The notes under the pieces were generated by a model. It searched no databases and was not told the DNA's origin. It was given only the letters and a program-made list of their open reading frames with translations. Shown piece after piece: positions 1-64,000 of a stretch of DNA of 64,000 bases; positions within the stretch are counted from its first letter, which is position 1, and each line of letters opens with the position of its first letter. This DNA comes from Methanorbis rubei. Lineage in GTDB: Archaea; Halobacteriota; Methanomicrobia; Methanomicrobiales; Methanocorpusculaceae. A program made the position numbers and the translations under genes. The stretch covers positions 124,001 to 188,000 of the forward strand of contig NZ_JAWDKB010000002.1 of assembly GCF_032714495.1 (NCBI RefSeq), in the 5' to 3' direction.

Positions 1-1168
1 TACCAAACAGTTCTGAAAGCCATTTTTCGGGTATGGTATCTGTAATAATACCAATGACAGCTGTGCCTGACTCAAATTTGTCCTTGGTGATCGGATGATC
101 TTTTGCAGATCCGATTCCCATTCCTGCGGTGTAGTATGGTGTTGAGAAGGTAACTTTGGCGGATCGTTCATCAGTGATAACCATCCCTGAGTACCACATG
201 TCAATTTTGCCGGTGGCAACCGCGTTGATATTTTTCGACCATGGGATATCGATATACTTCACCGCAAATCCATTTCTTTCTGCAATCCACTCAAGTACCT
301 CCATATCAATTCCGGTCAGGTTTCCATCTTCGTCAAGATAGGTGAACGGCCAGTTCTCTGTTGAGATGCCGACCACATACTCGTCCTTCAGCTGGGCCAC
401 GTGATGTTTTTGCAGAATTTTGTCGTAGGTTTCAGATCCGACAACGTTTGTGAGACCAGCATTAATTTTTGCGATCAGCTCTTCGTTTGATTTGTTTGCG
501 ACAAATCCTACTTCCTTTTTGTCGGTGATGTATCCAAGGGAGGTGAGTGGTGAGTATTCCTGAAGTTTTTCTCCAAGAACATAGTCTGCACCAATAACTG
601 CATCTGCTTCTTTGGTGAGAACTGCGTAGAGGGTGGCGTCCTGTGTGTATTTGGCGATGATCTTTTTCTCATCGATCATTCTGTTGAATGTCTCCGTGCC
701 GAAGTGTCCTTCGAGCCAGTTTTCGTAGACGCTTCCTTTCTCAAAGGCGATAATGGCGTTTCCTGCGAGAACATCATCCACAGTGAGGTTGGAATCTTTT
801 CTGACAACAACTGTATATCCGGCGGCGATGTACGGATCTGAGAGCAGATATTTTTCCATGCGTTCCGGTGTTCTGACCCAGGCAGTTATCAGATCAATTT
901 CTCCGTTATCGAGTTTTGATTGAAGGACTGCATGTCCCCAGAATTCATAGACGAATTTGATGTCCTGATCTTCAGCGATCGCGTTGAGAACGTCGATGTC
1001 AATTCCATACGCCTCCTCGGTCCCAGGTATCTGCATGGAAAATGGGGAAAATGATGGACTGACACCTACGATGTAGGTCGGTTTTTCCTGTATACATCCG
1101 GCTGCAGTAATTGATGCACCGAGAAGCAGGAGCACCACTATGAGTATTGGAAGGGAAGTTTTTTTCAC
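1..1168 (-). CDS. Double-domain amino-acid-type solute-binding lipoprotein, copy 1 (3' end outside window)
   Basis: Open frame from a GTG at 1168 to the left edge, 389 codons, so the C-terminal part lies outside the window. The start matches the GTG of its paralogue at 4787. It begins with a lipoprotein signal peptide ending in a lipobox (Ala-Ala-Gly-Cys type), so the mature protein should be lipid-anchored outside the membrane. Two family-3 (SBP_bac_3) periplasmic-binding domains follow in tandem; the second is cut by the window edge. It is nearly identical to the 489-residue protein at 3318-4787 with no indel, offset 3619 bp, until about position 55, beyond which the two copies diverge sharply. 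No permease or ATPase gene is adjacent, so transport versus sensing is open. The family call is firm; the ligand is unknown. Confidence 0.85.
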   Translation of the reverse strand, partial: MKKTSLPILIVVLLLLGASITAAGCIQEKPTYIVGVSPSFSPFSMQIPGTEEAYGIDIDVLNAIAEDQDIKFVYEFWGHAVLQSKLDNGEIDLITAWVRTPERMEKYLLSDPYIAAGYTVVVRKDSNLTVDDVLAGNAIIAFEKGSVYENWLEGHFGTETFNRMIDEKKIIAKYTQDATLYAVLTKEADAVIGADYVLGEKLQEYSPLTSLGYITDKKEVGFVANKSNEELIAKINAGLTNVVGSETYDKILQKHHVAQLKDEYVVGISTENWPFTYLDEDGNLTGIDMEVLEWIAERNGFAVKYIDIPWSKNINAVATGKIDMWYSGMVITDERSAKVTFSTPYYTAGMGIGSAKDHPITKDKFESGTAVIGIITDTIPEKWLSELFG

Positions 1169-1588
1169 GCCATAATCACCCGGTTGATATGTATAGTATT
1201 ATAGGACGTCAATACATATTGTCTTTGTGTGGTTTTAGACCCAAAAATTATGACTGTTTTTTTTCACCGCTAAAAAATTATATTTTTATTTTTGATGATG
1301 TTCGGTAGTATACCGACTTTTCTGTAAAATTTCTGCTGATTGGTTTTTTCCTTGATGCTCAAACACCTAATTTTCTGTGATCCACTCTTCATTGAATCAC
1401 GGCATCTATGATTCAGTTCCTTTGCGTTTCCGCGGGACACTTGAGGCAGATAAATCATCAATGTCAAAGATTTTGAGACGGATTCAATTTTGCGAGTGCT
1501 GACGCCTTAAAGATACGATTCAAGATAGAAATGTTATCTGGAAATCATAAAATATTTTATCACGATCGTTTCAAAAAAAATTGCCGGA
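1169..1588. other. Intergenic region with duplicated promoter
   Basis: The first 130 bases or so (to about 1300) are a near copy of the sequence upstream of the paralogue at 4788-4918, so the duplication includes the promoter. The rest, about 1300-1588, is AT-rich and holds no convincing gene. A 65-residue minus-strand frame at 1270-1467 has no recognisable features and I regard it as chance. Confidence 0.6.
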
Positions 1589-3295
1589 TTAGTTCCGGAG
1601 CCCGGTCTTCACATAATTTTCTGTTGTGATAACCTTTGCCCCAGCTAACGCGAAGTAGGTGTCATCGATAGGTTCAATCGAGTACAGCCAGAGATCCGCG
1701 TAACCTGGCATGTCCTCATTCCACTGATAATCATAGGTAATTCCACCACCAGATTTCGCAGTTATCACGGATTTACGGACGACTGATGCCCCGAACACAT
1801 CAGTATAGTACATGGCATTGTCTCCGTTCATCTCCGGAACCTGTATGTTGGCATGTACTGTTCCATTGTAATCGAAGATCACCAAATTATTTACATCAGT
1901 GGATATATCCTTCGCAAACAGTGTTCCGTTTCCGCCGGGATTGTCCACAATTGTTTGGATGGTACTCTCGACACCTTTGTCATGGGCGTATCCGACCATC
2001 CCCCTGGCAACAGCCACAATATCTCCTCTGAGATTTTTATTGGTCTTCGTATAATTTGTTGATCCAGGACTTATCCCCAGAATGAACCAGTCATCATTTA
2101 CCGGCATCACATAGGCGATCGTAAAGAGTCCTGCCTCAGCTATCTGAGTATTATCCGAAGGATCGAAGTAGGTTACGTATCCTCCGCCTTGTTGTGCAGT
2201 TGTGATCATCTGCCTCATATAAGGTATACCGTATTGTCCGCGTCCGTTGATGTAGTTCAGACCAATAGTTTCCTTTTTATCAGGAGGTGCGGCAATCATT
2301 GTTCCGTTCGTACTTACGGCATACACTTCATAGGAGTAGAAGCCCCCGTTGATGCGTTCCATCGCATTATCTTGTCCGCTTGTCAGTGCATATCTCCATG
2401 CCGCAGTCACGTCGTCGCGCATCTCATCTGGTACCGGGGTAAACTGATCCTCATAACTTACTGCAGGGGCATTATCTTTTTTGGTGAGGAAAATGGTGTA
2501 CTCATTTTTGTGAACGAACACCCTCTCCCATGCAGTGGTAATTGAGGTGTTGTCTCCTGCATACTGATACGCACCGGTTACATTCTCCTGGAAAATAATT
2601 ATACTGTCTCTGATCTTATTTGGAACTCCCTTTTCCAGTTTGGTTCCAATATACTCCTGCTGTGTTGCATAGTCGACAATTTCGTCATGGGTGGCGAGGA
2701 GGATGGTATAATTTCCGTAAGCGACGTCATTACCAGCGAGACGTTCGCCCTCCTGCAGGAGAAGATAGACTTCGGAGATGAAAAGCAGACATCCCTTGTA
2801 CTCACCCTCAGGAGTGAAGACCGGTGCATAAAGCAGTGCCACCATGCCGAGATCAGGAATGTAGACCGGACCGAGACCGATCGCTCCACCGGCTGAGATG
2901 AAGTCCTCCTCGGTTGGCACAGAAATTACATCAGATATTTTTCCTGGTGAGTAAATGGGCGATTCAATGCTGCCTCCGGTAGCATTGTCGTAGTAGACGA
3001 TTCCGTTGAGATACGTGTTTTTCGCATAATAATCGTTGATAATATCATGTACACCCTGTTCTGTTCCCGTTCTGCCTATCTGATCAGAAAGATAGTACAG
3101 GTCAAGAAGGGATGAAATATCCATGGCTCTGAGACCGCCAGCGATCTCAGCAAGTGCCTTTTCTGTTTGGCTGTCCAGAGGAACTTCGGTGTAGGTGATC
3201 TGTTCTTCTGTGGTTACGCAGCCTGCAGATAGTGCCGCAATTACACATCCAATCAGTACTAGCAGAAGCAACTTGTGGGCATGTTCAATTCTCAT
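1589..3295 (-). CDS. Cache-domain sensor-like lipoprotein
   Basis: 568 residues. The N-terminus is a signal peptide with lipobox Leu-Ser-Ala-Gly-Cys, Cys26 being the predicted lipidation site. The rest looks extracellular and contains at least two regions resembling double-Cache (dCACHE/PDC) sensor domains, with typical stretches such as 'GGYVTYFDPS' and 'VNDDWFILGIS'. Cache domains bind small ligands such as amino acids and carboxylates. There is no C-terminal membrane segment, methyl-accepting, kinase or cyclase domain, so any signal must pass through a partner. It sits 22 bp downstream of a double-domain amino-acid-binding lipoprotein on the same strand and is probably co-transcribed with it. 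A second member of this architecture is at 32405-34084. Confidence 0.75.
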   Translation of the reverse strand: MRIEHAHKLLLLVLIGCVIAALSAGCVTTEEQITYTEVPLDSQTEKALAEIAGGLRAMDISSLLDLYYLSDQIGRTGTEQGVHDIINDYYAKNTYLNGIVYYDNATGGSIESPIYSPGKISDVISVPTEEDFISAGGAIGLGPVYIPDLGMVALLYAPVFTPEGEYKGCLLFISEVYLLLQEGERLAGNDVAYGNYTILLATHDEIVDYATQQEYIGTKLEKGVPNKIRDSIIIFQENVTGAYQYAGDNTSITTAWERVFVHKNEYTIFLTKKDNAPAVSYEDQFTPVPDEMRDDVTAAWRYALTSGQDNAMERINGGFYSYEVYAVSTNGTMIAAPPDKKETIGLNYINGRGQYGIPYMRQMITTAQQGGGYVTYFDPSDNTQIAEAGLFTIAYVMPVNDDWFILGISPGSTNYTKTNKNLRGDIVAVARGMVGYAHDKGVESTIQTIVDNPGGNGTLFAKDISTDVNNLVIFDYNGTVHANIQVPEMNGDNAMYYTDVFGASVVRKSVITAKSGGGITYDYQWNEDMPGYADLWLYSIEPIDDTYFALAGAKVITTENYVKTGLRN

Positions 3296-3317
3296 AATGA
3301 ATCCTCCTCCTTCGGGT

Positions 3318-4787
3318 TTAGCTCAGATGATATTTTCCCATCAGTTCCGCACGCTTTCCTGATGTTTCTAGGTCAGCGAGACCTCTGTTGATGACGTCAT
3401 GCAGGGGAATGTTGCCATTCTGCATTGCGACAGCGCATCTGTTTTTCGTATCATAGGTAGAAACAATTCTGATGTCAGTTTGATTCTCCATTACCCTAAG
3501 CAGCGGTTCATTCACTACGATGCACTCAACTTCTCCTGAGAGACATGCGGCAAGGAGATCATTGTAGGATGCATACTCTTTGATCATTCCGGTTTTCACC
3601 ATCTCCAAGTACTGTTTCTGATCATACTGGTCTGCAAGCCAGTCTCCGACTATGGTATTCGTAATAAAACCGGTGACAGCTGTGCCTGACTCAAATTTGT
3701 CCTTGGTGATCGGATGATTTTTCGCAGAGCCGATTCCCACTCCTGCGGTGCAGTATGGTGTTGAGAAGGTAACTTTGGCGGATCGTTCGTTGGTGTTGAC
3801 CATCCCTGAGTACCACATATCAACTTTACCGGTGGCAACCGCGTTGATATTCTTTGACCATGGGATATCGACGTAGGTCACGGTAAATCCATTTCTTTCT
3901 GCAATCCACTCAAGCGATTCCACATCAAATCCGGTCAGGTTTCCATCTTCGTCAAGATAGGTGAACGGCCAGTTCTCTGTTGAGATGCCGACCACATACT
4001 CGTCCTTCAGCTGGGTCACACGATGTTTCTGCATAATTTTGTTGTATGGTTCAGATCCGACAACGTTTGCGAGACCAGCATTAATTTTTGCGATCAGTTC
4101 TTCGTTTGATTTGTTTGCGACAAATCCTACTTCCTTTTTGTCGGTGATGTATCCAAGGGAGGTGAGTGGTGAGTATTCCTGAAGTTTTTCTCCAAGAACA
4201 TAGTCTGCACCAATAACTGCATCTGCTTCTTTGGTGAGAACTGCGTAGAGGGTGGCGTCCTGTGTGTATTTGGCGATGATCTTTTTCTCATCGATCATTT
4301 TGTTGAATGTTTCCGTGCCGAAGTGTTCTTCGAGCCAGTTTTCGTAGACGCTTCCTTTCTCAAAGGCGATAATGGCGTTTCCCGCGAGAACATCATCCAC
4401 AGTGAAATTGGAATCTTTTCTGACAACAACTGTATATCCGGCGGCGATGTACGGATCTGAGAGCAGATATTTTTCCATGCGTTCCGGTGTTCTGACCCAG
4501 GCAGTTATCAGATCAATTTCTCCGTTATCGAGTTTTGATTGAAGGACTGCATGTCCCCAGAATTCATAGACGAATTTGACGTCCTGATCTTCAGCGATCG
4601 CGTTGAGAATGTCGATGTCAATTCCATACGCCTGCTCGGTCCCAGGTATCTGCATGGAAAATGGGGAAAATGATGGACTGACACCTACGATGTAGGTCGG
4701 TTTTTCTTGTATACATCCAGCTGCAGCAACTGATGCACCGAGAAGCAGGAGCACCACTATGAGTATTGGAAGGGAAGTTTTTTTCAC
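3318..4787 (-). CDS. Double-domain amino-acid-type solute-binding lipoprotein, copy 2
   Basis: 489 residues from a GTG start preceded by a GGTGG ribosome-binding motif. The signal peptide ends in Ala-Ala-Ala-Gly-Cys, with Cys25 the lipid anchor. Two SBP_bac_3 (PBP type II) domains follow head to tail, roughly residues 30-260 and 265-489. Each opens with the family's 'VG(I/V)S...PF' strand and has a 'DI/DM' hinge segment. Proteins of this family bind polar amino acids or related compounds, usually for an ABC importer, but no permease or ATPase gene is nearby. The next gene downstream is the Cache lipoprotein, which hints at a binding-protein and sensor pair; that is inference. Near-duplicate of the partial gene at 1-1168. 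Confidence 0.88.
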   Translation of the reverse strand: MKKTSLPILIVVLLLLGASVAAAGCIQEKPTYIVGVSPSFSPFSMQIPGTEQAYGIDIDILNAIAEDQDVKFVYEFWGHAVLQSKLDNGEIDLITAWVRTPERMEKYLLSDPYIAAGYTVVVRKDSNFTVDDVLAGNAIIAFEKGSVYENWLEEHFGTETFNKMIDEKKIIAKYTQDATLYAVLTKEADAVIGADYVLGEKLQEYSPLTSLGYITDKKEVGFVANKSNEELIAKINAGLANVVGSEPYNKIMQKHRVTQLKDEYVVGISTENWPFTYLDEDGNLTGFDVESLEWIAERNGFTVTYVDIPWSKNINAVATGKVDMWYSGMVNTNERSAKVTFSTPYCTAGVGIGSAKNHPITKDKFESGTAVTGFITNTIVGDWLADQYDQKQYLEMVKTGMIKEYASYNDLLAACLSGEVECIVVNEPLLRVMENQTDIRIVSTYDTKNRCAVAMQNGNIPLHDVINRGLADLETSGKRAELMGKYHLS

Positions 4788-4828
4788 GCCATAACCACCA
4801 GGTTGATATGTACAGTATTATAGGACTT

Positions 4829-4840
4829 CAATATATATTG
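4829..4840 (-). promoter_or_regulatory. Putative TATA box of binding-protein gene copy 2
   Basis: A 12-base palindrome with core ATATATAT, centred about 48 bases before the GTG at 4787, which would give a leader of about 20 nt. The equivalent site in copy 1 (1210-1221) has one substitution inside the TATA core. Confidence 0.5.
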
Positions 4841-4974
4841 TCTTTGCGTGATTTTAGACCCAAAAACTATGACTATTTTTTTTCACCGCTGAAAAATTAT
4901 ATTTTTATTTTCGATGATAAAATTTTCACTCGAGTTTTTTTTCAAAAAAATATTTTTCATTTTGGTATGAAAAG

Positions 4975-5871
4975 TTATGCGTAGCCTGCCGGATGATCAT
5001 CTTCATCGGCTGCTTCGTCATCGGAATTCCCTGCAGATTTTTTTCCATAGAATTTTTCGTAAAATGTTTTGAGATTCTCTTCGCATTTTTTCACGAGGTT
5101 TGGGTCCACGTTCTCGATTGGAATGTTTCGTCCGATCTCTGCTGCAAGAATCTCCACCAGCTGAAAGACCGAGTCGGGTGTCATTTTGACTCTGCTTTCC
5201 TGGCCTGAGTAGAGCATGACGATCATGTCGACCGTCCAGTACGGATTTTCTCCTTCCCGTTTGTAGGTGTTGACATCCACCGTGTGCCAGTCTTCGTCCA
5301 TCGTTCCTGCCGAAAGCGTGTATGCCTGCTGGACGCGGTTGCCGTAGAGGGCTGTCAGATGCTGGATTACCCATGCAGCACTCCGGCTCTTTTCGTCCTT
5401 GATTGCATACAGCAGATCCTCAAAAAATGCCGCGGCGTTTACATGGCATGCGGTCATCACTACCATGGTTGCGGACGGCCCGAGCAGCATCGACATTGCA
5501 TTCACGATTCTCGGGAATGTCTTGCGGTCAATCGGGTCCACGAGATGGTACTCGAACACTTCCCGGATCGGATCAAGAACGGTCGGCGTTTTTTCCAGAA
5601 TGTCAGCAAACTGTGCAAGGTCAGCGAGAAACTGTGCGGGAACCGGTTTGTGCGGACGCTCCATCTCGCCATTTTCTTCAGATTTTTCTGCTGCTGCCGG
5701 AGCTTCGACTGCTTCAAGCTGGATGATATCTTTTTTTTCTGTTGCGGCAGGGGTTTCTGAGGGAAGAGGGATCGCTTCTGTTTCCGCCTTCTTCTTTGTA
5801 ACCCTCCGCTTTTTTGGAGGATTTTTTTCTGCCGGTACGGTATCTGTCGGACGATCCTTCTCCTCAGTCAT
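4975..5871 (-). CDS. Conserved-looking hypothetical protein with charged N-terminal tail
   Basis: 298 residues; I do not recognise the family. Residues 1-80 are low complexity, rich in Lys, Glu, Pro and Ala ('KKRRVTKKKAE'), probably disordered. Residues 80-275 look folded and mainly helical, with a hydrophobic stretch around 130-150 (LGPSATMVVMTACHV) and an aromatic segment 'GENPYWTVDMIVMLY'. The extreme C-terminus is acidic. No signal peptide or clear membrane segment, so probably cytoplasmic. Stands alone between the binding-protein block and the frh operon, all on the minus strand. The ATG at 5871 is the only sensible start. Probably a real gene because of its length and protein-like composition; function unknown. 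Confidence 0.7.
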   Translation of the reverse strand: MTEEKDRPTDTVPAEKNPPKKRRVTKKKAETEAIPLPSETPAATEKKDIIQLEAVEAPAAAEKSEENGEMERPHKPVPAQFLADLAQFADILEKTPTVLDPIREVFEYHLVDPIDRKTFPRIVNAMSMLLGPSATMVVMTACHVNAAAFFEDLLYAIKDEKSRSAAWVIQHLTALYGNRVQQAYTLSAGTMDEDWHTVDVNTYKREGENPYWTVDMIVMLYSGQESRVKMTPDSVFQLVEILAAEIGRNIPIENVDPNLVKKCEENLKTFYEKFYGKKSAGNSDDEAADEDDHPAGYA

Positions 5872-5993
5872 ACATACTCATTGGCGAGAGAGCACAAAAA
5901 CATCATCGGTTGTGCGAATCGTGGATGGCTCTCATGAATTAAGATGAAATGCTTGACTATGCAGAAAACTCGTGAAAACAATTTTCAAAAATA

Positions 5994-6028
5994 GGTTGTA
6001 CCCGAGAGGGGTGGGTACATGTACAACC
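5994..6028 (-). terminator. Inverted repeat downstream of frhB
   Basis: GGTTGTAC at 5994-6001 pairs with GTACAACC at 6021-6028; an alternative pairing GTACCC/GGGTAC (5998-6003 and 6013-6018) is nested in it. It starts 13 bases past the frhB stop on the minus strand, so it could end or protect the 3' end of the hydrogenase message. Confidence 0.45.
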
Positions 6029-6040
6029 CTTGGGACACGG

Positions 6041-6913
6041 TTAGATGTATGGGTTGCGCAGTGGTTTGAGTGCAGCGTGCTCCGCGTGATTGCGGTGCTC
6101 GATGTAGCTCTTGTTTTTGTCGATCTTCTCGGTTGCGAGTTTGGTGACGAGTTCAAGTCCTGGCTTGACGCCGTCCATAGACTCTGCAACGATCCATCCT
6201 GCTTCGACTGCCTTGTTGAAGGCTGCCTCTCCTGCTGCGGAGCGGACGAAGACGGTAGACCATCCGTCTGGAGTTCCGACGGATCCGGTAGAGATATCTG
6301 CCATGTTTGCAACGTAGTCAAGACATACGTGGCATCCCGGCTGCTCGTACTTGTGGGTAACTTTCAGCGGGATCTGAGAGTTCACACCGCGCTCGGTGTA
6401 AACACTGAACTTGCCCTTTCCGATGTCCATCTTGGTGACGTTGTCGATCTTGGTTGCACAGTGGTCTTCAACCATCTGGAAGAGACCCTGGTACGGGAAG
6501 TTCTCCATACAGAAAATACCCATTGCCAGTGCAATCTTGTCTGGAACGTCGCGCATTCCGATCGGATAGAGCTGTGCCTTACGAAGTGCCTGAATCTGAC
6601 AGGGAGTACCAACAATACCGATCTTATCAAGACCGTAGCTGCGGGTTGCTTCCTTGATCAGGGCCATGTTCGGAGAGATCGAGTATTTCGTTCCACGTGC
6701 TGCGAGAAGCTCGTCAACGGTGGTGGCGATCATCGGCTCTGGCTTGTATGCCTCGTCTCCTGGTCCAGCGACGATTGCTCCGTCAATAATGCCTGTCTCA
6801 AGTGCGTAGGCAAACATTGCGGTGACGATTCCTCCGTCCTGGGACTTTGCGAGAATGTCTTCACAGCCGGCTTTGGCTTTGTAGACTGCCTTGTATTGTC
6901 CAAGATATTCCAT
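6041..6913 (-). CDS. frhB: Coenzyme F420-reducing hydrogenase, beta subunit
   Basis: 290 residues, typical FrhB length. FrhB is the iron-sulfur flavoprotein that takes electrons from the FrhG clusters via FAD and passes hydride to F420. Visible hallmarks are the N-terminal 'KSQDGGIVTAMFAYALE' segment, the flavin-region motif 'GTPCQIQALRKAQ', the conserved 'IGIFCMENF'-like segment and a Cys pair in 'GCHVCLDYVANMADIS'. Last gene of frhA-frhD-frhG-frhB, 17 bp after frhG. A strong GGAGG motif lies just upstream of the ATG at 6913. Family and role are secure. Confidence 0.97.
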   Translation of the reverse strand: MEYLGQYKAVYKAKAGCEDILAKSQDGGIVTAMFAYALETGIIDGAIVAGPGDEAYKPEPMIATTVDELLAARGTKYSISPNMALIKEATRSYGLDKIGIVGTPCQIQALRKAQLYPIGMRDVPDKIALAMGIFCMENFPYQGLFQMVEDHCATKIDNVTKMDIGKGKFSVYTERGVNSQIPLKVTHKYEQPGCHVCLDYVANMADISTGSVGTPDGWSTVFVRSAAGEAAFNKAVEAGWIVAESMDGVKPGLELVTKLATEKIDKNKSYIEHRNHAEHAALKPLRNPYI

Positions 6914-6930
6914 TTTTTTCGCCTCCGACC

Positions 6931-7896
6931 TTATGGTTTCATGACCTCTGTAATGAGGTTCGTAATCGATTCATACTGTCCACAGACGTCGAAGCTGAAG
7001 AAGCTTCTCGGGCACTGTGCATAGCATGCGCCGCATTTGATACACAGATCGCGCTCGACCTGCGGCTTGCCGTACTGCATGGTAACTGCACGAACAGTAC
7101 ATGCTGCTGCACAGCTGCCGCATCCGCAGCAGAGGCCCTGATTGATGACTTCGGTCATCAGGTCGCATCCGCATGCCTCGGTTCCTGCTGCTGCAAGGTT
7201 CATCAGCGGGGTAAGGTATGCAGTTGCAAGTGCCTTCTGTTCGTCGTTGCCTTTCAGCAGTAAGTATGCCATTAAGCACACGTTACGGATCTGCTGCGGG
7301 GTCGGTGCACATGCTGGGATGTAGACATCGACCTTGATCAGATCGCCGATCGGCAGGAAAGCCTCGTGCTGGGGCTGGTTCTGCTGGCCACCACGGCAGA
7401 AGCGTGTGGTGTTTCCATAGCAGGCGCATCCTCCAAGAGCCACAACGATTGTTGCGTTCTCACGGGTTTCCAGAATTTCTTCCATTGAGCACTCGTCATT
7501 TAAACAGACGGAACCCTCGACCAGTGCGACATCCATCTTCGGGATGTGGCGCACATCGGCGAGCGTCAGGCAGTAGACGAGGTCAGCGTATTTGTCAAGG
7601 ATAGTAAGTAATCCTTCGTAGTTATCTGCAAGGGACACGAGACATCCGGTACATCCGCTCATGTGTACGTGTCCTACAGTAATCTTGTCAGCCACTGGCT
7701 TCTCCTCCTTTGGTTTTTGAATAATTGGCTTTTGTTCGACCTTCATGTCAGCCGGCTTTGCCTCGTTAACAGGCGATTTGTGCATTGCTGACACAGGTTC
7801 ATCCTGTTTACTGGCAACAGGCTTTTCGTCCTGCGTTCCCTCGCTGACATCGCCTTTTCCGAACAGTAAGCTTTTGAATTTATCGAATAATCCCAT
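6931..7896 (-). CDS. frhG: Coenzyme F420-reducing hydrogenase, gamma (small) subunit, with N-terminal extension
   Basis: 321 residues. From about residue 72 it is the hydrogenase small subunit: 'GHVHMSGCTGCLVSL' holds proximal-cluster cysteines and 'GGCACYGNTTRFCRGG' the next ones. The C-terminal ferredoxin module has two Cys clusters, 'CCGCGSCAAAC' and 'CIKCGACYAQCP'. It carries electrons from the NiFe site in FrhA to FrhB. The first ~70 residues are extra: an amphipathic, basic helix-like start (MGLFDKFKSLLFGKG) and a Lys/Glu/Pro-rich linker. FrhG proteins are to my knowledge usually nearer 230-280 residues, so this tail is unusual. The start has an upstream GGAAG motif and lies 1 bp after frhD. 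Confidence 0.95.
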   Translation of the reverse strand: MGLFDKFKSLLFGKGDVSEGTQDEKPVASKQDEPVSAMHKSPVNEAKPADMKVEQKPIIQKPKEEKPVADKITVGHVHMSGCTGCLVSLADNYEGLLTILDKYADLVYCLTLADVRHIPKMDVALVEGSVCLNDECSMEEILETRENATIVVALGGCACYGNTTRFCRGGQQNQPQHEAFLPIGDLIKVDVYIPACAPTPQQIRNVCLMAYLLLKGNDEQKALATAYLTPLMNLAAAGTEACGCDLMTEVINQGLCCGCGSCAAACTVRAVTMQYGKPQVERDLCIKCGACYAQCPRSFFSFDVCGQYESITNLITEVMKP

Positions 7897-7897
7897 T

Positions 7898-8392
7898 TTA
7901 GCTTCCTACTTCTTTCAAGATGATACTAACAGTTTTGGGAATGGCCCCTTGTACTTCCGGAGTCAGCTCAAGAGCGAACTCTTCGCTGTCCGGAGCTGGT
8001 ATATACGCGGGCTGGCATCCGAGAATAATAATATCCATTTTTCCTTTCAGTCTGCCGATAGGATCCAGCAGATTTCCGGAATGGGCATCCATGTAACGCT
8101 CTTCCCTGCCCTCTGGCAGAAGGTCAACGGGGATCTTTGTCAGGTTTCCGGGTTTTCCCCCAAAATCCATGCAGTCCACAATGATCAGTTTCTTCGTCTC
8201 TTCCGGATCGATCATGGAAAAAACAAGGTGAGGGCCGCCAAGGCCCACATCCATAGCTTTTACATTGTCGGGAAGTTCATGTTCGGAAAGTGCTCTGATT
8301 ACTGCGGGACCAAATCCGTCGTCGCCGAAGAGTTCGTTACCGACACCGGCGATTATTACTTCTGGAAACAGTCCATCCATGTATATACTCAC
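7898..8392 (-). CDS. frhD: Hydrogenase maturation endopeptidase (F420-hydrogenase)
   Basis: 164 residues, HycI/HyaD family. This protease trims the C-terminus of the NiFe large subunit once nickel is inserted. The N-terminal motif 'GVGNELFGDDGFGP' carries the first metal-binding acidic residue; 'DVGLGGPHL' and 'DCMDFGG' match the other conserved stretches, and a His in 'MDAHSGN' fits the third ligand position. It overlaps the end of frhA by 4 nt (ATGA), so translational coupling is likely, and its substrate is almost certainly that FrhA. Confidence 0.94.
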   Translation of the reverse strand: MSIYMDGLFPEVIIAGVGNELFGDDGFGPAVIRALSEHELPDNVKAMDVGLGGPHLVFSMIDPEETKKLIIVDCMDFGGKPGNLTKIPVDLLPEGREERYMDAHSGNLLDPIGRLKGKMDIIILGCQPAYIPAPDSEEFALELTPEVQGAIPKTVSIILKEVGS

Positions 8393-9756
8393 TCAAGGAG
8401 CTTCTGTGCCACAAGCCGGTTGTCTTCATCCAGTACAATCATGTGAGTTGCACAGGATACACAGGGGTCATATGCACGGACAATGACTTCTGCAAGTTCC
8501 CATGGTGCGCCGGTAAGTGCACGGCTGCAGGTCGGGAAGTTCCAGGTGGTCGGAACGAGCATAGAGAACCACTCGACTTTGCCGTTGCGTACCTTTGCGA
8601 GGTGAACGTCTGTGCCGCGTGGTGCTTCGTTTGCTGCCCATCCGATGGATCCGTCGCCCTGCGGAATGACGTCTGCGACGACACTGCCGGAGGTGTTGAT
8701 GGCATCTGCTGCCTCAATCATCTTGTAGACGGAGTCCATGTATTCCATTTCACGTGCAATGTTGAGTCCAATGGCTCCCTTGCGGTCGTAGTTTCTGTAC
8801 GTTGCAAGACGTGCACGTGGTCCGACTTCGACGGGCTGACCGTCGTAAAGTGGGACACCAGTGCATGCCTGCATCTGTGGCCAAGCTTTTCCGCCTGCTT
8901 TGGTGGTTCCGCCAACCGGGTATGCCGGGTCTTCGAGGGTAATTTCCTCTTCGCCCATGTACCAGTCCCAGGGTCTGACTTCGAGCCAGCGTGCCGGGTC
9001 CCAGGTCGGGTGCTCGTCAAGAGAAGAGCTTCCGTAGCATGGGTCGGTTGCCATGTAGCCCTGGTCGTGGAAACCAAGGGTCTTCGGAATAGTGACTTCG
9101 CGGCCGCACATCTCTGCCCAGTCGCGTTTGCCATAGTTCTCGAAGACTGCAATCATGAACTCCATCTGTGCACGTGCAAGCGGAAGTGCCTGCTTTGCAA
9201 GATCGTAGATCTTGGTTCTCGCGCGTGGAGTGATATTTTTGTACATACCACCAACACGGGTGTTGGACGGGTGTACTGCTTCTCCGCCTACGATCTCACC
9301 AATGGTCTGACCGATCATACGCAGAGTCTGGATACGTTTTGCAACGGATCTGACCGGCTCCTCGGGAGAGAATGGGTTGATCTTCGAGTCAGTGCCTGGC
9401 AGGTACATATCCGGCAGTGCAAGAATGTCATGCAGTGCGTGGGAGTGCAGTCTGTTTGCACACTGGAGAATAATACGCAGAAGATATGCGTCGTCTGGGA
9501 TCTCTACACCCATCGATGCTTCCATTGCCTCTGTTGCGGCAAGGGTGTGGGCAATCGGACAGATACCACACACACGGGATGCGATCTTGGGAACCTGCTC
9601 ATAGGTCTTACCGATGGCAAGCTTTTCTACTCCACGAACCGGTGTGATGGAAAGCCAGTCTCCGCGCTCAATGATTCCTTCATCGTTTACTTTCAAAACG
9701 AGCTTGGAGTGACCCTCATGTCTGGTGGTCGGGGAAATTTCTACTACTTTCGACAA
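8389..9756 (-). CDS. frhA: Coenzyme F420-reducing hydrogenase, alpha (NiFe large) subunit
   Basis: 455 residues. Holds the NiFe centre that splits H2. Both Cys pairs are present: N-terminal 'RVCGIC' (Cys63, Cys66) and C-terminal 'DPCVSCATH' (Cys432, Cys435). FrhD is expected to cut after His438 and release a 17-residue tail. The start is TTG at 9756: no ATG is available at the right place, the protein begins with the expected 'MSKVVEISPTTRHEGH', and a GATGAGG motif lies upstream. First gene of the frh operon; about 400 bp of non-coding DNA upstream presumably holds its promoter. Confidence 0.97.
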   Translation of the reverse strand: MSKVVEISPTTRHEGHSKLVLKVNDEGIIERGDWLSITPVRGVEKLAIGKTYEQVPKIASRVCGICPIAHTLAATEAMEASMGVEIPDDAYLLRIILQCANRLHSHALHDILALPDMYLPGTDSKINPFSPEEPVRSVAKRIQTLRMIGQTIGEIVGGEAVHPSNTRVGGMYKNITPRARTKIYDLAKQALPLARAQMEFMIAVFENYGKRDWAEMCGREVTIPKTLGFHDQGYMATDPCYGSSSLDEHPTWDPARWLEVRPWDWYMGEEEITLEDPAYPVGGTTKAGGKAWPQMQACTGVPLYDGQPVEVGPRARLATYRNYDRKGAIGLNIAREMEYMDSVYKMIEAADAINTSGSVVADVIPQGDGSIGWAANEAPRGTDVHLAKVRNGKVEWFSMLVPTTWNFPTCSRALTGAPWELAEVIVRAYDPCVSCATHMIVLDEDNRLVAQKLLE

Positions 9757-10153
9757 TGTTATCGCCTCATCCTAAATATTTTAGGTTGTTCGATCAGCTA
9801 TACAGGAAAATTACCATTGTCCTTTTGGGTTAATGACACGTACCGAAGTACGCTATCTTAATTTTCTTTCATAGGATTTATTAAAGATTTCCTCTTTCCG
9901 TGGACAGAGATTTCCCCGAATTTTCTGATATTATTTGATGATTCATACGTCACACATTACAACTTCGCCAAAGGTGTTACTAAATATGTTGTGAATAGTA
10001 CTTTGTGGAAAATGATCCGGATTTTTCCGATTTTCTTCGAATTTTGTGGCATCTGATTTCTCCGTATCCGGCTCTTTCTTATGCGCTCCGGGAAAATGCC
10101 GACAAAATTTGTATTAAACAAAAGTAATTTCTAAAAAAAGTAGGTTGGGAGTG
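9757..10153. other. Non-coding region upstream of frhA
   Basis: Nearly 400 bases between the frhA start and the mptA stop, both on the minus strand. No protein-like frame or tRNA seen. A TATA-like stretch on the minus strand at about 9875-9886 (TTTAATAAA core) could drive frh and would give a leader of about 100 nt. A small inverted repeat, CGTA...TACG, lies at about 9838-9852 inside that leader. Confidence 0.5.
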
Positions 10154-11089
10154 TTATATGTTCAGCTCTTCACGCAGTTCGGCAAGAGTCGCCTTGCGCT
10201 CTGCGTATGCATCATGCTGGTGAATGCTTTCCTCGTTCGTCTGGCGGATGGTGATGTGGGTGTCGCCTGGGAGATTGACGAATGTCGTCACTACCTGACG
10301 GGCCATCTCACGCACACAGTCCTCCACAAACCGTGCATTCTTGTGAGCTGCCATGACAACATAACTTTCATCCCCGCGCTTGAGGAGTTCATAGATCTTT
10401 GCACTCATGGACTCTTTGAGAACGTTCACGATCGACTCAAGCGGAACAACGATGTCATCATCTGTCTCCACACAGAGGAATCCGCGTCCGCGCTGGTTGT
10501 GGCTCGCCATCGGAACTTCCTGGAAGAATGCATCAATTTTATCGTCAGTGATCTGCAGGTCCTGCATCACTCGCATTGCATGATCCTTCATGATGTTTTG
10601 TGCACACGGGCATGCGGTAATACCGGTAACCTCTGCACCTACACTCTTGCGGACGATTGGTTTGCCTTCGGTTCTCTGGGCGATCGCATGAGCGTAAACG
10701 TTCACGACCTCCTGACACGAAGTCTTGGAGACCGGGGTGTCGCGGTTGATCATGTAGAAGCTGCGCATGAACACTTCGGTTCTGTCTGCATACTCATGAT
10801 GGTCGAGAAGTTTTCGCGAAACAATTCCACACACATCTTCAATACCACGGACATCGCCGGAGGTTGCCTGCTGCAGTACCTCGTCGATGACCTCAAAGTT
10901 GCGGGAAAGGTTTGCGCCTTTCAGGCTGCTTGGGAGATCGACAAAGACGTCGAAGTCGGAGATGAATATTGCCGGGCGTGCTTTGCCTGGGCGTCCAACA
11001 ACAACGAGCTTCTTGACGTTTTTCACACCGACACGGGTCAGGCTGATTCGTACGTCAGGAGCAGTGGACTGCACATCTGGTAATGACAT
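10154..11089 (-). CDS. mptA: GTP cyclohydrolase MptA (FolE2/IV family)
   Basis: 311 residues. Fe(II)-dependent enzyme converting GTP to 7,8-dihydroneopterin 2',3'-cyclic phosphate, first step of methanopterin biosynthesis. Diagnostic segments include the opening 'LPDVQSTAPDVRISLTRVGV', 'GAEVTGITACPCAQ' with the catalytic Cys, and 'PMASHNQRGRG' with a metal-binding His. Its length and the near-terminal 'THITIRQTNEESIHQHDA' fit archaeal MptA. Single gene, divergent from ilvC with about 110 bp between them. Identity is secure by family motifs. Confidence 0.95.
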   Translation of the reverse strand: MSLPDVQSTAPDVRISLTRVGVKNVKKLVVVGRPGKARPAIFISDFDVFVDLPSSLKGANLSRNFEVIDEVLQQATSGDVRGIEDVCGIVSRKLLDHHEYADRTEVFMRSFYMINRDTPVSKTSCQEVVNVYAHAIAQRTEGKPIVRKSVGAEVTGITACPCAQNIMKDHAMRVMQDLQITDDKIDAFFQEVPMASHNQRGRGFLCVETDDDIVVPLESIVNVLKESMSAKIYELLKRGDESYVVMAAHKNARFVEDCVREMARQVVTTFVNLPGDTHITIRQTNEESIHQHDAYAERKATLAELREELNI

Positions 11090-11172
11090 TATACTGTATC
11101 CTTCGTTACTCCGCCAAAATATTCACAACAGGAACTGGCAGGTTAACGTGCATCTATCTGTATAGCCACGAG

Positions 11173-11184
11173 GGTATATAATTT
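11173..11184 (+). promoter_or_regulatory. Putative TATA box for ilvC
   Basis: GGTATATAATTT, centred near 11178. Transcription would start about 25 bases later, near 11205. That is after the upstream ATG at 11201 and before the ATG at 11219, so it favours the latter as the true start. Confidence 0.55.
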
Positions 11185-11218
11185 ATACGTGTCCTGACCT
11201 ATGTTATCACTGACGCGT

Positions 11219-12205
11219 ATGCTGAAAAAATACTATGACGCCGACGTTGATTGGGCGGTAATCGCCGAAAAAACGGTGGCGGTGATTGGATACGGTTCTC
11301 AGGGACGCGCCCAGGCCCAGAATCTTCGTGACAGCGGTCTTGCTGTTATTGTGGGGGTTAGGCCCGGAAAAAGTTTTGAAGCGGCAAGTCTGGATGGTTT
11401 TACTGTGATGCCGGTGTGCGATGCGGTGAAGGCGGCGGATGTTGTTGCGATGCTGGTCCCTGACGAGTCGGCTGCGGAGATATTCCGCCGCGAGATTCTT
11501 CCCTGGACACATGATGGTCAGGCGATTGTGTTTGCCCATGGCTTCACTCTCCACTACGGCCAGATAATTCCTCCGCCGAATCTGGATGTTGTGATGGTCG
11601 CACCAAAAGGTGTGGGCCCGCAGGTCCGCGAGTTGTATCTTGCGGATTCGGGTGTTCCTTCCATTATCGCGGTTCATCAGGATGTGACAGGGAATGCGAA
11701 AGAGACTGCCCTCGCATTTGCGAAAGGTATCGGCTCGGCCCGCTCTGTTATTATGGAGTCCAGTTGTGCTGAAGAGACCGAGACCGATCTCTTCGGAGAG
11801 CAGGCGGTCATCTGCGGAGGCGTGGTGAATCTGATGAAGGCCGCCTACGATACCCTGGTCGAGGCAGGCTACGAACCAGAGATTGCCTACTATGAATGCA
11901 TGCATTCACTGAAACTTATTGCCGGTCTGCTGTCTGAGGGAGGGTTTACGATGATGCATGATTCGGTGTCGAAGACTGCCGGGTACGGCGGTCTGACCCG
12001 CGGCCCACGTGTAATAGGACCCGAGGCAAAAACCGCGATGAAGGAGATCCTCGCAGAGATCCGGTCAGGCACCTTTGCCCGCGAGTGGCTTCTCGAAAAT
12101 CAGGTGAACCGCCCGCAGTACACCGCGCTCGTGCGGCTCGAGAAAGAATGTGAGCTGGAGAGAGTTGGCGGTGAGGTTCGCAGGATAATCTCCAAGAGAA
12201 AATAA
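11219..12205 (+). CDS. ilvC: Ketol-acid reductoisomerase
   Basis: 328 residues from the chosen ATG (334 if the ATG at 11201 is used). Converts acetolactate or acetohydroxybutyrate to dihydroxy acids with NADPH and Mg2+, in branched-chain amino acid synthesis. The Rossmann motif is 'VIGYGSQGRAQAQNLRDSG', and the Mg-binding helical domain has 'ETDLFGEQAVICGG' and 'YYECMHSLKLIAGLL'. Class I (short) type. The start was chosen because the family usually begins 'MLKKYYD...' and because of the TATA position. No other ilv gene is adjacent. A T-rich stretch after the stop and then a type A repeat element follow. Confidence 0.95.
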   Translation: MLKKYYDADVDWAVIAEKTVAVIGYGSQGRAQAQNLRDSGLAVIVGVRPGKSFEAASLDGFTVMPVCDAVKAADVVAMLVPDESAAEIFRREILPWTHDGQAIVFAHGFTLHYGQIIPPPNLDVVMVAPKGVGPQVRELYLADSGVPSIIAVHQDVTGNAKETALAFAKGIGSARSVIMESSCAEETETDLFGEQAVICGGVVNLMKAAYDTLVEAGYEPEIAYYECMHSLKLIAGLLSEGGFTMMHDSVSKTAGYGGLTRGPRVIGPEAKTAMKEILAEIRSGTFAREWLLENQVNRPQYTALVRLEKECELERVGGEVRRIISKRK

Positions 12206-12226
12206 TTTTTTGTTTGGTTCTGATCA

Positions 12227-12401
12227 GCTCCGCCCACGGAACACACTGAACACACGGAATTTTACAGAAAAACATCACGGAGCAGACGTGAACAGCACGG
12301 AAATTATTTTTTCGAATATTTTTGAATTCTGTGGTGTTCACGTCTGTTCCGTGATGTTTTCTGCGATATTTCAGTGTGTTCCGTTTTTCCGTGGGCGGAG
12401 C
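12227..12401. repeat. Type A palindromic element, copy A1
   Basis: Opens with GCTCCGCCCACGGA and closes with its complement TCCGTGGGCGGAGC. Between them each arm carries ordered modules: a 'cacac...cggaa' module, then a core containing ACATCACGGAGCAGACGTG, then a short AT-rich spacer and the same modules inverted. It lies 21 bp past the ilvC stop. A degraded copy of another module (related to GAGCAGGCCGAAGG) follows at 12402-12424. Confidence 0.9.
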
Positions 12402-12637
12402 AGCGAAACAGTGAACAGGCCGCAACCTCCAGAATATTTATTACCTCTTACCACCGAAATACCAACTGATCGAAATGGTATAGATTCTGAACCGTCCGCT
12501 ATTTGGAGAATATTATAGTCGCACCTCAGTGAATACGCTGAGGCCCTCCTTCGGACAGAATCTATGATCTTCTCCATATTTTTATCGTACTCTCCACGGT
12601 TACGTGTAGTAAATGTCACAACCACTGTCTTACCCAC
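12371..12637 (-). CDS. Small open frame, possibly a gene remnant
   Basis: 88 codons from a GTG. The first ~65 residues read like protein ('VVVTFTTRNRGEYDKNMEKIIDSV'), but the last ~12 are the translated arm of repeat element A1, so the original 3' end seems to have been lost or overwritten. I recognise no family. It may be a decayed gene truncated by the repeat, or chance. The stretch 12640-12846 upstream holds another short minus-strand frame (12641-12829) without recognisable features. Confidence 0.25.
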   Translation of the reverse strand: MGKTVVVTFTTRNRGEYDKNMEKIIDSVRRRASAYSLRCDYNILQIADGSESIPFRSVGISVVRGNKYSGGCGLFTVSLLRPRKNGTH

Positions 12638-12846
12638 AGGTTAAACGGAATAATTATGATTGGAACACCAACGAAACGAGAAAACAGATCGCATCCTACC
12701 GAGATGTACAGCTTGAAATCCCGGATCAATAAACATGGTTTGATTGCAAACCCTGTGCCCCAGAGATGCAACTGGAGTCAGATGCATCAGCACCGCCGTA
12801 TTACCAATTACAAAAGATAACGAGGGCAATCATGCCCTCCACGTTT

Positions 12847-13221
12847 TTATCCCCTTCCCGGGGGAAGAACCTCAAGCCAGTAGCCGTCAGGGTCAGTGAT
12901 GAAATAAATTCCCATCTCTTCATTGATAAACTCAACGCAACCCATCTTCTGGTGTTTTGCAAGAGCGCCTTCGTAATCGTCAGTACCAAACGCAAGATGA
13001 AACTCATTGTCACCGAGATCGTAGGGCTCGTCGCGGTCCCGCAGCCAGGTCAGCTCCAGCTTGTGGCATCCTGATCCGTCTCCCAGATACACGATAATAA
13101 ACTCCCCGGACTCAGGAGCAATGCGTTTCACTTCAGTGAGGCCAAGGGCCTCCTCATAAAACTTCATCGACTTTTCCAGATTCAGCACATTGATATTATT
13201 GTGAATCATCGTGAACTTCAT
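12847..13221 (-). CDS. Glyoxalase/VOC-fold protein (lactoylglutathione lyase-like)
   Basis: 124 residues, one vicinal-oxygen-chelate domain made of two beta-alpha-beta-beta-beta halves. The start 'MIHNNINVLNLEKSMKFYEEALGL', the mid-segment 'HLAFGTDDYEGALAKH' and the end 'GIYFITDPDGYWLEVLPP' are typical of GloA-like proteins; the His and Glu residues fit the metal-ligand positions. A methylglyoxal-type lyase is the closest named activity, but methanogens lack glutathione in general, so the real substrate is uncertain. Divergent from recQ, with repeat copy A2 in between. Confidence 0.85.
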   Translation of the reverse strand: MKFTMIHNNINVLNLEKSMKFYEEALGLTEVKRIAPESGEFIIVYLGDGSGCHKLELTWLRDRDEPYDLGDNEFHLAFGTDDYEGALAKHQKMGCVEFINEEMGIYFITDPDGYWLEVLPPGRG

Positions 13222-13281
13222 ACCAAAACAGTTGTATCTGATCGGTTATCTACTCTGGGGCCTTGGCTTATCGTTGATAAA

Positions 13282-13413
13282 CAGCCCACGGAAAAATGGA
13301 GTACACGGAAATTTCACAGAAAAAACATCACGGACCAGACGTGAACATCACGGAAATACATTATTTTCGAATTTCGTGATGTTTTTTCGCATGTTCCGTT
13401 TTTCCGTGGGCTG
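13282..13413. repeat. Type A palindromic element, copy A2 (short)
   Basis: Outer arms CAGCCCACGG and CCGTGGGCTG, with the TTTCACAGAAAAAACATCAC module on the left. The core module has one change (GGACCAGACG). The right arm keeps only part of the core. It sits in the divergent space between the glyoxalase-fold gene and recQ, so it could affect one or both promoters. Confidence 0.85.
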
Positions 13414-13488
13414 AGATGCGATGAATAACCAGTAGCCGAATCACACTATTTTATAATGCACCTTGCCGGATAACTAACTACACACCCC

Positions 13489-14982
13489 ATGACGCAGGAC
13501 ATCCAAAAAACTCTGGAAGCGTTCTTTCACCACCAGACGTTTCGGCCCAATCAGGAAGAGATCATCAGCGATGTGGTCGCGGGCCGCGATGTTCTTGCAG
13601 TCATGGCAACAGGCGGCGGAAAATCCCTCTGCTACCAGCTTCCGGCCATGATGCTTGACGGCATGACCGTCGTAATATCGCCCTTGATCGCCCTCATGAA
13701 GGATCAGGTGGACGCTCTTCTGGCTCAGGGAGTTCGCGTCGGGACGCTTAACAGCATGCAGACCTATGATGAAAAACTCCGTGTCGAGCGGGAGATCTCA
13801 TCCGGCAGTCTTCGCATCCTCTATGTCTCGCCCGAGCGTGCCGTCACTCCTGCATTTTTTCAGGTCCTCTCCCGCTGTCGGGTCGCACTTTTTGCGGTGG
13901 ATGAAGCCCACTGCATCTCAATGTGGGGTCATCAGTTCAGGCCCGAGTACCGCGAGATCAAAGTTCTGCGGGAAAAGTTTCCAAACGTCCCCGTCATCGC
14001 CCTCACCGCGACCGCAACCGAACGGGTCCGCGAGGACATCGTCCGCGAACTCGGCATGAAAAATTCCCGCGAGTACGTCGGCAGCTTCAACCGGAAAAAT
14101 CTCAGATACGAAGCCTACGAGGAACCGACCGGCATGGTGCGGATCCAGAAAATTGTCAGCTACGTGGTTGCCAATCCGAATGTTTCCGGCATCATCTACT
14201 GCTTCTCACGGGCAAGCTGTGAGGAGGTCGCAGAGCGTCTCAGACGCCACCGCATTCTTGCGAGCCCCTACCATGCCGGCATGCCGACTCCTGAACGCAA
14301 CCGGATTCAGGAAGGATTTTTGAACAACACGATTCGCGTCATCTGTGCAACGGTCGCGTTCGGCATGGGAATTGACAAACCTGATGTCAGATACGTCATC
14401 CATGCCCATCTCCCCAAAGACCTTGAGTCCTATTATCAGGAGACAGGCCGGGCAGGCCGCGACGGAAAGCCGTCGGACTGCATCCTCTACTACTCAGCAG
14501 GCGATCGGGCAAAGATCTCGTCCATGCTGGAACGCGAGTTCACTGATGTGCAGAGGCTGCGGATTGCGAAGGGAAAAGTTGCTGATATGTACAGCTACTG
14601 TACGACGTCCGGATGCCGGCGTAAGCTCCTCCTCTCCTACTTTGGCGAGGATATTTCGCCATGCAGAAACTGTGATATCTGTGACCGGTCTAATACAAAA
14701 CCAAAAAAGGTCGCGGCCCCGTCAGGAGATCTTCCAAAGATCGTGTTTGATGCTGCAAAAGATCTCAGCGGTCAGATGACGATGTCATCGTTTGTTTCGT
14801 TTCTTCTCGGCCTTGACCGGGCGCACACGAAAAGTTCCGGTCTTACGAGTCATTCATTCTATGGAGCGGCAAAGGATTACGGTCGGGCTGAGGTGATGGG
14901 TGTTGTGCAGGATCTTATTGCTGCCAAAAAACTTTCTTTGAAGGGAAAGTCAGTGATGAAACTCTGCGTTGCGGAGAAGTAA
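13489..14982 (+). CDS. recQ: ATP-dependent DNA helicase RecQ, short form
   Basis: 497 residues. 3'-5' superfamily 2 helicase of recombination and fork repair. Motif 0 'FRPNQEEII', Walker A 'ATGGGKS' (residues 40-46), DEAH box (138-141) with the RecQ aromatic loop after it ('CISMWGHQFRPEY'), 'ALTATAT', and motif VI 'QETGRAGRDG' are all present. A zinc-binding block follows ('SGCRRKLLLSYFGE', 'CRNCDIC'), then about 95 residues that resemble only part of a winged helix. No HRDC domain, unlike the ~600-residue bacterial RecQ. ATG start at 13489. A T-run follows the stop. Confidence 0.93.
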   Translation: MTQDIQKTLEAFFHHQTFRPNQEEIISDVVAGRDVLAVMATGGGKSLCYQLPAMMLDGMTVVISPLIALMKDQVDALLAQGVRVGTLNSMQTYDEKLRVEREISSGSLRILYVSPERAVTPAFFQVLSRCRVALFAVDEAHCISMWGHQFRPEYREIKVLREKFPNVPVIALTATATERVREDIVRELGMKNSREYVGSFNRKNLRYEAYEEPTGMVRIQKIVSYVVANPNVSGIIYCFSRASCEEVAERLRRHRILASPYHAGMPTPERNRIQEGFLNNTIRVICATVAFGMGIDKPDVRYVIHAHLPKDLESYYQETGRAGRDGKPSDCILYYSAGDRAKISSMLEREFTDVQRLRIAKGKVADMYSYCTTSGCRRKLLLSYFGEDISPCRNCDICDRSNTKPKKVAAPSGDLPKIVFDAAKDLSGQMTMSSFVSFLLGLDRAHTKSSGLTSHSFYGAAKDYGRAEVMGVVQDLIAAKKLSLKGKSVMKLCVAEK

Positions 14983-14991
14983 TTTTTTTGA
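14980..14991 (+). terminator. T-rich terminator after recQ
   Basis: A run of seven Ts immediately after the recQ TAA, on the sense strand and without a hairpin, as usual for archaeal termination. The next gene is convergent. Confidence 0.45.
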
Positions 14992-15003
14992 GAATCGCTC
15001 CTC

Positions 15004-16212
15004 TCAAATCGATTCAAGAATCTCTACCGTTCTCTTCAGAAGAGATGCCGCTTCCTTTGAGTCCTCTCTCGCACTGATGCAGAGATGCAGAACATTTCGA
15101 TAAGTTAACACCGCAATCGAAAACGGCATTCCTCCTTTTGCCACGCAACTGAACTCCATGTCTGTGACTGCGACGCTCTCACCAAAGTTCAGGGCGCCAT
15201 CCGGCACCACACCCGGGTTGGTCAGAAACGGAAAGCCGGCAAACTTTTTCGTGTCATCTGAAGTCAGTCTCGCATCAAAGAACGGCTTTGCCGCTCCGAC
15301 ACCGATTGAGTTTTCTTTCAGCTCCCGTGAGAGCTCTACTGCTGACGAAACAGTTTGGGAAAAATTTTCGCCGCAGACTACCGGCGACCAGTAGGCAACC
15401 GTGTAGTTTGCTGCGAACACACTCTCTTCTTCAGAAATATATCTGCGAAGATCAACCGTCGAACAGAGCGGAATTTTTTTTGGGCGTTCGCCTTCAAGAT
15501 GATCAGACAACGCTTCCGCATATGTAGCGATGAGGAGATCATGCACGGTTGCGTCAAAAGATTTTGCAAAAATTTTCATTCGTGCTAAGGTCTCGGGTCC
15601 CAGTGCGGCCTTGAGAAGCATCGTGCGGGAACTTTGATCAGTCGAGAGAAAATAATTTTTGTACGAAATAGTTTCCCGCGTCCGCTCCTCTTCATCCAAA
15701 AATAATTTCGCAAGTTGTTCTTCTGAAAATTTTTCAAACACCACTGCAAGTGTTCGATCAATTTTTTTTGGCGAAAATTTTTTTGCAGAAAATTTTTGCA
15801 TCCGATACTGATCAGCGACATGCTTCGCAACATCCAGCAGTCCACGGAAATCAGTAAGAAGATGTGCCACAGAAAAAATAAGCGTGTCAGAATCTTTGCC
15901 GCGGCAAATCGTTATCCGCAGCAGTGCATCACTTTCTGGATGCAGCGTTGTCATGACCTGATCAGGCGTCTGATCTGTTATGATAACTGGAATTTCCCCC
16001 TCGCTCAAACAAAAATCTCCCGATTCTCTTCCCCCAACAAATCTGCTGGAAAGAATTGGAAATTCCTCACCAACGCGGGACACCGCGTCACGCAGAAGAT
16101 TCGCATCAATTCGCCCCGCAAATGCAACCGCAAAACAGATCTGAAATGCATTTCCCGCATCTCCCAGATACAACTGAAACAGATCCAGTGGTGATGCAGA
16201 AATTTTTGTCAC
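15004..16212 (-). CDS. Condensation-domain-like acyltransferase
   Basis: 402 residues with the chloramphenicol-acetyltransferase/condensation-domain fold seen in PapA-type and alcohol acyltransferases. The opening 'ASPLDLFQLYLGDAGNAFQI' and residues 110-125 'TLIFSVAHLLTDFRG' fit. The family motif HHxxxDG appears here as Ala116-His117-x-x-x-Asp121-Phe: the catalytic second His and the Asp are kept, the first His and the Gly are not. No thioesterase, carrier-protein or peptide-synthetase gene is nearby, so it probably acts alone on a thioester donor; substrate unknown. Its start overlaps the pepD stop by 4 nt, so the two genes are likely co-translated. Confidence 0.7.
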   Translation of the reverse strand: MTKISASPLDLFQLYLGDAGNAFQICFAVAFAGRIDANLLRDAVSRVGEEFPILSSRFVGGRESGDFCLSEGEIPVIITDQTPDQVMTTLHPESDALLRITICRGKDSDTLIFSVAHLLTDFRGLLDVAKHVADQYRMQKFSAKKFSPKKIDRTLAVVFEKFSEEQLAKLFLDEEERTRETISYKNYFLSTDQSSRTMLLKAALGPETLARMKIFAKSFDATVHDLLIATYAEALSDHLEGERPKKIPLCSTVDLRRYISEEESVFAANYTVAYWSPVVCGENFSQTVSSAVELSRELKENSIGVGAAKPFFDARLTSDDTKKFAGFPFLTNPGVVPDGALNFGESVAVTDMEFSCVAKGGMPFSIAVLTYRNVLHLCISAREDSKEAASLLKRTVEILESI

Positions 16213-17639
16213 TTCTTCTCTCCGATCTCCTCAAGAATCTCGCAGAGATACTCCCACACGCGATTCGCAGAAGAGATCTGCATCCGCTCTTTGGGCGAGT
16301 GGGCACCGGTAATGTTCGGCCCGATAGCGATCATATCGAGTTCGGGCCGGACTCTTTTGAACAGCCCGCACTCAAGCCCTCCATGCGTCGCCCCGACGAG
16401 AGGCCTTGCCCCGTACATTTTTTCATGCACACGAATCGCTGTCTGCAAAAGCGGTGAGTTTGGGTCAGGCATCCAGCCGGGGAATTCATTTTCTGTGATA
16501 ACAACCGCCCCGCATTGTTCAAACAACTCTGCAATACTTTTCGAGACCGCGAATTTCTCAGACTCAGAGACACTTCTCTGCAAAGTTGTGATCGCGAGCG
16601 AGTTATCCTTCATCTCGATTGCCGCCAGATTGGTTGAGGTCTGCACAAGATCAGGAATCACCGCACTCATCGCAATCACCCCGTTCTGACATGCGTTCAG
16701 GGCAGCAATCAGTTCCCGGGCCACATCATTCGGGATGCTTTTCTCCTCGACCTCTTTTGGCTCAAGCGATAGCGAGATGTGCGGATCAGTCTGTTCATAT
16801 TTTTTTATGGTCTCGCATTCAAACGCAGAGAACATGTCCCTGACATGTTCGACGTCCGCCTCCGGAATACCGAAGACAGCCTCTGCATGTCTTGGTATCG
16901 CGTTCGATAAATTTCCTCCCGAAAGTCTGCAGACGGTTATCGCCGTAATTTTCGCAAGAAATTCTGCAAGAATTTTTATTGAGTTCGCCCGTCCGAGATG
17001 AATCTCCATTCCTGAGTGTCCGCCGGAAAGTCCGTCGATAGTGATTCGGAAGTAGACATTTTCTGCCGGAGACGAAACTGGCGTCCACGAGATCTCAGCA
17101 ACCGTCTCCACCCCTCCGGCGCATCCGGTACAGATTGCTCCCTCCTCCTCGCTGTCAAGATTGATCAAGAGCGAGCCTTCAAACATCTCCGCAGACACCG
17201 CCTTCGCTCCCGTAAGACCGGTCTCCTCATCGACTGTGAATAGGCACTCGATTTTTCCAGCCCTGATATTTTCCGTCAGAGCCGCAAGACTGTAGGCGAT
17301 ACCAATACCGTTATCTGCACCAAGTGTTGTCCCTTTCGCGTAGATCCAGTCGCCGACAATTTCTGTCTCGATCGGATCTGTCTCGAAGTTGATCGTCTTC
17401 GTTTGATCCTTTTCACAGACCATGTCCATGTGGGACTGCAGAACAACCGCGGGAGCATCCCTGCAGGCAGGATCCGGCTCGCGGACGATGCAGATGTTGC
17501 CTGCGGCATCCTCGCGTGCAGAGAGATGGTGATCTCTGGCAAATGCCAAAAGATACTTCCGCATTTTTTCCTCGTGCTTTGAAGGGCGGGGAATTTTTGT
17601 GATCGCCTCAAAGTACTCAAGAACTGGTCCGTGATTCAT
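16209..17639 (-). CDS. pepD: Aminoacyl-histidine dipeptidase-like M20 peptidase (PepD type)
   Basis: 476 residues from the ATG at 17639, which has a GGAG motif just upstream; an in-frame TTG at 17654 would add five residues. M20C metallopeptidase, cytosolic, cleaving dipeptides. Zinc-site motifs are in order: 'VVLQSHMDMVCEK', 'LGADNGIGIA', 'FTVDEETGLTGA' and 'LINLDSEEEGAICTGCAGG'. The C-terminal 'THGGLECGLF' carries the late His and Glu. A dimerisation (lid) domain is inserted at about residues 200-370. Upstream of, and overlapping, the acyltransferase gene. Confidence 0.9.
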   Translation of the reverse strand: MNHGPVLEYFEAITKIPRPSKHEEKMRKYLLAFARDHHLSAREDAAGNICIVREPDPACRDAPAVVLQSHMDMVCEKDQTKTINFETDPIETEIVGDWIYAKGTTLGADNGIGIAYSLAALTENIRAGKIECLFTVDEETGLTGAKAVSAEMFEGSLLINLDSEEEGAICTGCAGGVETVAEISWTPVSSPAENVYFRITIDGLSGGHSGMEIHLGRANSIKILAEFLAKITAITVCRLSGGNLSNAIPRHAEAVFGIPEADVEHVRDMFSAFECETIKKYEQTDPHISLSLEPKEVEEKSIPNDVARELIAALNACQNGVIAMSAVIPDLVQTSTNLAAIEMKDNSLAITTLQRSVSESEKFAVSKSIAELFEQCGAVVITENEFPGWMPDPNSPLLQTAIRVHEKMYGARPLVGATHGGLECGLFKRVRPELDMIAIGPNITGAHSPKERMQISSANRVWEYLCEILEEIGEKK

Positions 17640-17728
17640 GAGAGCTCCTGCCAATTTTTTGGTTTGTAAGATATTAAGCGTAAAAAATTATCATCCTTCG
17701 GGTGAGACTCATCGGCTTTTGTATCCTT

Positions 17729-17979
17729 GGTCTCGTTTGGGGTAACCACGGAATGCACGAAAATTTTCCGGAGCTTCACAGAAAATTGCATATCTTCAGT
17801 CTACTCATCACTTCGTGAAAATACACGGAGAATTCCTGCGGCGCCAGAGTTCACGGAAAGATTTTCGATTTTTTTTAATTTTTCTTTTATGTTTGCGAAA
17901 ATGAATAAAAAAATATTTTTCCGTGCATTCCGACTCCGCAGACATTCTCCGTGCATTCCGTGGTTACTCAAGCGAGACC
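17729..17979. repeat. Type B palindromic element, copy B1
   Basis: Left outer arm GGTCTCGTTTGGGGTAACCA and right outer arm TGGTTACTCAAGCGAGACC, followed inward by CGGAATGCAC and GTGCATTCCG. The interior, about 190 bases, is AT-rich with partial inner repeats. Lies between the divergent pepD and NfeD-like genes. The open frame running through it into the NfeD gene is an artefact of the repeat. Confidence 0.85.
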
Positions 17980-18044
17980 CGCAACACAAACCAAACCTCA
18001 CCCTACCATTTATTGCCTCCTGCCTGCTATTACTAGATTATACC

Positions 18045-18509
18045 ATGCTTGAAACACTTTTGGACCCTTCGGTGCTGCCGTGGGTTCTCATCGTTGCCGG
18101 TGCGATTTTCCTTGTCATCGAAGCGACAACGCCGGGATTTTTCATGGCTGTGCCCGGAACCGCCATGATTGTTCTCGGACTCATGGTCCTCGCCGGAGTT
18201 GATATCTTTGCGTCACCAATCGGTGTCGGCGTTGCCGTTCTCGCCGCAATTGTTGCGGCGGTGATCAGTGTTCTGTTGTACCGGAGACTGTCTCCGGATC
18301 AGGAACCGATCACAACCGGCAGGGACTCGCTTATCGGAAAAACCGGCCATGTTGTTGTTGAGGTGGTTCCGGATACGATCTCAGGCAAAGTCGATATCGC
18401 AGGCGTTGTCTGGAGCGCAAAAAGCACGGGCGCAAAAATTGCGGCCGGAACAAAAATACAGGTGACCGCCGCGAGCGGCGTTCACATAACCGTTGAGGAG
18501 GTTTCCTAA
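18045..18509 (+). CDS. NfeD-like membrane protein
   Basis: 154 residues from the ATG at 18045; a longer in-frame reading from 17727 would run through repeat B1 and is rejected. Short-type NfeD: two to three membrane segments in residues 10-85 ('WVLIVAGAIFLVIEATTPGFF', then 'VGVAVLAAIVAAVISVLLYR') and a C-terminal OB-fold ('IGKTGHVVVEVVPD...GKVDIAGVVWSAKS'). It works with SPFH/stomatin proteins in membrane microdomain organisation. Its stop directly abuts the start of the SPFH gene, the classic operon pair. Confidence 0.88.
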   Translation: MLETLLDPSVLPWVLIVAGAIFLVIEATTPGFFMAVPGTAMIVLGLMVLAGVDIFASPIGVGVAVLAAIVAAVISVLLYRRLSPDQEPITTGRDSLIGKTGHVVVEVVPDTISGKVDIAGVVWSAKSTGAKIAAGTKIQVTAASGVHITVEEVS

Positions 18510-19571
18510 ATGGACATATTTACTCTCGTTTCTATCGTACTGATAATTATTATTCTCTATATCTTTGCAAAAGGTGTTGTGATCATCCAGCCGTACCAGA
18601 AGGGTCTCGCCATCCGTCTCGGAACGTATGTCGGCCAGATGAATCCTGGATTCAAATGGGTCGTGCCGTTCATCACAACGGTCATCAAACTGGATCTCAG
18701 AACCCAGGTCATTGATGTTCCGTCCCAGGAGGTTATCACGAAAGACAACTCGCCGACCGATGTCGATGCGATCATCTACGTCCGCGTGATGGATCCTGAG
18801 CGGGCATACTTTGAGGTCTCAAACTATCGTCAGGCAACGGTCGCCCTTGCGCAAACGAGTCTTCGTGGCATCATTGGTGACATGGAGCTTGACGAGGTTC
18901 TCTACAACCGTGATATGATCAACCGCCGCCTCAGGGATATTCTCGATAAGGAGACCGATCAGTGGGGTGTCAAAATCGAGCGTGTTGAGATCAAAGAGGT
19001 CAACCCGATTGGTGCTGTCAAGCAGGCAATGACCGAGCAGACCGCGGCGGAACGTGAGCGGCGTGCGGCAATTCTTCGTGCTGACGGAGAGAAGCGTGCG
19101 GCAATTCTGAAAGCCGAAGGTCTTCGTCAGAGTATGATTCTTGAGTCTGAAGGTGAGCGGCAGAGTAAGATTCTCCGTGCTGAAGGTGAACGTCAGAGTA
19201 AAATTCTGCAGGCACAGGGAGAAGCCCAGGGTCTGCGGATTGTGGCGCTCGGTTCTCGCCCTCTTGACAAGAGAGCGATAACGGTTCTCTCGCTGAACGC
19301 TCTGCAGAAGATGGCGGATGGCCAGGCAACGAAGATCATCTTCCCGTTCGAGGTTTCGACCCTCATCAAGCAGGGGGCAAAGTTCCTTGGAGCTGAGGAT
19401 CTTACCGAGGTCGATGATGCGGCCCCGCTCGATCTTGATGAGAGCATCCTTGGCGATCTTCCAAACCCTGCAGAGATTGCGAAGGTCGTTGACTCGATCA
19501 AACCACCGGAGGATCCGGCAGCTGAAGCCGCAGCGGCAGATGAAGTTCCGCCGATTTCGGGATCAACATAA
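18510..19571 (+). CDS. SPFH/stomatin-like protein (slipin/QmcA type)
   Basis: 353 residues. One N-terminal membrane segment (residues 4-27), then the SPFH/band-7 domain ('GLAIRLGTYVGQMNPGFKWVVPF', 'QVIDVPSQEVITKDN') to about residue 190. A long coiled coil follows with repeated 'GERQSKILRAE'-type units (about residues 190-245). The C-terminal ~60 residues are acidic, rich in Ala and Pro. Forms membrane-bound oligomers; with NfeD it is thought to act in membrane quality control. Abuts the NfeD-like gene with no gap. A T-rich stretch (19569-19590) follows the stop. Confidence 0.92.
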   Translation: MDIFTLVSIVLIIIILYIFAKGVVIIQPYQKGLAIRLGTYVGQMNPGFKWVVPFITTVIKLDLRTQVIDVPSQEVITKDNSPTDVDAIIYVRVMDPERAYFEVSNYRQATVALAQTSLRGIIGDMELDEVLYNRDMINRRLRDILDKETDQWGVKIERVEIKEVNPIGAVKQAMTEQTAAERERRAAILRADGEKRAAILKAEGLRQSMILESEGERQSKILRAEGERQSKILQAQGEAQGLRIVALGSRPLDKRAITVLSLNALQKMADGQATKIIFPFEVSTLIKQGAKFLGAEDLTEVDDAAPLDLDESILGDLPNPAEIAKVVDSIKPPEDPAAEAAAADEVPPISGST

Positions 19572-19593
19572 TTTTTTTTCGTTTTTTTGGTTT
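19569..19593 (+). terminator. T-rich terminator after the SPFH gene
   Basis: Two runs of seven to eight Ts separated by CG directly after the TAA stop. Confidence 0.45.
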
Positions 19594-19607
19594 TTCCATT
19601 ACGTTCT

Positions 19608-19933
19608 GCTCCGCCCACGATTTGCATGCCTTCGGCCTGCTCACTGCTTCGCAGGAAAATCTGAAGACACGAAAATTTCACAGAAAAAACATCACGGAGC
19701 AGACGTGAACATCACGGAAATGATTTTTAAAAAAATATCATGCGATGCTGCAAAATGTTTCATGGCAAGTTTTCAAAAAACGAATTAAATTTTTTTGTTG
19801 TATCAATGTTTTAGAGTTCCGTGTTGTTCCCGTCTGCTCCGTGATGTTTTTTCTGTGGTATTCAGTGTGTTCCGTTTTTCCGTGGGCGGAGCAACGAAGT
19901 AGTGAGAAGGACATGAGAGTCGTGTGGCGGAGC
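19608..19933. repeat. Type A palindromic element, copy A3, with extra outer module
   Basis: Starts GCTCCGCCCACGA, then module D (GCATGCCTTCGGCCTGCTCA...), then the TTTCACAGAAAAAACATCAC core. An unusually long AT-rich spacer of about 100 bases precedes the inverted right arm, which closes with CCGTGGGCGGAGC at about 19892. A degraded, inverted module D with a second GGCGGAGC follows to 19933, so the palindrome includes module D on both sides. Confidence 0.88.
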
Positions 19934-20072
19934 AGAACATAACACCCCCTCTTGCCCAATACGAAACTGCATTATAGTTTTCCCTCCTAAGTATTCATCA
20001 AACGAACCGGAGGGAACGACAATATCGCTGAGAAGAATTACCCGTCGCAGATCTACAGAGCCGCAAGTACAA

Positions 20073-20100
20073 ACTTCCCTCCCTCCTCCCTCCTCCTCCC
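20073..20100 (+). repeat. Pyrimidine-rich CTC/CCT tract
   Basis: Almost pure C/T run of repeated CTCC units ending 14 bases before the likely start of the DUF432 gene. It replaces any ribosome-binding motif there. Confidence 0.7.
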
Positions 20101-20114
20101 TCACCACTCCGCCC

Positions 20115-20885
20115 GTGGACGACGAATCCTCAGACGACATCCCGGCGTTTTCTTATGGAAGGTTCACATTCGATTATGCCGTGAACTTTGCCGGTCTCTC
20201 CCTCGCAATTGAACAGAACCGCGGCATGTATCATTATCACCGTGCGATTGGAAAAGCAGTTCGCGAAGCAACCATCTCCTCCTCAGCAGATGCCAGAATG
20301 ATCATTCATCCGGTTGAGCCGCTCTATGTTCCTGATCCGGTCACCGACTTTCTCGAGATAAAGTTCAGTGAGATGATGATCGAGCCGAACGGTAAAACTG
20401 TCATCTTCCTCACGTTCCCGATCGAGATCGGCGTCTTCATCGAGTCCAAAGGGGAGACCGATGTCATCGACGTGTTCACCTTCAAGCCGCCAAAGTACTC
20501 CATGTACGGCTCATCCCACCGCGGTGTCATCACCAAATGGCACAAATCGCAGATTCATGCCTACCCCCCGCAGGCGAAAAATTACGAAGAGGGAGTTCTC
20601 AGGCTCACCATTCAAAACACCACCGACGAATGGGTGTATGTGTCACGCGTCATCATCTATGAAAAAGGAATGTTCCTCCACTATGATAACGCGGTCGTTT
20701 CAATGGCCGCGGAGATGACCATCCTCAACCGTGAAAGTGCAGACGTTGTGGGCATTGACCGGCCTCTCAGACCTGAGATGTCCCGCTCGATTCGGCTCTA
20801 CAAACCAAGAAAGATGTCGGCCTTCTCCAATGTCTCCGGTTCGATTGTCGATACCGTCTTCACCATGGACCTGGGGCTGATCTGA
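20115..20885 (+). CDS. DUF432 family protein
   Basis: 256 residues from a GTG start. The start is uncertain: no ribosome-binding motif precedes it and a pyrimidine tract lies upstream. I recognise it as DUF432, an archaeal family often found beside MscS channel genes, as here (mscS begins 2 bp after its stop). The body is beta-rich without membrane segments, with segments 'FLTFPIEIGVFIESKG' and 'WVYVSRVIIYEKGMFLHYD'. Role unknown; gene order suggests a function linked to the channel or the osmotic response. Confidence 0.75.
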   Translation: MDDESSDDIPAFSYGRFTFDYAVNFAGLSLAIEQNRGMYHYHRAIGKAVREATISSSADARMIIHPVEPLYVPDPVTDFLEIKFSEMMIEPNGKTVIFLTFPIEIGVFIESKGETDVIDVFTFKPPKYSMYGSSHRGVITKWHKSQIHAYPPQAKNYEEGVLRLTIQNTTDEWVYVSRVIIYEKGMFLHYDNAVVSMAAEMTILNRESADVVGIDRPLRPEMSRSIRLYKPRKMSAFSNVSGSIVDTVFTMDLGLI

Positions 20886-20886
20886 A

Positions 20887-21900
20887 ATGGCGGAAATTAA
20901 CGTTACCGGCATCATGGAGAGTCTGTTCAACGGGGCGGGATCGCTTACCACAAGCGTTGAAAACACGAGTTTCCTCGCAACAAAACCCTTCGAAAGTTTT
21001 GGCATCGCCATGACCTACGGCGACATCATCGCTGTTGTCGTCATCATTGCCGCGACCTTCATCATCGCAAAACTGCTCTCCAACATCGTGCGCAGGATGT
21101 TTTCCGGCAAGATTGACAAAGGCAATCTCGCCTTCATGGAAAAGCTCACCCGCTGGACCATCTACTTCTTCGGATTCCTCGCGGTCAGCACTCCGCTCGG
21201 CATTGACTTCAGCGGCTTAATGGTTGCCGGAGGAATCATTGCGGTTGCGATCGGTTTTGCCAGTCAAAGCACTCTTTCCAACTTCATCTCCGGTCTTCTG
21301 CTGATGTTCGAGCGGCCGGTCGGCCTTGGCGACAACATTGCCGTCAAAGGAACCGAAGGATATGTCGAAGACATCGGCCTGATGTCAACAACGCTTCGCA
21401 CCTACAAAGGCGTCTATGTCCGCGTGCCAAACGAAGCGATGTTCACCTCAGACATCACAAACTATGTTGCCCATATTGCACGGCGCTTTGACTACAACAT
21501 CACCATCCGGTACAAGGATGATGCAGAAAAAGCGATGAAAATCATCAAGGAGACGGTTGACAAACATCCGTATGCCCTGAAGAGTCCTGCCCCTTCAGTG
21601 TTCGTGGACAATCTCGGCCCGAACGGCTCGAACCTTCTGGTCCGTATCTGGGCTCCGTCCGGATACTGGTGGGATGCGAAGACCGAACTTCTCGGAAAGA
21701 TTGTGCAGGCCCTTCGCGCTGCAGGCATTGTCATCCCGTTCGATCAGAATGTGGTCTGGTTCGGCCATGATCAGAACAAGTCGCTGGACCGGGCAATGTA
21801 CGGCCGTCCGATACAACCCTCCTCCTCTCCCGAATACCTCCAGACAGCCGGTCCCGGCAGGGAACAGTCTGCTCCGGAAAATACTGCCCAGGTGAAATAA
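20887..21900 (+). CDS. mscS: Small-conductance mechanosensitive channel, MscS family
   Basis: 337 residues. Three membrane segments: about residues 45-68, 88-105 and the pore-lining TM3 at about 110-135 (Gly/Ala-rich 'GGIIAVAIGFASQSTLSNFISGL'). The MscS beta domain follows ('FERPVGLGDNIAVKGTEGYVEDIGLMSTTLRT') and then the alpha/beta C-terminal domain. Releases solutes on hypo-osmotic shock. The last ~40 residues are Pro/Ser/Gln-rich and probably disordered. Its stop overlaps the next gene by one base (TAATG). Confidence 0.94.
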   Translation: MAEINVTGIMESLFNGAGSLTTSVENTSFLATKPFESFGIAMTYGDIIAVVVIIAATFIIAKLLSNIVRRMFSGKIDKGNLAFMEKLTRWTIYFFGFLAVSTPLGIDFSGLMVAGGIIAVAIGFASQSTLSNFISGLLLMFERPVGLGDNIAVKGTEGYVEDIGLMSTTLRTYKGVYVRVPNEAMFTSDITNYVAHIARRFDYNITIRYKDDAEKAMKIIKETVDKHPYALKSPAPSVFVDNLGPNGSNLLVRIWAPSGYWWDAKTELLGKIVQALRAAGIVIPFDQNVVWFGHDQNKSLDRAMYGRPIQPSSSPEYLQTAGPGREQSAPENTAQVK

Positions 21901-22379
21901 TGGTAAATCTCAATGCATGTTTTTGCTCCCTCAATGATGAGTCCCTCGAAGTCCGCCACGCCGCTGTTGATGCAATTGCCGAAGTAGGTCGCGCCGCACC
22001 GGAAAAAATTGTGCCGATTGTGATTGCGGAAATGCCTGATGCAACACTTGACACCCGCTGGTATCTTGGACGATCACTTGTCAAGATGGGGCCGGGAATT
22101 ATTCCAATCATTTTAGAGTATGCGGAGATCGAACAGAACATGGACATCCAGAAATATTACGGAGCGGTTCTTTCTTCGTTTGGCGAGGACGCGGTGCCGT
22201 CCCTAATCTCGCTCTTCTCTTCAACGAACCCCACGGCCCGTGGCATGGCGTCTGCTGCTCTTGAGCGGCTGGAAGCAAAAGCTGTTCCTGCACTTGTTGG
22301 GGCAGCGAACGGACGCGACCAGCAGGTGAAACTCTGCGCTGAGCTGACGCTTGCAAAGCTCCACATCTTTGAATACTAA
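21900..22379 (+). CDS. HEAT-repeat protein
   Basis: 159 residues built from about four HEAT/PBS-lyase-like helical pairs ('SLEVRHAAVDAIAEVGRAAPEKIVPIV', 'AVPSLISLFSSTNPTARGMASAALERLEAKAVPALV'). Such proteins are scaffolds for protein-protein contacts; no catalytic motif. Starts within the mscS stop and precedes polC by 27 bp, so it may be translated with both. No more specific function can be given. Confidence 0.8.
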   Translation: MVNLNACFCSLNDESLEVRHAAVDAIAEVGRAAPEKIVPIVIAEMPDATLDTRWYLGRSLVKMGPGIIPIILEYAEIEQNMDIQKYYGAVLSSFGEDAVPSLISLFSSTNPTARGMASAALERLEAKAVPALVGAANGRDQQVKLCAELTLAKLHIFEY

Positions 22380-22400
22380 CACTAACAGTAACACTAACAC
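22375..22400 (+). repeat. Hexamer tandem repeat TAACAC
   Basis: About four near-perfect copies of a six-base unit (TAACAC, one copy TAACAG) between the HEAT-protein stop and the polC start. It overlaps the stop codon and takes the place of a ribosome-binding site. Confidence 0.75.
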
Positions 22401-22406
22401 TCCGAA

Positions 22407-25400
22407 ATGGCTGAACTTGCAACCTCCCCCCGCTATCGTGCGTATCTGGATCACTTGATCAGTGAACTCGATCGGGCGATGGTAGTTGCGCAGGCAGCAA
22501 AGGCGAAAGGTTTTGATCCGCGAACCGAAGTGGAGATTCCAATTGCAAGCGATCTTGCAGGACGTGTTGAGGCGCTCCTAAACTACAAAGGAGTTGCCGA
22601 TTGTATCCGTGAGCTGGAAGAGCGGATGAGCCGCGAGGAAGCATCGCTGAAGATCGGCGATGCGTTTGTGTCCCGCCAGTTCGGGGAGACGACCCGCGAA
22701 GAAATTCTTGACCATGCGATTCGTGCGTCGATGGCACTTCTCACGGAAGGTGTGGTTGCTGCGCCCACCGAAGGTATCGGCAAAGTCGGCGTCAAGAAAA
22801 ATGATGACGGGTCAGAGTATCTGGTCATCTATTATGCAGGCCCGATCCGTTCCGCAGGCGGAACAGCGCAGGCACTGTCTGTTCTCGTCGGCGACTATGT
22901 GAGGCGACTTCTGAACCTTGATCGCTACAAGCCGCGGGAGGATGAGATTGAGCGGTATGTTGAGGAGATCAAGCAGTACAACGGCATTCAGAGTATGCAG
23001 TACCTCCCCAAAGATGATGATATCCGTCTCATCATCCGGAACTGTCCGGTCTGCATCGACGGCGAACCGACAGAGAAGGAGGAGATCTCCGGATACCGGA
23101 ACCTTGAACGCGTGGAGACCAATGTCGTCCGCGGCGGTATGTGTCTGGTGATCGCCGAAGGTATCGGACTGAAGGCGCCAAAGATTCAGAAAAATGTTGC
23201 AAAAATGCATCTTGACGGATGGGAGTGGCTGGAGACACTGATCTCAGGAACTGCGTCCGCATCGGACGAAGAGGAAGAGCCGGGCATTCATCCGAAAGAC
23301 AAGTACATGCGTGATATGCTTGCAGGCCGGCCGCCGTTTTCGTACCCGATGCGAAAAGGCGGGTTCCGCTTACAACTTGGCCGCGGAAGAAACACCGGGT
23401 TTGCAACCTGCGGATTTAATCCTGCGACACTGCATGTGCTGGATGATTATCTGGCGGTCGGGACCCAGATGAAAGTGGAGCGGCCCGGTAAAGCCTGCGG
23501 TGTTGTGCCTTGCGACACGATTGAAGGGCCGACCGTCCGCCTGACCTCCGGCGAAATTTTGCGAATCGATACGCTGGAAGAGGCGAACAAGCATGTCGAT
23601 GCTAAGGAGATCGAGTACATCCTCGACGTTGGCGAGATGCTAATTTCGTACGGCGAGTTCCTTGAGAACAATCACGTACTTGCGCCGCCAAGCTACTGCG
23701 AGGCATGGTGGATTCAGGAAGGCGGCCCCCGCCATCCCGAGAGTGAGGCTGAGGCAATCTCATTCGTTGCGGAAGGTGCTTACCTGCATCCAAACTTCAC
23801 CTGGTTCTGGGATGACTGCACTGAAGAGCAGCTTCTCTTCCTCTCTGATGCCGTAGCAAAGACGGCATCTGTCAAAGACGGTGTGCTCTACATCCCGCAG
23901 GATCCTGCGGTGAAGGCAGTGCTTGAAGAGCTCCTTGTTCCTCACACGGTGGAGAACGGTCAGTATGTGATCAAAACGCCGCTTGCCTTAATCGCGGGTC
24001 TCGGTCTGTCATACTCACTTGAAAAGAGCGCGACATGGAACACGCTGCCGCCTTTCACGAACGGTCTTGCGATGGCCGCGTACCTTTCAGGGATGAAGAT
24101 GCGGTCCAAAGCCGGCACCCGCATTGGCGGACGCATGGGAAGACCCGGCAAGTCCGCTCCCAGAAAAATGAAGCCGCCGGTTCACGTACTGTTTCCGATC
24201 GGTGAGTCGGGAGGCATGAAACGGTCGATCGACAACGCGGCAAAGTTCTGCAATGCAGACCTGTCGGGTGACATGTTCTCGGGAACTGCGGTGACGAGCG
24301 GACAGGTGGAAGGCATGATTCATGTCGAGACCGGAGAGCGGAAATGTCCGTCCTGCGGTGCGGTGACGTTCAAGAGCAGGTGCAGCTGCGGCTCACACAC
24401 CGACGCTGTTTACCGTTGTCCGCGTTGCAGCACACTCGGCCTGCCGGGCGAAGAGCAGTGTATGCGATGCGGCGCTCCGCTTACCTGCCAGAAGGACAGC
24501 GTGATGAGTCTTCGTCAGGAGTATAACGCGGCGCTTGCGGTGACCGGTCTTGCGGCAAATGCCATTCCTGAACTGAAGGGAGTCCGCGGACTTATCTCCA
24601 AAGAGCGTGTGGTTGAGCCGCTCGAGAAAGGAATTCTTCGTGCGGCAAACGAAGTGTATGTGTTCCGGGACGGAACGGTCAGGTATGATATGATCGATCT
24701 GCCCTTGACGCATTTCCGTCCGGCAGAGATTGCGGTTACGGTCGAAAAACTTCGGTCGATCGGGTACACAAAGGACATGCACGGTGCTGAGCTGACCTCT
24801 CCCGATCAGCTGATTGAGTTGAACCCGCAGGACATTCTTGTCTCTGAAGACTGCGGCGAGTATCTGGTGCGGGTGGCGACCTACATCGATCAGCTGCTGG
24901 AAAAACTCTACGGACTTGATCCGTTCTACTGTGCAAAAGTGCCTGAGGATTTAGTCGGCCAGCTGATTATGGGTCTTGCGCCGCACACGAGTGCGGGAGT
25001 TCTCGCACGGGTTATCGGGTTTACGAAGGCGAAGGCAGGATACGCTCATCCGTTTTATCATGCGGCAAAACGGCGAAACTGCGACGGGGACGAGGACTGC
25101 GTGATGCTTTTGATGGACGGACTCGTGAACTTTTCACGGTCCTTCCTTCCCAGCACCCGCGGCGGCACGATGGATGCCCCGCTCGTTCTGACCACGACAC
25201 TGAATCCGAAAGAGGTTGATAAGGAGACGCTGAACGTGGATGTGATGAGCCGCTATCCGCTTGCGGTGTATGAGGCGTGCCTTACCTACACGCCGCCAAA
25301 GAATCTGGAAAAAATTGTGGATCATGTGGAGAACCGTGTGGGAACTCCCGAGCAGTTTGAAGGTTTTTCCTTCACGCATGATACGCAGGACATCTCTGCA

Positions 25401-25838
25401 GGCCCGCTTGATACGATGTACACGAATCCCATTCTGAAGGGAACGACCGACAAGATCAAAGCAGAGCTTGATCTTGCCGACCGTATCAGGGCTGTTGAGA
25501 CAAACGATCTTGCGGAGCGAATCATTAACAGCCACTTAATGCCTGATATGATCGGCAACCTGCGTTCGTTTTCGAAGCAGTCATTCCGCTGCCCAAGATG
25601 TAAGACAAGTTTCCGCAGAATTCCGATCTCAGGAAAGTGTACAAAATGCGGGGCTGTGTTGAAGGCGACGATGCATAAAGGAAATGTGACAAAGTATCTG
25701 GAGATCTCGAAGTACATGGCCGAGCACTACCAGCTGTCCGAGTACACGAATCAGCGTATTGCGGTGACCGAGATGAACATCTGGTCAACGTTCGGGCAGG
25801 AAGAGAAGCAGCAGATGGATCTGTCTGACTTTTTCTAA
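22407..25838 (+). CDS. polC: DNA polymerase II (family D) large subunit DP2
   Basis: 1143 residues. Catalytic subunit of the euryarchaeal replicative polymerase PolD. The N-terminal '[20 protein letters not shown]...KAKGFDP' and '[26 protein letters not shown]' are diagnostic. The catalytic aspartates lie in '[16 protein letters not shown]' near residue 891, where inteins often insert in this family; none is present. Zinc modules: '[16 protein letters not shown]' near residue 647 and '[11 protein letters not shown]...CTKCG' near 1061-1082. The C-terminus 'QMDLSDFF' resembles a PCNA-binding (PIP) motif. The small subunit gene is not in the window. Confidence 0.97.
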
Positions 25839-25860
25839 CGGAATTTCCCATTTCTAATGA

Positions 25861-25902
25861 TAAGGTGAAGGTGTGGAGCTTTTGCTCCACACCTTCACCT
25901 TA
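25861..25902 (+). terminator. Perfect 19-bp hairpin after polC
   Basis: Left arm 25861-25879, loop TTTT at 25880-25883, right arm 25884-25902; all 19 pairs match. It begins 22 bases past the polC stop. There is no strong T-run directly after it, so it may act in RNA stability rather than as a simple terminator. Confidence 0.7.
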
Positions 25903-26065
25903 CAGAAATGATAAATTCCGATGCACTCGCCGCTCGGCCCCGCCGGGGCTCGCGGCTGCGGAAAACTGGTTGACGGGCACCCATTTATTTTTTTTTGAAA
26001 ATATTTTTGCGAAATTATTTTTGAAAAATCTGCTGAGAAAAAAATAATTGGTAAATTGATTTTAT

Positions 26066-27355
26066 TTACGGGCTGACTCTGTGTCGGTCGCGGGGGAAGA
26101 GTACGCCTTCGCGGATGTTCTGCAGGTCAAGCATGGTCATCACAAGACGCTCTGCACCAAGTCCCCATCCTGCGTGCGGCGGCATGCCGTAGCGGAACGG
26201 GTTGAGATAGAACTCGAATGCGTCCGGGTTGAGGCCCTTTCCTTTGATCTGTTCGACAAGTTTGCTGTGAACATGGCAGCGCTGGGCTCCGGAGGAGAGT
26301 TCCATTCTCGGGTGCATCATGTCAAACGCACGGCAGACTTCGGGGCGGTCTTCAAAGGCCATGGTGTAGAACGGTCTGGTTGAGGACGGCCATTCGGTGA
26401 CGAAGTACATGGTTCCCATCTCTTCGCCGACGACTTTCTCTGCTGCGGTGGTGAGATCGTCGCCGAAGGTGAGTGATTCGCCTTTTTTGCTTGCGATCTC
26501 AATTGCTTCCTGATAGGTGATCTTCGGAAAGGGTGCAGTTGGCACCTCGAAGTCGTTTAAGCCAAGGGTGGCGAGTTCATTCGAACAGGTGTCGGCAACT
26601 TTTTCATAGGCATAGGAGACAACCTCTTCGAGGATCTTCATCACATCTTTTTCATCTGCGAAAGACATCTCGATATCAATCGAGGTTGCTTCGTTTAAGT
26701 GGCGGACGGTGTTGTGCTCTTCTGCACGGAAGATCGGGCCGATTTCGTACACACGGTCGAATCCTGCACTCATGAGCATCTGTTTGTAGAGCTGCGGGCT
26801 CTGGTTGAGGAATGCTTCCTTGTCAAAGTATGCGAGAGGGAAGAGTTCGGTTCCTCCCTCCGTTGCGGCTGCGACGACCTTCGGGGTCTGGACCTGCGTG
26901 AAGTGGTGGTCCCAGAGGAACTCGCTGACTGCGCGAAGTGCGGCGTTTCTGATTAAAAAGATCGAGTTGACGCGGGGTTTTCTGAGGTCAAGGTAGCGGT
27001 TGTCGAGTCTGGTATCCAGTTCTGCCGGAACTTTCTCGGAAACATCCAGCGGCAGAGGGGTGTCTGCACGGGAGATGACCTTGAGAGTTTCCGGGACGAG
27101 TTCGCGTCCTCCGGGTGCTTTGTCGGTTGCCTTGACAACTCCTTCACAGGAGATGACGGACTCGCGGCTTGCTTCCTTGACTGCGGCGAGCACTTCAGGG
27201 CTGACCTTTTTCTTCGGGATGGTCACCTGAAGGATTCCTGTTCTGTCGCGAACGAGAAGGAACGTGAGGCCGCCGAGGTCACGTTCTTCGTGAACCCATC
27301 CGGCAACTTCCGCACGTTCACATTCGGGGGTGACGTCTTTTATTGGGATGCGCAT
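26066..27355 (-). CDS. aspS: Aspartyl-tRNA synthetase (archaeal type)
   Basis: 429 residues, the archaeal/eukaryal size. N-terminal OB-fold anticodon-binding domain ('AEVAGWVHEERDLGGLTFLLVRDRTG') and class II core: motif 1 near 'FLWDHHFTQVQTPKVV', flipping loop 'EGGTELF', motif 2 'GPIFRAEEHNTVRHLNEATSIDIEM', motif 3 'GWGLGAERLVMTMLDLQNIREGVLFPR'. Charges tRNA-Asp; archaeal enzymes of this type are often non-discriminating and also make Asp-tRNA-Asn, which cannot be decided here. ATG at 27355. Monocistronic as far as seen. Confidence 0.96.
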   Translation of the reverse strand: MRIPIKDVTPECERAEVAGWVHEERDLGGLTFLLVRDRTGILQVTIPKKKVSPEVLAAVKEASRESVISCEGVVKATDKAPGGRELVPETLKVISRADTPLPLDVSEKVPAELDTRLDNRYLDLRKPRVNSIFLIRNAALRAVSEFLWDHHFTQVQTPKVVAAATEGGTELFPLAYFDKEAFLNQSPQLYKQMLMSAGFDRVYEIGPIFRAEEHNTVRHLNEATSIDIEMSFADEKDVMKILEEVVSYAYEKVADTCSNELATLGLNDFEVPTAPFPKITYQEAIEIASKKGESLTFGDDLTTAAEKVVGEEMGTMYFVTEWPSSTRPFYTMAFEDRPEVCRAFDMMHPRMELSSGAQRCHVHSKLVEQIKGKGLNPDAFEFYLNPFRYGMPPHAGWGLGAERLVMTMLDLQNIREGVLFPRDRHRVSP

Positions 27356-27741
27356 AAAATCTCTGTATTATTTGCTGTTGAGATAGATTAGTGTTTGCCG
27401 TGAGTGGTAGTCACGGATTTTTGGGTCGAAAAATATCTGTGATCATTGGGTTTGGTTGGCACTATTTTCGGAAGTAAATCACTCACAATATCGGAAGTGA
27501 AACGCCGATAATATCGACAACGGAAAACCACCATTTGGATTTTTCATCATCCCATACGGCTCGAACTTCCTTATCGTCAAAAAACCGGATAGATACTTTA
27601 TTCAATGACAACCCCTTTCGTTCCATTTCGTGATCCTGATCACATTTTTCCATGAAATAAATGGCGCGTGATCACATTTTTACACAGAATGGATTTTGCG
27701 CAATAACATATTTTGAAAAAAAAAGAAATCCAGAGAGAAGC
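27356..27741. other. Non-coding region between porD and aspS
   Basis: 386 bases with no convincing gene. Contents: a small hairpin CCGTGA...TCACGG at 27398-27416; a direct repeat TGATCACATTTTT at about 27638-27650 and 27669-27681; and a short palindrome CGATAATATCG at about 27507-27517. It must hold the end of the por message and the aspS promoter. Confidence 0.5.
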
Positions 27742-27993
27742 TTACCGTTCCTCTCTCACCATTACGATGCACTTCTTCGGGCACTCGTTTGCACAAATAC
27801 CGCATCCCTTGCAGTACACCAGATCGATCTCCTCATTGTCAGGATCGATCACCGCATCAGGACAGAACATCGCACAGATACCGCAGTGATTGCAGATATC
27901 GCGGTTCACCACCGGACGGAACGTCCGCCATGAACCGGTAAGCCCTGCTGCCCCTTCCTTTGGAACACTGATCGTCATCTTCGGCATTGCCAT
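27742..27993 (-). CDS. porD: Pyruvate synthase, delta (ferredoxin) subunit
   Basis: 83 residues with two 4Fe-4S motifs, 'CNHCGICAMFCPDA' and 'CKGCGICANECPKKC'. Passes electrons between the TPP-bound intermediate in PorAB and external ferredoxin. The length and the N-terminal 'GSWRTFRPVV' match PorD. Last gene of the por operon, starting directly after the porC stop. Confidence 0.93.
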   Translation of the reverse strand: MAMPKMTISVPKEGAAGLTGSWRTFRPVVNRDICNHCGICAMFCPDAVIDPDNEEIDLVYCKGCGICANECPKKCIVMVREER

Positions 27994-28521
27994 TTACTTC
28001 ACCTCTTTGTATGCTTCCTTTGCCGCCGCAACGTTTCTTGGGTCGGCAAACGTCTCTGTGATAGCTTTCGTTCCTGAGTCCGGCGTAAAGAGGCCAAGCT
28101 TTGCAAGCGCTCCAATTACCGGCGTGTTCAGAATCGGACTTCCGGCAACAACCAGATTCTCGCGAAGCGCAATTCCGGTCAGGTCTGCTTTGTGCACGGT
28201 GAACTGTTTTGGAAACTGCACATCCTCATGCGTGTTGATGAAGATCGAACCGCCCTCCTTCAGACCGTCCAGCACATTTACGGTGTCCATGACGGTCGGG
28301 TCAAGGATGATGATCATGTCAGGCTTTCTGATCTGGGAGTAAATCCTGACCGGAGCGTTATCGATCCGGACGAACGATACGATTGGTGCACCGCGGCGTT
28401 CTGCTCCATAGAACGGGCAGGCTGTTGCAAACTTGCCGTCTTTCACGGCTGCTGCTGCCATCATCCGTGCTGCGGTCACACCGCCCTGGCCGCCGCGTGA
28501 GTGAATACGAATCTCGTACAT
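27994..28521 (-). CDS. porC: Pyruvate synthase, gamma subunit
   Basis: 175 residues, 2-oxoacid:ferredoxin oxidoreductase gamma family. 'EIRIHSRGGQGGVTAARMMAAA' near the start and 'GAERRGAPIVSFVRID' are the diagnostic segments; the protein contributes to the CoA-binding region. It begins inside the porA stop codon (one shared base). Confidence 0.93.
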   Translation of the reverse strand: MYEIRIHSRGGQGGVTAARMMAAAAVKDGKFATACPFYGAERRGAPIVSFVRIDNAPVRIYSQIRKPDMIIILDPTVMDTVNVLDGLKEGGSIFINTHEDVQFPKQFTVHKADLTGIALRENLVVAGSPILNTPVIGALAKLGLFTPDSGTKAITETFADPRNVAAAKEAYKEVK

Positions 28522-29651
28522 TACTGCTCCTCCGAAGGAATACCGAACCAGAACTCGGTACCGACTTTTCGTGTGCGGACGAAGTTTGCCATATCCTCAT
28601 ACGTCACTTCCTGACCACCGAGGCCGGCGATCACACTTGCAATTTTTGCCTGCGGGTATCTCGCCTGAATCTCTCCGGCAACAACACCGCCGAAACCAAA
28701 CGAGTAGTCGCGGTCGATCACTACCAGATCCTTTCCTTCGATCTTCATATCGACCGGGAATGGACGCAGCCAGCGGATGCGCATCACGCCTGCCTTGACT
28801 CCCTCTTTCCTGAGGAGATCTGCGGCGACCTCTGCCTCTTTGCCAAGAGTTCCCATCGCAACGATCACGACATCTGCATCATCACAGAGGTACTCCTCGA
28901 TCGGAGCATAGCTTCTGCCGAAACGTTTGGCAAACGCAGCTTCCGTCTCGGCAATCACAGTGCGCGAGGCACGCATTGCTTTTTCCATGTCATGACGGAA
29001 CGTGAAGTGAATGTCAGACGGAGACATTGCGCCGTAACCTTTTGGATCATTCACATCGATCTTGTGCGGCAGAGAGATCTGCGGAACAAAGTCTCCGGGC
29101 TCGGTCATCTCGAACGGCTGCATGATGTGGGAGAGCAGGAATCCGTCCATGTTGATCATCACCGGCAGGAGAACACGGTTGTCCTCTGCGATTCTGAACG
29201 CCATGATCGTTGCATCGTATGCTTCCTGAACTGTCGACACATACACCTGAAGCCATCCGGTGTCGCGCTGCGAGAGAGCGTCAGAGTGTTCGGCCCAGAT
29301 GTTCCATCCGGGAGCGAGCGTTCGGTTGATCTGGCCCATTACGATTGGAAGTCTTGCACCTGCTGCCCAGTGGAGCATCTCATGCATATAGAGCAGTCCG
29401 TGCGAGCTGGTTGCCGTGAACACACGGACGCCGGTAATTGATGCACCGATACATGCGGTCATCGCAGAGTGTTCTGACTCGACCGGAATGTATCTGGCAG
29501 TCATCTCGCCGCCGTCCACGTACTCTGCAATTGCTTCGATGACTTCGGTCTGCGGGGTGATCGGATACGCTGCGACCACGGTCGGCTTCACCATCTTCAC
29601 GGCAGCTGCCATGGCCTTGTTGCCGGTTGACATCACCAGTTTATCGCTCAT
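28521..29651 (-). CDS. porA: Pyruvate synthase, alpha subunit
   Basis: 376 residues. 'AYPITPQTEVIEAIAEYV' and 'VESEHSAMTACIGASITGVRVFTATSSHGL' mark the pyrimidine-binding domain; 'NIWAEHSDALSQRDTGWLQVYV' is typical of pyruvate rather than 2-oxoglutarate enzymes. Reductively carboxylates acetyl-CoA to pyruvate for biosynthesis in methanogens. Overlaps porB by 4 nt upstream and porC by 1 nt downstream. Confidence 0.94.
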   Translation of the reverse strand: MSDKLVMSTGNKAMAAAVKMVKPTVVAAYPITPQTEVIEAIAEYVDGGEMTARYIPVESEHSAMTACIGASITGVRVFTATSSHGLLYMHEMLHWAAGARLPIVMGQINRTLAPGWNIWAEHSDALSQRDTGWLQVYVSTVQEAYDATIMAFRIAEDNRVLLPVMINMDGFLLSHIMQPFEMTEPGDFVPQISLPHKIDVNDPKGYGAMSPSDIHFTFRHDMEKAMRASRTVIAETEAAFAKRFGRSYAPIEEYLCDDADVVIVAMGTLGKEAEVAADLLRKEGVKAGVMRIRWLRPFPVDMKIEGKDLVVIDRDYSFGFGGVVAGEIQARYPQAKIASVIAGLGGQEVTYEDMANFVRTRKVGTEFWFGIPSEEQ

Positions 29652-30538
29652 GCGTTTTCCTCCGAGTAGGCAGCTTCTGCTGCGATTTTTTTCAGGTTCT
29701 TGTCAACCTGTGCCTGAATCTTTGCAGCAGTTGCGTCATCCACTTTGCGGAATCTTCCCTGCGCCTTCAGATAGTCAACAACCGGTGAGGGCTTCTTCAT
29801 TGCTGCGCGTGACGGTGCGCTGATGGTGAATTTGTCGTACTCTTTTTCCCAGAGTACCCAGATGCCGGACTTGACCGCCATCTTTCCAATCTCAACCGTC
29901 TTCTCTGACGGTGTTCTCCAGCCGGGCGGGCAGGGAGCTAAGATGTGGATAAACTTGGGGCCAGGAATTGAGAGGGCCTTCTTGACTTTGTTGTAGATGT
30001 CAGCAGGGTACGATGCACATGCGGTTGCCTGGTAGGGCAGGTTGTGTGCTTCGATGATTCTGTCGAGATCTTTTTTGTTGACCGTTTTGCCGTTCGGGGT
30101 CGTCGTGGTGATTGCACCAAGCGGTGTTGCTCCCGAGCGCTGCATACCGGTGTTACCGTAGGCTTCGTTGTCGTAGCAGATGTACAGGAAGTCCTCTCCG
30201 CGTTCGAGAGCGCCGGAGAGTGCCTGAATGCCGATGTCAGCGGTTCCTCCGTCGCCTGCGTACACGATGACGTTGGTCTTCTTTCCAACTGCTCTGAATG
30301 CCTCGCTCATTCCTGAGGCACAGGCGGCGGCAGCTGCAAAGGCGATGTTATACACAGGGACTGTGTGCAGCATGTAGGGATAGACTCCCTGGATGACACT
30401 GTTGCAGCAGGCAGGAATTACGAGAACCGTATCCTTTCCCGCGGCCTTCAGAATATAGCGAAGTGCCAGCAAAGATCCGCACCCGGCACAGGTGGACGGA
30501 CATTTTAACAGCATTTCCTCTTTTGGAATTTCCGTCAT
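29648..30538 (-). CDS. porB: Pyruvate synthase, beta subunit (TPP-binding)
   Basis: 296 residues. Cys13, Cys17 and Cys20 in 'CPSTCAGCGSLLALRY' fit 4Fe-4S ligand positions, and the TPP/Mg motif is 'YAGDGGTADIGIQALSGALER...CYDNEAYGNTG'. First gene of a porB-A-C-D operon. In the methanogens I know best the order is porC-D-A-B, so this order is rearranged. The likely promoter is an AT-rich stretch at about 30560-30570, giving a nearly leaderless message. Confidence 0.94.
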   Translation of the reverse strand: MTEIPKEEMLLKCPSTCAGCGSLLALRYILKAAGKDTVLVIPACCNSVIQGVYPYMLHTVPVYNIAFAAAAACASGMSEAFRAVGKKTNVIVYAGDGGTADIGIQALSGALERGEDFLYICYDNEAYGNTGMQRSGATPLGAITTTTPNGKTVNKKDLDRIIEAHNLPYQATACASYPADIYNKVKKALSIPGPKFIHILAPCPPGWRTPSEKTVEIGKMAVKSGIWVLWEKEYDKFTISAPSRAAMKKPSPVVDYLKAQGRFRKVDDATAAKIQAQVDKNLKKIAAEAAYSEENA

Positions 30539-30625
30539 GAAATAGTATCATATTTGTCATGATTAATAATGAGGCTTTTTCTTGGGTATGATAAATTTCA
30601 TCAGAGACTCTCCCCTTCGCCAGCA

Positions 30626-30637
30626 AAACTTTATATC
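30626..30637 (+). promoter_or_regulatory. Putative TATA box of the coiled-coil protein gene
   Basis: AAACTTTATATCC centred near 30632. Transcription would begin near 30659, next to the ATG at 30661, which supports that start over the ATG at 30649 and implies a leaderless message. Confidence 0.5.
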
Positions 30638-30660
30638 CGCGCTTATCCATGAACTGTTAT

Positions 30661-31422
30661 ATGAGTCAAGACCCGAATACGGAAGCAGATCCAAAAAAAG
30701 TCCAGGAACTGCAAAAGGAAGTCGAGCGTCTCAATCGGGAAAAGGCCGAGGCCCAAGCACAGGCTGAAGCTGAGGCGCATGCTGCTGCTGCAGCCGCAGA
30801 TGAAAAGGCAGCAACCGAGATGAGAATGAAACAGGAGCTGGAGTCTCAGAAAATAGCAGCTGATGCAAAGATGCAGTCTGAGCTCGAGGCGCAGCGCCTT
30901 GCAGCAAAAGAGTCGGAGCTCAAACAAAAGGAAAAGCAGGCAGTGAACAAGAGCCGCAAACGAAAAATTATCGGCGGAATTATTCTCCTGATTATTCTGG
31001 TCCTTATTGTGCTTGCAGCCTCCGCATCAGTTCAGGTACAACCCGGACAGGCAACGAGCTATCCGTACATCACAACCTATGGCGTCTGGTTCCCCATCGG
31101 TCAGCCGGTTGATATCAGCGGTCACACCCTGATCGCCCTTGCTGACGGAAATGAGATGATGTTTTCTGCCGACGGCAGTGTCACGAAGCTTGTCCGCAAC
31201 CAGCCGATAACGATCGGTGAGCAGAGCGCGAGGCTGACCACACTGTTTGGAAAAGTTCCCCTGATGACGATCAATTACAAGGTTATTCTTGAGTATCAGG
31301 GAAATACTCCTGACAATCAGGCATACTTCAAGATGCTTATCCAGAGTGATAAGTCGATCCCTGAGTTTGCGGTGAAGTTCCTGCTGCCGAAGAATGTGAT
31401 TGCCCAGCCGATGGCATCATAA
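30661..31422 (+). CDS. Coiled-coil protein with one membrane anchor, function unknown
   Basis: 253 residues from the ATG at 30661. Residues 12-95 are a highly charged coiled coil of Glu/Lys/Gln/Ala heptads ('VQELQKEVERLNREKAEAQAQAE'). A basic stop 'KSRKRK' and one membrane helix follow (about residues 103-125, 'IIGGIILLIILVLIVLAAS'). The C-terminal ~125 residues are a beta-rich outside domain. The likely topology is coiled coil inside and beta domain outside. I recognise no family. Followed 11 bp later by birA; divergent from porB. Confidence 0.72.
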   Translation: MSQDPNTEADPKKVQELQKEVERLNREKAEAQAQAEAEAHAAAAAADEKAATEMRMKQELESQKIAADAKMQSELEAQRLAAKESELKQKEKQAVNKSRKRKIIGGIILLIILVLIVLAASASVQVQPGQATSYPYITTYGVWFPIGQPVDISGHTLIALADGNEMMFSADGSVTKLVRNQPITIGEQSARLTTLFGKVPLMTINYKVILEYQGNTPDNQAYFKMLIQSDKSIPEFAVKFLLPKNVIAQPMAS

Positions 31423-31433
31423 CTTCTTTTTTT

Positions 31434-32399
31434 ATGAGTGTGAAAGAGTCTGTCCTCCGGGTTCTTGAAGAGAGGCGGGGGTCGTTTGTTTCAGGCGAGG
31501 ATCTTGCGGCAACTCTCGGTGTGTCCCGGTCTGCTGTCTGGAAGGCGGTGAAGTCGCTTGAGACAGAAGGGCACTCGGTTACTGCGGTGACGAACAAGGG
31601 CTACTGTCTTGATACCGAGTCAGATATTTTGTCGCAGGAGGGTATCCGCCCCTGGCTGCTGCCGAAGTATCAGCAGCTGCCGATCACCATTCACAAACGT
31701 ACCGGCTCAACAAATGATGATGCGAAGGCTCTTGCGGTTGCAGGAGCGGTTCACGGAACTATGGTGCTCGCTGAGGAGCAGACCGCTGGCAAGGGTCGGC
31801 TTGGCAGATCTTTTTACTCGCCGAAGAGTTCGGGCATCTATCTGAGTGTGGTGCTGCGGCCCGAACTTTTGTTTACGGACGCGGTGTTGATCACGACTGC
31901 TGCGGCAGTTGCGGTCTGTCGTGCGATTGAGGAGATGACGGATCAGACTCCTGAGATCAAATGGGTGAACGATGTGTTTGTCGATGGCCGAAAGGTCTGC
32001 GGAATTTTGTGCGAGGCGGTCAGCGGGTTTGAGTCAGGCCGCGTTGAGTGTGTGGTGGTTGGTATCGGGATCAATGTTTCCGCGTCAGAGTTTCCTGAGG
32101 AGATTCGTTCTGTTGCAGGGTCACTGTTCGAGGAAAATCCGGGATTTTCCCGCAACCGTTTTGCGGCGGCTGTTGCAAATCATCTTTTCACTCTCTCAGA
32201 GACGATGACCGACCGGTCGTTTCTTGAGGAGTATCGCAGTCGGTCCATGATTCTTGGAAAACCGATCCGGTTTTTGGAAAAAGGGGTATGGTATGATGCG
32301 GTCGCGGTTGCGGTGGATGACGCGGGCGGTCTTGTGGTGGAGACTGCTGCCGGACGACGGACGTTGTCTTCCGGAGAGGTCAGTGTCCGGCCGGTGTAA
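31434..32399 (+). CDS. birA: Biotin-protein ligase with regulatory domain (BirA)
   Basis: 321 residues. N-terminal winged helix-turn-helix ('FVSGEDLAATLGVSRSAVWKAVKSLETEGH', residues ~18-50), so it may repress transcription as well as act as an enzyme. The ligase core has 'TGSTNDDAK', 'EEQTAGKGRLGRSFYSPKSSGIYLSVVLRP' (biotinyl-AMP loop) and 'KWVNDVFVDGRKVCGILCE'; an SH3-like C-terminal domain follows. Attaches biotin to carrier proteins such as pyruvate carboxylase. No carboxylase gene is in the window. Confidence 0.94.
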   Translation: MSVKESVLRVLEERRGSFVSGEDLAATLGVSRSAVWKAVKSLETEGHSVTAVTNKGYCLDTESDILSQEGIRPWLLPKYQQLPITIHKRTGSTNDDAKALAVAGAVHGTMVLAEEQTAGKGRLGRSFYSPKSSGIYLSVVLRPELLFTDAVLITTAAAVAVCRAIEEMTDQTPEIKWVNDVFVDGRKVCGILCEAVSGFESGRVECVVVGIGINVSASEFPEEIRSVAGSLFEENPGFSRNRFAAAVANHLFTLSETMTDRSFLEEYRSRSMILGKPIRFLEKGVWYDAVAVAVDDAGGLVVETAAGRRTLSSGEVSVRPV

Positions 32400-32404
32400 T
32401 TTTT

Positions 32405-34084
32405 TCATTCTGTTTCGTTCATCGAAACGCTGACCATTAAAACCCAGTCGTCTCCGATCTGTTTGACATATGCCAGCGAGAATTCTGTTGTCTCTTTTGT
32501 CTCCAGCGGCATGTTGGTGTACCGGAATCCTCCCCCATCCTCTGCAAACATCATTACCTCGCGGATGATGGACGTTCCATAGATATCGGTCGCACCCATA
32601 AGATTTGTTCCGACAATCTCAGCGTTTGAATCATGCACAATGACATTTCCGGATTTGTCAAAGATGTTCAACTCGATATCTTCACGGTAATGACTTCTGT
32701 TATTGAGCGATGCTACTGCCGCCTCTCTGCCGTTTTCTGAGATGAGCACCTCAATTGAACGTGCATACTGGATCATATCTGTCCGCACGGTTGGCGGAAC
32801 AACGGCAGTAATCTCCGGATGGAACTCTCCTGCGGTAATGTACCATTCATCGTTTACCGGCAGTACATAACTGATTTTCACTTCAGTTTGCATATCATCT
32901 ACCGGATTTTCATACACATTGGTCACATACCCGCCACCCTGCAGGGCGCGGTCGGTAAACATCCAGAGAGTGTGCACGCCATTTGCATCCTCAAAGTTCA
33001 TCCTGTTTTTTCCGATAATTTCTGCACGATAGGGATTGGAAAGCACGGTTCCGTTCATGTCGAAGGCGGCAATGTAATACTCTTCTGTCGTGAAATCACC
33101 GTTTGGGTCATTGAACTCTGCAAGTGCTGCGGTTTGCCCGTTCTCTTTGGCAAACAGGTATGCGGCATTGACAAACCCTTCCAGATTCATATTTGTGGAT
33201 TTTTCCGGATGGGTAATTTGCTGACTGCTGTTGATCTCAGAGGTCACCACAACGATTGGTATATAATTGCTGTCCTTGTTGTAGTCGTTTGCTGTATCCC
33301 ATGTTGCGGCCTGCCGGGTGATCTTGAGTTTCGCATAGTTGTACTCGGAGTATGTGGCAACTCCTGATTTTGTATCAAGAATTGCCTGTAGAACCTGATT
33401 CAACTCTGTCTGATTTGGAGACTTCAGCTGCATAATATCCGTGGTGTACTGTGCCCGTTCCGGATAATACAAAATACGCCCTTTTTCGTCCACAATCCAT
33501 GCACTGTATCCGGTGTTCTTTTGGAATCCGTAGATCGTATTCTGGTAGAACAGCGATGAATCAACAACTGTAACGAGTGCTCCTTTGTACTCATTGCCAC
33601 TGGTTATCAGCGGTATCACAACGGCGGCGACGGTACGGTTTCCGTGCTGAAAGTGGCCATAGTTCAACTGGGGCGAGTCTGCAGTGATGTTGAAGTACGG
33701 ATCTGTTATTTTGGTGTTCAGATACGGACTAAGATAGGTGTTGTCCGGACTGATGTCACGAACGATCTTGTTCTCGTCTGCGATCATGATCACCTCAACC
33801 TCCGGATAGGTGAGATACAGTTTGTTGAACTCCTGATCTGTCAGCGTTTTATTTCCCATATCATTTGCGATGGTGTCTGCTGCCTGTATCAGTGCTTCCT
33901 GCAATTTTGCAAGTTTGCTGTCAATCTCTTGGGTCAGATTTTTGGTTGCCTGTAACTGGTCTGCGTACGTTTCTTCAAGGGGAATTTGGGTCTGTTGCTG
34001 ATTCAAGTCGATGCATCCTGCACAGAGCACAGAAAGACTAAGGAGTACAAAAACAGCAATTACGCAACTGGATCTATGATTCAT
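32405..34084 (-). CDS. Cache-domain sensor-like lipoprotein, second member
   Basis: 559 residues from the ATG at 34084, chosen because it places the signal peptide at the N-terminus; an ATG at 34105 would add seven polar residues. Lipobox Cys-Ala-Gly-Cys with Cys24. A helical segment (about 30-75) is followed by two or more Cache-like regions ('WIVDEKGRILYYPERAQYTTDIMQ', 'GGGYVTNVYENPVDD...VLPVNDEWYITAGEF', 'DKSGNVIVHDSN'). Same build as the 1589-3295 protein but clearly divergent in sequence. No output domain; convergent with birA. Ligand and partner unknown. Confidence 0.75.
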   Translation of the reverse strand: MNHRSSCVIAVFVLLSLSVLCAGCIDLNQQQTQIPLEETYADQLQATKNLTQEIDSKLAKLQEALIQAADTIANDMGNKTLTDQEFNKLYLTYPEVEVIMIADENKIVRDISPDNTYLSPYLNTKITDPYFNITADSPQLNYGHFQHGNRTVAAVVIPLITSGNEYKGALVTVVDSSLFYQNTIYGFQKNTGYSAWIVDEKGRILYYPERAQYTTDIMQLKSPNQTELNQVLQAILDTKSGVATYSEYNYAKLKITRQAATWDTANDYNKDSNYIPIVVVTSEINSSQQITHPEKSTNMNLEGFVNAAYLFAKENGQTAALAEFNDPNGDFTTEEYYIAAFDMNGTVLSNPYRAEIIGKNRMNFEDANGVHTLWMFTDRALQGGGYVTNVYENPVDDMQTEVKISYVLPVNDEWYITAGEFHPEITAVVPPTVRTDMIQYARSIEVLISENGREAAVASLNNRSHYREDIELNIFDKSGNVIVHDSNAEIVGTNLMGATDIYGTSIIREVMMFAEDGGGFRYTNMPLETKETTEFSLAYVKQIGDDWVLMVSVSMNETE

Positions 34085-34273
34085 AATCTTTTTTCCATTA
34101 ACCATGGTGGTTTTTTGGGGAGTGAATGATTGTATTGGTATTTTTGAAAAGATGACAAAATACGGTTTTGTTCAAACCGAATTCTATCTATCCGATACTG
34201 ATCTACTTCCAGTGTATATATTGTCCATATGATAATATTAACGTTTGTTTGAAATTTATTTTTGAATGTATTA
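34085..34273. other. AT-rich space upstream of the Cache lipoprotein
   Basis: About 190 bases of AT-rich DNA between the Cache lipoprotein start and the cobD stop. No gene seen; a promoter for the lipoprotein is expected here. Confidence 0.4.
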
Positions 34274-35197
34274 TCATCCCCAGACCAATAGAACAGTGAT
34301 TATGATCCCGGCGAAAAGTATCGTCACTTCCCGCATGATTCTGATGATGCATCCCCCGCCTTCATCGAGTGTTCGTTCGGGAGAGCCGATCGTGTAGACG
34401 CCCGGCTTGTCAAACATAATGCCGCATCCTCCAGCGATGAGGCTCATCGGGATACCGCCATTGAATCCCGGACGTTTTTTGTGATCAGCACGGTATGCGG
34501 TGACAGCCTGGCGAAAACGACCGCGGCAGGCAAACAGAATTACCAACAGACCGCCTGCAATCCGTGCCGGAATGTATGCGAGCACGTCGTCCATCCGTGC
34601 CGCAAACCAGCCGATGCGAATACGATCATCCTTGTAACCGAGCATCGCATCCATCGTGTTTGCCGCACGGAAAAGTGCAGCTCCCACAATGCCCATCCCG
34701 AACAACAACTCAAAGACCGCAAACCAGAACAGCGGAGCAACAATACTGTCCACCAGATTCTCCGCAGCCGACTCGTACGCAGCTGATCTGATATGCTCAT
34801 GCGACAACTTCGCCGTATCGCGGCTGACCAGCAGCTGAACAGCAGCTCTCCCTTCCGCATCACCCTTGGCAAGCGCTGTCTCCACCGCTGCCACATGCTC
34901 CTCAAGCGATCTCCATGCAAAACAGAATGACAGCAGCACAACAGCAATCGGCAGCTGAATGTACCACCACTCAGACGGCCATGAGACTAAGAGGAACGGC
35001 AGAGTGAACGCAGCAACCGTCAGCAGCCAGCCGAGGATGCCAACAAACCTCTCCAGTTTTTTCGGATAATAATTTGTCCTGCCCCAGAGCCCTATCAGGC
35101 TTCCAAGCAGAGCAACCGGATGGAACCTTGAGTGGGGGTCACCTATCAGTCTGTCAAGAATCAGTGCAAAAAAAAGAGTTATTGCGCCGAACGCCAT
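34274..35197 (-). CDS. cobD: Adenosylcobinamide-phosphate synthase (CobD/CbiB)
   Basis: 307 residues, integral membrane enzyme that joins the aminopropanol (phosphate) arm to adenosylcobyric acid in cobamide synthesis. The N-terminal 'ILDRLIGDPHSRFHPVALLGSLIG' and 'SAAYESAAENLVDSIVAPLFWF' are diagnostic; 'FRAANTMDAMLGYKDDR' and 'NGGIPMSLIAGGCGI' follow. Several membrane segments. It overlaps the upstream membrane-protein gene by 19 nt. Cobamides are needed for the methyltransferase step of methanogenesis. Confidence 0.94.
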   Translation of the reverse strand: MAFGAITLFFALILDRLIGDPHSRFHPVALLGSLIGLWGRTNYYPKKLERFVGILGWLLTVAAFTLPFLLVSWPSEWWYIQLPIAVVLLSFCFAWRSLEEHVAAVETALAKGDAEGRAAVQLLVSRDTAKLSHEHIRSAAYESAAENLVDSIVAPLFWFAVFELLFGMGIVGAALFRAANTMDAMLGYKDDRIRIGWFAARMDDVLAYIPARIAGGLLVILFACRGRFRQAVTAYRADHKKRPGFNGGIPMSLIAGGCGIMFDKPGVYTIGSPERTLDEGGGCIIRIMREVTILFAGIIITVLLVWG

Positions 35198-35742
35198 GCG
35201 ATGATGACTCCGGCGAGCATGATTAAGTAGATGATGATCGTCATGGCAAGCCCGTCAATGTTCAACGGAAGGTACTGCCAGAGAATCAGAATAACTGCCG
35301 CAATGATCGGCATAATCGCAATCACCGCAAAGCTTCCCGTACCGCTGCCGAGATCCTTCGAACGTTTTCGTTTCGGGACCTCGATCGGCTCTTCAGGGAA
35401 GATGATCGGTTCCGGTGCCGGTGTCGGGCAGGACTTCAGCACATTAATCGTGAACGACTCGCGCCGCATGCCGTAACCGGTGATCACCTGCATGTTGAAA
35501 CTTCCCGACCCTGCCTCTTCCCTCATCTTGATCTCAAGCTCGGCCTCGCTCTCGACATAGATGTTTTCATAGGTAAAGTTGGTGTACGCGGATGCTTCGC
35601 ATCTGAGTGTTGCATGGGTCGGCGAGCCGTGGTTTATGAACCGGACGTGGAGTGCGGTTCCCGCACTCACGTCCACCGCGTCGGTGGAAAGTTCTAACGA
35701 ATTAATTCCAAGACGATTCAGCTGAATTTCAACAATGGCCAT
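35179..35742 (-). CDS. Predicted archaeal membrane protein, function unknown
   Basis: 187 residues. Residues 1-105 form a beta-sandwich-like domain with no signal peptide, then a Pro-rich linker (PTPAPEPIIFPEEP), a basic patch (KRKRSK) and two membrane helices at about 137-155 and 162-183. I recognise no family with certainty. It overlaps the start of cobD and follows the Trm112-like gene by 12 bp, so it sits in a purA-trm112-this-cobD run. Role in cobamide synthesis is not implied beyond position. Confidence 0.65.
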   Translation of the reverse strand: MAIVEIQLNRLGINSLELSTDAVDVSAGTALHVRFINHGSPTHATLRCEASAYTNFTYENIYVESEAELEIKMREEAGSGSFNMQVITGYGMRRESFTINVLKSCPTPAPEPIIFPEEPIEVPKRKRSKDLGSGTGSFAVIAIMPIIAAVILILWQYLPLNIDGLAMTIIIYLIMLAGVIIAWRSAQ

Positions 35743-35754
35743 ATACGTTCAACC

Positions 35755-35934
35755 TCATTTTTCTTCTTTGGGAAGAAGGTTTGCGATGCCGGAGGATATC
35801 GGGTACACCCGTTTGCAGGATGTGCAGGTCAGCAGTCCTTCGACAATATCTGTATCATTACCCTCCATCTCTGTAAGCATAAAGTTTCCTTTGCAGACAG
35901 GGCAACAGATGATGTCGAGGACCCAGCGCTTCAT
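35755..35934 (-). CDS. Trm112-family zinc-ribbon protein
   Basis: 59 residues from the ATG at 35934, one base after the purA stop. 'MKRWVLDIICCPVCKGNF' and 'LLTCTSCKRVYPISSGIANLLP' are the Trm112/YcaR pattern with two Cys pairs. Trm112 stabilises and activates several SAM-dependent methyltransferases of translation (tRNA, rRNA and release factors). A longer in-frame reading to 36102 overlaps purA and is not used. Confidence 0.88.
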   Translation of the reverse strand: MKRWVLDIICCPVCKGNFMLTEMEGNDTDIVEGLLTCTSCKRVYPISSGIANLLPKEEK

Positions 35935-35935
35935 C

Positions 35936-36946
35936 TTACAGCTCGTTTCTGATGTCGATGATCTGTGACTGTTCGGGTCCGGTTGAGATGATGCCGACCG
36001 GACAACCGGTGTCTCCTTCGATCTGATCAAGGAACTTCTTGACCGCGGGGGTGAGTTTGCTGTACTCTTTGACGCCAAAGACGCTCTTGTCGATGTGGTC
36101 AACGCCGGTGATGGCGATTGCCGTGCAGCCGTTGATCATTGCGGAGTAGCGTGCCATCTTTCCGTCCCATGTACCGATTCTGCGCTCGCGGCGGGTGACG
36201 GTACCGAACTCCTGAATGCCCATTGCCATGGAGTCGTCGTGGGAGAGTTCGGTCGGGAACGGGCCTTCGCCTACTCTTGTCGGGAATGCCTTGAAGACAA
36301 CGATGACGTCGTCAATCTTGGTCGGACCGACACCGACATCTGCTGCCATCTGGGATGCAGAGGTGTCTTTGCTGGTGACATACGGATAGTTTCCATAGTA
36401 GAGGGAGATGCCGAATCCTTGCGTTCCTTCAATGATGACGGCGTCGCCTGCGTCGATTGAGTCGTTGACATTCTGGGCAACGTCGACAATGTAGGGGGCG
36501 AGTTCGGGGACGTCGCGTGCGAGCCGTGCGGTTCGCATTACGCGGTCTGAGTTTGCGGGTCCGCATCCTGAGCCGGTTGATCCGACGGTTTTTGAGAGGT
36601 GGGCGTCGTTTTTGTCCTTGAAGATGTGCTCTTCTTCGATGACACCGCAGCGTCCGTCGATGAAGGTGCGGTCTCCGCATTGCAGCGTCTCAAGCTCGCG
36701 GGCGAAGACCCGCGGGTCAACCAGCACGCCGCTGCCGATCATGAGTTTTGCGTCCGGGTAGACAAAACCTGACGGCACCATGCGCACGCCGTATTTTTTG
36801 TCACCGACTTCCACGGTGTGACCGGCGTTCGGGCCGACACCACCGCGTGCAATAATTTTTGCTTTATCCTGCTGGGCGATGTGGGCAACGATTTTTCCTT
36901 TTCCTTCGTCACCAAAAAAGCCGCCGACAATGATCGTGCTTGGCAT
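35936..36946 (-). CDS. purA: Adenylosuccinate synthetase, short archaeal form
   Basis: 336 residues from the ATG at 36946 (an upstream start at 36979 would add 11 residues). Joins aspartate to IMP with GTP, first step from IMP to AMP. 'IIVGGFFGDEGKGKIVAHIA' is the P-loop-like catalytic segment with Asp; 'GGVGPNAGHTVEVG' and 'EGTQGFGISLYYG' follow, and 'TRRERRIGTWDG' matches the base-recognition area. About 90 residues shorter than bacterial PurA, as usual for archaea. Confidence 0.94.
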   Translation of the reverse strand: MPSTIIVGGFFGDEGKGKIVAHIAQQDKAKIIARGGVGPNAGHTVEVGDKKYGVRMVPSGFVYPDAKLMIGSGVLVDPRVFARELETLQCGDRTFIDGRCGVIEEEHIFKDKNDAHLSKTVGSTGSGCGPANSDRVMRTARLARDVPELAPYIVDVAQNVNDSIDAGDAVIIEGTQGFGISLYYGNYPYVTSKDTSASQMAADVGVGPTKIDDVIVVFKAFPTRVGEGPFPTELSHDDSMAMGIQEFGTVTRRERRIGTWDGKMARYSAMINGCTAIAITGVDHIDKSVFGVKEYSKLTPAVKKFLDQIEGDTGCPVGIISTGPEQSQIIDIRNEL

Positions 36947-37019
36947 ATGTGTATCAGTAGTAATAGGCTTGGAACTCACATAAGGTCTTGGTTTTCGTTG
37001 GTGGTTTTTACTAAATTCT

Positions 37020-37144
37020 GCCTCCCACGGAAAAACGGAAAACGCGGAGTTTCACGGAAAAAACATCACGGAGCAGACGTGAACAGCACGGAATTCACAT
37101 TAAAAATGTTACTTCCGTGTGTTCTGTTTTTCCGTGGGCGGAGC
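37020..37144. repeat. Type A palindromic element, copy A4 (asymmetric)
   Basis: The left arm has the outer CCTCCCACGG, the TTTCACGGAAAAAACATCAC stretch and the GGAGCAGACGTGAACAGCAC core. The right arm lacks the core and goes straight to CCGTGTGTTCTG and CCGTGGGCGGAGC. Located between the purA start and the radC stop. Confidence 0.85.
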
Positions 37145-37161
37145 ATGACCTGTGGTGAGCA

Positions 37162-37860
37162 TTACTGAACATATTTACGATCTTCATCGTTTTCGTCTGA
37201 CTCCTCCTCTTCAAGGATGCTTTGGAATCCGTCGCAGGGGCCGATAATGATGTGGTCCAGAAGTTTGATGCCGAGGATTGTTCCTGCTGCCTGGATTTTT
37301 TCGGTGACTAACATGTCCTGTCTGCTTGGTGTGAGGTTTCCGGACGGATGGTTGTGAATGAGAACTATTGCTGCGGCACGGTCGGTGACGGCGCCAGCAA
37401 ACACTTCTCTTGGATGTACATGGCTTTCGTTGACAAGTCCGCGGGTGATGAGGCGGATGTTGAGTATTTCGTGTGCGCCGGAGAGGGTTGCTGCAACCAC
37501 GTTTTCCTGTTTATCGTAGCGGTACTGGCTGACGAAGGGCAGGATGTCTTCTGCACGCTTGATTATTGCATGTTTTCTGTCGGGCGGAGGAAACCTGCGG
37601 GCAAGTTCGAGTGCGGCAAGTATCTGACAGGCTTTGGCAGGTCCCATGCCGTCTATTGACGAGATATCTTCAATGGTTGTGTTGTAGGTGTTTTTCATCA
37701 GAATGTCTGCGACCGCTTTTCCGATTTTGAGTGCATCGTTTTTTGCTGTGCCGCGGCCGATGATTGCCGCGACCAGCTCTGCGAGTATGAGGCTTTGCGG
37801 TCCGTTTGCTATCAGCTTTTCCCGCGGCCGATCTATCTCGGCGGTGTTTTTCAGACTCAT
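37162..37860 (-). CDS. radC: RadC/JAMM-domain protein
   Basis: 232 residues. N-terminal helix-hairpin-helix region ('ISSIDGMGPAKACQILAALELARRF') and C-terminal MPN/JAMM domain with the metal motif 'IVLIHNHPSGNLTPSRQD' (HxH...D). The name RadC is historical; the true function is unsettled, probably a metal-dependent hydrolase on nucleic acid or protein. The C-terminus is acidic (EEEESDENDED). Rare in archaea compared with bacteria, so possibly acquired by transfer. Divergent from the rubrerythrin gene. Confidence 0.92.
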   Translation of the reverse strand: MSLKNTAEIDRPREKLIANGPQSLILAELVAAIIGRGTAKNDALKIGKAVADILMKNTYNTTIEDISSIDGMGPAKACQILAALELARRFPPPDRKHAIIKRAEDILPFVSQYRYDKQENVVAATLSGAHEILNIRLITRGLVNESHVHPREVFAGAVTDRAAAIVLIHNHPSGNLTPSRQDMLVTEKIQAAGTILGIKLLDHIIIGPCDGFQSILEEEESDENDEDRKYVQ

Positions 37861-37957
37861 CTCAGTTATGTGAGTATTGATTGGAGAAAAGTAATTAAAT
37901 TATCGTGAGGTTTTTTCAGAATTCATTCACAATTATTCTTTCGAAGTCCCCATCCCA

Positions 37958-37970
37958 AACCTTTATTCCC
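37958..37970 (+). promoter_or_regulatory. Putative TATA box of the rubrerythrin gene
   Basis: AACCTTTATTCCC centred about 27 bases before the ATG at 37992, which implies a leaderless message and supports that start. Confidence 0.45.
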
Positions 37971-37991
37971 CAACTTCGGCAAATACTATGC

Positions 37992-38492
37992 ATGGACACT
38001 AAGACATGCATTGCAGATGCTTTTGCCGGTGAATCACAGGCAAACCGTAAGTACAAATCTTTCTCAGAAGCTGCCGCAGACGAGGGATACGACCACGTTG
38101 CAAAGCTTTTCCGTGCAACCTCCGCAGCAGAGGAGATTCATGCACGCCGTCTTCTTCGTGTCGGCGGATACATCGGAACGACCGTTGCAAACCTTGAGGC
38201 AGGAATGGCAGGTGAGCTGCATGAGACCAACGAGATGTACCCCTCGTTCATCAAGATCGCAGAAGCCGAAGGTCGTCAGGATGCACTCATCACCTTTGAG
38301 CATGCAATGAAGGCAGAGGCGGCTCACGCTGATCTCTACAAGCAGGCACTCGCAGCAGTGAAGGCGGGCAGAGACTTCGAGGTCAAGACTGTGTATCTCT
38401 GTCCGGTCTGCGGCAACATCGAGATCAACAAGACCTCCGACCGCTGCCCGATCTGCGGCATCCCGGGCGCATCCTTTAAGATCATCGAGTAA
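37992..38492 (+). CDS. rbr: Rubrerythrin
   Basis: 166 residues from the ATG at 37992; an in-frame extension back to 37905 runs over the promoter. N-terminal four-helix ferritin-like diiron domain ('AFAGESQANRKYKSFSEAA', 'ATSAAEEIHARRLLRVGG', 'EAEGRQDALITFEHAMKAEAAHADLY') and C-terminal rubredoxin domain ('VYLCPVCGNIEINKTSDRCPICGIPGASF'). NADH/rubredoxin-linked peroxide reduction in anaerobes. Probably linked in function to the oxygen-defence cluster at 50.2-52.0 kb. Confidence 0.95.
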   Translation: MDTKTCIADAFAGESQANRKYKSFSEAAADEGYDHVAKLFRATSAAEEIHARRLLRVGGYIGTTVANLEAGMAGELHETNEMYPSFIKIAEAEGRQDALITFEHAMKAEAAHADLYKQALAAVKAGRDFEVKTVYLCPVCGNIEINKTSDRCPICGIPGASFKIIE

Positions 38493-38508
38493 ATTTATCA
38501 TCCCCATT

Positions 38509-38519
38509 TCTTTTTTTTC
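38509..38519 (+). terminator. T-rich terminator after the rubrerythrin gene
   Basis: Run of eight Ts starting about 19 bases past the rubrerythrin stop, directly before repeat A5. Confidence 0.4.
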
Positions 38520-38762
38520 GGGCCGCCCACGGAAAAGCGGAACGCATGCCTTTGGCCTGCTTACCGCTTCGCGGGAACACACAGAAAACTTCACGAAAAA
38601 AAACATCACGGAGCAGACGTGAACATCACGGAACTTTGAATTTTTAAAACACAAAATGCCTGCCCGCGATTTATCTCGAATATATTTCCGTGGTGTTCCC
38701 GTCTGCTCCGTGATGTTTTTTTCTGTGAAGCTCCGTGTATTCCGCTTTTCCGTGGGCGGAGC
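38520..38762. repeat. Type A palindromic element, copy A5, with module D
   Basis: Outer arms GGCCGCCCACGG and CCGTGGGCGGAGC. Module D (GCATGCCTTTGGCCTGCTTA...) lies just inside the left arm and a degraded inverted copy follows the right arm to about 38806. Core GGAGCAGACGTGAACATCAC on the left and its complement on the right. The ~60-base spacer is the reverse complement of the spacer of copy A8, with few differences. Confidence 0.9.
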
Positions 38763-38867
38763 AGCGAACACGGCAGAACGGCGTGTGGAAGGCATGCGAA
38801 TCGTGGACAACAAAATCATCCCCGCGCTTCCGTGAGTTTATCACCTCGGCGACCGATGTATTAACCA

Positions 38868-39911
38868 ATGAATATTGGCGCTTTTGCACGGGATCATTTC
38901 AGTCTCATTGTTATTGCCGCAATTTTTCTCCTCACCCTTATTCTTGCCCGCGACTATCTTTTCATTGCCGTCTTTTCCTTATCGATAGCTGTGGTCTGCA
39001 TGCCGCTGCATAGATGGCTTAGTCAGAAGGTTCCTGACTGGGTTTCTGCCGGATTTATTTCCACCGGCATCACGGCAGGAGTTGTCGGTGTCGGTATTGG
39101 AGTGATTGTTGTTCTGTTGTCGGACCTGGAGTATCTTGTTTTCATGCTGAAAACAATCATAGACAAGATTTTCCTGATTCTTGGTCATGTAGGAGGAAGT
39201 CATGATGCGGGAGGGCTTGTTGATGCATTTACTTCGATGCTTACGGCAGCGTTTCCCAAACTCGTTGTCGGGTTCGCAGGGTTTGTTCCTGCCCTGATTA
39301 TTGATATCATTCTCTTCTTTGCCCTGCTCTACTGTTTCATCGTTCTGGGCGACCGGATCTGGCGCGACCTCTGGTCGGTTATTCCGGAGTCCTCGAAGGG
39401 CAACATGGGTCTGATGTCTGTAAAGACCAGGGATATTCTCTACGCACTTTATGTCGTGCATGTCTTCCTTGCGGTGCTGACGTTCTTCCTTGCGTACGGA
39501 TTTTTCCTTATGCTCGGTTACGGTCACGAGATGTTTTACGCGATGCTGTGTGCGGTGTTTGCGTTAATTCCGTTCCTCGGCCCGATCATGGTTCTGGTGT
39601 TTGTGGGTCTGTACTCGCTTGCGATCGGTGACTGGCGCGGTGTTGTTCTTATCTGTACGATCGGATACTTCCTGCTCTGTGTGGTGACGGATATTGTTCT
39701 TAGGCCGCGACTTACCGGACGAAAGGTGGAGATCCGGCCGATGCTGATGTTTGTCGGATTCTTCGGCGGTGCTATGGTGATGGGACTTTTGGGTTTTGTC
39801 CTCGGCCCGGTTCTTTTGGTTTTAACAATGACCGGCTATGAGATCTTTATCAAAGAGGCACGAAAGGAAAAGCAGGTTCAGTCGGAAGTGACTGATTCTG
39901 TTTCCGAGTAA
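38868..39911 (+). CDS. AI-2E family (UPF0118) membrane transporter
   Basis: 347 residues with about seven or eight membrane segments. The family pattern is visible: the hydrophobic start, the central soluble segment ('SDLEYLVFMLKTIIDKIFLI'), and the conserved 'LCAVFALIPFLGPIMVLVFVGLYSL' and 'IVLRPRLTGRKVEIRPMLMFVGFFGG' near the C-terminus. Members export or exchange small solutes (autoinducer-2, Na+/H+); substrate here unknown. Flanked by type A elements on both sides. Confidence 0.9.
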   Translation: MNIGAFARDHFSLIVIAAIFLLTLILARDYLFIAVFSLSIAVVCMPLHRWLSQKVPDWVSAGFISTGITAGVVGVGIGVIVVLLSDLEYLVFMLKTIIDKIFLILGHVGGSHDAGGLVDAFTSMLTAAFPKLVVGFAGFVPALIIDIILFFALLYCFIVLGDRIWRDLWSVIPESSKGNMGLMSVKTRDILYALYVVHVFLAVLTFFLAYGFFLMLGYGHEMFYAMLCAVFALIPFLGPIMVLVFVGLYSLAIGDWRGVVLICTIGYFLLCVVTDIVLRPRLTGRKVEIRPMLMFVGFFGGAMVMGLLGFVLGPVLLVLTMTGYEIFIKEARKEKQVQSEVTDSVSE

Positions 39912-39920
39912 TTTTTTTGT
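39909..39920 (+). terminator. T-rich terminator after the AI-2E gene
   Basis: Seven Ts directly after the TAA stop. Confidence 0.4.
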
Positions 39921-39966
39921 GCGGTTAAGTTTGTTTGTTGGCAACTAACGTTCGCCGTATATCGTA

Positions 39967-40109
39967 GCTCCGCCCACGGAGCACACTGACCACACGGAAA
40001 TTCTACGGAAAAAAACATCACGGAGCAGACGTGAACAGCACGGAATTCTAAAATAATCTATTTTCATATTATTCTTGTCTGCTCCGTGATGTTTTTTTCC
40101 GTGGGCGGC
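39967..40109. repeat. Type A palindromic element, copy A6 (short)
   Basis: Left arm GCTCCGCCCACGGAGCACAC with the full core GGAGCAGACGTGAACAGCAC. The right arm carries TGTCTGCTCCGTGATG and then jumps to CCGTGGGCGG, missing the GTGTTCCG module. The spacer is about 35 bases and AT-rich. Upstream of the thioredoxin reductase fusion gene. Confidence 0.88.
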
Positions 40110-40166
40110 TATGGATAAACTGTCGCAATCCCACTCTTTTAATTTATCCACGTCATAGATTTGGTC

Positions 40167-41342
40167 ATGAGCGCTCATGATATTACCATATATTCCACAA
40201 AAAACTGTCCTCACTGCAATAATCTGAAGCAGTGGCTTGATGAAAAAGGAATTTCTTACCGTTCAGTTGATGTCGGCAAGGACGTTGATGCCGCACGGGA
40301 GATGATTGATCTTACCGGTCAGCGCGGGGTGCCGGTAATTGTGATCGACGGCGAGGTTGTTGTCGGGTTTGACCGCCGGAAGATCGAGCCGCTGCTTTCG
40401 ATTGATAAGACCGGACATATTCCTGATGATCATGAGCTGATCATTGTCGGGTCGGGTGCTGCAGGGCTTTCTGCTGCGATGTATGCCGGGCGAAAGGAGA
40501 TTGAGACGCTGGTGATCGGCGGGGCACGCGGGGGAATGGCTGCCAGGAGTTCGGAGATTGAGAACTATCCGGGATTTTATCAGATTAGCGGGGAGTCGCT
40601 GATGAATCTGTTTGTGGATCAGGCCGAGTCGTACGGCGGTGTTATCTTTGATGATGTGGTGACCGGATTTTCTAAGTCAGACGAAAAGTTTTTGATTGAG
40701 ACGCTTTCGGGCAGAACGTTTACTGCTGATGCGGTGATTGCTGCACTCGGCAGATCGCCGCGTCTGAGCGGAGCTCTGGGCGAGGAGGAGTACTTCGGGC
40801 GAGGGGTTTCCATCTGTACGACCTGTGACGGTCCTCTGTTTAAGGGAAAGGAGGTTGCGGTCTACGGCGGCGGAAACACGGCGGTTGATATGGCTCTTGA
40901 GCTGAGCGATGTTGCTGCCAAGGTGACACTCATTTCCCGCAGTGCTCTGAAGGCTGATGAGTTGTCGGTGGACCGGCTGAGGACGCGGAAAAATGTGGTT
41001 ATTGAGACCGGTTCAGTTATCACGGCGCTTCACGGGGACAAAACGGTTCGGTCTGTTGATATTGCCCTGGCTTCTGATATGCAGAATGTGAGGTCGCTTG
41101 CAATCGATGGTTTGTTCCTCGGCCTTGGTCTTACACCGAACACGGCGGTGTTCAAGGGTCAGGTTGCGATGAATGCGTCAGGCGAGATTGTTGTGGATGA
41201 GAACTGCCGGACGAATGTTCCGGGTCTGTTTGCTGCCGGCGACGCGACGTCAGTTGAGAGCAAGCAGGTCGGTGTTGCTGCTGGTGAAGGGATTAAGGCG
41301 TCTCTTGCTGCGTATTCGTATCTGAAGAAGCGTAGTTTGTGA
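40167..41342 (+). CDS. Glutaredoxin-thioredoxin reductase fusion
   Basis: 391 residues from the ATG at 40167. Residues 1-85 are a glutaredoxin/NrdH-like domain with redox motif Cys14-Pro-His-Cys17 and cis-Pro 'RGVPVIVIDG'. From residue 90 it is a thioredoxin reductase: FAD motif 'GSGAAG' (95-100), redox Cys217-Thr-Thr-Cys220, NAD(P)-site-like 'VYGGGNTAVDMALEL', and the C-terminal FAD segment 'NVPGLFAAGDATSVESKQV'. The fusion should pass electrons from FAD to the glutaredoxin disulfide within one chain. The nucleotide donor (NADPH, NADH or F420H2) cannot be read with confidence. Confidence 0.93.
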   Translation: MSAHDITIYSTKNCPHCNNLKQWLDEKGISYRSVDVGKDVDAAREMIDLTGQRGVPVIVIDGEVVVGFDRRKIEPLLSIDKTGHIPDDHELIIVGSGAAGLSAAMYAGRKEIETLVIGGARGGMAARSSEIENYPGFYQISGESLMNLFVDQAESYGGVIFDDVVTGFSKSDEKFLIETLSGRTFTADAVIAALGRSPRLSGALGEEEYFGRGVSICTTCDGPLFKGKEVAVYGGGNTAVDMALELSDVAAKVTLISRSALKADELSVDRLRTRKNVVIETGSVITALHGDKTVRSVDIALASDMQNVRSLAIDGLFLGLGLTPNTAVFKGQVAMNASGEIVVDENCRTNVPGLFAAGDATSVESKQVGVAAGEGIKASLAAYSYLKKRSL

Positions 41343-41388
41343 GAGGGGGACAGGTTCTTATAGGGACCCATACATAAGAATATCAAAG

Positions 41389-41397
41389 GAGGTTTGT
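41389..41397 (+). promoter_or_regulatory. Strong ribosome-binding site of the pentapeptide-repeat gene
   Basis: Full AAAGGAGGT motif five bases before the ATG at 41402; much stronger than at most genes here, and it fixes the start. Confidence 0.75.
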
Positions 41398-41401
41398 TCC
41401 C

Positions 41402-42133
41402 ATGCCGCCACGACGCCGTACGCGATTTGATCAGGATCAATACGAGATGCTTCGCCGCTGTTCAGAAGCGATGGATTTTGCGGAGTGGAACGGCTGGTAT
41501 GCGGAGGATCTTGCAAAGACCCAGTATCTGCGGAGTACGGATTCCTACGGGGCGCACCTTGCCGGTGCGGATCTTGCGTACTGGTATTTGGAGGGTGCGG
41601 ATCTGCGGTATGCCCAGCTGCAGGGTGCGGATCTTTCGTATTCGTATCTGAAGCGTGCGAATCTTGCGAACGCGAATCTTTCGGGTACGAATCTGTGGCG
41701 TGCATTCCTTGGCGGAGCAGAGCTGTCGGGAGCAAATCCTGATGCTGCGGTGTATGACGGGGCAGGAAAGATCAAGTACGATGCAGACCAGGCTTCTCTT
41801 CTGCGGTCAGCTGCTGAGTCAGGAAATATTGCTCTCTGGAATGACTGGTATCAGAAGGAGCTTTCCAAGGATGGGAACGATATTCGGATGTACGGAGCAC
41901 ATCTGGAGGAGGCGTCTCTCCGCAATCTTGATCTGAGCGGGGCGGTTTTGTGTTATGCGCATCTTGAGGGTTCGGATCTCCGGCATGTGAAGCTATACGG
42001 TGCGAATCTTTTGCATGTGCATCTGGAAGGTGCTGATCTGTGGCAGGCTGATTTGTGCGATGCTGATCTGCGGCATGCGGAGCTTGGCGGTGCGAATCTT
42101 GCGGGCGCGAAGAAGGATAGGGCGCTGTTTTAA
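41402..42133 (+). CDS. Pentapeptide-repeat protein with duplicated halves
   Basis: 243 residues. Two pentapeptide (A[D/N]LXX) tracts, residues ~50-112 ('GADLAYWYLEGADLRY...') and ~165-236 ('YGANLLHVHLEGADLWQ...'). Each forms a right-handed square beta-helix. Each tract is preceded by a similar helical segment (residues 14-38 and 131-155, both with Trp-Asn-x-Trp-Tyr), so the protein is an internal duplication. Some pentapeptide proteins protect DNA gyrase by mimicking DNA, but most have unknown roles. No signal peptide, so cytoplasmic. Preceded by a strong ribosome-binding site. Confidence 0.88.
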   Translation: MPPRRRTRFDQDQYEMLRRCSEAMDFAEWNGWYAEDLAKTQYLRSTDSYGAHLAGADLAYWYLEGADLRYAQLQGADLSYSYLKRANLANANLSGTNLWRAFLGGAELSGANPDAAVYDGAGKIKYDADQASLLRSAAESGNIALWNDWYQKELSKDGNDIRMYGAHLEEASLRNLDLSGAVLCYAHLEGSDLRHVKLYGANLLHVHLEGADLWQADLCDADLRHAELGGANLAGAKKDRALF

Positions 42134-42142
42134 TTCATCATA

Positions 42143-42155
42143 GCTCCGCCCACGA
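42143..42155. repeat. Solo outer arm of a type A element
   Basis: GCTCCGCCCACGA alone, with no matching right arm; probably a remnant. Ten bases after the pentapeptide-repeat gene stop. Confidence 0.6.
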
Positions 42156-42169
42156 TTAATCAAAGTCTC

Positions 42170-42763
42170 TTAACGAAAAAAATTATTTTTCTGGCAGGGC
42201 ACGCAGATGTATTTTCCGTCCACCAGTTTTGCCAGACCGTCTGCAACCTGTTCACCGCAGACCGAACAGACAACATTGTTGTAGATGTTTGCCTCCTCTG
42301 GACACGGCTGCTGCACTTGTTTGATCTCGAAGAGTTGTTCAGCAGGCGTTGCAAGAATCTGATCCACATGTTCATGGGCGAATCGGTGGAACTCTTCCTG
42401 TTCGGCAGGGGTTGCCAAGCCGCCCATGATCTTTGGCCGAAGAGCAACCATTCCCGCATTCTTCGGAATTGCATCAGGGATTGCAACAAGCCGGATGGAG
42501 GTGTTGTTGTCGCGGCGGTAGAACGAAAACGCAGTTTTTCCCCAGTTGTTGACGAAGAGATTTCCTTTGCCTGCGGTGCAGCCGAGTATTACCTGAACTG
42601 CATCAACCGTGCAGGAGTCGGTCTCAGCAATTGCCACGATCTCTTCATCCTCAGAGAAGTCGAGGCCCAGTTCCTTTGCGGCAAGTTCGCAGGCTTTGTA
42701 TCCGACGGCGAGCCCGCCGCAGGAGTGACCGTGGAATGCTACGGCATCCGAGTAATCTTTCAT
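42170..42763 (-). CDS. FmdE-family protein with zinc ribbon
   Basis: 197 residues from the ATG at 42763; an in-frame extension to 43117 would overlap the divergent binding-protein gene and is rejected. The FmdE domain has 'AVAFHGHSCGGLAVGYKACELA', 'AETDSCTVDAVQVILGCTAGKGNLFV' and 'GKTAFSFYRRD'. The C-terminal zinc-ribbon pair is 'CSVCGEQ...CVPCQ'. FmdE was named from tungsten/molybdenum formylmethanofuran dehydrogenase operons but is not a core subunit; the His/Cys set suggests metal binding. It stands alone and diverges from a metal-type ABC importer, which fits a link to metal handling (inference). Confidence 0.87.
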   Translation of the reverse strand: MKDYSDAVAFHGHSCGGLAVGYKACELAAKELGLDFSEDEEIVAIAETDSCTVDAVQVILGCTAGKGNLFVNNWGKTAFSFYRRDNNTSIRLVAIPDAIPKNAGMVALRPKIMGGLATPAEQEEFHRFAHEHVDQILATPAEQLFEIKQVQQPCPEEANIYNNVVCSVCGEQVADGLAKLVDGKYICVPCQKNNFFR

Positions 42764-42790
42764 AGCAACATAGTCGTCCTTTTTCCTATT

Positions 42791-42879
42791 AATAGTATTG
42801 ATATGAAAATACGTCCGTATGTTTGGCGAGTGTTCTTGCATAAATTTATTACTCAGTATGAAAAAATAGTATTTTGATA
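42791..42879. promoter_or_regulatory. Divergent promoter region with repeated motif
   Basis: Between the FmdE gene and the importer operon the motif AATAGTATT followed by (TT)GATA occurs twice in the same orientation, at 42791-42803 and 42865-42879. A TATA-like stretch at about 42838-42851 serves the importer. The spacing near both starts suggests operator sites for a shared regulator. Confidence 0.4.
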
Positions 42880-42881
42880 AC

Positions 42882-44030
42882 ATGTTTGTGAGCAAAAAAA
42901 TATTATCTGTGTTTCTTGTTTGTGTCTTCCTCTCTCTTTTCTGCATAAGTGCAGGTTGTGTCTCTTCTCCTGAGGGTAGTGATGGTGCTGGCACTATCAC
43001 GGTGATTGATGCGTTCGGTCGCGAGGTTACTCTGCCTGACAATCCGCAAAAAATCGCGGTTTCCGGATCAGGTTCGATGCGGTACTTTGTGTATCTGGAT
43101 GTGAGCCTTGACCGCATTGTTGCGGTTGATTATCAGGACAGCGCCCTCTTCACTCGTCCAAACGAGTTGAGACCCTATCTGCTTGCAAACCCTGAGATCA
43201 AAAATCGTTCCGAGATTGGTTCTGCAATGGCTGTCGTTGACAATGAGAAACTTCTCGCATCAGGTGCAGAGGTTCTGTTTATGGGGGGCGCCAGCAGCTC
43301 AAACGTTGCGACCGCCAACATGATCACGGAAAAGACCGGTATTCCTGTGGTGATGTTTTATGTCGGCGACTATGTCACCAAAGGTGATCAGATCCGTGAG
43401 ACTTTGCGGATGCTCGGGAAAATTCTGCACACCGAGAAACGTGCTGATGAGATAGTCGCGTACTTTAACGGGGTTGAAGAGGATCTGAAAGGCCGCGTTG
43501 CGGACGTGCCGGACGCGGGAAAACCGACGGTGTATGTCTGTGGAATTTCCTACAACGGAGCTCACGGAGCTGACGGGACCGATCCGAATTATCTGGCGTT
43601 CACTCTGCTTGGTGCAAAAAATGTTGCCTCAGATATTGGCGAAGTGAGCCAGACAGGTTACGCAAAAGTTGCGAAGGAGCAGATTCTTGCCTGGGACCCT
43701 GACATGATCTTTGTGGATCTTGGAACGCTTACCGCAGCAGAAGGCGGGGCAGTTGCCGAGTTCGGCAGTGATGCAGCGTATCAGGGGCTGTCTGCGGTGA
43801 AGAACGGCGAGGTGTATGCGGTAAATCCTCACACGTCGATGAACGTGAATCATGAGACAAGCCTTGCAAACGCGTACTATATCGGAAAAATTCTGTACCC
43901 TGAGCAGTTTTCTGATATTGATCCATCAGCAAAGGCTGATGAGATTTACGAATTCGTTGTCGGTGCTCCGGTGTACTCACAGCTGAAAGCGAATGTGCAG
44001 AACATGTCGTATCAGAAAGTGGCGGTGTAG
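42882..44030 (+). CDS. Iron-chelate/cobalamin/metal-type ABC binding lipoprotein 1
   Basis: 382 residues, BtuF/FepB (PBP type III) family. Signal peptide with lipobox Ser-Ala-Gly-Cys (Cys26). 'VTLPDNPQKIAVSGSGSMRYFVYL' is the start of the first lobe, 'KEQILAWDPDMIFVDLGTLT' lies in the second and 'NGEVYAVNPHTSMN' is near the end. Delivers an iron complex, cobamide or metal chelate to the permease. First gene of a four-gene operon. About half identical to the next gene by eye, so the pair arose by tandem duplication and probably differs in ligand. Confidence 0.9.
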   Translation: MFVSKKILSVFLVCVFLSLFCISAGCVSSPEGSDGAGTITVIDAFGREVTLPDNPQKIAVSGSGSMRYFVYLDVSLDRIVAVDYQDSALFTRPNELRPYLLANPEIKNRSEIGSAMAVVDNEKLLASGAEVLFMGGASSSNVATANMITEKTGIPVVMFYVGDYVTKGDQIRETLRMLGKILHTEKRADEIVAYFNGVEEDLKGRVADVPDAGKPTVYVCGISYNGAHGADGTDPNYLAFTLLGAKNVASDIGEVSQTGYAKVAKEQILAWDPDMIFVDLGTLTAAEGGAVAEFGSDAAYQGLSAVKNGEVYAVNPHTSMNVNHETSLANAYYIGKILYPEQFSDIDPSAKADEIYEFVVGAPVYSQLKANVQNMSYQKVAV

Positions 44031-45173
44031 ATGCAGATGAAGCATCTTTTTTTCTTTTTGGTTCTTGTAGCGATACTTGCGGTCTGTTTTTCTGCGGGAT
44101 GTATCAGCAATCCTGATAATTCGGATGCCACCGTCACGGTGACTGATGCTGCCGGCCGCGAGGTTGTTATCCCTGCGGACCCGCAGAGAATTGCGGTGTC
44201 GGGTTCGGGATCCACGCGGCTTGTTGCCTATCTTGGCGCTCTTGACCGCGTTGTTGCGGTGGACAGTCAGGATGGGAAGACTACGTCTTCGACCGACCTC
44301 CGGCCTTACGGCCTTGCAAACCCGGGACTCCGCACTCTTCCGGTTCTCGGAACCGTGAAGGGCCAGGTCGATCCAGAGCTGCTTCTTGCGGCAAGCCCTG
44401 ATCTGATTCTGAAGAGTTCGAGCGGGGCTGATCTTGCGGGTGAGGCAGATGAACTGACGGCGAAGACCGGTATTCCGGTGGTGTTGTACTCGCAGTATGA
44501 TCCCGGGACAAAGCCTGAGGAGTTTGCAACAAACCTCAGGCTCTTAGGAAAAGTTCTCGGCAAGGAGCAGCGTGCAGAAGATATTCTTGACTACTTTGCA
44601 GAGATTGAGGGTGATCTGAACAACCGGACGAAGGATGTTTCGGATGCAGAAAAACCGCTGCTGTATGTGGGCGGCGTCGCATACTCGGGCTCGCATGGTT
44701 TTTATTCGACCCAGCCGAACTATCTGCCGTTCCGGTATCTTCATGCGGTGAATGCTGCTGCGGGAACCGACACCGGAGTCGGTACAACCGAGAATGCAAA
44801 GATCGCGAAGGAGCAGATTCTTGCCTGGGATCCTGACATTGTGTTTGTGGACCTTGCAACCCTGACCGCTGCGGGCGGAGGATCGATTGTGGAACTCTCG
44901 ACTGATCCTTCCTACAACTCGATGAAGGCTGTGCGTTCGGGCGAGGTGTATGCGGTTCTGCCCCATACGTCGATGGGTGCAAACTATGAAACAATTCTTG
45001 CGGACGCGTACTATATCGGAAAGGTTCTGTACCCTGACCGGTTCGCAGATATTGATCCGGCAGTAAAGGCTGATGAGATCTATGAATTCGTTGTCGGTGC
45101 GCCGGTCTACTCACAGCTGAATGCAAACGTCCGGAACCTGTCGTTCACGAAGCTGGAGATTCCTCTGTTGTGA
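44031..45173 (+). CDS. Iron-chelate/cobalamin/metal-type ABC binding lipoprotein 2
   Basis: 380 residues, paralogue of the preceding protein. Lipobox Ser-Ala-Gly-Cys (Cys24). Shares 'DPQRIAVSGSGSTRLVAYLG', 'AKIAKEQILAWDPDIVFVDLATLTAA' and the C-terminal 'DPAVKADEIYEFVVGAPVYSQLNANV'. It begins immediately after the stop of gene 1 and overlaps the permease by 4 nt, so all are translated from one message. Two binding proteins on one permease suggest two forms of the substrate. Confidence 0.9.
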   Translation: MQMKHLFFFLVLVAILAVCFSAGCISNPDNSDATVTVTDAAGREVVIPADPQRIAVSGSGSTRLVAYLGALDRVVAVDSQDGKTTSSTDLRPYGLANPGLRTLPVLGTVKGQVDPELLLAASPDLILKSSSGADLAGEADELTAKTGIPVVLYSQYDPGTKPEEFATNLRLLGKVLGKEQRAEDILDYFAEIEGDLNNRTKDVSDAEKPLLYVGGVAYSGSHGFYSTQPNYLPFRYLHAVNAAAGTDTGVGTTENAKIAKEQILAWDPDIVFVDLATLTAAGGGSIVELSTDPSYNSMKAVRSGEVYAVLPHTSMGANYETILADAYYIGKVLYPDRFADIDPAVKADEIYEFVVGAPVYSQLNANVRNLSFTKLEIPLL

Positions 45174-46246
45174 GAGCTGCCATGGACACTGAAACTTCGT
45201 CCGGACAGTACCGGGCATATGTCGCACGAAAAATTGCGCTGATTCTTTTTGGCGTTGCCTTCACCGTGATCATGTTTTTTGTGTCGGTGTCGGTTGGTGC
45301 GGTCTCGATTCCGATCCCTGATATTCTCGGAACACTGCTCGGCGGGCAGGGAACCGGACTGTTTGAGCGAATCATCTGGAACATCCGAATCCCGCAGGCG
45401 CTGACGGCAATCGTTGCGGGAGCCGGTCTTGCGATTGCGGGCGTTGCGATGCAGTCGATTCTCCGCAATCCTCTTGCATCTCCTTTTACGCTGGGCCTCT
45501 CAAACGCTGCGGCGTTTGGTGCTGCGATCGGTATTCTGCTGTTTGGTGCGGGAACGACCGGCAGCAGTATTGCTGATGCGGTGGTGGTGAACAATCCGTA
45601 TCTGACAACACTCTGTGCATTTATTTTCAGCATGCTGACGACGGTGATTATTCTTCTGATTGCCAGGATGCGGTCGGCGACTCCTGAGACGATGGTTCTT
45701 GCGGGCGTTGCGATAAGTTCGCTTTTTAGTGCGGGACTGATGGCGATTCAGTACTTTGTGGACGATACGAAGCTTGCGTCGATTGTGTTCTGGCAGTTTG
45801 GGGATGTGTCGCGTTCAAGCTGGACCGAGCTTGGGATTATGGCGGTGGTGGTTGCTGCGGCGTTTGGCTACATTTTGTTTAAACGCTGGGACTACAATGC
45901 GATCGATGCGGGTGATGAGACGGCACGCGGTCTCGGGGTGAATGTTGAGCGGACGCGGCTGGTTGGGATGATTGCAGCGTCAGTTATCAGTGCGGTTGTG
46001 GTGGCGTTTCTTGGGGTGATCGGTTTTGTGGGGCTGGTCTGTCCGCATATTGTGCGTCGGCTGATCGGTGATGATCATCGGTTTTTGATTCCGGGAAGTT
46101 TTGTCTGCGGTGCGGTTCTTCTGCTGGTGTCTGATACGGTTGCCCGGACAATTATTGCGCCGCATGTTCTGCCGGTTGCGGTGCTGACCGCGTTTCTTGG
46201 AGCTCCGGTGTTTCTGTATCTTATTATTCGGGGGCGGCGGATGTGA
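45170..46246 (+). CDS. FecCD-type ABC permease
   Basis: 358 residues, BtuC/FecCD family with about ten membrane helices. Conserved stretches: 'RIPQALTAIVAGAGLAIAGVAMQSILRNPLASPFTLGLSNAAAFGA', 'LGVNVERTRL' (coupling region) and 'FLGVIGFVGLVCPHIVRRLIGDDHRFLIPGS'. It begins with a GTG overlapping the TGA of the preceding gene; an ATG 12 bases later (45182) is possible. Works as a homodimer with the ATPase that follows. Confidence 0.93.
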   Translation: MRAAMDTETSSGQYRAYVARKIALILFGVAFTVIMFFVSVSVGAVSIPIPDILGTLLGGQGTGLFERIIWNIRIPQALTAIVAGAGLAIAGVAMQSILRNPLASPFTLGLSNAAAFGAAIGILLFGAGTTGSSIADAVVVNNPYLTTLCAFIFSMLTTVIILLIARMRSATPETMVLAGVAISSLFSAGLMAIQYFVDDTKLASIVFWQFGDVSRSSWTELGIMAVVVAAAFGYILFKRWDYNAIDAGDETARGLGVNVERTRLVGMIAASVISAVVVAFLGVIGFVGLVCPHIVRRLIGDDHRFLIPGSFVCGAVLLLVSDTVARTIIAPHVLPVAVLTAFLGAPVFLYLIIRGRRM

Positions 46247-47133
46247 AGGAGGAGTCTTTGGAGCATGGAACTCATGAGGGGCATCATGTGCATCCGCATT
46301 CGCATGTGGAGGGCTACATGCATACGCATGATCACTCGCATGACTGCCCGCACGAGCACCACGGAGCTGTGCCGGGCAGGGCTATCCTTCAGGTTGCGGG
46401 GGTGAGCTTTGAGTACCGGAGCGATCCGGTTCTTGCGGATGTTTCGATAGGGGTTGCACGCGGAGAGATTCTTGCGATTCTCGGACCGAATGGTGTGGGG
46501 AAGTCGACGCTTCTGAAGTGTATGAATCTGATTCTTACGCCAAAGACGGGCACGGTTCTTCTGGAGGAGAAGGATCTGATGAGAATGTCTGGCCCTGAGA
46601 TTGCGCGAAATGTGGGGTATGTTGCGCAGCGGAATGATTCTGCGAAGATGAGTGTGTTTGATACGGTGCTTCTCGGGCGAAAGCCGCATCTTGGGTTGCG
46701 GGTGAGTGAGCGGGATTATGCGATTGTTGAGCGGGCGCTGTCCCGTCTTGGTTTGTCGGAGATGCAGCTCCGCTCTATTGATGAGCTGTCGGGGGGTGAG
46801 CTTCAGCGGGTGTGTATCTGTCGTGCGATTGTGCAGGAGCCGTCTGTTCTTCTGCTGGATGAGCCGACGTCGGCTCTGGATCTGTGTCGGCAGATGGCTA
46901 TTCTCGGGGTCATCCGGGATGTGGTGGATCATCATAATGTGGCAACTGTTATGACGATGCATGATCTGAATCTTGCGTTGCGGTTTGCGGACCGGTTTTT
47001 GTTTATGAAGGATGGTATGGTGTATGCGGCGTGCGACCGGTCCGGTGTGACTGCTGATGTGATTGAGGCGGTGTATGGTATTGCGGTGGATATTGTGATG
47101 CATAAGGGTCTGCCGATGGTCGTTCCGCGGTAA
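46243..47133 (+). CDS. ABC transporter ATPase with His-rich N-terminus
   Basis: 296 residues. Walker A GPNGVGKST (residues 81-89), Q-loop 'YVAQRND', signature 'LSGGELQRV', Walker B 'VLLLDEPTSALD' and H-loop 'MTMHDLN' are all intact. Residues 8-40 contain 14 His and one Cys, absent from ordinary FecE/BtuD ATPases. Such tracts bind Ni2+, Co2+ or Zn2+ and are known from nickel chaperones and CbiX/HypB-type proteins. This points to transition-metal uptake (perhaps nickel or cobalt chelates), or metal sensing by the importer. GTG start overlapping the permease stop by 4 nt. Confidence 0.94.
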   Translation: MKEESLEHGTHEGHHVHPHSHVEGYMHTHDHSHDCPHEHHGAVPGRAILQVAGVSFEYRSDPVLADVSIGVARGEILAILGPNGVGKSTLLKCMNLILTPKTGTVLLEEKDLMRMSGPEIARNVGYVAQRNDSAKMSVFDTVLLGRKPHLGLRVSERDYAIVERALSRLGLSEMQLRSIDELSGGELQRVCICRAIVQEPSVLLLDEPTSALDLCRQMAILGVIRDVVDHHNVATVMTMHDLNLALRFADRFLFMKDGMVYAACDRSGVTADVIEAVYGIAVDIVMHKGLPMVVPR

Positions 47134-47172
47134 TTTTTGAAAAATATTTTTTTCTTACTACTACTACTACTA

Positions 47173-48468
47173 TGTACTGTACTTCAAACAGTACTTCGCT
47201 AATTATTCGCTTCATCATTCCATCCATCCCGAATGTATATCTCTGTTATTGGTTGGAATCTCTCCCTTATCGCATCCCAAACCATTATTTTAAATTGTTG
47301 AAATCTGAACTTATTTTCCTCCACAATCACTCTATTATCCCTAACTGAAAAATATCTTCTTTGAATTACCACCCAAACGTTTTTCAGAACAAATGCAATA
47401 AGTGCATAAAAATATCTCAGGGTTGGTGATTTTGTGGTGGTTTTTATTTTAACCTGATTCCTCAATCTATACGATGCTTCAATAGAAAATCTCGAATAAT
47501 ATGTTTTCCTAATTTTTCTTGGGCTACCTCTGAATTTGAAGACAACAAATGTTTTTACATCTATTTTGTCTTTATTTTAATCAACTCTTCCCCTCCTCAC
47601 ATCTATTGCAATGATTGTCTCAACACGTTTTTTTCTTTTTCCAATTGAATATGGTGTAAATCCAGGGACTTCCCGATTCAGAAGAGCAACCATTTGTTTA
47701 CTTTGCTTTTTTACCGGAACAATATATGGAATTTGTTCTGATTGAAGATAAGAAAAAACATCCACTGCATAAAATCCCCTATCCAGACACAGCACTTCCA
47801 CCTTAAGAAAATGCTCTCTTAAGACCTGAATACATTTTTTTACCAAATCAACTGTTTTCTCCCCAACTTTGACAGGAAAGACGGCAAATGTTACGCGCTC
47901 TCCTCGTACCATGCTGTAGAGGGAGACGTAGGTATAAAATTTCTTTGTCGATTTCTTTTTCTGGCCCAGGATTATGTAGTCTTTGTTCTGTTCGTCTATT
48001 TTTCCGTAGTAAGGATCATTGGTGAGATCAATAGCAAACTGATATTTTCGGCCAGGGATGAGAAGGAGTGAGCAGGAATGAAAGAGTATCCAATGATTGA
48101 GAGATTCGAGGGAAAACAAAGATAGTTTGGAAAGATGATGCCTCAGCGAGGTCTCACAGGGGCAGGTTTGTACAACAGTTCCAAGTGAATGTAAAGACAG
48201 ACATTGAGATGCAGTTCCCACAGCAGCTGTCAAGATGGTGGTTTGATCCAAGGAACCTTGGATCGACAGATACAGATAACGATCCAAAGATGAAACAACA
48301 AGTCTACTGCAATCGATTGAACGAAGAACTATTTTTCTATTAGATGAGGAGGAAGCCCAATTTACCATGAAAAAATCACGGGGGAAGTATAAATATGTTC
48401 TGATTTGTGAGGGGGGGCAAAAAATGGGGCGGGGAAAATTAGTGAAGTACTGTTTGAAGTACAGTACA
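47173..48468 (-). mobile_element. Insertion sequence with 32-bp terminal inverted repeats, transposase broken
   Basis: The ends at 47173-47204 and 48437-48468 are inverted repeats of 32 bp with one mismatch, starting TGTACTGTACTTCAAACAG. The 1296-bp unit contains one transposase frame on the minus strand. No clean target-site duplication is visible: the left flank is a CTA/ACT microsatellite and the right flank begins GTGTACTA. IS4-superfamily, ISH3-like, by its transposase. Confidence 0.88.
47199..48368 (-). pseudogene. DDE transposase (ISH3/IS4-like) with in-frame stop
   Basis: One continuous frame of 389 codons interrupted by a single TAA at 47577-47579 (codon 264). The upstream part has the first Asp in 'QFAIDLTNDPYYGK' and the second in 'VEVLCLDRGFYAVDVFSYL'. 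The downstream part, in the same frame, has the late Glu motif 'YYSRFSIEASYRLRNQVKI'. The catalytic triad is thus complete but split by one nonsense codon, so the copy is probably dead; a recent event, because no frameshift accompanies it. The start is taken at 48368 and is uncertain. Confidence 0.85.
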
Positions 48469-48547
48469 GTGTACTAAAAATGAGAGTTTGTTTTTTTTAA
48501 GGGGAGTGATGAAGTGACGAGTTTCATTGCCTGATTTTTCTGTCTTT

Positions 48548-48577
48548 GGCCTCGTTTGGAATAATCACACTGTGGAA
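48548..48577. repeat. Partial type B arm
   Basis: GGCCTCGTTTGGAATAATCAC resembles the left outer arm of type B elements, with several changes. It lies 80 bp right of the insertion sequence and just past the MFS gene stop. Confidence 0.6.
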
Positions 48578-48585
48578 GTCTAATA

Positions 48586-49809
48586 TTATGTATCTTCACC
48601 AGTTCCTATGTCATGTCCCCGTGCCAGACTCTTCAGCGGATACTTGATCAGCAGTGCCAGAATCGGACACAGAATAATCGGCACTATCAGCAGAAACATC
48701 GCACTTGACAAAGACCCAAGCACATCAGCTGCCCATCCGATCAGTGCGGCCCCAATACCTCCGACCCCCATCGAAAACCCGAGAGTCAGCCCTGACGCGA
48801 ACCCCACATTGCCGGGCAGCAGATCCTGCGTCATCGTCACCGACATCACATAACAGGACGATGCAAAGAACGCATACATCATCACGCCCAGATACATCAG
48901 CACCTCGTTCGTCGAAAATATCAGACAGAAGAACGGAATTGCACACGCAAGACCAAGCACCAGCATCTCCTTTCTCCCAAACCGGTCCGACATATACCCG
49001 CCCACAACCTGCCCTGCAACACCGAAGAACAGCATCACCGTAACAATCGCAGACGCAGTAAACATATCCATTCCATGATGACCAAGAATCAGTAGAGTCG
49101 GCAGGTACGTAATAACGCCGAGATATGCCCATGCACGAAGCGAACAAATCGAAACAACCAGCCCTGCCGGCACCCACCAGAACCGCTTGCGAAGAACCGT
49201 TTCACTCGCATTCGTCTGAGCAATCTTCGCCTTTGCACCGGCATCAGACTTATTGCGGGACCTGCGGTTGTTCCGGTACATCCATGTCGCCCCGAGAATC
49301 CCGGGGATCATCAGCCATGCAACCGCCGGAAGACCGCCGACCACAATCAGAATACCTGCAATCAGCGGCCCGACCGCATACCCGATGCTCCCGCTCGTCG
49401 TAAATATCGAATTATATAATCCCCGCTTTGCCGGAGGACTCAAGCGGTACATAATATCCATCGCCGCCGGATGAAACAGTGCGTGGCCGATAGCAGCTCC
49501 CGCTGCAAGAAACAGTATCAGAACATAATTTCCCGTAATCGCCGTCAGACTGACACCCACACTGCCAATCACCAGACACAGCGGCACACTTGCCCGCCAT
49601 CCGGTCTTGTCCCCGTACCAGCCTACAAACGGCTGGGACACCGATGACGTCACATTAAACACCGTCACAATCATGCCTGCAAGGAAATAGCTCAGTCCCA
49701 TCCCTGCAATCAGCAGCGGCAAAATCAGCGCCAGAATCGGTGTGTAAATATCGATCAGAAAATGCCCGAAAATAACTCCCCGGATCTTTTGGCCAGCACT
49801 CTCGTCCAT
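48586..49809 (-). CDS. MFS exporter, fosmidomycin-resistance (Fsr) type
   Basis: 407 residues from the ATG at 49809, which has a GAGG motif upstream; a TTG at 49857 would add 16. Twelve membrane helices in two halves, split by a basic loop near residue 190 ('YRNNRRSRNKSDAGAKAK'). 'GHFLIDIYTPILALILPLLI', 'QPFVGWYGDKTGWR' and 'GHALFHPAAMDIMYRLSPPAKRGLYNSIF' match Fsr-like proteins. Probably a drug or metabolite exporter; the substrate is inferred only from family. Flanked by partial type B repeats. Confidence 0.85.
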   Translation of the reverse strand: MDESAGQKIRGVIFGHFLIDIYTPILALILPLLIAGMGLSYFLAGMIVTVFNVTSSVSQPFVGWYGDKTGWRASVPLCLVIGSVGVSLTAITGNYVLILFLAAGAAIGHALFHPAAMDIMYRLSPPAKRGLYNSIFTTSGSIGYAVGPLIAGILIVVGGLPAVAWLMIPGILGATWMYRNNRRSRNKSDAGAKAKIAQTNASETVLRKRFWWVPAGLVVSICSLRAWAYLGVITYLPTLLILGHHGMDMFTASAIVTVMLFFGVAGQVVGGYMSDRFGRKEMLVLGLACAIPFFCLIFSTNEVLMYLGVMMYAFFASSCYVMSVTMTQDLLPGNVGFASGLTLGFSMGVGGIGAALIGWAADVLGSLSSAMFLLIVPIILCPILALLIKYPLKSLARGHDIGTGEDT

Positions 49810-49958
49810 AAAGCCTCTTACCAGATCTACATATTGGCTGTCTGAGATTAAAATCAAATCCGCAGAGGATGTTTTTCTGTGACATCTGAAATGTTCCTGA
49901 CTTCACTGAGACGAAATTTTTCGTGTAAAAATATGATTTTTGTTTTTAGAGATACTTT

Positions 49959-49993
49959 GTAGGTGGCTTTCCGTGGTTACCCCAAGCGAGATC
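49959..49993. repeat. Partial type B arm
   Basis: GTAGGTGGCTTTCCGTGGTTACCCCAAGCGAGAT in parts: the outer GTAGGTGG joined to an inverted inner arm, so it looks rearranged. Together with 48548-48577 it brackets the MFS gene. Confidence 0.6.
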
Positions 49994-50106
49994 GCGCTCA
50001 TCGCTCACCAACTTTCTTCTCTCCAGAAATATTTCCAGAAAACAAATCCGGCTAAATCTATTTGTGGTATCACTCAGCAGAATTTCCAACCTGCCATATC
50101 CCAACA

Positions 50107-50119
50107 AAATATAAATAAT
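50107..50119 (+). promoter_or_regulatory. Putative TATA box of the rubredoxin-FprA operon
   Basis: AAATATAAATAAT, about 55 bases before the rubredoxin ATG; the later GGAAGG at 50151-50156 is a good ribosome-binding motif 10 bases before the start. Confidence 0.5.
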
Positions 50120-50166
50120 CATTCCCAATAGTAGTATGCCTTAATTATAAGGAAGGAAAGTTAAAA

Positions 50167-50322
50167 ATGGACAAATACCGTTGCACAATCTGCGGATATG
50201 TATATGACCCGGAAAAAGGAGCAGGCATCATGTACCCTGCCGGAACTTCGTTTGAAAAACTTCCTGACACCTGGAAATGCCCGGTCTGCGGCGCACCCAA
50301 AACCCAGTTCAAAAAGGTGTAA
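50167..50322 (+). CDS. rub: Rubredoxin
   Basis: 51 residues. Iron ligands Cys6, Cys9, Cys38 and Cys41 ('[15 protein letters not shown]', '[14 protein letters not shown]'). Small electron carrier. The ATG at 50167 is preceded by GGAAGG. Six bp before the FprA gene, so it is very likely the electron donor or partner of that flavodiiron protein, or of the desulfoferrodoxin further on. Confidence 0.95.
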
Positions 50323-50328
50323 TACTCG

Positions 50329-51513
50329 ATGGCAACGCGTGAGATTGCTGACCGGATCTACTCGGTTGGAACAATCGACTGGGATCTGCGGTACTTTGAC
50401 GCAATCATGCCAACTCCACGGGGGAGCAGCTACAACGCCTACCTCGTAAAAGGCAGCGAAAAAACCGCATTGATCGACACCTGCAAACCCAACGACGAGG
50501 CAGACTTCATCACCAACCTCATGCGTCTGGACCAGCACTCGCTTGACTACATCGTCATCGACCATGCCGAGCAGGACCACTCAGGTCTCCTGCCTCTGCT
50601 GCTTGAAATTTTCCCCAGTGCAAAAGTTGTCACCAACGAAACCTGCAAGGGTCTCCTTTTGGCAATGCATCATCTCGAAGAAGTTGAGGAACGCTTCATC
50701 GTCATCGGCGACCGAGATACCCTCTCGCTCGGCGACAAAACCCTGAAGTTCTACCTCGCACCCTGGGTCCACTGGCCCGACACCATGTTCACCGAAGTCG
50801 TCGAAGACAAAGTACTCTTCACCACCGACTTCCTCGGCACGCACTATGCAGCGCCAACGCTCTATCAGGACGATGAAAGTCCTGACTATCTTGAAGCAGC
50901 AAAGCGCTACTATGCAGCAATCATGATGCCGTTCCGCTCTTCAGTGCAGGAACACCTCAAACTCATCGATGAAATTGCGCCAAAGATCATCGGTCCGAGC
51001 CATGGCCCAGTTCTCAGAATGTCGGCGAAAATTATCGACCTCTACCGCAACTGGTCAGGCGACTCCCCGAAGAACCTTGTCATCGTAGCTTACGTCTCCA
51101 TGCATGGAAGCACCGAGCTCATGACAAAGTTCCTTGTCGACGACCTTGTTCAGCGCGGTATTCCAGTACAGCAGTACAATCTTCTGGAGACCGACACCGG
51201 CGTACTTGGCAGCGCCATTGTAGACGCTGCAACAATCGTCATTGCAACGCCCACCGTACTCTTCGGCCCGCACCCGGTAGCGGTCAACGCCGCCTACCTC
51301 ATCCGTGCCCTCCGGCCCAAAGTACAACAGATCGCGTTCATCGGCTCTTACGGCTGGGGTACCAACGCAGTCAACTACCTTGGAGAGATGCTCTCACCCT
51401 TAAGCGCTAAAATGCTTGAGCCGGTATACATCAGAGGTCAGCCCGAGGAGACTGCAATTACCGCGCTCCATGAAATGGCAAATGCCATTCAAGAACACCA
51501 TAAAACCCTCTAA
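50329..51513 (+). CDS. fprA: F420H2 oxidase / A-type flavodiiron protein
   Basis: 394 residues. N-terminal metallo-beta-lactamase-like diiron domain with 'IDHAEQDHSG' (His79-x-Glu81-x-Asp83-His84) and further ligands in 'TTDFLGTH' and 'GPSHGP'. C-terminal flavodoxin domain with FMN loop 'YVSMHGSTELM'. In methanogens FprA reduces O2 to water with F420H2 and protects the anaerobe. Forms an oxygen-defence set with the rubredoxin just upstream and the desulfoferrodoxin just downstream. Confidence 0.95.
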   Translation: MATREIADRIYSVGTIDWDLRYFDAIMPTPRGSSYNAYLVKGSEKTALIDTCKPNDEADFITNLMRLDQHSLDYIVIDHAEQDHSGLLPLLLEIFPSAKVVTNETCKGLLLAMHHLEEVEERFIVIGDRDTLSLGDKTLKFYLAPWVHWPDTMFTEVVEDKVLFTTDFLGTHYAAPTLYQDDESPDYLEAAKRYYAAIMMPFRSSVQEHLKLIDEIAPKIIGPSHGPVLRMSAKIIDLYRNWSGDSPKNLVIVAYVSMHGSTELMTKFLVDDLVQRGIPVQQYNLLETDTGVLGSAIVDAATIVIATPTVLFGPHPVAVNAAYLIRALRPKVQQIAFIGSYGWGTNAVNYLGEMLSPLSAKMLEPVYIRGQPEETAITALHEMANAIQEHHKTL

Positions 51514-51529
51514 AATCCCTTTTTTTCGA
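51511..51529 (+). terminator. T-rich terminator after fprA
   Basis: TAAAATCCCTTTTTTTCG: a run of seven Ts shortly after the stop. Confidence 0.4.
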
Positions 51530-51550
51530 ACATCTTACCCCGATACTCAC

Positions 51551-51560
51551 GTATATATTG
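51551..51560 (+). promoter_or_regulatory. Putative TATA box of the desulfoferrodoxin gene
   Basis: GTATATATTG centred 27-28 bases before the ATG at 51583. The gene therefore seems to have its own promoter and an almost leaderless message. Confidence 0.55.
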
Positions 51561-51582
51561 TTTTCTCGCAAACATAACAATC

Positions 51583-51966
51583 ATGACAGAAGTAAGTGAG
51601 ATCTACAAGTGCAACATCTGCGGAAACACCGTGAAAATCATCGGCAAAGGAGCAGGTCAGCTCATCTGCTGCGGTGAAGCAATGCACAAACTCGTTGAGA
51701 ACACCACCGACGCAGCTCAGGAAAAGCACGTACCGGTCATCACCAAAACCGACGGCGGATACAAAGTAGCAGTAGGTTCTGTCCCCCACCCGATGGACGC
51801 AGACCACTACATCACCTGGGTAGCCCTCAAGACCGACGATGGCATCGTTCATGAAAAATTCCTTTTCCCGGGAGAGAACCCCGAGATCACCGTCAAGACC
51901 ACCGCAAAGGCAGTCAAAGCCTGCGAATACTGCAACAAACACGGCCTCTGGGCAAAAACTGAATAA
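51583..51966 (+). CDS. dfx: Desulfoferrodoxin (superoxide reductase)
   Basis: 127 residues. N-terminal desulforedoxin-like iron site with Cys10, Cys13, Cys29 and Cys30 ('YKCNICGN', 'LICCGEAM'). C-terminal superoxide reductase domain with His49 in 'EKHVPVI', His residues in 'VPHPMDADHYITW' and the Cys/His end 'CEYCNKHGLW'. Reduces superoxide to peroxide without making O2. Follows rubredoxin and FprA, matching the usual anaerobe detox chain with rubrerythrin. Confidence 0.95.
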   Translation: MTEVSEIYKCNICGNTVKIIGKGAGQLICCGEAMHKLVENTTDAAQEKHVPVITKTDGGYKVAVGSVPHPMDADHYITWVALKTDDGIVHEKFLFPGENPEITVKTTAKAVKACEYCNKHGLWAKTE

Positions 51967-51999
51967 CTTCCTATTTTTTTTGTTGCCTATTACGTCGTA

Positions 52000-52123
52000 G
52001 CTCCGCCCACGGAAAAACGAGACGCATGCCTTACACACGCCGTCCCGTCGTGTTTAACTCCTCCTTTCAGGAGTCGTTTCGGCCTGCTTACCGCTCCGTG
52101 TGTTCCGTTTTTCCGTGGGCTGG
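52000..52123. repeat. Type A palindromic element, copy A7, with interrupted module D
   Basis: Outer arms GCTCCGCCCACGG and CCGTGGGCTGG. Module D begins GCATGCCTT at 52024, is broken by a 47-base insert (52033-52079) and resumes CGGCCTGCTTACCGCT. The central ACATCACGGAGCAGACG core is missing. The insert includes a small hairpin CTCCT...AGGAG. Confidence 0.8.
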
Positions 52124-52180
52124 AACGCGAAACCGAATATATGAAAAAAACCGGAAAAGTACAGGGCACAATACCCTACC

Positions 52181-52190
52181 ATTATATTTC
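52181..52190 (+). promoter_or_regulatory. Putative TATA box of trkH
   Basis: ATTATATTTC about 30 bases before the ATG at 52216; consistent with a leaderless or near-leaderless message. Confidence 0.45.
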
Positions 52191-52215
52191 CGCAGATTAG
52201 ATCATCATATATCAC

Positions 52216-53700
52216 ATGGGTCTCATCCGCGAACTTGCCAGCGTCGGGCGCGATCTGGGAGCAGTATTTTTCCTACTGGGTGTTGCAACTCTCCTGCCGA
52301 TCGTCATCGGAGTTTACTATCAGGAGTGGCATGCCCTTGGTGCAATTCTTCAGGCCACCCTCCTGTTCTTTGCAATAGGAATCTTTCTGCGTTTCCTCCC
52401 CAAAGGCAACAAACCCGCACGCAACAGTCTCTCCATTGCAGCGACCGCTCTCATATGGGTCTTTGTCAGTTCGATCGGATGCATACCGTTCATGATCACT
52501 GGCATGAGTTTTCTTGACGCCTCCTTTGAGTCCATGTCAGCATGGACCGGCACCGGATTCACCTTCGCCCCCCACATCGAGGAGTGGCCGAGAACACTGC
52601 TCGTCTGGCGCTCGTTCATGCAGTGGGTCGGAGGTCTCGGCATCATCGCATTCACCCTCACCGTTGCCAGCCGCTCCGGCCTCATCACCCGCGGCCTCTA
52701 CCGCTCCGAAGGCCACTCGGAAGCCTTCATGCCGAGTGTAATTGCCACGGCCTTTCAGATGTGGAAGATTTATTTCGTCCTCACCATCATCTCCGTCCTT
52801 GCCATCATGGCCACAGGCCTTGATATGTGGGACGCAGTCAATGTAGGATTTTCTGCCATCTCAACCGGAGGTTTATCAATTTACGCGGACGGAATCTCCC
52901 ACTTCAACAACATCGGTCTTGAGATGGTATTAATTCCGATCATGCTCGCCGGAGCCCTGCCGTTCCGACTTTATTATGTCCTCTACACCCAGGGCTCACT
53001 CAAAGACGTCCTTTCCGACCGCATCCTTCATCTCATGATTGCGGTGTTCCTGTTCGTCTCCACCGTCCTCACCCTTGACCTCTACTTCAGCGGATTCTCC
53101 CTCACCGAAGCCGCTCGCGAAGGACTCTTCATGGCAGGAAGCGGAATCAGTTCGACCGGATTCCAGAACACCACCATGGCAGGCTGGGGTGCTGCAACGA
53201 TTCTGTTCTTGGCAGTCTTCGTCGTCATTGAAGGAGGAACCGGCAGTACCTCCGGAGGTATCAAGCTCGACCGCATTCAGGTCATGTTCGAAGCAATGAT
53301 CTGGTGGTTCAGAAAAACCATCGTCAGCCCCAGGGCGTACATCCCCATGCGTCACAATGGCAGATCGATCGCAAGCAAAGAAGCTGACATGCTGATCGCA
53401 AAATCCCTGCTGCTTATTCTCCTCTACATCCTCATGATAGTGGTCGTGCTCATCATCCTTCTGCATGATCCCTACTTCTCTAAAGATGTCATTGGAACCA
53501 TGTACGATGTGTTCAGCTGCGTCGGCAACAACGGCAGCACCAGCGGCGCTATCGGTCCTGATATGCCTGAGTATGCGAAAGTCATTCTCTATCTTGCGAT
53601 GTGGATTGGCAGACTGGAAATTATTCCGGTGATCATTCTCATCTGGGGAATATTCCGCGGATTTGAGTGGCACAGCAGAAATGGTCCGTCCCGCAAGTAA
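52216..53700 (+). CDS. trkH: Potassium uptake protein TrkH/KtrB family
   Basis: 494 residues with about ten to twelve membrane helices forming four pore repeats. Selectivity-filter-like loops: 'SAWTGTGF', 'SAISTGGLS', 'GSGISSTGF' and 'CVGNNGSTSG', each with the conserved Gly. 'MQWVGGLGIIAFTLTVA' is another conserved TrkH stretch. Imports K+ driven by proton or sodium gradient. The cytoplasmic regulator TrkA is not next to it. A leader of only a few bases is likely. Confidence 0.93.
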   Translation: MGLIRELASVGRDLGAVFFLLGVATLLPIVIGVYYQEWHALGAILQATLLFFAIGIFLRFLPKGNKPARNSLSIAATALIWVFVSSIGCIPFMITGMSFLDASFESMSAWTGTGFTFAPHIEEWPRTLLVWRSFMQWVGGLGIIAFTLTVASRSGLITRGLYRSEGHSEAFMPSVIATAFQMWKIYFVLTIISVLAIMATGLDMWDAVNVGFSAISTGGLSIYADGISHFNNIGLEMVLIPIMLAGALPFRLYYVLYTQGSLKDVLSDRILHLMIAVFLFVSTVLTLDLYFSGFSLTEAAREGLFMAGSGISSTGFQNTTMAGWGAATILFLAVFVVIEGGTGSTSGGIKLDRIQVMFEAMIWWFRKTIVSPRAYIPMRHNGRSIASKEADMLIAKSLLLILLYILMIVVVLIILLHDPYFSKDVIGTMYDVFSCVGNNGSTSGAIGPDMPEYAKVILYLAMWIGRLEIIPVIILIWGIFRGFEWHSRNGPSRK

Positions 53701-53730
53701 TCTTCTAAGAAAGGCAGATTGTCACAAGTC

Positions 53731-53740
53731 AAAATATATG
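53731..53740 (+). promoter_or_regulatory. Putative TATA box of the nitrogenase-like operon
   Basis: AAAATATATG about 31 bases before the ATG at 53767; would give a short leader of about five bases. Confidence 0.5.
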
Positions 53741-53766
53741 TGGCATGCAGGCCAATAGAGTAACGA

Positions 53767-54573
53767 ATGAGACAGATAGCCCTCTATGGCAAGGGAGGTA
53801 TCGGAAAATCCACCACATCCGCAAACCTTTCGGCTGCGTTTGCGGAGAAGGGTCTGGACGTCATGCAGATCGGATGCGATCCCAAACATGACAGCACCAG
53901 AATGCTGATGCACGGCCGCTGGATTCCTACCGTACTCGAACAGATGTACGAGCGAAAGGATCTTGAGATGGACGACGTCATCTTCACCGGTTTTGGCGGA
54001 GTGCGGTGCGTGGAGGCAGGAGGGCCTGAGCCCGGTATCGGCTGTGCCGGCCGCGGCATCATTGCAACGTTTCAGCTGCTCGAAAAAATGAAAGCCCTGC
54101 ACGGAGACGTGGTGGTCTACGATGTGCTGGGCGATGTCGTCTGCGGAGGATTTGCAATGCCGATGCGTGATGGCTATGCACAGGAGGTCTATCTGGTAAC
54201 GAGCGGTGAACTAATGAGTCTGTATGCGGCAAACAATATCTGCAAGGCAATTGCCCGCCTTTCACAACGAAGCACCGCAAGATGCCGGCTTGGCGGCGTC
54301 ATCTGCAACTCGAAAAATATGGATAATGAACGAGAGCTTGTCGCCGAATTTGCGAAGCGGATCGGATCAAAAATGGTTGAGTTTGTTCCCCGCGACAAAG
54401 CAGTTCAGGCTGCCGAAGTCAACCAGATGACCGTGATTGAACATGCCCCGACATCGCCGCAGGCAGATGTCTACCGCAGACTTGCCGGAACCATTCTCGC
54501 AAACGATGACTTACGTATCCCCACAGCCCTCGATCTTGATGAACTGGAAAAACTTGCCAGGGCATATCTATGA
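53767..54573 (+). CDS. Nitrogenase-reductase-like protein (NifH/BchL/CfbC superfamily)
   Basis: 268 residues. P-loop 'GKGGIGKST' (residues 8-16), switch I 'CDPKHDSTR', and '[22 protein letters not shown]' followed by '[14 protein letters not shown]'. Cys93 and Cys126 align with the two NifH cysteines that bridge the 4Fe-4S cluster between subunits, so ATP-driven electron donation is expected. '[14 protein letters not shown]' is closer to BchL/CfbC-type proteins than to true NifH. First gene of a three-gene operon with two different NifD/K-like subunits. Could be CfbC (F430 synthesis), but that system has a single partner gene; an uncharacterised group is more likely. Proposed label only: nflH. 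Confidence 0.88.
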
Positions 54574-54580
54574 ATCACGA

Positions 54581-55600
54581 ATGGCAGGATGCACCTTAAC
54601 CGGTGCCCTGTCTGTCGCCTGTTTTATTCCGGGAGCAGTAGCTGTCGTCCATGCTCCCGAGGGCTGCGTGCACCAGACCTTTTCGATGCTGCATGCGATG
54701 ATGAATGACTGCGATGTGTCCCAAATTCCTGAGATCATCGTTTCAGGAATCGGGGACCGTGAGGTGATCTTCGGCGGCGAGGACTGCCTGACCGCAGCCC
54801 TCGACCGTGCGGCGGCACTGAACCCTGATCTGATTTTTGTTGTGACCTCCTGCGTGCCGGAGACGATCGGTGATGACTGCGGTGCGGTCTGCAGCCGCCA
54901 TCCGTCTGCTGACAAAATAATTTATGTGCCGACATCCGGATTTCTTGGAGGAAGTGCCAAGGACGGGGAGAATGCTGTTCTCACTGCTCTTGCATCATGC
55001 GTTCCGCTCTCCCAAGCGGTTCCGGGAACGGTTGCCCTTATCGGCGAAAAAAATCTTGAGTCTGAAGCTGATCAGAATTATGCCGAGGTCGAACGCCTGC
55101 TTGCCCGTCTCGGCCTTCGGGTGACGGTCAGGTTCTGTCGGGGATGTGATGCTGCGACCCTTATGCATCTTGGAACTGCGGAGTGTTTTATTCTGCGTGA
55201 TGACCGATGCCGGCCCGCGGCCGAAGCGATTGGTGAGCGGTTCAAACGACCGGTCATCCCTGAGTTTCCCGGCGGACTTTCCGGCTGCATTGATTTTTTG
55301 AAAAATGTTGGCCATGCATGCAGCATCCCTGAAGAAAAAATTGCGTCAGCAGTGCAGGATGAACTTCTGTATCAGGATCAGATGCTGAAAAAATTTTCAG
55401 GACTCACCAAAAAAACAATCTGTCTTGGTGCGGAACCGTTTGCCGGAACGTCTGCGGTTGCCCGCGAGGCGATGGAGAGGCTCTCGATGCAGGAGAGCGA
55501 GTCCGGGTTTCCCGTCAAACTGCCGTTTTATCTTCCGGTTGGTGCTGCTGGTGTTGAGAAGATGCTCTATCTCTGGCGTCGGGCGGTGAACAATGGCTGA
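54581..55600 (+). CDS. Nitrogenase component-1-like protein, alpha-type (NifD/NifE-like)
   Basis: 339 residues from the ATG at 54581, 7 bp after the NifH-like stop; an in-frame extension back to 54437 lies inside that gene. Cys4 ('MAGCTLTGA'), Cys29 ('VVHAPEGCVHQTF') and Cys91 ('VVTSCVPETIGDDC') have the spacing of the three P-cluster ligands of NifD. 'GIGDREVIFGGEDCLTAALD' matches the conserved 'E..VFGG...L' element. The protein is much shorter than NifD (~480), and I cannot find the late His that binds FeMo-co, so the active site must differ. Partner of the next gene, which it overlaps by 8 nt. Confidence 0.82.
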   Translation: MAGCTLTGALSVACFIPGAVAVVHAPEGCVHQTFSMLHAMMNDCDVSQIPEIIVSGIGDREVIFGGEDCLTAALDRAAALNPDLIFVVTSCVPETIGDDCGAVCSRHPSADKIIYVPTSGFLGGSAKDGENAVLTALASCVPLSQAVPGTVALIGEKNLESEADQNYAEVERLLARLGLRVTVRFCRGCDAATLMHLGTAECFILRDDRCRPAAEAIGERFKRPVIPEFPGGLSGCIDFLKNVGHACSIPEEKIASAVQDELLYQDQMLKKFSGLTKKTICLGAEPFAGTSAVAREAMERLSMQESESGFPVKLPFYLPVGAAGVEKMLYLWRRAVNNG

Positions 55601-56735
55601 CGGAGGATGCACCAATCCGGTCTGGCCGTGTGCAATGACCGGTGCTGCGGCAACTCTTGCCGGTTTTCCTGATCTCTGCGTGATCATTCACGGCTCGTCC
55701 GGCTGCTACTACTATCCGAAGTCGCTGCTGAAGGTTCCCTTGTTCAGCACCTATCTGCTGGAGTCAGAGATTGTATTCGGCACCATTGACCGGCTGCATG
55801 AGGTGGTGTCTGAGGTCGCTGCAACCGGCAGGCCGGTTGCGGTGGTGAACACCTGTGTTCCGGCACTGACCGGTGAAGATCTGAAGACTGCATTCGCCAG
55901 CGGCTCGGCAATTTTTGTTGACGCCCCGGGCTTCTCAGGAAATGTTGAAGCAGGAGCTGCAAAAGCGTTCGCCGCTCTTGCTCCCTCCTGCTCTACAGAG
56001 CGGCCAGGCGTGAACATCGACGGCATCAATCTGCTGGATATTTTCTGGCGCGGCAATCTGCATGAGACCGAGCGTCTGCTTGGATTGCTGAAAATTCCAG
56101 TCACGGTGCGTTTCTGCCGTGACAGTTATGCAAATCTCCGTGCCGGAGCATCCCTCTTCACGGTCTCTGCCAACTCTTCGTACGCTTCCGGTGTCGGGGA
56201 CAATCTTGGCAGCATGCTGTTTTTAGACATTCCGGATACTGTTGCAAAACTTCAGGAACAGTATCCTGATGCTGACACGGACGCAGTCCTCACTGAGTGG
56301 GCACGTGCTGAGGATCAGATATACTACTCCTGTGACAAGTATCTGCGAAAATACAATCCTCCGGTCGTGGCGGTTGCTGCGCAGGAAAGCTACGCGGCCT
56401 TTGCCAAGACTATGATGGAGCGCTACTTCGGATCCGACGTCCCGGTCGTGTTTGCACGTGACCAAGGTTTGGGCCGTGTTCCCTGTTCCGTGAACTCTGT
56501 AGAGATCAACACCGCTGTTGCGTCAGCTGAGCCTGATCTGATTCTCGGCTCAACGTTTGAAGCAGCCGCCTGCAGGACAGCGGCATTCTTCGGAATCACC
56601 CCGCCTGACCGCAGCCGCATCTCAATTGCGGCCCGCCCTCTTGCAGGAGTTGAGGGCGGTCTTAAACTGACGGAAGGGGCACTGAATGCCCTGATGAATA
56701 TGCATGCGAATTTAAAACGCGAATCCCGCGAATAA
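55593..56735 (+). CDS. Nitrogenase component-1-like protein, beta-type (NifK/NifN-like)
   Basis: 380 residues. Cys6 ('DGGCTNPVWPC'), Cys38 ('IHGSSGCYYYP') and Cys88 ('VVNTCVPALTGED') match the P-cluster ligand pattern; 'ESEIVFGTIDRLHEVV' is the same 'VFGG' element as in its partner. Extra cysteines 13 and 29 could matter. The last residues (KRESRE and the stop) are encoded by the start of repeat element C1, so the native C-terminus may have been changed. With the previous gene it should form a heterotetramer that receives electrons from the NifH-like protein. Substrate unknown. Confidence 0.82.
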   Translation: MADGGCTNPVWPCAMTGAAATLAGFPDLCVIIHGSSGCYYYPKSLLKVPLFSTYLLESEIVFGTIDRLHEVVSEVAATGRPVAVVNTCVPALTGEDLKTAFASGSAIFVDAPGFSGNVEAGAAKAFAALAPSCSTERPGVNIDGINLLDIFWRGNLHETERLLGLLKIPVTVRFCRDSYANLRAGASLFTVSANSSYASGVGDNLGSMLFLDIPDTVAKLQEQYPDADTDAVLTEWARAEDQIYYSCDKYLRKYNPPVVAVAAQESYAAFAKTMMERYFGSDVPVVFARDQGLGRVPCSVNSVEINTAVASAEPDLILGSTFEAAACRTAAFFGITPPDRSRISIAARPLAGVEGGLKLTEGALNALMNMHANLKRESRE

Positions 56736-56850
56736 AAAAATCGCCAATGGCGATTTTTGAGAAATTACTAAAATTGCTTATTTTTATGCACTCCTCTCAA
56801 TCCAGAGAAACACTAAATATTTTTTAATTTCGCCATTCGCATTTACGAAT
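56718..56850. repeat. Type C palindromic element, copy C1
   Basis: Begins with CGCGAATCCCGCGAATAAAA, overlapping the last codons and stop of the preceding gene, then the hairpin AAAAATCGCC-AAT-GGCGATTTTT at 56736-56758. A degraded right arm lies near 56817-56850 (TTTTTAATTTCGCCATTCGC). The hairpin with its T-run could end the nitrogenase-like message. Confidence 0.75.
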
Positions 56851-57002
56851 ATCATTATAAAAATATATTCATGTAATTTCTTATTTGCTCACATTCCGCG
56901 CGAAATAAGATCTTTCTATGATCTATATTCTCTATTTATAACGATTCATCATTTTCGACCGCCAGCAATTTATAGCTCTGAAATCAATGCATATTTCGAC
57001 AC
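56851..57002 (+). promoter_or_regulatory. AT-rich upstream region of the acetate permease gene
   Basis: No gene. AATTTATAGC at about 56967-56976 is a TATA-like box about 30 bases before the ATG at 57003. Confidence 0.4.
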
Positions 57003-57575
57003 ATGACTGAAAGTATTTCCACGAATGTCGCAAAGACGATCAACCCGGCACCAATCGGTCTGTTCGGATTTGCATTTACCACGATTATGCTGAGCTTATG
57101 CAACATCGGCGTTTTCGAAATGAACACTGTGATCATCGGTCTTGCATTCCTCTTTGGCGGTCTGGCACAGTTTCTCGCAGGCCTTCTGGAATGGCGGGGC
57201 GGCAACATCTTCGGCATGGTTGTCTTCACCTCGTTCGGCATGTTCTGGCTGGTGTTCGCACTTTCAGCCGTCCTTCCTGCAATGGGTCTGGGAGAATCCG
57301 CGACACCAGTTGCCATGGGATGCCATCTTGTACTCTGGGCAATCTTTACCGCAACCGTTGCCTTGGCCGCAACCGGCAAAGGAATTGTTCTCCCTGTAAC
57401 ACTCTGGCTCGTCTGTGCCGTCTTCATCTGCCTCGCAGCTGCTGACTTCACCGGCCTTATGTCAGTGAAAGTGTTCGGCGGCTTCCTTGGCGTGGTTGCC
57501 GGAGCATGTGCCTACTACATCGGCACCGCGGATCTGATCAACGGCATCCATGGATGCAAAAAACTCAAACTCTAA
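57003..57575 (+). CDS. satP: Acetate/succinate permease, GPR1/FUN34/SatP family
   Basis: 190 residues with six membrane helices. 'NPAPIGLFGFAFTTIMLSLCNIG' holds the family motif NPAPLGL, and 'FLFGGLAQFLAGLLEWRGGNIFGMVVFTSFGMFWL' is the second conserved block. Takes up acetate with protons. Many hydrogenotrophic methanogens of this group need acetate as carbon source, and the pyruvate synthase in this window would use the acetyl-CoA made from it. Single gene, followed by a T-run and repeat A8. Confidence 0.94.
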   Translation: MTESISTNVAKTINPAPIGLFGFAFTTIMLSLCNIGVFEMNTVIIGLAFLFGGLAQFLAGLLEWRGGNIFGMVVFTSFGMFWLVFALSAVLPAMGLGESATPVAMGCHLVLWAIFTATVALAATGKGIVLPVTLWLVCAVFICLAAADFTGLMSVKVFGGFLGVVAGACAYYIGTADLINGIHGCKKLKL

Positions 57576-57586
57576 CTTTTTTTTGC
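57573..57586 (+). terminator. T-rich terminator after the permease gene
   Basis: Run of nine Ts right after the TAA stop. Confidence 0.45.
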
Positions 57587-57596
57587 GTTGTTCGTA

Positions 57597-57791
57597 GCTC
57601 CGCCCACGGAAAATCGGAACACACAGAGTTTCACAGAAAAAAAAACATCACGGAGAAGACGTGAACACCACGGAAATCTATCGAGATAAATCATGGGAGG
57701 GCATCTTGTGTTTTAAAAATTCAAAGTTCCGTGTTGTTCACGTCTGCTCCGTGATGTTTTTCTGTGTGCTCCGTTTTTCCGTGGGCGGAGC
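57597..57791. repeat. Type A palindromic element, copy A8
   Basis: Outer arms GCTCCGCCCACGG and CCGTGGGCGGAGC, core with one change (GGAGAAGACGTGAAC) on the left and the standard complement on the right. The ~60-base spacer is the reverse complement of that in copy A5. Lies between convergent genes. Confidence 0.9.
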
Positions 57792-57840
57792 GATGTCAAA
57801 CAAAAAAGTCTGCGGCAGTAAAAACCGCCGCGAAAATATC

Positions 57841-58971
57841 TTACATCACTGACTCGATTCTGTTCATTGCCTCTTCGAGCCGCTCCATCGAAGCTGCATA
57901 CGAAATGCGGAGCCAGCCCGGAGCACCAAAAGCCGTTCCCGGTGTTGGAGCAACATGCGCCTTGTCAAGCCACAGGTTCGCAGTCGCCACATCATCGCCG
58001 CCGACATTGATGAACGCATAGAACGCTCCCTCAGCTGGAGCCGTCCTGAGACCCATTCCTGCAAGTCTGCCGATCACAAACTTCTTGCGGCGTTCAAACT
58101 CCTTTCTCATCTCCTCAACACAAGACTGATCGCCTTGCAGTGCGGCAACACCGCCCCACATCGCAAACGTGTTCACGCAGCCGACCGAGTGCTGCATGAC
58201 CTTGTCCATTGCAGGGATCACATCAAGCGGAGCCGCAAGATAGCCGAGCCGCCATCCGGTCATCGCATAGGCCTTCGAAAATCCGTTGATCGTAATCGTT
58301 CTCTCATGCATGTCGCCCACTGTTGCGATCGAAACATGCTCTTTGCCGTAGACGAGTTTCTCATAAATCTCATCAGACAGACAGAACAGATCATGATCCA
58401 TGCACGCATCTGCAATCAACCTCAGTGATGATCTGCCGAGAACCGATCCGGTCGGATTCGACGGAGAGTTTACAATGATCATCTTGGTCTTATCGGTTAT
58501 AACCTCGTAGATCGACTCGTCCACCTGAAAATCAGCATTCAGCGAGTAGTGAACAGCGCGTCCGCCTGCAATCTGCACGCACGGCTCATACGAAACCCAG
58601 GACGGATCAATAACCACGACCTCGTCCCCTTTGTTCAGCATCGCCATCATCGTGATGCGGATAGCATCCTTTGCTCCCGCAGTCACCATGATCTGCTTCT
58701 GGGTTGCAGGGATATGGTTCTCGTTCTTCAGCTTGTCAGCGACTGCATTTGTCAGTTCGGGAATTCCCCGTGACGGCGCATAATGCGTCTCGCCGCGGTT
58801 CAGTGCATCAATTGCCGCCTGCGTGATATGTGCCGGCGTTGCAAAGTCAGGTTCTCCCACCGCAAGACCGATCACATCAATGCCTGATGCGATCATCTCC
58901 TTTGTCCGGTTGCTCATAGCCATCGTAGCCGACGGCGCAACTCCCGCTATCGTCTCCGAGAGCTGTCTCAT
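57841..58971 (-). CDS. Aspartate aminotransferase-like, class I (PLP)
   Basis: 376 residues, fold type I. 'VIGLAVGEPDFATPAHI', 'YAPSRGIPELTNAVADKL' and 'VNSPSNPTGSVL' with the phosphate- and ring-binding residues. PLP Lys lies in 'INGFSKAYAMTGWRLGY', and the carboxylate Arg in 'WLRISYAAS'. Most likely aspartate or a related amino/keto acid as substrate; subfamily I-gamma cannot be narrowed further. Follows ribH with a one-base overlap. Confidence 0.92.
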   Translation of the reverse strand: MRQLSETIAGVAPSATMAMSNRTKEMIASGIDVIGLAVGEPDFATPAHITQAAIDALNRGETHYAPSRGIPELTNAVADKLKNENHIPATQKQIMVTAGAKDAIRITMMAMLNKGDEVVVIDPSWVSYEPCVQIAGGRAVHYSLNADFQVDESIYEVITDKTKMIIVNSPSNPTGSVLGRSSLRLIADACMDHDLFCLSDEIYEKLVYGKEHVSIATVGDMHERTITINGFSKAYAMTGWRLGYLAAPLDVIPAMDKVMQHSVGCVNTFAMWGGVAALQGDQSCVEEMRKEFERRKKFVIGRLAGMGLRTAPAEGAFYAFINVGGDDVATANLWLDKAHVAPTPGTAFGAPGWLRISYAASMERLEEAMNRIESVM

Positions 58972-59387
58972 TACGCAAGTCTCCGGACCATCTTCACCGC
59001 AGACTCAACAGCACGCTTGCCGTACTCAACTCTCTCCGTAGCCTCAAGTCTGGTCATGCCGGGTCCGGAGATTCCGAGGGCGACTGGCTTGTCAAACTCA
59101 AGGGAGAGATCGATGATCTTTCGTGCTGCATGCTGAACCACAATCTGATCATGATCGGTTGCGCCTTCAATCACACATCCGATTGTTATCACCGCGTCGA
59201 TATCGGATTTTTTCAGGAGTTTGCGAATGGCAAGCGGCATGTCGTACACTCCCGGAACATAGAGCCGGTCGCTCACTGTTGCTCCGAGGAATTTTGCGTG
59301 TTCCTCTGCTTCCATCTCCATCATATAGGTAAGATCGCGGTTGAATTCTGCGACAACAAATCCGAGTCTGACTGATTGATCGATCAT
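58971..59387 (-). CDS. ribH: 6,7-dimethyl-8-ribityllumazine synthase
   Basis: 138 residues. Condenses 5-amino-6-ribitylaminouracil with dihydroxybutanone phosphate; penultimate step to riboflavin. 'VVAEFNRDLTYMM', 'VPGVYDMPLAIRKLLKKSDIDAVITIGCVIEGATDHDQIVV' and 'SGPGMTRLEATERVE' fit the archaeal form. The 5-amino-6-ribitylaminouracil substrate is shared with F420 precursor synthesis by CofH, also in this window. Upstream of the aminotransferase. Confidence 0.93.
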   Translation of the reverse strand: MIDQSVRLGFVVAEFNRDLTYMMEMEAEEHAKFLGATVSDRLYVPGVYDMPLAIRKLLKKSDIDAVITIGCVIEGATDHDQIVVQHAARKIIDLSLEFDKPVALGISGPGMTRLEATERVEYGKRAVESAVKMVRRLA

Positions 59388-59479
59388 GAGTAATCTCTGT
59401 ACAATTCTGTCGCAAAAGTATATAGTGGTTCACAAAAAAGTGTCAACCCAAAAATGAGTTGTGGTGATTTATATTTATT

Positions 59480-60088
59480 TTACTGCTTCTTTGCCACTGC
59501 CTGTTTTGATCTCTGGTAGCACCAGGAAAAAATCAGCACTGAGAGAGGAACCAGAATAAGAATACCGATGCCCGTCGGAGTTTCTGAGACAAGATACCAG
59601 CCGAAATTGTTTGGGGTGAGGAGGATGAGTAGTACGATGTGAACAATACTCAGCCCAACAGCAATCAGCGTTGCGATTACGACCGTGATCTTTTCACGGT
59701 AGAAGTACCAGATAATTCCGCTTACCACACCGGCGATGATAGTTGCGAGACAGCATGGAATAACCGTTGCACCACCGAGGCTGAATCGGTATACCGAGCC
59801 AATAATTGCTGCACCAATACCAATGATAGGTCCAAACCAGAGACCGCCATAGATAGGACCGCCGTCACGGACATTCAGCATCGCACCTTCATACTGAATA
59901 CTCGCAATCGATCCTACGAGTGACATTATACCAAACAGCACAATACCGATCGAGTATCTAATCCAGTCGGTAAAATCCCCTTTCATATTATCCAGAAGTC
60001 CGCTTCTTCCAAGGGCAATACCTAATAGTGCTGCAAACCCGAGGTTGAAACCAATCAGAGTCATAAAATCCACCACAACATCCGTCAT
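59480..60088 (-). CDS. Stand-alone 5TM (LytS-type) membrane sensor protein
   Basis: 202 residues with five to six membrane helices. 'GDFTDWIRYSIGIVLFGIMSLVGS', 'AMLNVRDGGPIYGGLWFGPIIGIGAAIIGSVYRFSLGG' (N-R/D-x-G-P-x-x-GG...R-GG) is the signature of the 5TMR-LYT domain of LytS-like kinases and of cyclases. Here no kinase or GGDEF domain follows, so it is the membrane part alone. Possible role in sensing or transporting a small molecule such as pyruvate; unproven. Confidence 0.82.
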   Translation of the reverse strand: MTDVVVDFMTLIGFNLGFAALLGIALGRSGLLDNMKGDFTDWIRYSIGIVLFGIMSLVGSIASIQYEGAMLNVRDGGPIYGGLWFGPIIGIGAAIIGSVYRFSLGGATVIPCCLATIIAGVVSGIIWYFYREKITVVIATLIAVGLSIVHIVLLILLTPNNFGWYLVSETPTGIGILILVPLSVLIFSWCYQRSKQAVAKKQ

Positions 60089-60228
60089 TGTACTTACTAT
60101 CTATCCATCTATCAGTATTTGATGATGACGGTTATTTGTGTCATTTTTAGATAATCTAACACTCTCGCTCGAAAAATATCCGAGAACTCATGCGCAAATC
60201 GCCGCAAAAAAGAATAATTGTACTTTAA

Positions 60229-61302
60229 TCACTCGCGCTCATGCCCGTGCCGGTGATGCAGGTCTGGTGTGTGGGGATGATCATGACTCTGATCCTCATG
60301 CGTGTGCGTGTGCGAATGCTCGTCAGCGACAGGGGGGTCGTGCGTGTGGGTATGATGTTCGTCGTCATGGCTGTGGCGGTGTTCATGCGTGACAACAGCA
60401 TGTGTATGTCGGTGATGATGGCCGCCGGTCGCAGCAAAGTAGGCTCCAAGGATCATGATTACCGTCGCCACCGCAAACGAGAGTGTGAGATCAGTTCCGA
60501 ATATGGCAAAGGAGAGGGCAACACCGATGAAGGGGGCGACCGCGTAAAATGCACTGGTCTGTGCAGCGCCGAGAGTTCTCTGGGCAAGAACATAGAAGTA
60601 GATCGACAGACCGTAGGCAAAAAATCCAAGCAGCAGTGCGGCAAGCACACTTCCCATGCTGCCAAAGATTGCTTCGCCCGCGAAGAACGCGAGGATCAGT
60701 GCTCCGGTTCCGGCACCAAATCCTTTGATAACCACAATCTCTACCGGATCTTTGAGCGAAAGCATTCGTGTGCAGTTGTTCTCAAATCCCCAGGCGACGC
60801 AGGCAAGCAGTACAAGAATTGATCCTTGCGAGAATGCAAGGCTTCCCGCATCCTCTACGGTGAGAAGGATGCTTGCAAAGACAATCAGAATGATCGCAAT
60901 GCCAAGTCTCCGGTCGATAGACTCGCGGAAGACAAAAAATGCAACGAGAGCTGTTGTGACGATCTCAAAGTTGTTGAGAAGCGAGGCGTTTGCAGCAGTC
61001 GTCATGGTGAGTCCGAACATCAGAAGAACCGGCGCTGCAATGTCAAGCAGAATCATGCCGATAACATACGGCAGATCTTTTTTTCCGAGCGGTGCCTCCC
61101 GACGTGTCTTGTTTCGTGAGGACTGGAGAAGACTTACCGCGAACATGCCGATTCCTGCCCCGAGATACAGCAGTGATGCAAGAAGTGCCGGAGGAATGCT
61201 TTCGAGCAGCAGCTTTGCTGCGGGCGAGCTGATGCCGTAGAGCACTGCTGCGAGAACGGCAAAGCCGATCGCCGCATGTCGTGGGTTTATGGAGTTTCGC
61301 AT
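60229..61302 (-). CDS. EamA/DMT-family transporter with long His-rich tail
   Basis: 357 residues. Residues 1-290 have ten membrane helices in two EamA repeats ('AAKLLLESIPPALLASLLYLGAGIG', 'GFGAGTGALILAFFAGEAIFG...'). The last 65 residues hold 24 His plus Asp and Glu, with HxH runs, and face one side of the membrane. This looks like a metal-binding tail as in cation-diffusion facilitators, so metal efflux or storage is a fair guess, but the transport domain is of the drug/metabolite type. Divergent from the signal peptidase gene, with the large palindrome A9/B2 in between. Confidence 0.88.
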   Translation of the reverse strand: MRNSINPRHAAIGFAVLAAVLYGISSPAAKLLLESIPPALLASLLYLGAGIGMFAVSLLQSSRNKTRREAPLGKKDLPYVIGMILLDIAAPVLLMFGLTMTTAANASLLNNFEIVTTALVAFFVFRESIDRRLGIAIILIVFASILLTVEDAGSLAFSQGSILVLLACVAWGFENNCTRMLSLKDPVEIVVIKGFGAGTGALILAFFAGEAIFGSMGSVLAALLLGFFAYGLSIYFYVLAQRTLGAAQTSAFYAVAPFIGVALSFAIFGTDLTLSFAVATVIMILGAYFAATGGHHHRHTHAVVTHEHRHSHDDEHHTHTHDPPVADEHSHTHTHEDQSHDHPHTPDLHHRHGHERE

Positions 61303-61360
61303 ATGTTTGAGAGTAGTAGTTTTCTTGGTAGGTCCATATAATTCTGTGTTAGAACCGGAA

Positions 61361-61958
61361 TTTGTATTTTTGTCGTAGCTCCGCCCACGATTAGCATGCC
61401 TCCGGCCTGCTCACTGCTTCGCAGGAAAAACGGACCACACGGAACTTTACAAAAAAACATCACGGAGCAGACGTGAACAACACTGAAGGAGAATAATTAT
61501 TTAGGAGTTACGCGGTATGAACTAGCATAAGGAAAAAGAATTTTTTGTAGGTGGTCTCGTTTGGAGTAACCACGGAACACACTGAACACACGGAATTTCA
61601 CGGAAAAAACACAGAATACCGCTTCGCTTACGGAAAACACGGAAAGACTAAGGAAGTTGGCATCTCAAAACGGTGACATATACCAATACCCGTACACTTA
61701 GGCTTTCCGTGTTTTCCGTAAGCGAAGCGGTATTCTGTGTTTTTTCCGTGAAATTCCGTGTGTTCAGTGTGTTCCGTGGTTACTCCAAACGAGACCACCT
61801 ACAGAAAAATCCCAAACAATGAAATTCATCACCGCGTAACTCCTATTATTTCAAAAACGATTCATTTCCGTGCTGTTCACGTCTGCTCCGTGATGTTTTT
61901 CCGCGATATTTCAGTGTGTTCCGCTTTTCCGTGGACGGAGCTACGACAAAAATACAAA
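61361..61958. repeat. Type A palindromic element A9 with type B element nested inside
   Basis: The outer ends TTTGTATTTTTGTCGTAGCT (61361-61380) and its perfect complement (61939-61958) delimit 598 bp. Inside the left end come GCTCCGCCCACGA, module D and the core GGAGCAGACGTGAAC; the right end has the mirrored core and a CGTGGACGGAGC. GGAGTTACGCGG and CCGCGTAACTCC pair further in. At the centre sits B2. It fills almost the whole space between divergent genes. Confidence 0.92.
61547..61802. repeat. Type B palindromic element, copy B2, with two perfect 100-nt arms
   Basis: Arms 61547-61646 and 61703-61802 are exact inverted copies; pairing goes on with one mismatch for about six more bases, leaving a loop of about 45-55 bases. 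The arm begins GTAGGTGGTCTCGTTTGGAG and includes CACGGA or a close variant several times. Confidence 0.95.
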
Positions 61959-62013
61959 GACCCTGAAAAAGAGAAACTTCTATACCGGTGAGGACTTAGT
62001 TAGATACAGCATT

Positions 62014-62673
62014 ATGTCATCAAAGCCCTCGCTGTTGGAGAAGCTGAAGTCAGATGATCCGAAGATCAGTCTCGTTCGCGACATCTTGTCGGTCATCATC
62101 ATTGTTGCCGTTATTGGCGCAGTATTATTTGGCGTATCAGGAACATGGCCGGCGATCGTTGCTGTTGAGTCAGGCAGCATGGTGCCGAACATGAATGTCG
62201 GCGATCTGATATTTGTCGTTGAAGAAAACCGGTTCGGCCCTTTGATGACCTCGGTTGAAGCACAGGCTGCAAATGTCACCTCCTTTGGCGGTTACGGCGA
62301 CGTCATTATCTATCAGCCGAACGGCAACTCACAGGTGACGCCTATTATTCATCGTGCGCTCGGAGAGATCAATGAGTCAACAGCTCTTGAAGCAGGTCTT
62401 GCGAATGGTGGGTACATCACCAAAGGAGATAATAATTCGATAATCGATCAGAATGGAAGCTTTACTACAGTCGGGAGAATGCAGCCGGTGAAGGATGAGT
62501 GGGTTGTCGGCAAAGCATTGTTTGCCATTCCGCTGGTGGGATATCTGCCGCTGCACATCTGGGAGTTTGCTGTTGTTGTGATCATTCTTCTGATCGCGTG
62601 GGAACTTTACAGCCGCAGAAAAGAAAAAGTAAAGCAAGATGCAAAGAAGCCTCAGAAAAAGAGTAAGAAATGA
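62014..62673 (+). CDS. Type I signal peptidase, archaeal form
   Basis: 219 residues. Membrane helix at about 24-45, catalytic Ser55 in 'VESGSMVPNMNVGD', His113 in 'TPIIHRALG' in place of the bacterial Lys, Asp residues in 'YITKGDNNSIID' (139, 145), and a second helix at about 180-200. The C-terminal tail is very basic (KKPQKKSKK). Cleaves signal peptides of secreted proteins. Overlaps cofH by 4 nt although the functions are unrelated. Confidence 0.93.
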   Translation: MSSKPSLLEKLKSDDPKISLVRDILSVIIIVAVIGAVLFGVSGTWPAIVAVESGSMVPNMNVGDLIFVVEENRFGPLMTSVEAQAANVTSFGGYGDVIIYQPNGNSQVTPIIHRALGEINESTALEAGLANGGYITKGDNNSIIDQNGSFTTVGRMQPVKDEWVVGKALFAIPLVGYLPLHIWEFAVVVIILLIAWELYSRRKEKVKQDAKKPQKKSKK

Positions 62674-63782
62674 CCGCCTCACGACTGACCAACGCAGATC
62701 TGCACAGAATTCTTGACGATGCCAAAGCCGGTAGCCGCATAAGCGAGTCTGATGCCGCCGCTCTCTTCCGGCTTACCGGCCGCGATGTGTGGAAAGTGGC
62801 ATCAGCCGCTGACGAACGCCGCGAGGAGATGGCCGGCGATGTCGTGACGTACGTCCGCAACATGAATCTGCATGTAACAAACATCTGCAAAAACCGGTGC
62901 GGCTTTTGTGCGTTCGGCAGAAAATCAACCGACCCTGATGCATTCTGTTTCACGGACGAAGAGTTCCGCGAGCATGCCCGCGACGCTGCGAGCAAAAATG
63001 TCACCGAGGTCTGCTATCTTGCAGGCGTTCATCCCTCGTTCACCATCGAAAGCTACGAGTCGATGATTCGTACGCTGTGCGAAGAGATCAAAGACGTGCA
63101 TGTACATGGATGCAGTCCTGATGAGATTTCGTTCGCCGCACGGCAGAGCGGGCTTACAACCAAAGAGGCGCTGGCCCGTCTGAAGGCAGCAGGTCTCGGC
63201 TCAGTGCAGGGGACTGCTGCTGAAATTCTCGTGGACTCTGTTCGCGAGGTTATCTGTGAGAAAAAAATTTCGTCAGCCGAGTGGGTGAGAATTATTCGCG
63301 AGGCACATGATCTCGGCTTTCAGGCAACGTCCACGATCATGTACGGCTCGGTGGAAAACCCCACGGAACGTGCAGCTCATCTTTCGATCATTCGTTCTCT
63401 GCAGGATGAGACGAACGTGTTCACCGAACTTGTGCCGCTTTCATTCCTGCATCATAACACACCGCTCGCACGAAACGGCAAAGTTGTCTATGGTGCCACA
63501 GGTCGCGAGGACATTCTGCTTGTTGCGGTCTCGCGTCTGTTCCTGGATAATATGAGAAACATTCAGGTGCCCTGGTCAAAGATCGGACAGAAGATGACGC
63601 AGGTCGGTCTTATGGCAGGAGGTAATGATGTTGGCGGTACGATGTTTGTGGACTCTTTGTCAAGAACTGCGGGTGCAGGGGAGGAGTCTGATTTCTTTGA
63701 TCCAAATGATATGCGGTATCTGTGCAGCGACATCGGCAGAACGCTTGCACGAAGGGATACGCTGTATCATATTCTCGAATAA
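62670..63782 (+). CDS. cofH: FO synthase subunit 2 (CofH)
   Basis: 370 residues, radical SAM enzyme joining tyrosine to 5-amino-6-ribitylaminouracil on the way to the F420 chromophore FO. The cluster ligands are Cys73, Cys77 and Cys80 ('NICKNRCGFCAFGRK'). 'CYLAGVHPSF', 'LVPLSFLHHNTPLAR' and 'LMAGGNDVGGTMFVDSLSRTAGA' fit CofH rather than CofG. Its partner cofG is not in the window. Starts inside the end of the signal peptidase gene (ATGA overlap). Confidence 0.94.
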   Translation: MTASRLTNADLHRILDDAKAGSRISESDAAALFRLTGRDVWKVASAADERREEMAGDVVTYVRNMNLHVTNICKNRCGFCAFGRKSTDPDAFCFTDEEFREHARDAASKNVTEVCYLAGVHPSFTIESYESMIRTLCEEIKDVHVHGCSPDEISFAARQSGLTTKEALARLKAAGLGSVQGTAAEILVDSVREVICEKKISSAEWVRIIREAHDLGFQATSTIMYGSVENPTERAAHLSIIRSLQDETNVFTELVPLSFLHHNTPLARNGKVVYGATGREDILLVAVSRLFLDNMRNIQVPWSKIGQKMTQVGLMAGGNDVGGTMFVDSLSRTAGAGEESDFFDPNDMRYLCSDIGRTLARRDTLYHILE

Positions 63783-63790
63783 TTTTTTTC
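63780..63790 (+). terminator. T-rich terminator after cofH
   Basis: Seven Ts directly after the TAA stop. Confidence 0.4.
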
Positions 63791-63984
63791 AAAACGCGAA
63801 TAACGCGAATAAAAAATCGCCAATGGCGATTTTTCAAAATAAATAAATTATCCACGTTTCTCTGAACGAATAGATCTGTTCAAAAATAAATAACTTTAGT
63901 AATCCCTTAAAAATCGCCATTGGCGATTTTTTATTCGCCGTATTCCGCGAAGCGGTGAGCAGGCCGAAGGCATGCGATTCGTGT
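63791..63984. repeat. Type C palindromic element, copy C2
   Basis: The left arm AAAACGCGAATAACGCGAAT leads into the hairpin AATCGCC-AAT-GGCGATT. An AT-rich spacer of about 75 bases precedes the inverted arm from about 63908 (hairpin again, then TTATTCGCCGTATTCCGCG). Module D in reverse (GAAGCGGTGAGCAGGCCGAA...) closes it to about 63984; the element may go on past the window. Confidence 0.85.
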
Positions 63985-64000
63985 TTCCTTTTTTTCTGAA

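Follow-up and report, generated by a model that had tools for sequence, protein, structure and literature searches.

A near-universal nitrogenase-like reductase of Methanomicrobiales whose Fe-protein probably also serves F430 synthesis

Three adjacent genes of Methanorbis rubei, here called H, D and K, encode a nitrogenase-like reductase, a class assignment that is well supported, and orthologs of D and K are found in almost every Methanomicrobiales genome sampled. The best explanation taken as a whole, to which we give an even chance, is that H-D-K would be a second nitrogenase-like, ATP-driven reductase of this order, that H is the CfbC of the genome and that the substrate of DK is a tetrapyrrole. 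The initial annotation of these genes is right in outline with corrections, and the reading that it gave holds for D and K and is wrong for H.

The window analysed is a stretch of 64,000 nucleotides from a genome of 1.83 Mb (G000; 15 contigs, 96% complete). All three genes lie on the + strand at the coordinates first annotated. H (53767..54573) encodes a NifH-type ATP-dependent reductase of 268 aa, by elimination also the probable CfbC of the genome, D (54581..55600) an alpha-type (NifD/NifE-side) nitrogenase component-1 protein of 339 aa, and K (55593..56735) a beta-type nitrogenase component-1 protein of 380 aa. PF00142 (Fer4_NifH) matches H with 361 bits, and PF00148 (Oxidored_nitro) matches D with 155 bits and K with 103 bits. 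The 8-nt overlap of D and K reported earlier is exact (55593 to 55600). The 7-bp gap between H and D holds if D starts at the ATG at 54581, which is the MAGCTL start in several Methanocorpusculum orthologs, but not with the in-frame ATG at 54539, which occupies the same position as ortholog starts in other families and gives a protein of 353 aa and a 35-nt overlap with H. Immediately 3' of the K stop codon, a perfect 10-bp inverted repeat, AAAAATCGCC-AAT-GGCGATTTTT (56736..56758, + strand), can be read directly in the DNA and is a possible terminator of the HDK unit.

The trio is preceded by genes for TrkH, desulfoferrodoxin and a flavodiiron-type protein, called FprA on the basis of its sequence, and followed by an acetate transporter gene. 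Gene neighbourhoods were compared with a codon-usage gene caller (clustering of raw ORFs is noisy in GC-rich genomes); TrkH and FprA are the usual neighbours of the trio, and in most genomes its own neighbours include no tetrapyrrole gene. The window also contains, on the same strand and 6.6 kb upstream of the trio, genes for two BtuF-type binding proteins, a BtuC-type permease and an ATPase (43002-47133), all under the equivalog cut-offs. A transposase-like ORF recognised by eye (47577-48368, - strand) separates these transporter genes from the FprA-TrkH-trio block. In G015 and G017 the trio is parted from TrkH by inserted genes for an Opp/Nik-type ABC transporter and a SAM methyltransferase (L083 5472-9641, L084 11446-17799); this transporter resembled a nickel importer but was set aside, as oligopeptide and nickel models match it alike and all below cut-off.

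The view of the trio as a heteromeric nitrogenase-like reductase other than nitrogenase is supported, with a full set of P-cluster cysteines and no FeMo-co ligands. C4, C29 and C91 of D, whose spacing had been recognised as P-cluster-type, align with NifD C62, C88 and C154. The cysteines first named in K were C6, C38 and C88; C38 and C88 do align with NifK C95 and C153, but the counterpart of NifK C70 is C13, and C6 is a further cysteine outside this set, nearly invariant (77/78). The six P-cluster-aligned cysteines occur in every full-length ortholog in the alignment of 80 loci (65-69 D and 78-80 K sequences with the position filled). The FeMo-co ligands NifD C275 and H442 are absent in all 12 trio D proteins aligned, and in D none of NifD C275, H442, H195 and R96 is matched by a conserved residue. 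The VFGG element ascribed to both proteins is present in D as VIFGG, but K has VFGT. AlphaFold models of D and K folded as single chains (pLDDT 90 and 91) match nitrogenase-family folds, the D model resembling NifD, NifE and BchB and the K model being closest to BchB (TM 0.78-0.82); the best sequence match of D among solved structures is NifE (155 bits). With its NifH-type reductase and PF00148 component, the trio falls within the broad definition of nitrogenase-like (Group IV) systems.

Known members of this class were each compared with the trio. D and K were rejected as CfbD (35.2 and 38.5 bits vs a cut-off of 268.4), as first proposed, as NifEN (63 and 39 bits vs 505 for NifE, 15 and 20 bits vs 327 for NifN) and as DPOR or COR (BchN/B/Y/Z models, best 61 bits vs 490 for BchB). 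CfbCD and the trio have nitrogenase-like two-component chemistry in common, and H passes the CfbC model, whereas CfbD forms a homodimer and keeps only two of the three alpha-type cysteines, and the trio has two different subunits with three each. DPOR (BchLNB) and COR (BchXYZ) are, like the trio, two-component ATP-driven reductases without FeMo-co. DPOR has one [4Fe-4S] cluster with three Cys and one Asp as ligands, in contrast to the six Cys of the trio. The Asp ligand of the DPOR cluster has been described (PMC3464626). MarHDK and IsrHDK share the H, D, K layout and a nitrogenase-like catalytic component with the trio; they have a radical SAM partner, and the trio was rejected as a member of either because its operon has no radical SAM B gene, and it also lacks the C275 ligand. 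The M. labreanum pair Mlab_1040/1039 (PMC3464626), from the same genus, has an H-D-K layout like the trio, but sets of this type, seen in G015 and G012, lie beside an ABC transporter and have two and one conserved cysteines.

Several other nitrogenase-like sets were observed during this comparison. The second nifH/D/K-like set of G015 (L212 9429-15554), which adjoins a BtuFCD-type ABC transporter and is also present on contig C4 of G012, is probably the Mlab_1039/1040 pair (PMC3464626). A single component-1 family of about 390-450 aa (L043, L045, L046, L044, L042, L047, L048, L103, L182) keeps a NifD C275-type cysteine and forms its own clade in the tree (100/99); it is found beside cfbBDEA in G033 (L141), beside NifH and cobalamin-type genes in G275 (L142) and near MoaD/MoaE-like genes in G118 and G029 (L131, L132). 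One contig of G181 (C41, L213) carries several NifH/D/K-like sets, a BtuCD-type transporter and repeated SAM methyltransferases.

The identity of H bears directly on F430 synthesis. The NCBI F430_CfbC model gives H 425.1 bits, above its cut-off of 402 and comparable to the 422 bits of the CfbC encoded beside cfbD in a Methanosarcina-type genome. H is the one PF00142 match in the 96% complete assembly and the sole strong NifH in most relatives, including the single-contig genomes G017, G025, G028, G030, G034 and G037. Another contig of the same genome (contig 7) carries the row cfbA-cfbE-cfbD-cfbB with a true CfbD (487.9 bits), and no cfbC was found in that cluster. McrA was found in this genome, so F430 is needed there, and since F430 synthesis needs CfbC and H is the sole candidate, H is probably the CfbC of the genome, common to CfbD and DK; that the reductase is shared by these two partners we hold with good confidence. 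Phylogenetically H belongs to a clade of its own, nearer NifH (85/74) than the CfbC proteins encoded beside cfbD; a tree forced to join the trio H clade with CfbC was not rejected (AU p 0.20). The Fe-protein cysteines C93 and C126, the two cluster cysteines credited to the reductase at the outset, are invariant in 20 orthologs. The separation of the trio from CfbCD drawn by the initial annotation thus stands for D and K, which fall below the CfbD cut-off, and fails for H, the one NifH found in the genome and a match to the CfbC model above its cut-off. Similarly, a separate cfbC/cfbD pair was found in the genome as far as cfbD, in the cfbA-E-D-B cluster, and not for another cfbC; of the possibility that the trio is itself CfbCD in a genome with no other such pair, the half concerning a second cfbC came true, while D and K are not CfbD.

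The trio is no oddity of one lineage but is near-universal in Methanomicrobiales. Among 295 genomes of the phylum, 55 in the order and 240 others, orthologs of D (at least 373 bits) and of K (at least 393 bits) are each present in 54 of the 55 and in none of the 240, whose top scores are 184 bits for D and 112 bits for K. This recurrence is far beyond chance. The best 80 K matches among named genomes carry labels of Methanomicrobiales or its families and genera, except four labelled only 'Euryarchaeota archaeon', the closest being Methanocalculaceae, Methanorbis and Methanocorpusculum records. H, D and K lie on one strand at 65 of 80 named loci; the remainder are truncated loci or, as in Methanoculleus, loci with K set apart. 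No relatives of D were found in viral contigs and none of K in phages.

The one exception in the order is instructive. In G175 (99% complete) H keeps its usual position behind FprA, desulfoferrodoxin and TrkH, but D and K are missing between H and a small gene that elsewhere comes after K. This genome has cfbD as its sole component-1 gene and also encodes McrA and a NifB homologue. H is thus not dependent on DK, which fits a role in serving CfbD, and in this lineage at least methanogenesis does without DK. In four other genomes (G029, G118, G193, G264) a distance of 9-14 kb separates the trio from cfbAEDB, and in the rest the two are far apart or on different contigs.

The closest relative of DK is a system with a NifH-D fusion protein and a separate K. 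In the trees D is sister to the D part of the fusion (100/99) and K groups with the partner K of the fusion (90/70), its probable sister. The 12 fusion loci come from 11 genomes of a Methanosarcinales-type family (f8) and from Methanomicrobiales G226, which carries both the fusion system and the trio, so that the two are not interchangeable. CbiZ (adenosylcobinamide amidohydrolase) is encoded near seven of the 12 loci (L308, L309, L310, L311, L314, L315, L317), and several also have a FecCD-type transporter, the chelatase CbiK or CobN nearby. Both systems are without FeMo-co ligands; the fusion system differs from the trio in having H and D fused, often with corrinoid and transport genes nearby, and in its K, where Asp and Pro replace two of the three beta cysteines that trio K keeps, so the sister chemistry may differ. 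At L210 (582-14855, G150) an H-D fusion and K adjoin an Opp/Nik-type transporter and an apparent MCR operon. Such fusions were mentioned by Dos Santos and others and left unanalysed (PMC3464626).

From these observations a mechanism may be proposed. H would act as a homodimer with one [4Fe-4S] cluster, passing low-potential electrons to a D-K heteromer at the cost of ATP hydrolysis, and a P-cluster-type Fe-S centre would lie between C4, C29 and C91 of D and C13, C38 and C88 of K. Because D has none of the FeMo-cofactor-binding residues (cysteine, histidine and arginine), the substrate would probably bind directly in the DK cavity, as in DPOR, COR and CfbD. H would also feed CfbD in F430 synthesis. 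A tetrapyrrole, which the initial annotation had named among possible substrates, is plausible from gene contexts of an indirect kind, given the corrinoid genes near the fusion loci and the closeness of the trio to cfbAEDB in four genomes, and we think it somewhat favoured as the substrate of DK, presumably in the form of an F430-related nickel porphinoid or a corrinoid. It should be added that tetrapyrrole genes adjoin the sister system and not the trio itself. The fullest version, in which one Fe-protein (CfbC) drives both CfbD and DK, and DK is an undescribed heteromer with P-cluster cysteines and no FeMo-co site that carries out a new tetrapyrrole reduction, is put forward more tentatively, at a little under an even chance.

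A substrate other than a tetrapyrrole, such as one in which a C-S, C-O or C=C bond is reduced, is possible if rather doubtful, whether or not H is shared. Thioethers and sulfonates are the substrates of the related Group IV systems MarHDK and IsrHDK (PMC12552129, PMC11423573), and most genomes have no tetrapyrrole gene beside the trio; however, Mar and Isr work with a radical SAM B protein and no such gene adjoins the trio, the C275 position is lost in D, and the sister system lies among corrinoid genes. The same missing ligand speaks against the idea that DK is a NifEN-like scaffold or maturase for a complex Fe-S cluster, such as one for the MCR activation complex, which we regard as unlikely. 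Its appeal lies in the match of D to NifE among solved structures, in the presence of NifB in the genome and in the [8Fe-9S-C]-type clusters of the MCR activation complex (PMC12176620), yet MCR is made without DK in other methanogen orders, and G175 without DK still has McrA and the NifB homologue.

G175 also weighs against DK being an accessory to CfbD at the reductase step of F430 synthesis, with no substrate of its own, since it has cfbD, H and McrA without DK. A gene unit with a shared reductase, the four genomes with the trio near cfbAEDB and the order-wide co-occurrence would suit such a role, which is nevertheless very unlikely, because no DK ortholog accompanies cfbC and cfbD in Methanosarcina- and Methanocella-type genomes and the reduced product is formed by CfbCD on its own (PMC7242693). 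That the trio is a nitrogenase fixing N2 can practically be dismissed despite the NifH and NifDK homology and the P-cluster cysteines: the NifD residues listed above are unconserved in D, the only component-1 genes in the genome are D, K and cfbD, with no nifE or nifN, and the diazotrophic relatives G004, G032, G035 and G039 have a separate full NifHDKEN-type set.

In the mainly open-access literature searched, no description was found of a Methanomicrobiales-wide HDK trio or of CfbC with a second catalytic partner. If the preferred reading, a second reductase sharing H with CfbD, is true, an order of methanogens would have a near-universal, unstudied nitrogenase-family enzyme whose electron donor is common to F430 synthesis, and the cfbC of Methanomicrobiales, missing from the cfb clusters examined, would be located. 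G175, in which only D and K were lost, offers a natural comparison for finding the product of DK. The trio would also add to the family a heteromeric member with P-cluster ligands and without a site for an active-site metal cofactor, a combination that bears on the evolution of nitrogenase from open-cavity reductases.

Follow-up and report, generated by a model that had tools for sequence, protein, structure and literature searches.

A hairpin MITE nested in an older palindromic repeat of Methanorbis rubei

Introduction

Between two divergent genes, the genome of Methanorbis rubei carries a 598-bp element that is a palindrome within a palindrome. The element lies in the 64,000-nt stretch of DNA analysed in this study (positions 124,001 to 188,000 of contig NZ_JAWDKB010000002.1; referred to below as the window). 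A sequence-only reading of the window had regarded long perfect palindromes as usually unstable, and proposed recent origin, gene conversion between the arms or selection to account for the two perfect arms found here. The locus thus raises the question of how such a structure was formed, and why its central stem is so perfect. We consider it very probable that this is a nested pair, in which a mobile element (type B) entered an older palindromic repeat (type A), with duplication of TTATT, and that a short tract was later copied from the right arm of B onto the left.

Results

The analysis revealed three nested layers of inverted repeats: (i) an outermost layer (61361-61389 with 61930-61958), 97% complementary over 29 nt, the first 23 nt without mismatch, (ii) a middle layer (61453-61487 with 61866-61900; 94%), and (iii) an innermost layer (61538-61652 with 61697-61811; 97% over 115 nt), which includes an exact stem of 101 nt enclosing a loop of 56 nt (Table 1). 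The predicted DNA folding energy of the whole element is -244 kcal/mol, compared with -70 +/- 4.9 for shuffled sequences (z = -35.9), which excludes a chance origin of the palindrome. When used as a query, the 598-bp sequence gave hits at dozens of sites in the genome (1.83 Mb), and these were resolved into two families, A and B. The layers, the folding and the related copies across the genome confirm the nested palindrome described in the sequence-only reading, and its outer ends and inner arms, given there as perfect over 20 nt and 100 nt, are in fact slightly longer. That reading also placed B symmetrically at the centre of A; B does lie in the AT-rich loop of A, but the halves of A are unequal and symmetry outside the stems is imperfect. 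It did not recognise A and B as dispersed repeats, or B as derived from a transposon. Searches of the window for Rfam families and for tRNA genes gave zero matches.

Table 1. Coordinates of the nested element and its neighbours in the window
Feature	Position	Strand	Remarks
Entire nested element (MITE B within the loop of palindromic repeat A)	61361-61958	n/a	
A, left half	61361-61501	n/a	141 nt; repeated end TCGTAGCTCCGCCCACG begins at 61373
A, right half	61846-61958	n/a	113 nt
36-nt module ATTAGCATGCCTCCGGCCTGCTCACTGCTTCGCAGG	61390-61425	+	A left arm only; related modules in single arms of other A/B copies
A core ATCACGGAGCAGACGTGAAC, left arm	61459-61478	+	
A core, right arm	61875-61894	-	
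Target site duplication TTATT, left copy	61497-61501	+	
Target site duplication TTATT, right copy	61846-61850	+	
Type B MITE	61502-61845	n/a	344 bp
B left terminal inverted repeat, TAGGAGTTACGCGGT	61502-61516	+	15 nt
B right terminal inverted repeat	61831-61845	-	15 nt
Perfect-stem left arm of B	61546-61646	+	101 nt
Left-arm tract with right-arm sequence, candidate arm-to-arm copy	61546-61573	+	~28 nt
B loop	61647-61702	n/a	Either orientation among copies
Perfect-stem right arm of B	61703-61803	-	101 nt
EamA-family transporter	60229-61302	-	
Archaeal signal peptidase I	62014-62673	+	

The ends of A gave 56 matches in the genome (control, 0), and its core gave 121 (up to 3 mismatches allowed), as compared with 0 for the reversed control; a search of genome contigs with the exact core, own and very near records excluded, yielded zero matches. 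Repeat A is intergenic, and other copies are also found in tandem and convergent gaps. Many loci with A are common to M. rubei (genome G000) and its sister species (G018), which is its closest relative (signal peptidase identity of 94%), and the core is kept in both arms and in both species. The outermost 12 nt of the left half (TTTGTATTTTTG) are specific for this locus and are common to the sister species. At about ten A copies with both ends, no target duplication was visible by eye. The complement of the core is terminator-like and points outward, with hairpins followed by T runs in both arms (2 found, 0.5 expected), which is why we guess at a terminator function. Our leading, still tentative guess is that A belongs with the BIME-like palindromic repeats and may have some activity as a terminator.

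Modules of the 36-nt CGCATGCCTTYGGCCTGCTCACCGCTTCGCGG type occur in single arms of A/B copies in the window and at seven other loci (L031, L043, L050, L059, L127, L148 and L153), where no target repeat was noticed by eye. At another locus (L062; G000 C5:83315-83806) there is a B-free palindrome resembling A, in which the ends are doubled and the AT-rich inner segments repeated.

The ends of B are also abundant, with 144 matches in the genome (up to 2 mismatches) compared with 7 when the pattern was reversed. About 25 B-type copies in the M. rubei genome, at T-rich sites, have direct repeats of 5-7 bp (usually 6 bp) on their flanks, and many copies have no exact flanking repeat; all copies were taken from the matches listed by the searches, which is not a complete genome scan. 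B-like sequence was detected in 6 of the 41 genomes searched, all of one genus. In the orthologous gap of the sister species, between the EamA and signal peptidase genes, A is present and the B site is empty, with the junction GAATAATAATTTCAAAA as compared with GAATAATTATT, B and TTATTTCAAAA in M. rubei. A second clean empty site was found in the sister species at L050. Two further candidates proposed by length (L037 and L123) were rejected, their junctions not being clean, and a nest in the sister species (L081) was rejected as an ortholog of the present one, as it is located elsewhere, beside NifU/NifS-like genes. Since the sister species locus consists of A without B, B was inserted after the two species split; A is older than B, having already become fixed here when the species separated. 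The recent origin proposed earlier is thereby supported for B. With its terminal repeats, target duplication and empty sites, and ends matching those of an autonomous element, B is a MITE.

What is apparently one site carries a nested B in both species (L035, G000 C3:253002-253329; L148, G018 C2:172363-172716) with the target repeat TCGTG. The two copies belong to different subfamilies and are in opposite orientation, which would reflect either ectopic replacement or two hits on one target.

The B-type ends also bound IS701-like transposase elements of the sister species and of other Methanomicrobia, the B-ended elements being 1083-1159 bp in length. At the transposase locus of the sister species (L105) the ends lie 1103 bp apart on both sides of a broken frame, with the 5-bp repeat TTTTA, while the element at L111 (1119 bp; direct repeat TTCAA) has an intact transposase. 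A protein search revealed relatives in sister genera, and B-type ends were present at L110, L112 and L113 as well as at L111. The homologous DDE transposase scored 388 and 395 bits against the IS701 family model NCBIfam NF049921 (cut-off 250). In the M. rubei genome an intact matching transposase was not found, and a decayed fragment with stops is present. The transposase of the L105/L111 type is, judging by the shared ends, the likely mover of B.

Most PF01609 transposases of the genus are without B ends. One region proposed as an autonomous element by end spacing alone (C2:51022-52039) was rejected, as it has no transposase inside. The window itself contains a PF01609 transposase remnant (47466-48041, minus strand) with one internal TAA and without B or A ends.

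The hairpin of B consists of two inverted copies of an arm unit of about 115 nt (GTGGTCT..GGAAAGCCTAAGGAAG). In genomes G004, G008 and G001 this unit is mostly single or in direct tandem, without B ends, and full-length matches to single-unit homologues in other Methanocorpusculum genomes show 84-91% identity. We detected one possible inverted pair of units (G004, L161). The palindromic form of B would be derived, because the unit is mostly unpaired in related species, and B has the appearance of a pair of inverted units that were taken up between IS ends, although the order of these events is inferred. At another G004 locus (L157, C58:45800-47400) units lie in direct tandem about 140 nt apart, together with inverted copies; several G004 contigs have the unit at the contig end.

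The exact stem of the present copy is the longest among the 25 B copies compared (the next being 76, 73 and 60 nt), and it exceeds the next-best because the left arm has right-arm sequence over about 28 nt. This tract (61546-61573) is identical at 28/28 positions to its own right arm and at only 19-20/28 to the left arms of siblings, while the adjoining inner stem matches the closest siblings at 69-72/73 positions and the right outer stem at up to 28/28. The most satisfactory reading is that this tract was copied locally from the right arm to the left. Recombination with another B copy is a possible source, since hybrid arms occur in other B copies (L143, L037 and L040). Relative to the ends, the loop lies one way round in about 9 copies and the other way in 7-8, which points to recombination between arms.

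It is a broader proposal, and in our view an improbable one, that continual gene conversion between the arms keeps all these palindromes symmetric. In its favour, the present copy combines the longest perfect stem with an evident copied tract, three B copies (L053, L134 and L035) have private variants common to both arms, as judged by eye, and at the present locus of the sister species a segment of about 38 nt occurs in both A arms, where in M. rubei only the left arm has a related module. The comparison of the arms for coordinated changes nevertheless went against it: comparison of 14 A palindromes with their orthologs in about 785 kb of G018 gave 125 columns in which both species retain a difference between the arms, and only 17 in which both arms changed together, with 10 in a crossed noise control, alignments of such short degenerate repeats being noisy. 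Likewise, in the 25 B copies a left arm resembles its own right arm more closely than the nearest sibling's in 10 cases, less closely in 14 and equally in 1. Neither test supports concerted evolution, and arm copying is not general among these palindromes, the A repeat of the sister species at the present locus being one exception. Of the gene conversion proposed in the sequence-only reading, one tract of the present copy thus stands, but not a general rule. It is quite improbable that the long perfect hairpin was selected at this locus for regulation, as a hairpin RNA, an insulator or a bidirectional terminator. The intergenic position of A, its conserved core and the outward T-run hairpins are consistent with such a role. 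However, A copies elsewhere occupy gaps of other kinds, and the absence of B from the sister species locus indicates that B is not needed there. In addition, the block upstream of the signal peptidase gene (AAACTTCTATACCGG..GATACAGCATTATG; AAACTTCTATACCGG...GATACAGCATT) is kept in species without the palindrome; the best named relatives of this peptidase are from Methanocorpusculum (79% identity, own and very near records excluded). This conservation suggests that the core promoter is located in the interval separating A from the gene. The gap is divergent, as had been stated, but the element probably occupies the space between the promoters without replacing them, and selection for the palindrome is not needed as an explanation.

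That the second arm was made by the assembler is hardly credible. The assembly does consist of 15 contigs, and related repeats lie at contig ends in another species; against this, the arms differ in their flanks and by a few mismatches, the present copy is well inside a 301-kb contig, and hairpins like it are found in the sister species as well as at dozens of loci. Assembly error is therefore unlikely for the hairpin family, and is less firmly dismissed for the present copy itself. As regards stability, an SbcD gene (128.6 bits; cut-off, 77.65) precedes an SbcC/Rad50-like gene in this genome; the Rad50 zinc hook was matched in 0 of 25 genomes, a negative that carries no weight, as the Haloferax and Methanosarcina controls were likewise without a match. 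The coexistence of dozens of similar hairpins with these genes weakens the view of the palindrome as unusual and unstable.

Discussion

In the nested-pair explanation favoured here, A would be an older palindromic intergenic repeat, in place before the species split. B, its hairpin formed from two inverted units of about 115 nt, would have inserted into the AT-rich loop of A, with a 5-bp target duplication (TTATT). Gene conversion, or a strand switch at replication, would then have transferred a short right-arm tract to the left arm, giving the perfect stem of 101 nt. Points against this explanation are that the M. rubei genome yielded no intact matching transposase, that the target duplications are longer than those of classical IS701, and that many B copies are without an exact flanking repeat.

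This is not the only such nest, as at least six B copies lie inside A palindromes of the M. rubei genome (in the window and at L035, L042, L055, L059 and L131). This count is far above the genome share of A loops, the yardstick being the whole genome and not AT-rich intergenic sequence. We raise as a rather doubtful possibility that B is a modular lineage of hairpin MITEs, whose arms, modules and loop are exchanged, inverted and copied, and which may prefer palindrome loops, perhaps as extruded hairpins. A second kind of nesting was seen at L123 (G000 C2:205607-205954), where a B-ended element is apparently located in the loop of another B-type hairpin.

The locus illustrates a route to a long perfect archaeal palindrome, in which a hairpin transposon derivative enters a palindrome and one of its arms partly overwrites the other, the empty site of the sister species being part of the evidence. 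The dozens of hairpins of graded perfection, together with the SbcC/SbcD-type genes, offer a natural setting in which to test how stable palindromes are in archaea. A search of the literature on insertion sequences, MITEs or inverted repeats of Methanocorpusculum found no description of this MITE family, which is linked to an IS701-like transposase with unusual target duplications of 5-6 bp. Rather than being an unexplained structure, the palindrome represents a new family within a known class of mobile elements.

As in the REP/BIME elements (PMC2817692), the A repeats are dispersed intergenic palindromes without target duplications, but their arms are longer (about 85 nt) and their loop is AT-rich. 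They also resemble QMITE-like repeats, which have been reported as targets of IS insertion (PMC10969869). Type B shares with prokaryotic MITEs (PMC10969869) a short, non-coding sequence in many copies, terminal inverted repeats, target duplications and ends in common with a transposase-bearing element. Unlike them, it is for most of its length a single long hairpin with near-perfect pairing; its inner modules are exchangeable, its loop occurs in either orientation, and it is nested inside the loop of a palindrome. Classical IS701 elements are 1400-1550 bp long and generate target duplications of exactly 4 bp (PMC2266710). The transposase of the B-ended elements scores far above the NF049921 cut-off, but these elements are shorter, and their target repeats are longer (5 bp at L105 and L111, 5-6 bp in most MITE copies). 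The presumed parent of B is thus IS701-like, and not a classical IS701.
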